From an uncultured bacterium (GTDB lineage Bacteria; Bacillota; Clostridia; Lachnospirales; Lachnospiraceae): 11,701 bases of DNA. Under the pieces are notes generated by a model, which saw nothing but the letters and a program-made list of their open reading frames with translations, ran no database searches and was not told the DNA's origin. The DNA lies in contig CAMNLO010000021.1 of NCBI GenBank assembly GCA_946543095.1, positions 1 to 11,701 on the forward strand. Direction: 5' to 3'. Every line of letters starts with the position of its first letter. Position 1 is the stretch's first letter. This document shows, in pieces, positions 1-11,701 of the stretch. The position numbers were made by a program, and so were the translations under genes.

Positions 1-947
1 CCCTTTAACTCGTCGTCCAGCTTCAGGATGGAAATGGAGAAGCCTTCCATCTCAAGGGAGGTCATGAACTCGCCCACATAGGTCTTGTAGACCTTGATGT
101 TCTTGCTGGCCAGCACATCCGCCACATGATTGTTCACGATAAAGAGCTCCATCAGAGGAGTGGCGCCGCAGCTGTTGATCATCACAGCCACCTCGGAGCC
201 GGTGAAATCCAGATCCCCAAGGATCTTGTTTAACAGCTGATCCGTGATCTCATCTGCGGTCTGCATCTTCTCTTTATGGGTGCCGGGCTCGCCGTGGATG
301 CCGATACCGATCTCCATCTCGTCCTCTGCGATCTCGAAACCGGGCTTGCCGGCTGCGGGAACTGTGCAGGGGCTGATGGCCATGCTCATGGAGCGGACAT
401 TGGCGATGACCTTTTCCGCCGTGGCCTTTACTTCCTCAAGGGAAGCGCCTGTCTCTGCCTTTGCGCCTGCGATCTTGTGCACGAACACCGTGCCGGCAAT
501 GCCTCTGCGGCCTGTGGTGTACAGGGAGCCGTCCACTGCCACATCGTCATCCACCACGACCTGCTCCACCTTGATCCCTGCGTCTCTCGCAAGATCAGCG
601 GCCATTTCAAAGTTCATGATATCGCCGGTGTAGTTCTTGATGACCATCAAAACGCCCTTATCCGTGGCGATCTCCTTGATGCCTGCTTCGATGGCATCGG
701 GAGCGGGAGAGGTGAACACCGCGCCGGCCACAGCCGCGTCCAGCATGCCTTCGCCGACATAGCCGCCGTGTGCCGGTTCATGACCGGAGCCGCCGCCGGA
801 GATCAGAGCCACTTTGCCCTCTTTCTTCTTTGCGCGGGCCACAACATTGAAATCGCCCACTTTCTTTAAATACTGAGGGAAGGCTTTGACCATACCTTCG
901 ATCATCTGGTTCTCGACCTGGTCCACTGCGTTGATGATTTTCTTCAT
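1..947 (-). CDS. dhaK: Dihydroxyacetone kinase, DhaK subunit (3' end cut by window edge)
   Basis: DhaK binds dihydroxyacetone covalently; DhaL then phosphorylates it, with phosphate delivered by the PTS protein DhaM. The first 315 codons are present; the family is about 330 residues, so only the last few are missing. Visible motifs are GGGSGHEPAHGGYVGEGM from residue 51, NYTGD ending at Asp109, and GIGIHGEPGTH with His218. His56, Asp109 and His218 fall at the numbers of the E. coli active-site residues, His218 being the one that forms the hemiaminal with substrate. The start ATG has an AGGAGG site 6 bases upstream (GAGGAGGTACGAAATG). The single-domain length without a fused DhaL domain indicates the PTS-dependent type rather than the ATP-dependent type; dhaL would be expected just beyond the left edge. 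Identity is secure; the PTS-dependent type is inferred. Confidence 0.96.
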   Translation of the reverse strand, partial: MKKIINAVDQVENQMIEGMVKAFPQYLKKVGDFNVVARAKKKEGKVALISGGGSGHEPAHGGYVGEGMLDAAVAGAVFTSPAPDAIEAGIKEIATDKGVLMVIKNYTGDIMNFEMAADLARDAGIKVEQVVVDDDVAVDGSLYTTGRRGIAGTVFVHKIAGAKAETGASLEEVKATAEKVIANVRSMSMAISPCTVPAAGKPGFEIAEDEMEIGIGIHGEPGTHKEKMQTADEITDQLLNKILGDLDFTGSEVAVMINSCGATPLMELFIVNNHVADVLASKNIKVYKTYVGEFMTSLEMEGFSISILKLDDELK

Positions 948-1020
948 TTCGTACCTCCTCTGAAAGATATGATTAGATATGGATCGGACGAAGGCCCCAA
1001 TACCCCCGCCAAACAGTTTC

Positions 1021-1049
1021 ATTTTACACCCAGTAGATACATTTGTCAC
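1021..1049 (-). promoter_or_regulatory. Candidate sigma-A promoter for dhaK
   Basis: On the minus strand, GTGACA (1044-1049) is followed after exactly 17 bases by TAAAAT (1021-1026); each box differs from consensus (TTGACA, TATAAT) at one position. Transcription would start near 1014, leaving a leader of about 65-70 nt before the dhaK ATG at 947. No other boxes this good are visible in the region. The -35 hexamer lies in the outer end of the possible insertion-sequence terminus described separately. Confidence 0.45.
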
Positions 1050-1160
1050 GTAAAAATTGTCACATTTGCTTAAAATATAGTTTACATAACTCTGGTATTC
1101 TGCAGCAGCTTGCAGTTTACATAATACAGCCTCAAGGTATCCGATGCTTTGTTTACATAA
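1043..1160 (+). mobile_element. Possible solo insertion-sequence end (IS21-like layout)
   Basis: Reading the plus strand, two ttgtcac motifs (from 1043 and from 1058) are followed by three copies of gtttacataa. IS21-family ends are known to start with TG and to carry several internal repeats that bind the IstA transposase, and this arrangement fits that plan. No transposase coding is present and the next gene is intact, so at most this is a remnant terminus. The family assignment rests on layout only, not on a sequence match. Confidence 0.3.
1080..1160. repeat. Three direct repeats of gtttacataa
   Basis: Exact 10-bp copies lie at 1080-1089, 1115-1124 and 1151-1160, with start-to-start spacing of 35 and 36 bp. 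The intervening sequences are not obviously related. The spacing is about 3.4 helical turns, so the copies are not on one face of the helix. They could be protein-binding repeats of an insertion-sequence end or sites for an activator of the dhaK promoter. Confidence 0.7.
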
Positions 1161-1220
1161 CTAAACCACCAGGCTTTTGGCATTGATGAATATAATGATC
1201 CTTTCCCGCTTACTGTATTC

Positions 1221-1251
1221 TCCAGAACGAATGAAACAGATTCGTTCTGGA
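1221..1251. repeat. Perfect 12-bp inverted repeat with 7-nt loop
   Basis: TCCAGAACGAAT (1221-1232) and ATTCGTTCTGGA (1240-1251) are exact reverse complements around gaaacag. It begins about 38 nt after the cysteine hydrolase stop on the minus strand. No run of T follows the stem on either strand, so a classical intrinsic terminator is not supported. It may stabilise the 3' end of the upstream transcript or act as a weak terminator. Confidence 0.6.
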
Positions 1252-1288
1252 TTGCTTCGTTCAAAGAATCATTCGCGTTTGCAGCCAC

Positions 1289-1816
1289 TTACCGGATCTG
1301 GATCTGGCAGGAGCGCATGACCTCAATGGCTGCCGCATGCTTCTCGGGAGTCACCCCGGCCATGCAGGAGGCATCCGCAAAGATCTTCACCTCCGGGATG
1401 GCCGCCTTTGCCAGCAGCGCGTTCACCACCACGCAGATATCGGTGCAGAGGCCCACGAACTCAAACTCGATCTCCCCATGCTCCTCCTCCGCAAGCTCTC
1501 TTAAATACTCCATCAGCACCACGGAACCGAAGCCGTTTTTCTCAAAAACCATGCAGCCCTCCGTGACTTCCTTCACTTCCGGCACCAGCTGCCACCCCTC
1601 CGTTCCCCGGATGCAGTGGGGCACCGGCAGGTTTTTTCCCTCCTGCTGCTCCATATAGCTTTCCGGATGGGTGTCCATGGTGAGAAGCACATTCTCCTTC
1701 GGGTATTCTTTGATCTTTTTTACCACTGCCGGAACAATTGTAACGGCTTCCTTTGTTCCCAGGGCCCCGTCCACGAAGTCCTTCTGCATGTCGATCACCA
1801 CCAGATACTTTTTCAT
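1289..1816 (-). CDS. Nicotinamidase-like cysteine hydrolase (isochorismatase superfamily)
   Basis: This 175-residue protein fits the nicotinamidase/isochorismatase fold. Asp9 (VVIDMQKDF), Lys93 (FEKNGFGS) and Cys128 (GLCTDICV) form the expected catalytic triad, and Asp48-x-His50 with His67 match the metal ligands of PncA-type nicotinamidases. The motif PHCIRGTEGWQL resembles the PncA segment that follows the metal site. The likely reaction is nicotinamide to nicotinate plus ammonia, in NAD salvage in the cytoplasm, although related amidohydrolases share these residues. I chose the ATG at 1816 because AAGGAGG sits 7 bases upstream; an in-frame ATG at 1945 would add 43 residues of non-conserved sequence. 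It lies 125 bp after the lipoprotein gene and may share its transcript. Confidence 0.88.
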   Translation of the reverse strand: MKKYLVVIDMQKDFVDGALGTKEAVTIVPAVVKKIKEYPKENVLLTMDTHPESYMEQQEGKNLPVPHCIRGTEGWQLVPEVKEVTEGCMVFEKNGFGSVVLMEYLRELAEEEHGEIEFEFVGLCTDICVVVNALLAKAAIPEVKIFADASCMAGVTPEKHAAAIEVMRSCQIQIR

Positions 1817-1886
1817 AACCTCTCCTCCTTGTGTTTCCTTCACAATACTTTCGATACCGCCTTTGCCAAAACTGCCGCGGGGATCA

Positions 1887-1918
1887 CCGGGAAAGCCGCT
1901 TCCATGCGGCTGACCCGG
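1887..1918. repeat. Hairpin between the lipoprotein and hydrolase genes
   Basis: The outer arms CCGGG (1887-1891) and CCCGG (1914-1918) and the inner arms GCCGC (1895-1899) and GCGGC (1906-1910) pair, with a 3/3 internal loop and a 6-nt hairpin loop. No T-run follows. It could be a processing or attenuation structure in the 125-bp spacer, or chance in GC-rich DNA. Confidence 0.35.
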
Positions 1919-1941
1919 ACCTTTCCGAAGCTCCCCAGGCA

Positions 1942-3687
1942 TCATCCCGCATACTGGATCCCTTCAAAAAGCTCCTCCACGGGCACACCATCCACATAAT
2001 ACTGATGATACTCCACGGTATAGAAGATCCTTGCGATCCTTCCGTCCCCTAAAAGCACATCCACAAAGGTCTCCCCGTCTGTCCGGAGCAGCTCATAGGT
2101 CTCTCCTTCCGGGATGGTTTCATTCTCTGTTTCCACATTCCCATCCCAGTCCACAATGCTGCAGGAGAAGCTCTGCAGAATGTTCACCGGCTCCGGGGTG
2201 GCGCTCCGCAGCACCTCATACAGCTCCTCATTGGGCTCCGGCACGCCATCCTTCCCGGGATGATAGGTTTTGCCGGCGGAGAAGGTTCCGAGACTGTTAA
2301 ATATGCTGTCGATGCGGATGGCTTCGGGATCCGCGGGCATCAGCTCCCCGTAATCCCCCTCCTCGTTTAAGGTCACATAGCTCTCCGCGAAGGCCCCCTT
2401 GTCCAGATAGACCGGCTTTCCCCCGGTGATGTCCACATACATGTAGATCAGGATGTCGCTGTCCGAAGCGCATTTCAGATACAGATACCACCTGTCTCCG
2501 CCTTTGTTGATCAGGTAGCAGGTATGGTGGCCGTCATAATAGCACCAAATATCGGGCAGCGTAACGGTGTTATCGTTCACCTTCACCTCATAGGAGGTGA
2601 TCATATCGAAATCCTCTTCGTAAAAGTGGGGCTGGATGGTGATCTGATCCTTCTTCCCGTCTCCGTCCACGTCGAAGAGACAGGAGCCCAGGCCGATATC
2701 CAGCATAAAGCTCTCCTCTTCCGGGGGCAGATACTCTTCCTCAAACAGCTCCGGATATTCCTCGTAGGACAGCAGGATCAGCTGGTCCCCTTCCGCGTAG
2801 GAATTCAGGGCGTAGGCATCAAAATAGATGTAGGCGCCCACAGGGGTCAGGCCCCAGACATAGGGGTAAGAGGCATCTCCGCCATCCGTTCCCTCCACGA
2901 GCTCCGATAAGGAAATGTCATATCCCCCCAGGGCCTCCTCCGGCTCAAATAAGAATTCCATATCCGGATAGGTCTCCTCCAGCTCCTCCAGGATGATGGG
3001 GGTCAGATCCGGAGAGCCCTTTAACACATCATCAAAGGTAAGCTTCTCCCCGGTGAGGGTGTCATAGGTGGCACAGCCGTTGTAATACATCCCATGGGCG
3101 CCGCCCAGGAAGGAAAAGCCGGGGAAAAAGAAGCTGACCACCCTGTCATCGGACCTTAATACCACCAGATCACTGATGTCCGAAAAGGGATCCGTAAAAT
3201 ATTCCGACATCTCCTCATACGTAAGCTTCGCGTCTTCCGTCTCCTGGGCGATCTCTTTCTCCCGCTCCGCGAACGTCTTCTCCGCGTCACGTTTCAGGGC
3301 AGAAGCCAGCTCCGGGTAGGCAGCGATGCTTTCGCCGTTTAACAGGGGCATGACGGTGCGGGCCGTAAGAAGCTCCGTGTAGGTCTCCGCCCCCTCTAAG
3401 GGTTCATGATAATTGCGTTTCTCCGCCACGATCTCCGGATGGAGGATCACCTCATGCTCCTCCTCTTCTTCCGAAAGCTCAGCCTCCTGTTCCTCAGGAT
3501 CCGGCTCAGCAGCCGCTTCCTCCTCTACTTCGTCTTCTTCCTCGTCCTCCTCTTCCTCTTCTTCCTCTTCCTCCCTGTCCCTGCGGCTTTGGCCGGAGGA
3601 GGCGCTGTCAGAGGAGCAGCCCGCAAGCGTCAGGACAAACAGAAGGCTAAACAGCAGGATCAGCAGTCGTTTCAGCGTCTTTTCCAT
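1942..3687 (-). CDS. Secreted lipoprotein with Glu-rich linker and DUF3298/RsiV-like domain
   Basis: The protein has 581 residues. It opens with KRLLILLFSLLFVLTLAGC, a lipoprotein signal peptide with lipobox LAGC; Cys24 would be lipidated and the chain anchored outside the membrane. Residues about 38-78 are almost all Glu and Asp. The segment FSFLGGAHGMYYNGCATYD (191-209) followed by LTGEKLTFDDVL is the hallmark of DUF3298, the extracellular domain also found in RsiV-type anti-sigma factors and PdaC-like proteins. DVDGDGKKD (339-347) is an Asp-rich, calcium-loop-like motif of the type seen in FG-GAP/VCBS repeats. The function is unknown; surface ligand binding is the most one can infer. AAAGGAGAAAGAAC precedes the ATG, which lies 41 bp inside the end of the aminopeptidase gene, so translation is probably coupled. 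Confidence 0.85.
   Translation of the reverse strand: MEKTLKRLLILLFSLLFVLTLAGCSSDSASSGQSRRDREEEEEEEEEDEEEDEVEEEAAAEPDPEEQEAELSEEEEEHEVILHPEIVAEKRNYHEPLEGAETYTELLTARTVMPLLNGESIAAYPELASALKRDAEKTFAEREKEIAQETEDAKLTYEEMSEYFTDPFSDISDLVVLRSDDRVVSFFFPGFSFLGGAHGMYYNGCATYDTLTGEKLTFDDVLKGSPDLTPIILEELEETYPDMEFLFEPEEALGGYDISLSELVEGTDGGDASYPYVWGLTPVGAYIYFDAYALNSYAEGDQLILLSYEEYPELFEEEYLPPEEESFMLDIGLGSCLFDVDGDGKKDQITIQPHFYEEDFDMITSYEVKVNDNTVTLPDIWCYYDGHHTCYLINKGGDRWYLYLKCASDSDILIYMYVDITGGKPVYLDKGAFAESYVTLNEEGDYGELMPADPEAIRIDSIFNSLGTFSAGKTYHPGKDGVPEPNEELYEVLRSATPEPVNILQSFSCSIVDWDGNVETENETIPEGETYELLRTDGETFVDVLLGDGRIARIFYTVEYHQYYVDGVPVEELFEGIQYAG
3454..3576 (-). repeat. Low-complexity acidic tract (GAG/GAA-rich)
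   Basis: This segment encodes lipoprotein residues about 38-78, nearly all Glu/Asp with a short AAAEP interruption. On the plus strand it is a long polypyrimidine run of tcc/ttc triplets. Triplet slippage here would change linker length without breaking the frame. Confidence 0.75.
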
Positions 3688-5701
3688 GTTCTTTCTCCTT
3701 TAATTCATTGATTTCATCAAGAGGCAGATTCAGCTCTTCCGTGCCGGGCAGTACAAACCTGCCTTCCTCTATCAGCGCGATCTCCTCTCCGTCCGCCTTT
3801 ACGGCTATGATGCTGCCCAGCTCCGAAAAGGGGATGGTGATATCGGTATGACAGTGAAAATAGGCTTCTCCGGGATCATCTCTCCATTTACAGGAGACTT
3901 CGTTCTCCTTTGCGATGATCTCTTTCCCGTCCGGATTATAGACCCGCACCTCTTCCGCCTGGGAATAGCAGGTATCGCCGAAGGCAAAATGGGGACCGGT
4001 CTTCTCCGCGATCAGGATCGGAAGCTTGTCCGCAATGCCGTATCGCTCCGCCATAACATAGGCGTATGTGTTGGTGCCGATGGCAAACTCTCCCATTGGG
4101 AGCGTGTTATGGTGCTTCAGTACATTCTCACGGAAGAACCGGCGGTTTTCCTCTTCTTCCGGGTAGTTGGCCAAAGAGTAGTCCTCCACCATGCCCTCCC
4201 GGATCCGGATCTTCAGGTCCTTATATTCCAGTCCCTCCAGGAACACGCGGCCCACGTGCAAAAGTCCCTCCGTGCCCGCAAGCACCGGAGAGGTGAACAC
4301 CTCCCCCAGAGGAATGTTCACATCCGCCACACAATTTTCGAATTTGGTCTGAGCCGCCGGATCCTCCAGCGGATGCAGCCGGACCTTCAGATCCGTCTGA
4401 TTGCCGCCCCTTCCGAGGATATGAGCATATTCTGCCTGATCCAGGGCATCGATGAGCTTCTGCTGGATCCCGGAATACCGGGAAGCATCCAGAGTGTTCA
4501 CCCGGACGGTCTCCCGGAAGATCTCCTCAAAATCATCCCCGATCGACCGCACCGGCAGCGCCATAATGGTGAAGGAAGTCTCCTCCTGGGGAATATATTT
4601 GTTGGTGATCCTGGAGGTTTCCGCCCGGAGCCTGTTGAAAAGCTTCCTTCCCTCCTCATCATACTGCACCGCGTGGGGAGACTGTTTCGGCACGAAGTCC
4701 TTCTCCCCGAAGGCTTCCAGCACCATGGGCCCCGCCAGAAGAGCCGCATTGTCCGAAAGCTCCTCATAGGCCCTTTCCAGGTTTTTCAGCCTGCGCTCCA
4801 CAAAGTCCTCGTCCAGAAACAGGGCCAGATCGTCCTTATGGTCGTAATCAAACTGCTTATTGGGATTCGTTCCGTAGATCCCCTGCTTCGAAAGGCTTCT
4901 GCCTTCGAAAAGGCTCTGGGGCGCCCGGGCATAGATGGGGGTGAGGCCAAAGGAGCGCAGCTGCTCCTCCGCTTTTGCAAGAATGGGGGCAAACCGCAGA
5001 GGCGCCCGCATCGTCACATTTTTCTTTTTGGAAAGATCTCTTCTGGTGACGGCAAAGCCTTCCCGGAAGCCCCTGACCCAGGTGGCCGCAAGGCTTTCCA
5101 CCTCTTCCTTTGGCAGTTCGTTCAAAAATGCCAGAGTCCTGCGGTCCTCCTCTGTGAGGAAATCCCCGGCGGCAATGCCTGCCACGCTGTTTCTTCCGGG
5201 GATCAGTCTGTCCTTCAGGCGTCTTTCCTGAAAATCCCGGTCCAGACCCCGGAGATAGGAAGCCATGGCGCTTTGGAGCGGGGCTTTGATGGCAGCGTAA
5301 AAATCCGGTTCCTTTGCCATGGCCAGACAGATATCCACCAGCTTTTCCAAAAGGGCCACCCGCACATGAAGCCGGAACACATCCCCGTCAAAGACCGCAG
5401 GGATCGCCGAGCGGATCTCTGCGTAAAGGACACATAACAGCTGTGCGGAATCACCGAACAGGGAGGCTGCATACTCCGGATTCCCGAAGCAACGCTCATA
5501 TCTCTCCGGCAGAATATCCGCGTACAGCCCATTCATGAGAGGCAGCTCCCCGATATCCCGAAGGGATGCGGGCATCCCGGCAGCATGATCCTTCCGCTCC
5601 CAGAGAAGGGCCGTAAAATCCCGCAGGGAAAGGAGATATTCCCGGATATGCACCGGAAGCTCCCCGATCTTGTTTTCCAGAAAATTCAATTCGATGGGCA
5701 T
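3647..5701 (-). CDS. M29-family metallo-aminopeptidase with long N-terminal extension
   Basis: The C-terminal half matches M29 (AmpS/aminopeptidase T) enzymes, two-metal exopeptidases that remove N-terminal residues from peptides. Candidate metal ligands are Glu467 (IPLGEVFTSP), Glu538 (PMGEFAIGTNTYA), His571 (GPHFAFGD), and His618 with Asp620 (FHCHTDITIPF), in the family order. At 684 residues it is much longer than the classical ~410-residue enzymes; the first ~270 residues form a mainly helical, charged region that I do not recognise. No signal peptide is visible, so it acts in the cytoplasm. The start at 5701 has AGGAAAGA upstream, and the second structured repeat lies just before it. The last 41 bp overlap the lipoprotein start. 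The family call is firm; substrate preference is unknown. Confidence 0.87.
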   Translation of the reverse strand: MPIELNFLENKIGELPVHIREYLLSLRDFTALLWERKDHAAGMPASLRDIGELPLMNGLYADILPERYERCFGNPEYAASLFGDSAQLLCVLYAEIRSAIPAVFDGDVFRLHVRVALLEKLVDICLAMAKEPDFYAAIKAPLQSAMASYLRGLDRDFQERRLKDRLIPGRNSVAGIAAGDFLTEEDRRTLAFLNELPKEEVESLAATWVRGFREGFAVTRRDLSKKKNVTMRAPLRFAPILAKAEEQLRSFGLTPIYARAPQSLFEGRSLSKQGIYGTNPNKQFDYDHKDDLALFLDEDFVERRLKNLERAYEELSDNAALLAGPMVLEAFGEKDFVPKQSPHAVQYDEEGRKLFNRLRAETSRITNKYIPQEETSFTIMALPVRSIGDDFEEIFRETVRVNTLDASRYSGIQQKLIDALDQAEYAHILGRGGNQTDLKVRLHPLEDPAAQTKFENCVADVNIPLGEVFTSPVLAGTEGLLHVGRVFLEGLEYKDLKIRIREGMVEDYSLANYPEEEENRRFFRENVLKHHNTLPMGEFAIGTNTYAYVMAERYGIADKLPILIAEKTGPHFAFGDTCYSQAEEVRVYNPDGKEIIAKENEVSCKWRDDPGEAYFHCHTDITIPFSELGSIIAVKADGEEIALIEEGRFVLPGTEELNLPLDEINELKEKEHGKDAETTADPAV

Positions 5702-5744
5702 AGGTCTCTTTCCTATGAGAAAATGATGTCAGGATCAAAACCAC

Positions 5745-5928
5745 TGATACACGGATCGCTTCGCTTCTACGAAGCTCAAAGCGCCGTTCCGGCGCTATGC
5801 GATCCTACAAACATTCGCAATCCGCTCATTTTGTTTCACAAAATGGCTACTTGCTCATGTTTGAGCGGGTCATAAAGTCGAAATGCTTTGTGCGAGCACA
5901 GCTTTTCGACCTTTTGACCCTTGTATCA
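5745..5928. repeat. Structured 184-bp intergenic element with TGATACA terminal inverted repeats
   Basis: The ends are TGATACA (5745-5751) and TGTATCA (5922-5928), a perfect 7-bp inverted repeat. Inside are three nested foldable blocks. Block one has GGATCGC (5753-5759) pairing with GCGATCC (5799-5805), enclosing GCTTCG/CGAAGC and AGCGCC/GGCGCT hairpins. Block two has CCGCTCA (5822-5828) pairing with TGAGCGG (5862-5868), enclosing CATTTTG/CAAAATG. Block three has GGGTCA (5867-5872) pairing with TGACCC (5915-5920), then GTCGAAA/TTTCGAC. The right end coincides with the stop codon of the 100-residue membrane protein. A 9-bp direct repeat tcaggatca flanks it at 5729-5737 and 5934-5942. It looks like a small non-autonomous or REP-like repeat; no T-run makes it a standard terminator. 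Confidence 0.6.
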
Positions 5929-6228
5929 CAGGATCAGGATCACTCCCGCTCCGGCCAGTGCCAGAACATTCAGCAAAATCCCCAGATTTGAAAACAGATA
6001 GAATCTTTCCTTTTCCAGCCTCGACCAGATCCCCAGAAAGGCCCCGGCGAGGGAAAAAAGAAAGCACAGAAAAAACGCCATTCCAAGTCTCTCATCCAGG
6101 GCCCCTTCATTCAGAAAAGATCTCTCCAGGGAATACAGCTCACCGGCCACGGAGAGGACTCCTAACAGGAAGGAGAGGATGGAGAGCTCGGAATAGGATT
6201 TGTCTGTGAAGATATAGCTTCTGCGCAT
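5926..6228 (-). CDS. Small three-helix membrane protein (possibly DUF6142)
   Basis: This 100-residue protein has three hydrophobic segments at about 15-33, 46-67 and 77-99, with short charged loops. The N-terminus MRRSYIFTDKSYSE and the motif EKERFYLFSNLGILLNVLALAG resemble a small Lachnospiraceae membrane family that I recall as DUF6142; I cannot verify that. The function is unknown. It starts 4 bp after the stop of the 50-residue membrane gene and has no strong ribosome site of its own, so it is probably translated by reinitiation. Its TGA stop is shared with the terminal repeat of the element that follows. Confidence 0.75.
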   Translation of the reverse strand: MRRSYIFTDKSYSELSILSFLLGVLSVAGELYSLERSFLNEGALDERLGMAFFLCFLFSLAGAFLGIWSRLEKERFYLFSNLGILLNVLALAGAGVILIL

Positions 6229-6232
6229 ACGA

Positions 6233-6385
6233 TCAGATCAGCACCCGGGATCTTCCGGACAAAAGCTTTGCCCCGCTGATGATCAGCAGGACGCCGGAGA
6301 CAATGCCCGTGATCAGGAGAACGATCCCCAGTACCAGATTCAGAGCCCCCGCTCCCCCAAGTGTTTTATACATCTTCTCTCCCAT
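6233..6385 (-). CDS. Very small single-span membrane protein (50 residues)
   Basis: The frame ATG (6385) to TGA (6233-6235) encodes 50 residues with one long hydrophobic stretch, LNLVLGIVLLITGIVSGVLLI, at about 15-36, followed by a basic tail, SGRSR. A strong AAAGGAGGAGGCTTAA site precedes the ATG. The 4-bp gap to the three-helix membrane protein gene suggests a pair acting together in the membrane. I recognise similar short proteins in Clostridia, but no function is known to me. Conserved-looking hydrophobic coding, a good ribosome site and tight packing support a real gene. Confidence 0.7.
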   Translation of the reverse strand: MGEKMYKTLGGAGALNLVLGIVLLITGIVSGVLLIISGAKLLSGRSRVLI

Positions 6386-6526
6386 TTAAGCCTCCTCCTT
6401 TGCCGCGTTAGCGGCAGCCTGAGGAGAAATCACGCAGGTGATTTCTCCGATAGGAACAGTGCGATCTGGGCCGGTCACGGCACAGATGCGAGTATGAAAA
6501 ATCATCGCATCAGCGTGATTTTTCAT
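6386..6526 (-). CDS. Hypothetical 46-residue ORF inside the multi-hairpin element
   Basis: An ATG overlaps the pyrE stop as ATGA, with GGAGG 4 bases upstream, and the frame ends in TAA touching the ATG of the 50-residue gene. The product (MKNHADAMIFHTRIC...) shows no family, membrane span or signal. Nearly all its codons lie in hairpin arms, and its last codons appear to be the duplicated old end of pyrE. It may be translated, coupling pyrE to the small membrane genes, but it is most simply a by-product of the inserted element. Confidence 0.3.
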   Translation of the reverse strand: MKNHADAMIFHTRICAVTGPDRTVPIGEITCVISPQAAANAAKEEA

Positions 6527-6540
6527 ACTTCCTCCTTTGC
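6393..6540. repeat. Four-hairpin element bounded by 11-bp direct repeats
   Basis: tcctcctttgc occurs at 6393-6403 and again at 6530-6540, 137 bp apart. Between them lie four back-to-back hairpins: GCCGC/GCGGC (6402-6415), a perfect 11-bp stem GGAGAAATCAC/GTGATTTCTCC (6423-6448), ATCTG-GCCG/CGGC-CAGAT with one mismatch (6464-6487), and a 14-bp stem AGTATGAAAAATCA/TGATTTTTCATACT extended by CGC/GCG past a one-base bulge (6491-6529). Removing one 137-bp unit restores a pyrE ending KEEA, with its TAA directly abutting the next ATG. This points to insertion of a small palindromic element with an 11-bp target duplication. Confidence 0.7.
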
Positions 6541-7197
6541 TCCGTACTCATGGTAGTATGCTTCGATCCTCTGAAGCAGTCCGGGATCCGAAAGCTCCCC
6601 CTTCTCCTTCAGATAAGCGATGACTTCCTTCATGGAAACAATGGCCCCGGTGGGGAAGCCGTATTTCCGGCTTACCTCCTGCAGGGCGCTCCCATCGCTC
6701 TCAAGCCCCTTTTCTCCTCTGTCCAGCATGACCATCATGCCTATGATCCGGATATCTCCCTGGGCCTTTAAGATGGGCCAGGTCTCCTCAATGGATTTCC
6801 CGGAGGTGGTCACATCCTCGATGATCACCACCCTGTCCCCATCCTTTATTCTGGAACCCAGAAGGATCCCGGCATCCCCGTGGTCCTTGATCTCCTTCCT
6901 GTTGGAGCAGTACCGGATCTGCTTTCCGAAAAGCCTTGCATAAGCGATGACACAGGCCACGGACAAAGGAATCCCCTTATAAGCAGGCCCGAACAGGACA
7001 TCGAAATCGTCCCCGTAGGCTTCATGGATGGCTCTGGCATAGCTCTCTCCCAGCTTCAGCAGCTGCTCCCCCTCCACAAAGGCTCCCGCGTTCATGAAAA
7101 AGGGAGATTTCCGTCCGCTCTTCAGCGTAAAATCTCCGAACTGCAGTGCTTTTGCCGAGATCAGAAAATCAATAAAGTCCTTTTTATACTGTTCCAA
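6523..7197 (-). CDS. pyrE: Orotate phosphoribosyltransferase
   Basis: PyrE joins orotate to PRPP to give OMP and pyrophosphate, the fifth step of pyrimidine synthesis, in the cytoplasm as a dimer. The PRPP-binding motif VVIIEDVTTSGKS is at residues 123-135, the mobile loop RKEIKDHGD near 100-108, and FTLKSGRKSPFF near 23-34. The length of 224 residues is normal. I start at TTG 7197 because GGAGG at 7203-7207 then has a 5-base spacer and the product begins MEQYKKDFIDF, as in clostridial homologues; the GTG at 7201-7203 overlaps that site. The gene overlaps the kinase end by 14 bp. The stop TGA is supplied by the first bases of the hairpin element. Confidence 0.95.
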   Translation of the reverse strand: MEQYKKDFIDFLISAKALQFGDFTLKSGRKSPFFMNAGAFVEGEQLLKLGESYARAIHEAYGDDFDVLFGPAYKGIPLSVACVIAYARLFGKQIRYCSNRKEIKDHGDAGILLGSRIKDGDRVVIIEDVTTSGKSIEETWPILKAQGDIRIIGMMVMLDRGEKGLESDGSALQEVSRKYGFPTGAIVSMKEVIAYLKEKGELSDPGLLQRIEAYYHEYGAKEEV

Positions 7198-10060
7198 GCG
7201 CACCTCCGATCGCCGCTCCCATTTCCCTGAAGCTCTTTATAAAATCAGGTGTTTTCTTAATAATATCCTCTGTTTCCCTTTTGTCTCCCAGCTCCTGAAG
7301 CTCCGCTGCCCGTTCTCCCAGTTCCATTGCTCCGATGGCTCTGGAGGCGCTTTTCAGAGAATGGACAAGGATCGTATAACGTTCGATATTGTTTTCCCTC
7401 AGATAGCCCTCCAGCTCATCCGCATAGCCCTGGGCCGTGTTGGCGTATTCTTCCAATATCGCCTGATATGTTTCCTCATCCCCGAAGCAGTTTTCCAGTC
7501 CGGTTTCCGTGTTCAGTCCCGGGATCCCCTCGAGGCCGCATGCCTCCTCTGCTTCCGCTTCCGCCTGCTGCATTTCATCAGGCGCTTTCGTTTCTGAAGC
7601 CCCTGCCCTGTCCTCATACTCCACCTTGTCTGCCGGCAGATACTGGATCAGCAGCCGCTCCAGACGCTTCGGATCCACGGGCTTGGAGAGATAATCATCA
7701 AAGCCCGCCTTCAGGAAGGCTTCCCTGGCGCCAAAGACCGCATCCGCCGTCAGCATGATGACGGGGGTCTTCTCATTCATGTGAAAGGCCGGCTCCTTTA
7801 AGTGCTTCAGGGTCTCCATGCCGTCCATTTCCGGCATGCGCTGGTCCAAGAAGATCAGGTCATACTTCTGAGCTGCCGCCTTTTCCAGACACTCAAAGCC
7901 GCTCAGGGCTATATCCAGTTTGATCTTCGTCTGCTTCAAAAGACCCTGCAGGACCTTGATATTGATCAGGATATCGTCCACCACCAGGATCTTTGCTTCA
8001 GGAGCCCGGAAGCCTGCGGAATAGCCGCCCTCCACTTTTTTCGTCTCCCGGAACATGGCCTCCATGTCTCCGATAGGGGTCCAGTCAACGACCTTCTGGG
8101 CGAGCCGGAAGAAAAAGGTGCTGCCCTTTCCGTATTCGCTTTCGATCTCAATGCGGGAGCCCATTTCCGCAAGGAGCTCCGTGACAATGGAAAGCCCCAG
8201 TCCCGTGCCTTCGATATCCCGGTTCTTTCCCTCCTCAATGCGTACATAGGGAGAAATGATGATGGGGATATTCTCCTTCCGGATGCCGATGCCCGTGTCC
8301 TTCACCCTGCAGGTGACAAGGATCTCATCCTCCCCGGTCTTTTCGTATTCGATCTCTAAGGTGATGCTGCCTTCCTTCGTATACTTGATGGCATTGGTGA
8401 GCAGGTTCATGACGCATTCCTTGATCCTGGTCTCGTCGCCGTAAAGGATATGGGGCAGCGTGGGATCCACATGGACGATAAAGTCCAGATCCTTTTCCCT
8501 GGCGCGGTATAACACCATGTTCATCAGATCATTCAGGGCGGAACCAACCTCGTATTCCTCCGGCACCAGCTTGATCCTCCCGGACTCGATCCGGGACAGA
8601 TCCAGAACATCATTGATCAGGGATAAAAGCGTCCTTCCGGAATTCCGGATATCCGACGCATATTCCCGGATCTTTGTTTCTCCGGATTCTCTTAAGATCA
8701 TCTCGTCAAGACCCAGGATCGCGTTGATGGGGGTCCTGATCTCATGGGAGAGATGGGAAATGAAGCGGGTCTTTGCCTCATTGGCCTCCCTGGCTTCATT
8801 GGCGGAACGCTCCAGCTCCGCGGTGGTGCGGGACAGGAAGGTCACAAGACGGTTTACCAGAGGGACGCTCTCTCCGGCGTAGGGATAATAGGAAAAGGCA
8901 GAAAGATCCTGTTTCAGGGATTCCGGAAGCTCTCCTTCCCGGAAGGCTATGCTGACCAGTGCCGAGGTCAGCTCCCCGCCGCTCTCCCCCAGGATGTAGA
9001 GCTCCGAATAGCCGTGAAAGGAAAGGAATTCAGGGACCGCTCTGCGATAGACCTTAAACTGGCTCTTTTCCTCCTCCCCTAAAAACAGGGTCCGGTTTAA
9101 ACAGCTGTTCATCAAAAGGGCCTGGGTCCCGAAGGCGTGGATCTCCTGGCAGTTTTCATAGGTCTCTTTGTTGATCACTCCGGGATCCGCGTAGGAAAGC
9201 TGGACCTGCTCTCCCTCCTCCACATTTGCGGAGAAACGGAAGGCTCCTTCGCCAGCATCCTGGATCATGATCCTGGCCACCGGCAGCCCTCCCTTATTCA
9301 TGATAAAGGGAAAGGCGCAGACATTGTCCATGGTGAGCTGCTCCTTCAGCAGCCCGAAGTATTTTGTGTACACCTCGGAGGTGGGAGCATTGTCGATCTC
9401 ATGGATCACAAAATCCTCCGCCTTTGTGATGGTCATTTTCTTTCCGATGGGGATCCAGCCCAAATTATAATGCACCCTCAGATGAAGGTCCTTCCCGGAA
9501 AAGGTCACACAGACGAAAGCCTCTGTCATGGGATCCTTCCCATGAAAGGCCGCCATCAGGCTCCTTCCGTCGGGATACACCACCAGTCCTGACCTGCCGC
9601 CGAAAAAGGGCAGCATCGGGAATTCCCGGGCCACAGGGTATACGAAGCGCTCCAGGGATAGGGTCTCACTGGCCCCGAAGACCAGCACCCCCTGCAGCTC
9701 CTTTTCCGCCTTCAGATCCTGCAGCAGGGCAGCCGAGGCTGTCTTTTCCTCTCCCCTGATACAGGGATAGGAAAACACTCTTGCTTCCCCGGTCTCAAAG
9801 ACCAGGAAGGTGTAGCTGTCCTCCAGATGCTCCGGATTATGATAGATCACGCGCTTGTCCGTCATGCCGGAAATGACAGCCTCAGGGAAGGAATCCGAAA
9901 GCATATCCAGTTTATTTTCCACGGAAGACCGATCAGCGTCCTCTAAAAAAGCAAAGATCAGGAGACAGGCAGCGTTCCGGATCTCCGGACTCCTGCCCGC
10001 CTCCTGAAGCATTTTGAACAACTCCAGGTTGTTATGAACGTGATAAGTCTTCTGCAGCAT
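7184..10060 (-). CDS. Soluble hybrid histidine kinase: FIST-HisKA-HATPase-REC-HPt
   Basis: The protein has 958 residues and no membrane segment. Residues about 30-380 resemble a FIST sensor (FIST_N then FIST_C), a domain proposed to bind small ligands such as amino acids. HisKA follows with SHLSHEIRTP (phospho-acceptor His439), then HATPase with N box NLLTNAIKY (552-560), G1 DTGIGI (588-593) and G2 GTGLGL (618-623). A receiver follows with Asp695/Asp696, phospho-Asp739, Thr771 and Lys793, and last an HPt domain with His900 (VHSLKSASRAIG). Phosphate can thus pass His439 to Asp739 to His900 within one chain and on to an unlinked regulator; no DNA-binding regulator is in the window. The ATG overlaps the previous stop by one base (TAATG). 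Domain order is firm; the signal and output are unknown. Confidence 0.93.
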   Translation of the reverse strand: MLQKTYHVHNNLELFKMLQEAGRSPEIRNAACLLIFAFLEDADRSSVENKLDMLSDSFPEAVISGMTDKRVIYHNPEHLEDSYTFLVFETGEARVFSYPCIRGEEKTASAALLQDLKAEKELQGVLVFGASETLSLERFVYPVAREFPMLPFFGGRSGLVVYPDGRSLMAAFHGKDPMTEAFVCVTFSGKDLHLRVHYNLGWIPIGKKMTITKAEDFVIHEIDNAPTSEVYTKYFGLLKEQLTMDNVCAFPFIMNKGGLPVARIMIQDAGEGAFRFSANVEEGEQVQLSYADPGVINKETYENCQEIHAFGTQALLMNSCLNRTLFLGEEEKSQFKVYRRAVPEFLSFHGYSELYILGESGGELTSALVSIAFREGELPESLKQDLSAFSYYPYAGESVPLVNRLVTFLSRTTAELERSANEAREANEAKTRFISHLSHEIRTPINAILGLDEMILRESGETKIREYASDIRNSGRTLLSLINDVLDLSRIESGRIKLVPEEYEVGSALNDLMNMVLYRAREKDLDFIVHVDPTLPHILYGDETRIKECVMNLLTNAIKYTKEGSITLEIEYEKTGEDEILVTCRVKDTGIGIRKENIPIIISPYVRIEEGKNRDIEGTGLGLSIVTELLAEMGSRIEIESEYGKGSTFFFRLAQKVVDWTPIGDMEAMFRETKKVEGGYSAGFRAPEAKILVVDDILINIKVLQGLLKQTKIKLDIALSGFECLEKAAAQKYDLIFLDQRMPEMDGMETLKHLKEPAFHMNEKTPVIMLTADAVFGAREAFLKAGFDDYLSKPVDPKRLERLLIQYLPADKVEYEDRAGASETKAPDEMQQAEAEAEEACGLEGIPGLNTETGLENCFGDEETYQAILEEYANTAQGYADELEGYLRENNIERYTILVHSLKSASRAIGAMELGERAAELQELGDKRETEDIIKKTPDFIKSFREMGAAIGGALGTV
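7203..7207 (-). promoter_or_regulatory. Ribosome binding site that fixes the pyrE start
   Basis: GGAGG on the minus strand lies 5 bases before TTG (7195-7197) but shares its last G with the GTG at 7201-7203. It therefore favours the TTG start. The site lies inside the last codons of the kinase gene, so kinase and pyrE translation are likely coupled. Confidence 0.65.
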
Positions 10061-10980
10061 TACTTATTGAACATTCCTGCGCAGGTGGCCAGTGAGAGAT
10101 AAGCCATATCCGGCGCATCGGAACGGCCGGAGATAGCGATGGGGATGTTCGCTCCCATCAGGATCCCGCAGCCTGCCGCCTTGGCGTTGATCATCAGTAC
10201 CTTGACCAGAAGATTCCCCACCATCAGGTTCGGCACCACGATGCCGTCGAACTCCCCGCAGTAGGGGCAGTCATAGCCCTTTAATCTGGCGGCCTCCTTG
10301 CTGACGATCAGATCATAGGAAATGGGGCCCACCAGATTGCAGTCCGCAATGGGCTCATCCTTGTGGTCCATGACAATGGTCTGGGCCTCCACAGTGTCCT
10401 TCATATGGAAGCTGGGCTTCTCCACCAAAGACAGCAGCGCGATATTGGGCTGCTCGATGCCGCAGATCTTCAAGGCCCGGACCATGTTCTTGATCACATG
10501 CTTTCTGGTCTCGATGGAGGGCTCCACCAGCAGGGTCACGTCAGAGATGGCCAGGAGCTTGTCAAACTCCGGCACATCCAGAATGACCACATGGGTCAGA
10601 AGGGATTCTTCCTTCCGCATCAGGTGATTGGTCTTGTTCAGGATGGGGAGCAGGAAATCCCTGGTCTGGGTGTTTCCTCTCATGAGGCAGTCCGCCGCGC
10701 CGTGCTGGATCATCTCGATGGCGTACTGCACCACATTGGTGTCATCGGACACGGGCTGGATATCGTAGTCCCTGTCCACAAGGCCTGTGTACTCCAGCAT
10801 TTCATGGATCCGCTTGTAGTTTCCGATGAGGATGGGCTCCACAAAGCCGTCGGTCTGGGCGTCAAAAACGCCTTTCAGGATGTTCTCCACATCCGCCCCT
10901 GCCACTGCCACGCGCATGGGCTTTTTGCAATCCTTTGCCTTCTGTATGATATTGCCGAATTTAGTGCCGTTTTCACTCAT
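10060..10980 (-). CDS. Phosphate acyltransferase, PTA/PTB family (phosphate butyryltransferase-like)
   Basis: The enzyme family exchanges CoA and phosphate on acyl groups (acyl-CoA + Pi to acyl-phosphate + CoA), the step before an acyl kinase makes ATP. The 306 residues match the length of Ptb rather than Pta (about 330). Family signatures are ADCLMRGNTQTRDFL (96-110), the segment GPISYDLIVSKEAA (218-231) and the C-terminal block DGIVVPNLMVGNLL...ILMGANIPIAISGRSD (245-287). A CPYC pair at 238-241 sits just before that block and is unusual to my eye. RBS GGAGG lies 10 bases before the ATG. The gene follows hppA by 50 bp with no terminator between. Chain-length preference (acetyl, butyryl, branched) cannot be read from sequence, and no acyl kinase gene is adjacent. 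Confidence 0.85.
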   Translation of the reverse strand: MSENGTKFGNIIQKAKDCKKPMRVAVAGADVENILKGVFDAQTDGFVEPILIGNYKRIHEMLEYTGLVDRDYDIQPVSDDTNVVQYAIEMIQHGAADCLMRGNTQTRDFLLPILNKTNHLMRKEESLLTHVVILDVPEFDKLLAISDVTLLVEPSIETRKHVIKNMVRALKICGIEQPNIALLSLVEKPSFHMKDTVEAQTIVMDHKDEPIADCNLVGPISYDLIVSKEAARLKGYDCPYCGEFDGIVVPNLMVGNLLVKVLMINAKAAGCGILMGANIPIAISGRSDAPDMAYLSLATCAGMFNK

Positions 10981-11030
10981 AATTGAAAAGCCTCCGCTTC
11001 ACTTACTGAAACCTGGTTGAATGCTGCTGT

Positions 11031-11701
11031 TCAGAACCATCCGCCGTACTGCAGGAACAGAGGTGCGAACACCAGGCTCACCACAGTCATCAGCTTGATC
11101 AGGATGTTGATGGAAGGGCCGGAGGTGTCCTTGAAGGGATCTCCCACCGTGTCCCCCACCACCGTGGCATGATGGGTCTCGGACCCCTTGCCGCCGTGAT
11201 GGCCTTCCTCCACGTATTTCTTCGCGTTATCCCAGGCGCCGCCGGAATTGCTCATGAAAATGGCCAGCATCACACCTGTGACAAGAGCGCCGGCAAGCAG
11301 CCCGCCCAGTGCCGTGGGGCCAAGGATGAAGCCCACTGCCAGGGGCACGATGACCGCCATGATGCCGGGCGTCAGCATTTCCTTTAAGGCCGCATGGGTG
11401 GAAATGGCCACGCAGCTGGTGTAGTCCGGCTTCCCTGTCCCCTCCAGGATTCCGGGGATGGTACGGAACTGGCGTCTCACCTCTTCGATCATCTTATTAG
11501 CCGCCTTGGACACGGAATCCATGGTCAAAGCGGAGAACAGGAAGGGCAGCATGCCGCCGATCAAGAGCCCTACGATGACCTTATAGTCCAGGATATTGAT
11601 CCCCTCTTCAAACAGCTTCACGGACTGTGCGTAGGAAACGAACAGCGCCAGAGCCGTTAAGGCGGCGGAGCCGATGGCAAAGCCCTTGCCCATGGCTGCC
11701 G
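11031..11701 (-). CDS. hppA: Membrane-bound ion-translocating pyrophosphatase, C-terminal part (5' end beyond window)
   Basis: This is the last ~222 residues of a ~700-residue integral membrane enzyme that hydrolyses cytoplasmic pyrophosphate and pumps H+ or Na+. [17 protein letters not shown], then [30 protein letters not shown] and [17 protein letters not shown] are signature blocks; the last two form part of the catalytic site. About four hydrophobic helices are visible. The first complete codon (11697-11699) is Ala in AAMGKGF; this is the position where Lys marks K+-independent enzymes and Ala the K+-dependent ones, so the enzyme should need K+. Whether it pumps H+ or Na+ depends on helices outside the window. 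It ends YGGWF, and the reading frame runs open to the right edge. Confidence 0.96.

What the first reader, a model, noticed from the sequence alone, without database searches (positions are those of the whole stretch)
6393..6540. A 137-bp chain of four hairpins inserted at the pyrE stop with an 11-bp target duplication
Seen: tcctcctttgc flanks the block exactly, and almost every base between pairs in one of four consecutive stems, one of 14 bp and one of 11 bp without mismatch. Excising one unit rebuilds a perfect boundary: pyrE would end KEEA with TAA touching the ATG of the 50-residue gene, and the same GGAGG would serve that gene. Inference: a small palindromic mobile or REP-like element entered the operon and brought a new stop and start. 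The duplicated stretch is the ribosome site, so the downstream gene kept its translation signal.
Basis: partly seen in the sequence, partly recalled or inferred. Interest (0 to 1): 0.72.

Follow-up and report, generated by a model that had tools for sequence, protein, structure and literature searches.

The report
Mobile hairpin element targeting start codons
A roughly 130-base chain of hairpins, repeated dozens of times in this gut bacterium and found in a number of its relatives, sits between a gene's ribosome-binding site and its start codon and carries a replacement ribosome-binding site, so the gene it lands on looks able to go on working.

Summary
In detail: exact 11-bp repeat, four hairpins (z -7.9). 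The block is a multicopy mobile element: 27 BLAST places (itself and its inverted self-match included) and 50 covariance-model matches in its own 68%-complete genome, three copies identical over 128 bp at different sites, and 45 of 250 sampled family genomes. In gene direction copies run: native SD | AGTRTGAAA + hairpin D, hairpins C and B, terminal hairpin A, element SD (GGAATGGAGRTT) | usually three bases | ATG. A pseudoknot between C's loop and the segment before the element SD covaries. Eight sites filled in one and empty in the other of two congeneric genomes show movement; three of them exclude a duplicated SD as the source of the right-hand SD, five cannot tell. No Rfam family matches. 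Y1 transposases, the REP drivers, are missing from 12 of the 15 copy-richest genomes. The driver is unknown. A start-like codon in D is common, but its reading frame is not conserved.

The parts
6393..6540 (-). whole element copy with both SD-containing direct repeats
   Evidence: direct repeat exact; matching places in own genome; CM R1 match 6393-6530 minus, 146.6 bits (R1 was built with this copy among ten)
6530..6540 (-). GCAAAGGAGGA: native SD at the upstream side (inside pyrE 3' end); now stands before the element's AGT-ATG-AAA
   Evidence: sequence; SD-like motif in the left flank of 92 of 109 distinct copies
6491..6529 (-). hairpin D; its first arm holds the new pyrE stop (GTA-TGA) and an ATG-AAA-AAT start-like codon
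   Evidence: fold; 8 of 13 D pairs show changes on both sides in 35 relatives
6523..6525 (-). TGA stop of pyrE supplied by the element
   Evidence: ORF list
6461..6490 (-). hairpin C; in relatives its loop pairs with the element's 3' end (pseudoknot)
   Evidence: the pseudoknot was counted on relatives, not on the window's own subfamily
6423..6448 (-). hairpin B
6401..6416 (-). hairpin A (TGCCGC/GCGGCA), directly before the downstream SD
6391..6403 (-). GCAAAGGAGGAGG: SD of the 50-residue gene; element-borne in the family at large, here identical to the left repeat for 11 bp
   Evidence: SD 9-12 nt before the start codon in 92 of 109 distinct copies
6386..6526 (-). 46-codon reading frame spanning the element, stop touching the next ATG
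   Evidence: not conserved in the family: frame open through in 41 of 112 distinct copies
6523..7203 (-). pyrE (upstream gene; its C-terminus altered by the insertion)
6233..6385 (-). 50-residue downstream gene
   Evidence: no relative outside this locus among the loci held

Best explanation
The block is one copy of a non-autonomous mobile repeat family of Lachnospiraceae. SHOWN: copies lie in one orientation, between a gene's original SD and its start codon, usually with three bases between the element's own 3' SD and the ATG; sites differ between congeneric genomes; at three of eight such sites the right-hand SD is not a duplicate of the native one; hairpins D, C, B and a pairing of C's loop with the 3' end are kept by compensatory change. 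INFERRED: the element's SD takes over the gene, while the original SD now stands before the element's stop/start-like AGTRTGAAA; the element is mobilised in trans by an unidentified enzyme that recognises sequence around the start codon (targets GGAGRTT^ANTATG resemble the element's own joined ends GGAGATT^AGTRTG), so that one event splits one translation-initiation region and rebuilds two. It persists because the upstream gene meets TAG or TGA in two frames and the downstream gene keeps an SD. The fold is most likely a substrate signal for the mobilising machinery, with possible side effects on mRNA.
For: Multicopy with different flanks; three own copies identical over 128 bp. Nine empty/filled pairs between G012 and G274 compared, eight kept. 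On the filled side the gap from the element's SD motif to the ATG is 3 nt at six sites, 4 at L256, not definable at L267. On the empty side the junction lies 3 nt before ATG at L258, L265, L267, 4 at L103 and L256, 8 at L098, ambiguous at L100 and L101. Clearest...GTGTACT^GATATG becomes ...GTGTACT|AGTGTG...GGAATGGAGATT|GATATG. 7 of 15 G012 loci are filled at the same place in G274. Among 75 distinct non-own copies, 45 of the 49 with the 3' motif have exactly 3 nt before ATG (26 lack the motif), and T stands left of the junction in 65 against 27% of 123 background genes at -4; GGAGG lies 10-11 nt before ATG in 25 of 28 copies and in 37 of 123 background genes, which my rule limited to 9-16 nt. 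Downstream genes are unrelated: 9 own and 10 G012, 18 of 19 with a Pfam match, no family shared. Covariation: 93.4% of cells paired, 28 of 43 pairs with changes on both sides, score 0.320 against 0.116 shuffled and at most 0.096 slid; loop/3'-end duplex -13.0 against -11.1 +/- 0.19 permuted.
Against: No mobilising enzyme was found. Pooled flank agreement and single sites such as L175, L195, L199 and G006:C20 are not explained without duplication; five of the eight pairs cannot exclude it. Only L258 is clean base for base; the others have small differences at the junction, and L098 has 8 nt on the empty side. In the window copy GGAGGA stands 7 nt before the ATG, and own-genome copies obey the 3-nt rule less well (6 of 32; 20 lack the motif). 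One further presumed empty site (L108/L295) appears to hold an element remnant. The pairs do not say whether an element was gained or precisely lost. Unlike loops and 3' ends also reach -8 kcal/mol in 74% of cross pairs, so single pseudoknots are not proved. Selection could account for part of the tight placement.
Confidence: 0.68

Rival explanations
1. MITE-like element that makes a target-site duplication covering the SD: the SD is the target and both copies are native.
For: Exact 11-bp repeat in the window; L175, L195, L199 and G006:C20 share non-consensus flank bases left and right; pooled permutation test 0 of 5000; five of eight empty/filled pairs are compatible.
Against: L258, L103 and L098 have a right SD that is not a copy of the native one; right flanks are uniform (GGAATGGAGRTT) while left flanks vary like ordinary SDs; no correlation within four single genomes.
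Confidence: 0.17
2. Insertion is not specific to translation starts; the element lands widely in intergenic DNA and only copies that keep SD-to-ATG geometry survive selection.
For: The element carries an SD, so badly placed copies would harm the gene (inference; SD carriage).
Against: Background genes spread GGAGG over 9-16 nt before ATG (limits set by my rule), copies cluster at 10-11; T preference at the junction.
Confidence: 0.2
3. A cis-regulatory RNA (attenuator or translational switch), not primarily a mobile element: alternative pairing of the 3' segment with hairpin A's 5' arm or with C's loop gates the SD.
For: Covarying pseudoknot; the 3' strand abuts the SD; in L195, L172 and L187 it can pair with either partner.
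Against: Unrelated downstream genes; copies differ between congeners; patchy distribution; G-U against A-C counts are 48:18 in 35 sequences but 63:53 in 97, so folding as mRNA is not demonstrated.
Confidence: 0.1
4. REP-like element mobilised by a Y1 (RAYT/IS200-type) transposase.
For: Palindromic, intergenic, no duplication needed.
Against: Y1_Tnp found in 18 of 45 element-bearing genomes against 120 of the other 205, in 3 of the 15 copy-richest, and not in G012 (99% complete) (my tally); left flank variable apart from T.
Confidence: 0.03

Closest known systems
BOX elements of Streptococcus pneumoniae (PMC3049150; ten passages read, among them part of the abstract)
   Same: Small, modular, non-autonomous interspersed repeats, some in transcribed regions; often supply the stop codon of the upstream gene (36 cases given there); modules vary in number.
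   Different: Other host; placement between SD and start codon with an own 3' SD is not in the passages I read; here also a covarying pseudoknot. Sequences were not compared.
REP/BIME with RAYT (Y1) transposases (features recalled)
   Same: Multicopy palindromic intergenic elements.
   Different: Longer, four hairpins with pseudoknot, one orientation to genes, host genomes often without Y1 transposase.
Classical MITEs (terminal inverted repeats and TSD)
   Same: Short, non-autonomous, polymorphic insertions.
   Different: The two ends are not inverted repeats of each other (sequences); at three sites the right SD is not a target duplicate.
Clostridiales-1 RNA, RF01699
   Same: Structured RNA motif of Clostridiales and human gut (table entry in PMC2864571); one copy lies next to this element in the window.
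   Different: Different Rfam model; the element matches no Rfam family at gathering threshold in 18 loci; only a chance miRNA match, E 0.97.

Membership tests
REP / RAYT system | Y1 (HUH) transposase in the host genome | tested here: not met
   no Y1_Tnp match in G000 (68% complete) or G012 (99% complete, 16 copies); 3 of the 15 copy-richest genomes have one
REP / RAYT system | single short hairpin with conserved 5' tetranucleotide (recalled definition) | tested here: not met
   four hairpins over about 110-160 nt; left flank variable apart from T
MITE (TIR + TSD) | target-site duplication | tested here: inconclusive
   not at L258, L103, L098; five pairs ambiguous; no within-genome flank correlation in four genomes, but pooled correlation and some matching sites
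MITE (TIR + TSD) | terminal inverted repeats | tested here: not met
   left end AGTRTGAAA lies in a self-contained hairpin, right end is AATGGAGRTT; the ends do not pair in the consensus
BOX element family | boxA/boxB/boxC sequence modules | not tested
   BOX sequences were not fetched
IS110-type (bridge-RNA) derivative | DEDD_Tnp_IS110 recombinase in genomes with the element | tested here: not met
   no match in 8 of the 15 element-bearing genomes searched, G274 among them
Known Rfam RNA family | score above gathering threshold | tested here: not met
   no family at the element in 18 loci or in the window stretch

The most novel reading that the evidence does not exclude
A mobile element class whose integration site is the translation-initiation region itself: its joined ends form an SD-spacer-start codon, it recombines with a gene's own SD^start junction without duplication, and every insertion turns one initiation region into two hybrid ones, leaving host genes intact. 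An unknown recombinase or RNA-guided system would have to recognise start-codon sequence.
Probability: 0.38. Interest if true: 0.85.

Novelty: new variant of a known kind. Interest (0 to 1): 0.68.

Why it matters
This repeat appears to have settled on the few bases between SD and start codon and to bring what both neighbouring genes need, in 45 of 250 sampled genomes of a major gut family. If the specificity is enzymatic, an unknown recombination system that reads start codons is waiting to be found, possibly a tool for placing DNA at gene starts. It also bears on annotation: at many gene junctions of these genomes the stop codon, the SD and small ORFs may be element-derived.

Tried and rejected
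Rejected: chance repeat (multicopy). Known RNA family. A conserved peptide: a start-like codon (GTG, ATG or TTG) is present in 94 of 112 distinct copies, but the frame runs through to the next gene in 41 of 112 (the other two frames in 8 and 20) and in none of 9 G014 copies. RNA-strand proof by G-U against A-C: 48:18 in 35 sequences shrank to 63:53 in 97, so I do not use it. Y1 and IS110 transposases as drivers. Viral or plasmid carriage: 0 hits of two patterns in viral contigs, no plasmid match, three unannotated 'Bacteriophage sp.' faecal records at 74-79% (one opened, no annotation).

Literature: nine searches were answered (two searches found no paper) in the open-access library. Seen as listings only, except passages of PMC2864571 and PMC3049150. 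I saw no description of this element there; most subscription journals and preprints are not covered.

Of 50 own CM matches I used 48, of 52 in relatives 41. That makes 148 oriented copies, 3 of them in twice, since G012 and G014 are among the named genomes; one search was not recounted without them. For 13 copies my rule (ORF of 60 codons or more, or running off the end) found no downstream start, the window copy among them; 4 lay too near a contig end; some starts picked by the rule are plainly wrong (TTG picks such as L155). Copies outside 100-175 nt were left out. One search used strict filters and scored at most 12 candidates per genome, so copy numbers there are lower bounds. The 19 downstream proteins scanned were chosen from 42 eligible in two genomes.

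Full report
WHAT IS THERE. The direct repeat TCCTCCTTTGC is exact at 6393-6403 and 6530-6540, and the bases between fold on the minus strand, the direction of the genes, at -56.5 kcal/mol against -29.5 +/- 3.4 for 500 dinucleotide shuffles. In gene direction the hairpins come in the order D, C, B, A. pyrE ends inside D's first arm; the next gene, of 50 codons, starts after hairpin A and an SD.

MULTICOPY. BLAST of the block against its own genome (2.04 Mb, 370 contigs, 68% complete) gives 27 places, the block itself and its inverted self-match among them. A covariance model built from ten copies gives 50 matches at E <= 0.01, the last three weak (E 0.002 to 0.005). Flanks differ. Copies are modular: extra hairpins occur inside C and between A and B, and a second subfamily has three copies identical over 128 bp with different flanks. 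I call the family Lachnospiraceae because copies of G012 and G014 are identical to loci titled Lachnospiraceae and Lachnospira.

ANATOMY. Of 145 distinct oriented copies a downstream gene start was found by rule for 128. In the 109 kept for flank statistics an SD-like motif lies in the left flank of 92, and one lies 9-12 nt before the start codon in 92. The left motif varies like ordinary gene SDs; the right one is rather uniform, GGAATGGAGRTT, and so mostly element-borne. Among 75 non-own copies, 49 hold this 3' motif and 45 of them have exactly three bases before the ATG. GGAGG lies 10-11 nt before ATG in 25 of 28 copies and in 37 of 123 background genes, and T stands left of the junction in 65 of 75 copies against 27% of background genes. 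The neighbour upstream is on the same strand in 67 of 103 copies, opposite in 27, not found in 9; 11 same-strand genes stop at positions -1 or +4 of the element (up to three copies counted twice). Downstream genes are unrelated: FHIPEP, glutamine synthetase, dephospho-CoA kinase, asparaginase, a sigma factor, a manganese pump and others, 18 of 19 with a Pfam match.

STRUCTURE. On 35 diverse copies the named structure pairs 93.4% of cells; 28 of 43 pairs show changes on both sides; every measure exceeds 500 shuffles and the slid controls. The structure was read off one of these sequences, which favours it over slid versions. The pseudoknot between C's loop and the segment before the element SD has 4 of 8 pairs with changes on both sides. 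In the 93 of 97 copies with a recognisable C hairpin, own loop and own 3' segment pair better on average than permuted ones (-13.0 against -11.1 +/- 0.19, 0 of 5000), for example CGAGAACGC/GCGTTCTCG (L187) and TCAGAGC/GCTCTGA (L182); but unlike partners also reach -8 in 74% of cases, and relatedness inflates such tests. Whether the fold acts as RNA or as single-stranded DNA is open: G-U to A-C counts were 48:18 in 35 sequences and 63:53 in 97.

EMPTY SITES. Two genomes of one genus (G012, G274; orthologous stretches about 93-96% identical) carry 16 and 15 matches. Seven of 15 G012 loci are filled at the same place in both. Two further G012 loci (L104, L105) have rearranged counterparts and gave nothing, and L110 had none. 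Nine sites were compared in filled and unfilled form. One (L108/L295) seems to keep an element remnant, on my reading of its letters. Of the other eight, L258 is clean: GAAGAGGTGTACT^GATATGGC becomes GAAGAGGTGTACT|AGTGTG...GGAATGGAGATT|GATATGGC. L103 and L098 also show a right SD that is not a copy of the native one. L100, L101, L256, L265 and L267 cannot tell element SD from duplicated SD. On the filled side the gap to the ATG is 3 nt at six sites and 4 at L256; on the empty side the junction is 3 nt before ATG at three, 4 at two, 8 at L098, and ambiguous at two. L267 lies directly behind another element. Left/right flank agreement is above permutation when pooled (106 copies) but in none of four single genomes, and some sites (L175, L195, L199) agree strikingly. 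I therefore read the 11-bp repeat of the window as native SD plus element SD (AAAGGAGG being a strong SD, from recall), without excluding a duplication at this one site, where the ATG is also farther off than usual.

HOW IT LIKELY WORKS. The element's joined ends, GGAGATT^AGTRTGAAA, look like a translation-initiation region, and its targets are such regions. Insertion makes two hybrids: native SD with the element's start-like codon, and element SD with the native ATG. The upstream gene finds TAG (with the flanking T) or TGA in two of three frames. A start-like codon is present in 94 of 112 copies but its frame reaches the next gene in only 41, so translation of the element may help in some copies but is no conserved peptide. 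Mobilisation must be in trans; Y1 and IS110 enzymes are not consistently present. Placement, site differences, SD carriage and pairing are shown; target recognition, trans mobilisation, takeover of translation and the role of the fold are inferred.

KNOWN OR NEW. No Rfam family matches, and nine answered literature searches in the open-access library showed me no description. The nearest kind is the modular small interspersed repeat, as BOX in pneumococcus (PMC3049150, passages read), which also supplies stop codons of neighbouring genes. Placement between SD and start codon with an own SD, and the pseudoknot, set this family apart; I call it a new variant of that kind.

Noticed in passing
window 5745-5928, minus strand: A Clostridiales-1 RNA (RF01699, 100.4 bits, on L031) lies on the same strand about 45 nt before the gene starting at 5701; another match lies in L044. 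It too may be a mobile structured repeat.
   Followed up: partly
L195, L172, L187 (3' part of element): The segment before the element SD can pair both with hairpin A's 5' arm and with the loop of hairpin C, and all three differ together between subfamilies: a possible strand exchange.
   Followed up: partly
L156, L102, L192, L202, L267: The left flank reads like the 3' end of another element: copies in tandem, one inserted behind another's SD.
   Followed up: no
L036/L027 (G000:C287): A copy whose hairpin A region has become a tandem array of short GTATGC-linked hairpins.
   Followed up: no
G274 contigs C36, C1, C16, C47: Contigs end inside element copies, and one orthologous stretch of G012 is split over two G274 contigs at an element: assembly breaks or recombination between copies.
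   Followed up: no
L047 (G000:C176): A copy between a polA-like 3' end (my reading) and coaE (CoaE domain); the upstream frame's TAG stop lies in hairpin D's first arm.
   Followed up: partly
MT836788.1, MT837007.1, MT838414.1: Three unannotated 'Bacteriophage sp.' records from human faeces carry element relatives; possibly bacterial contigs.
   Followed up: partly
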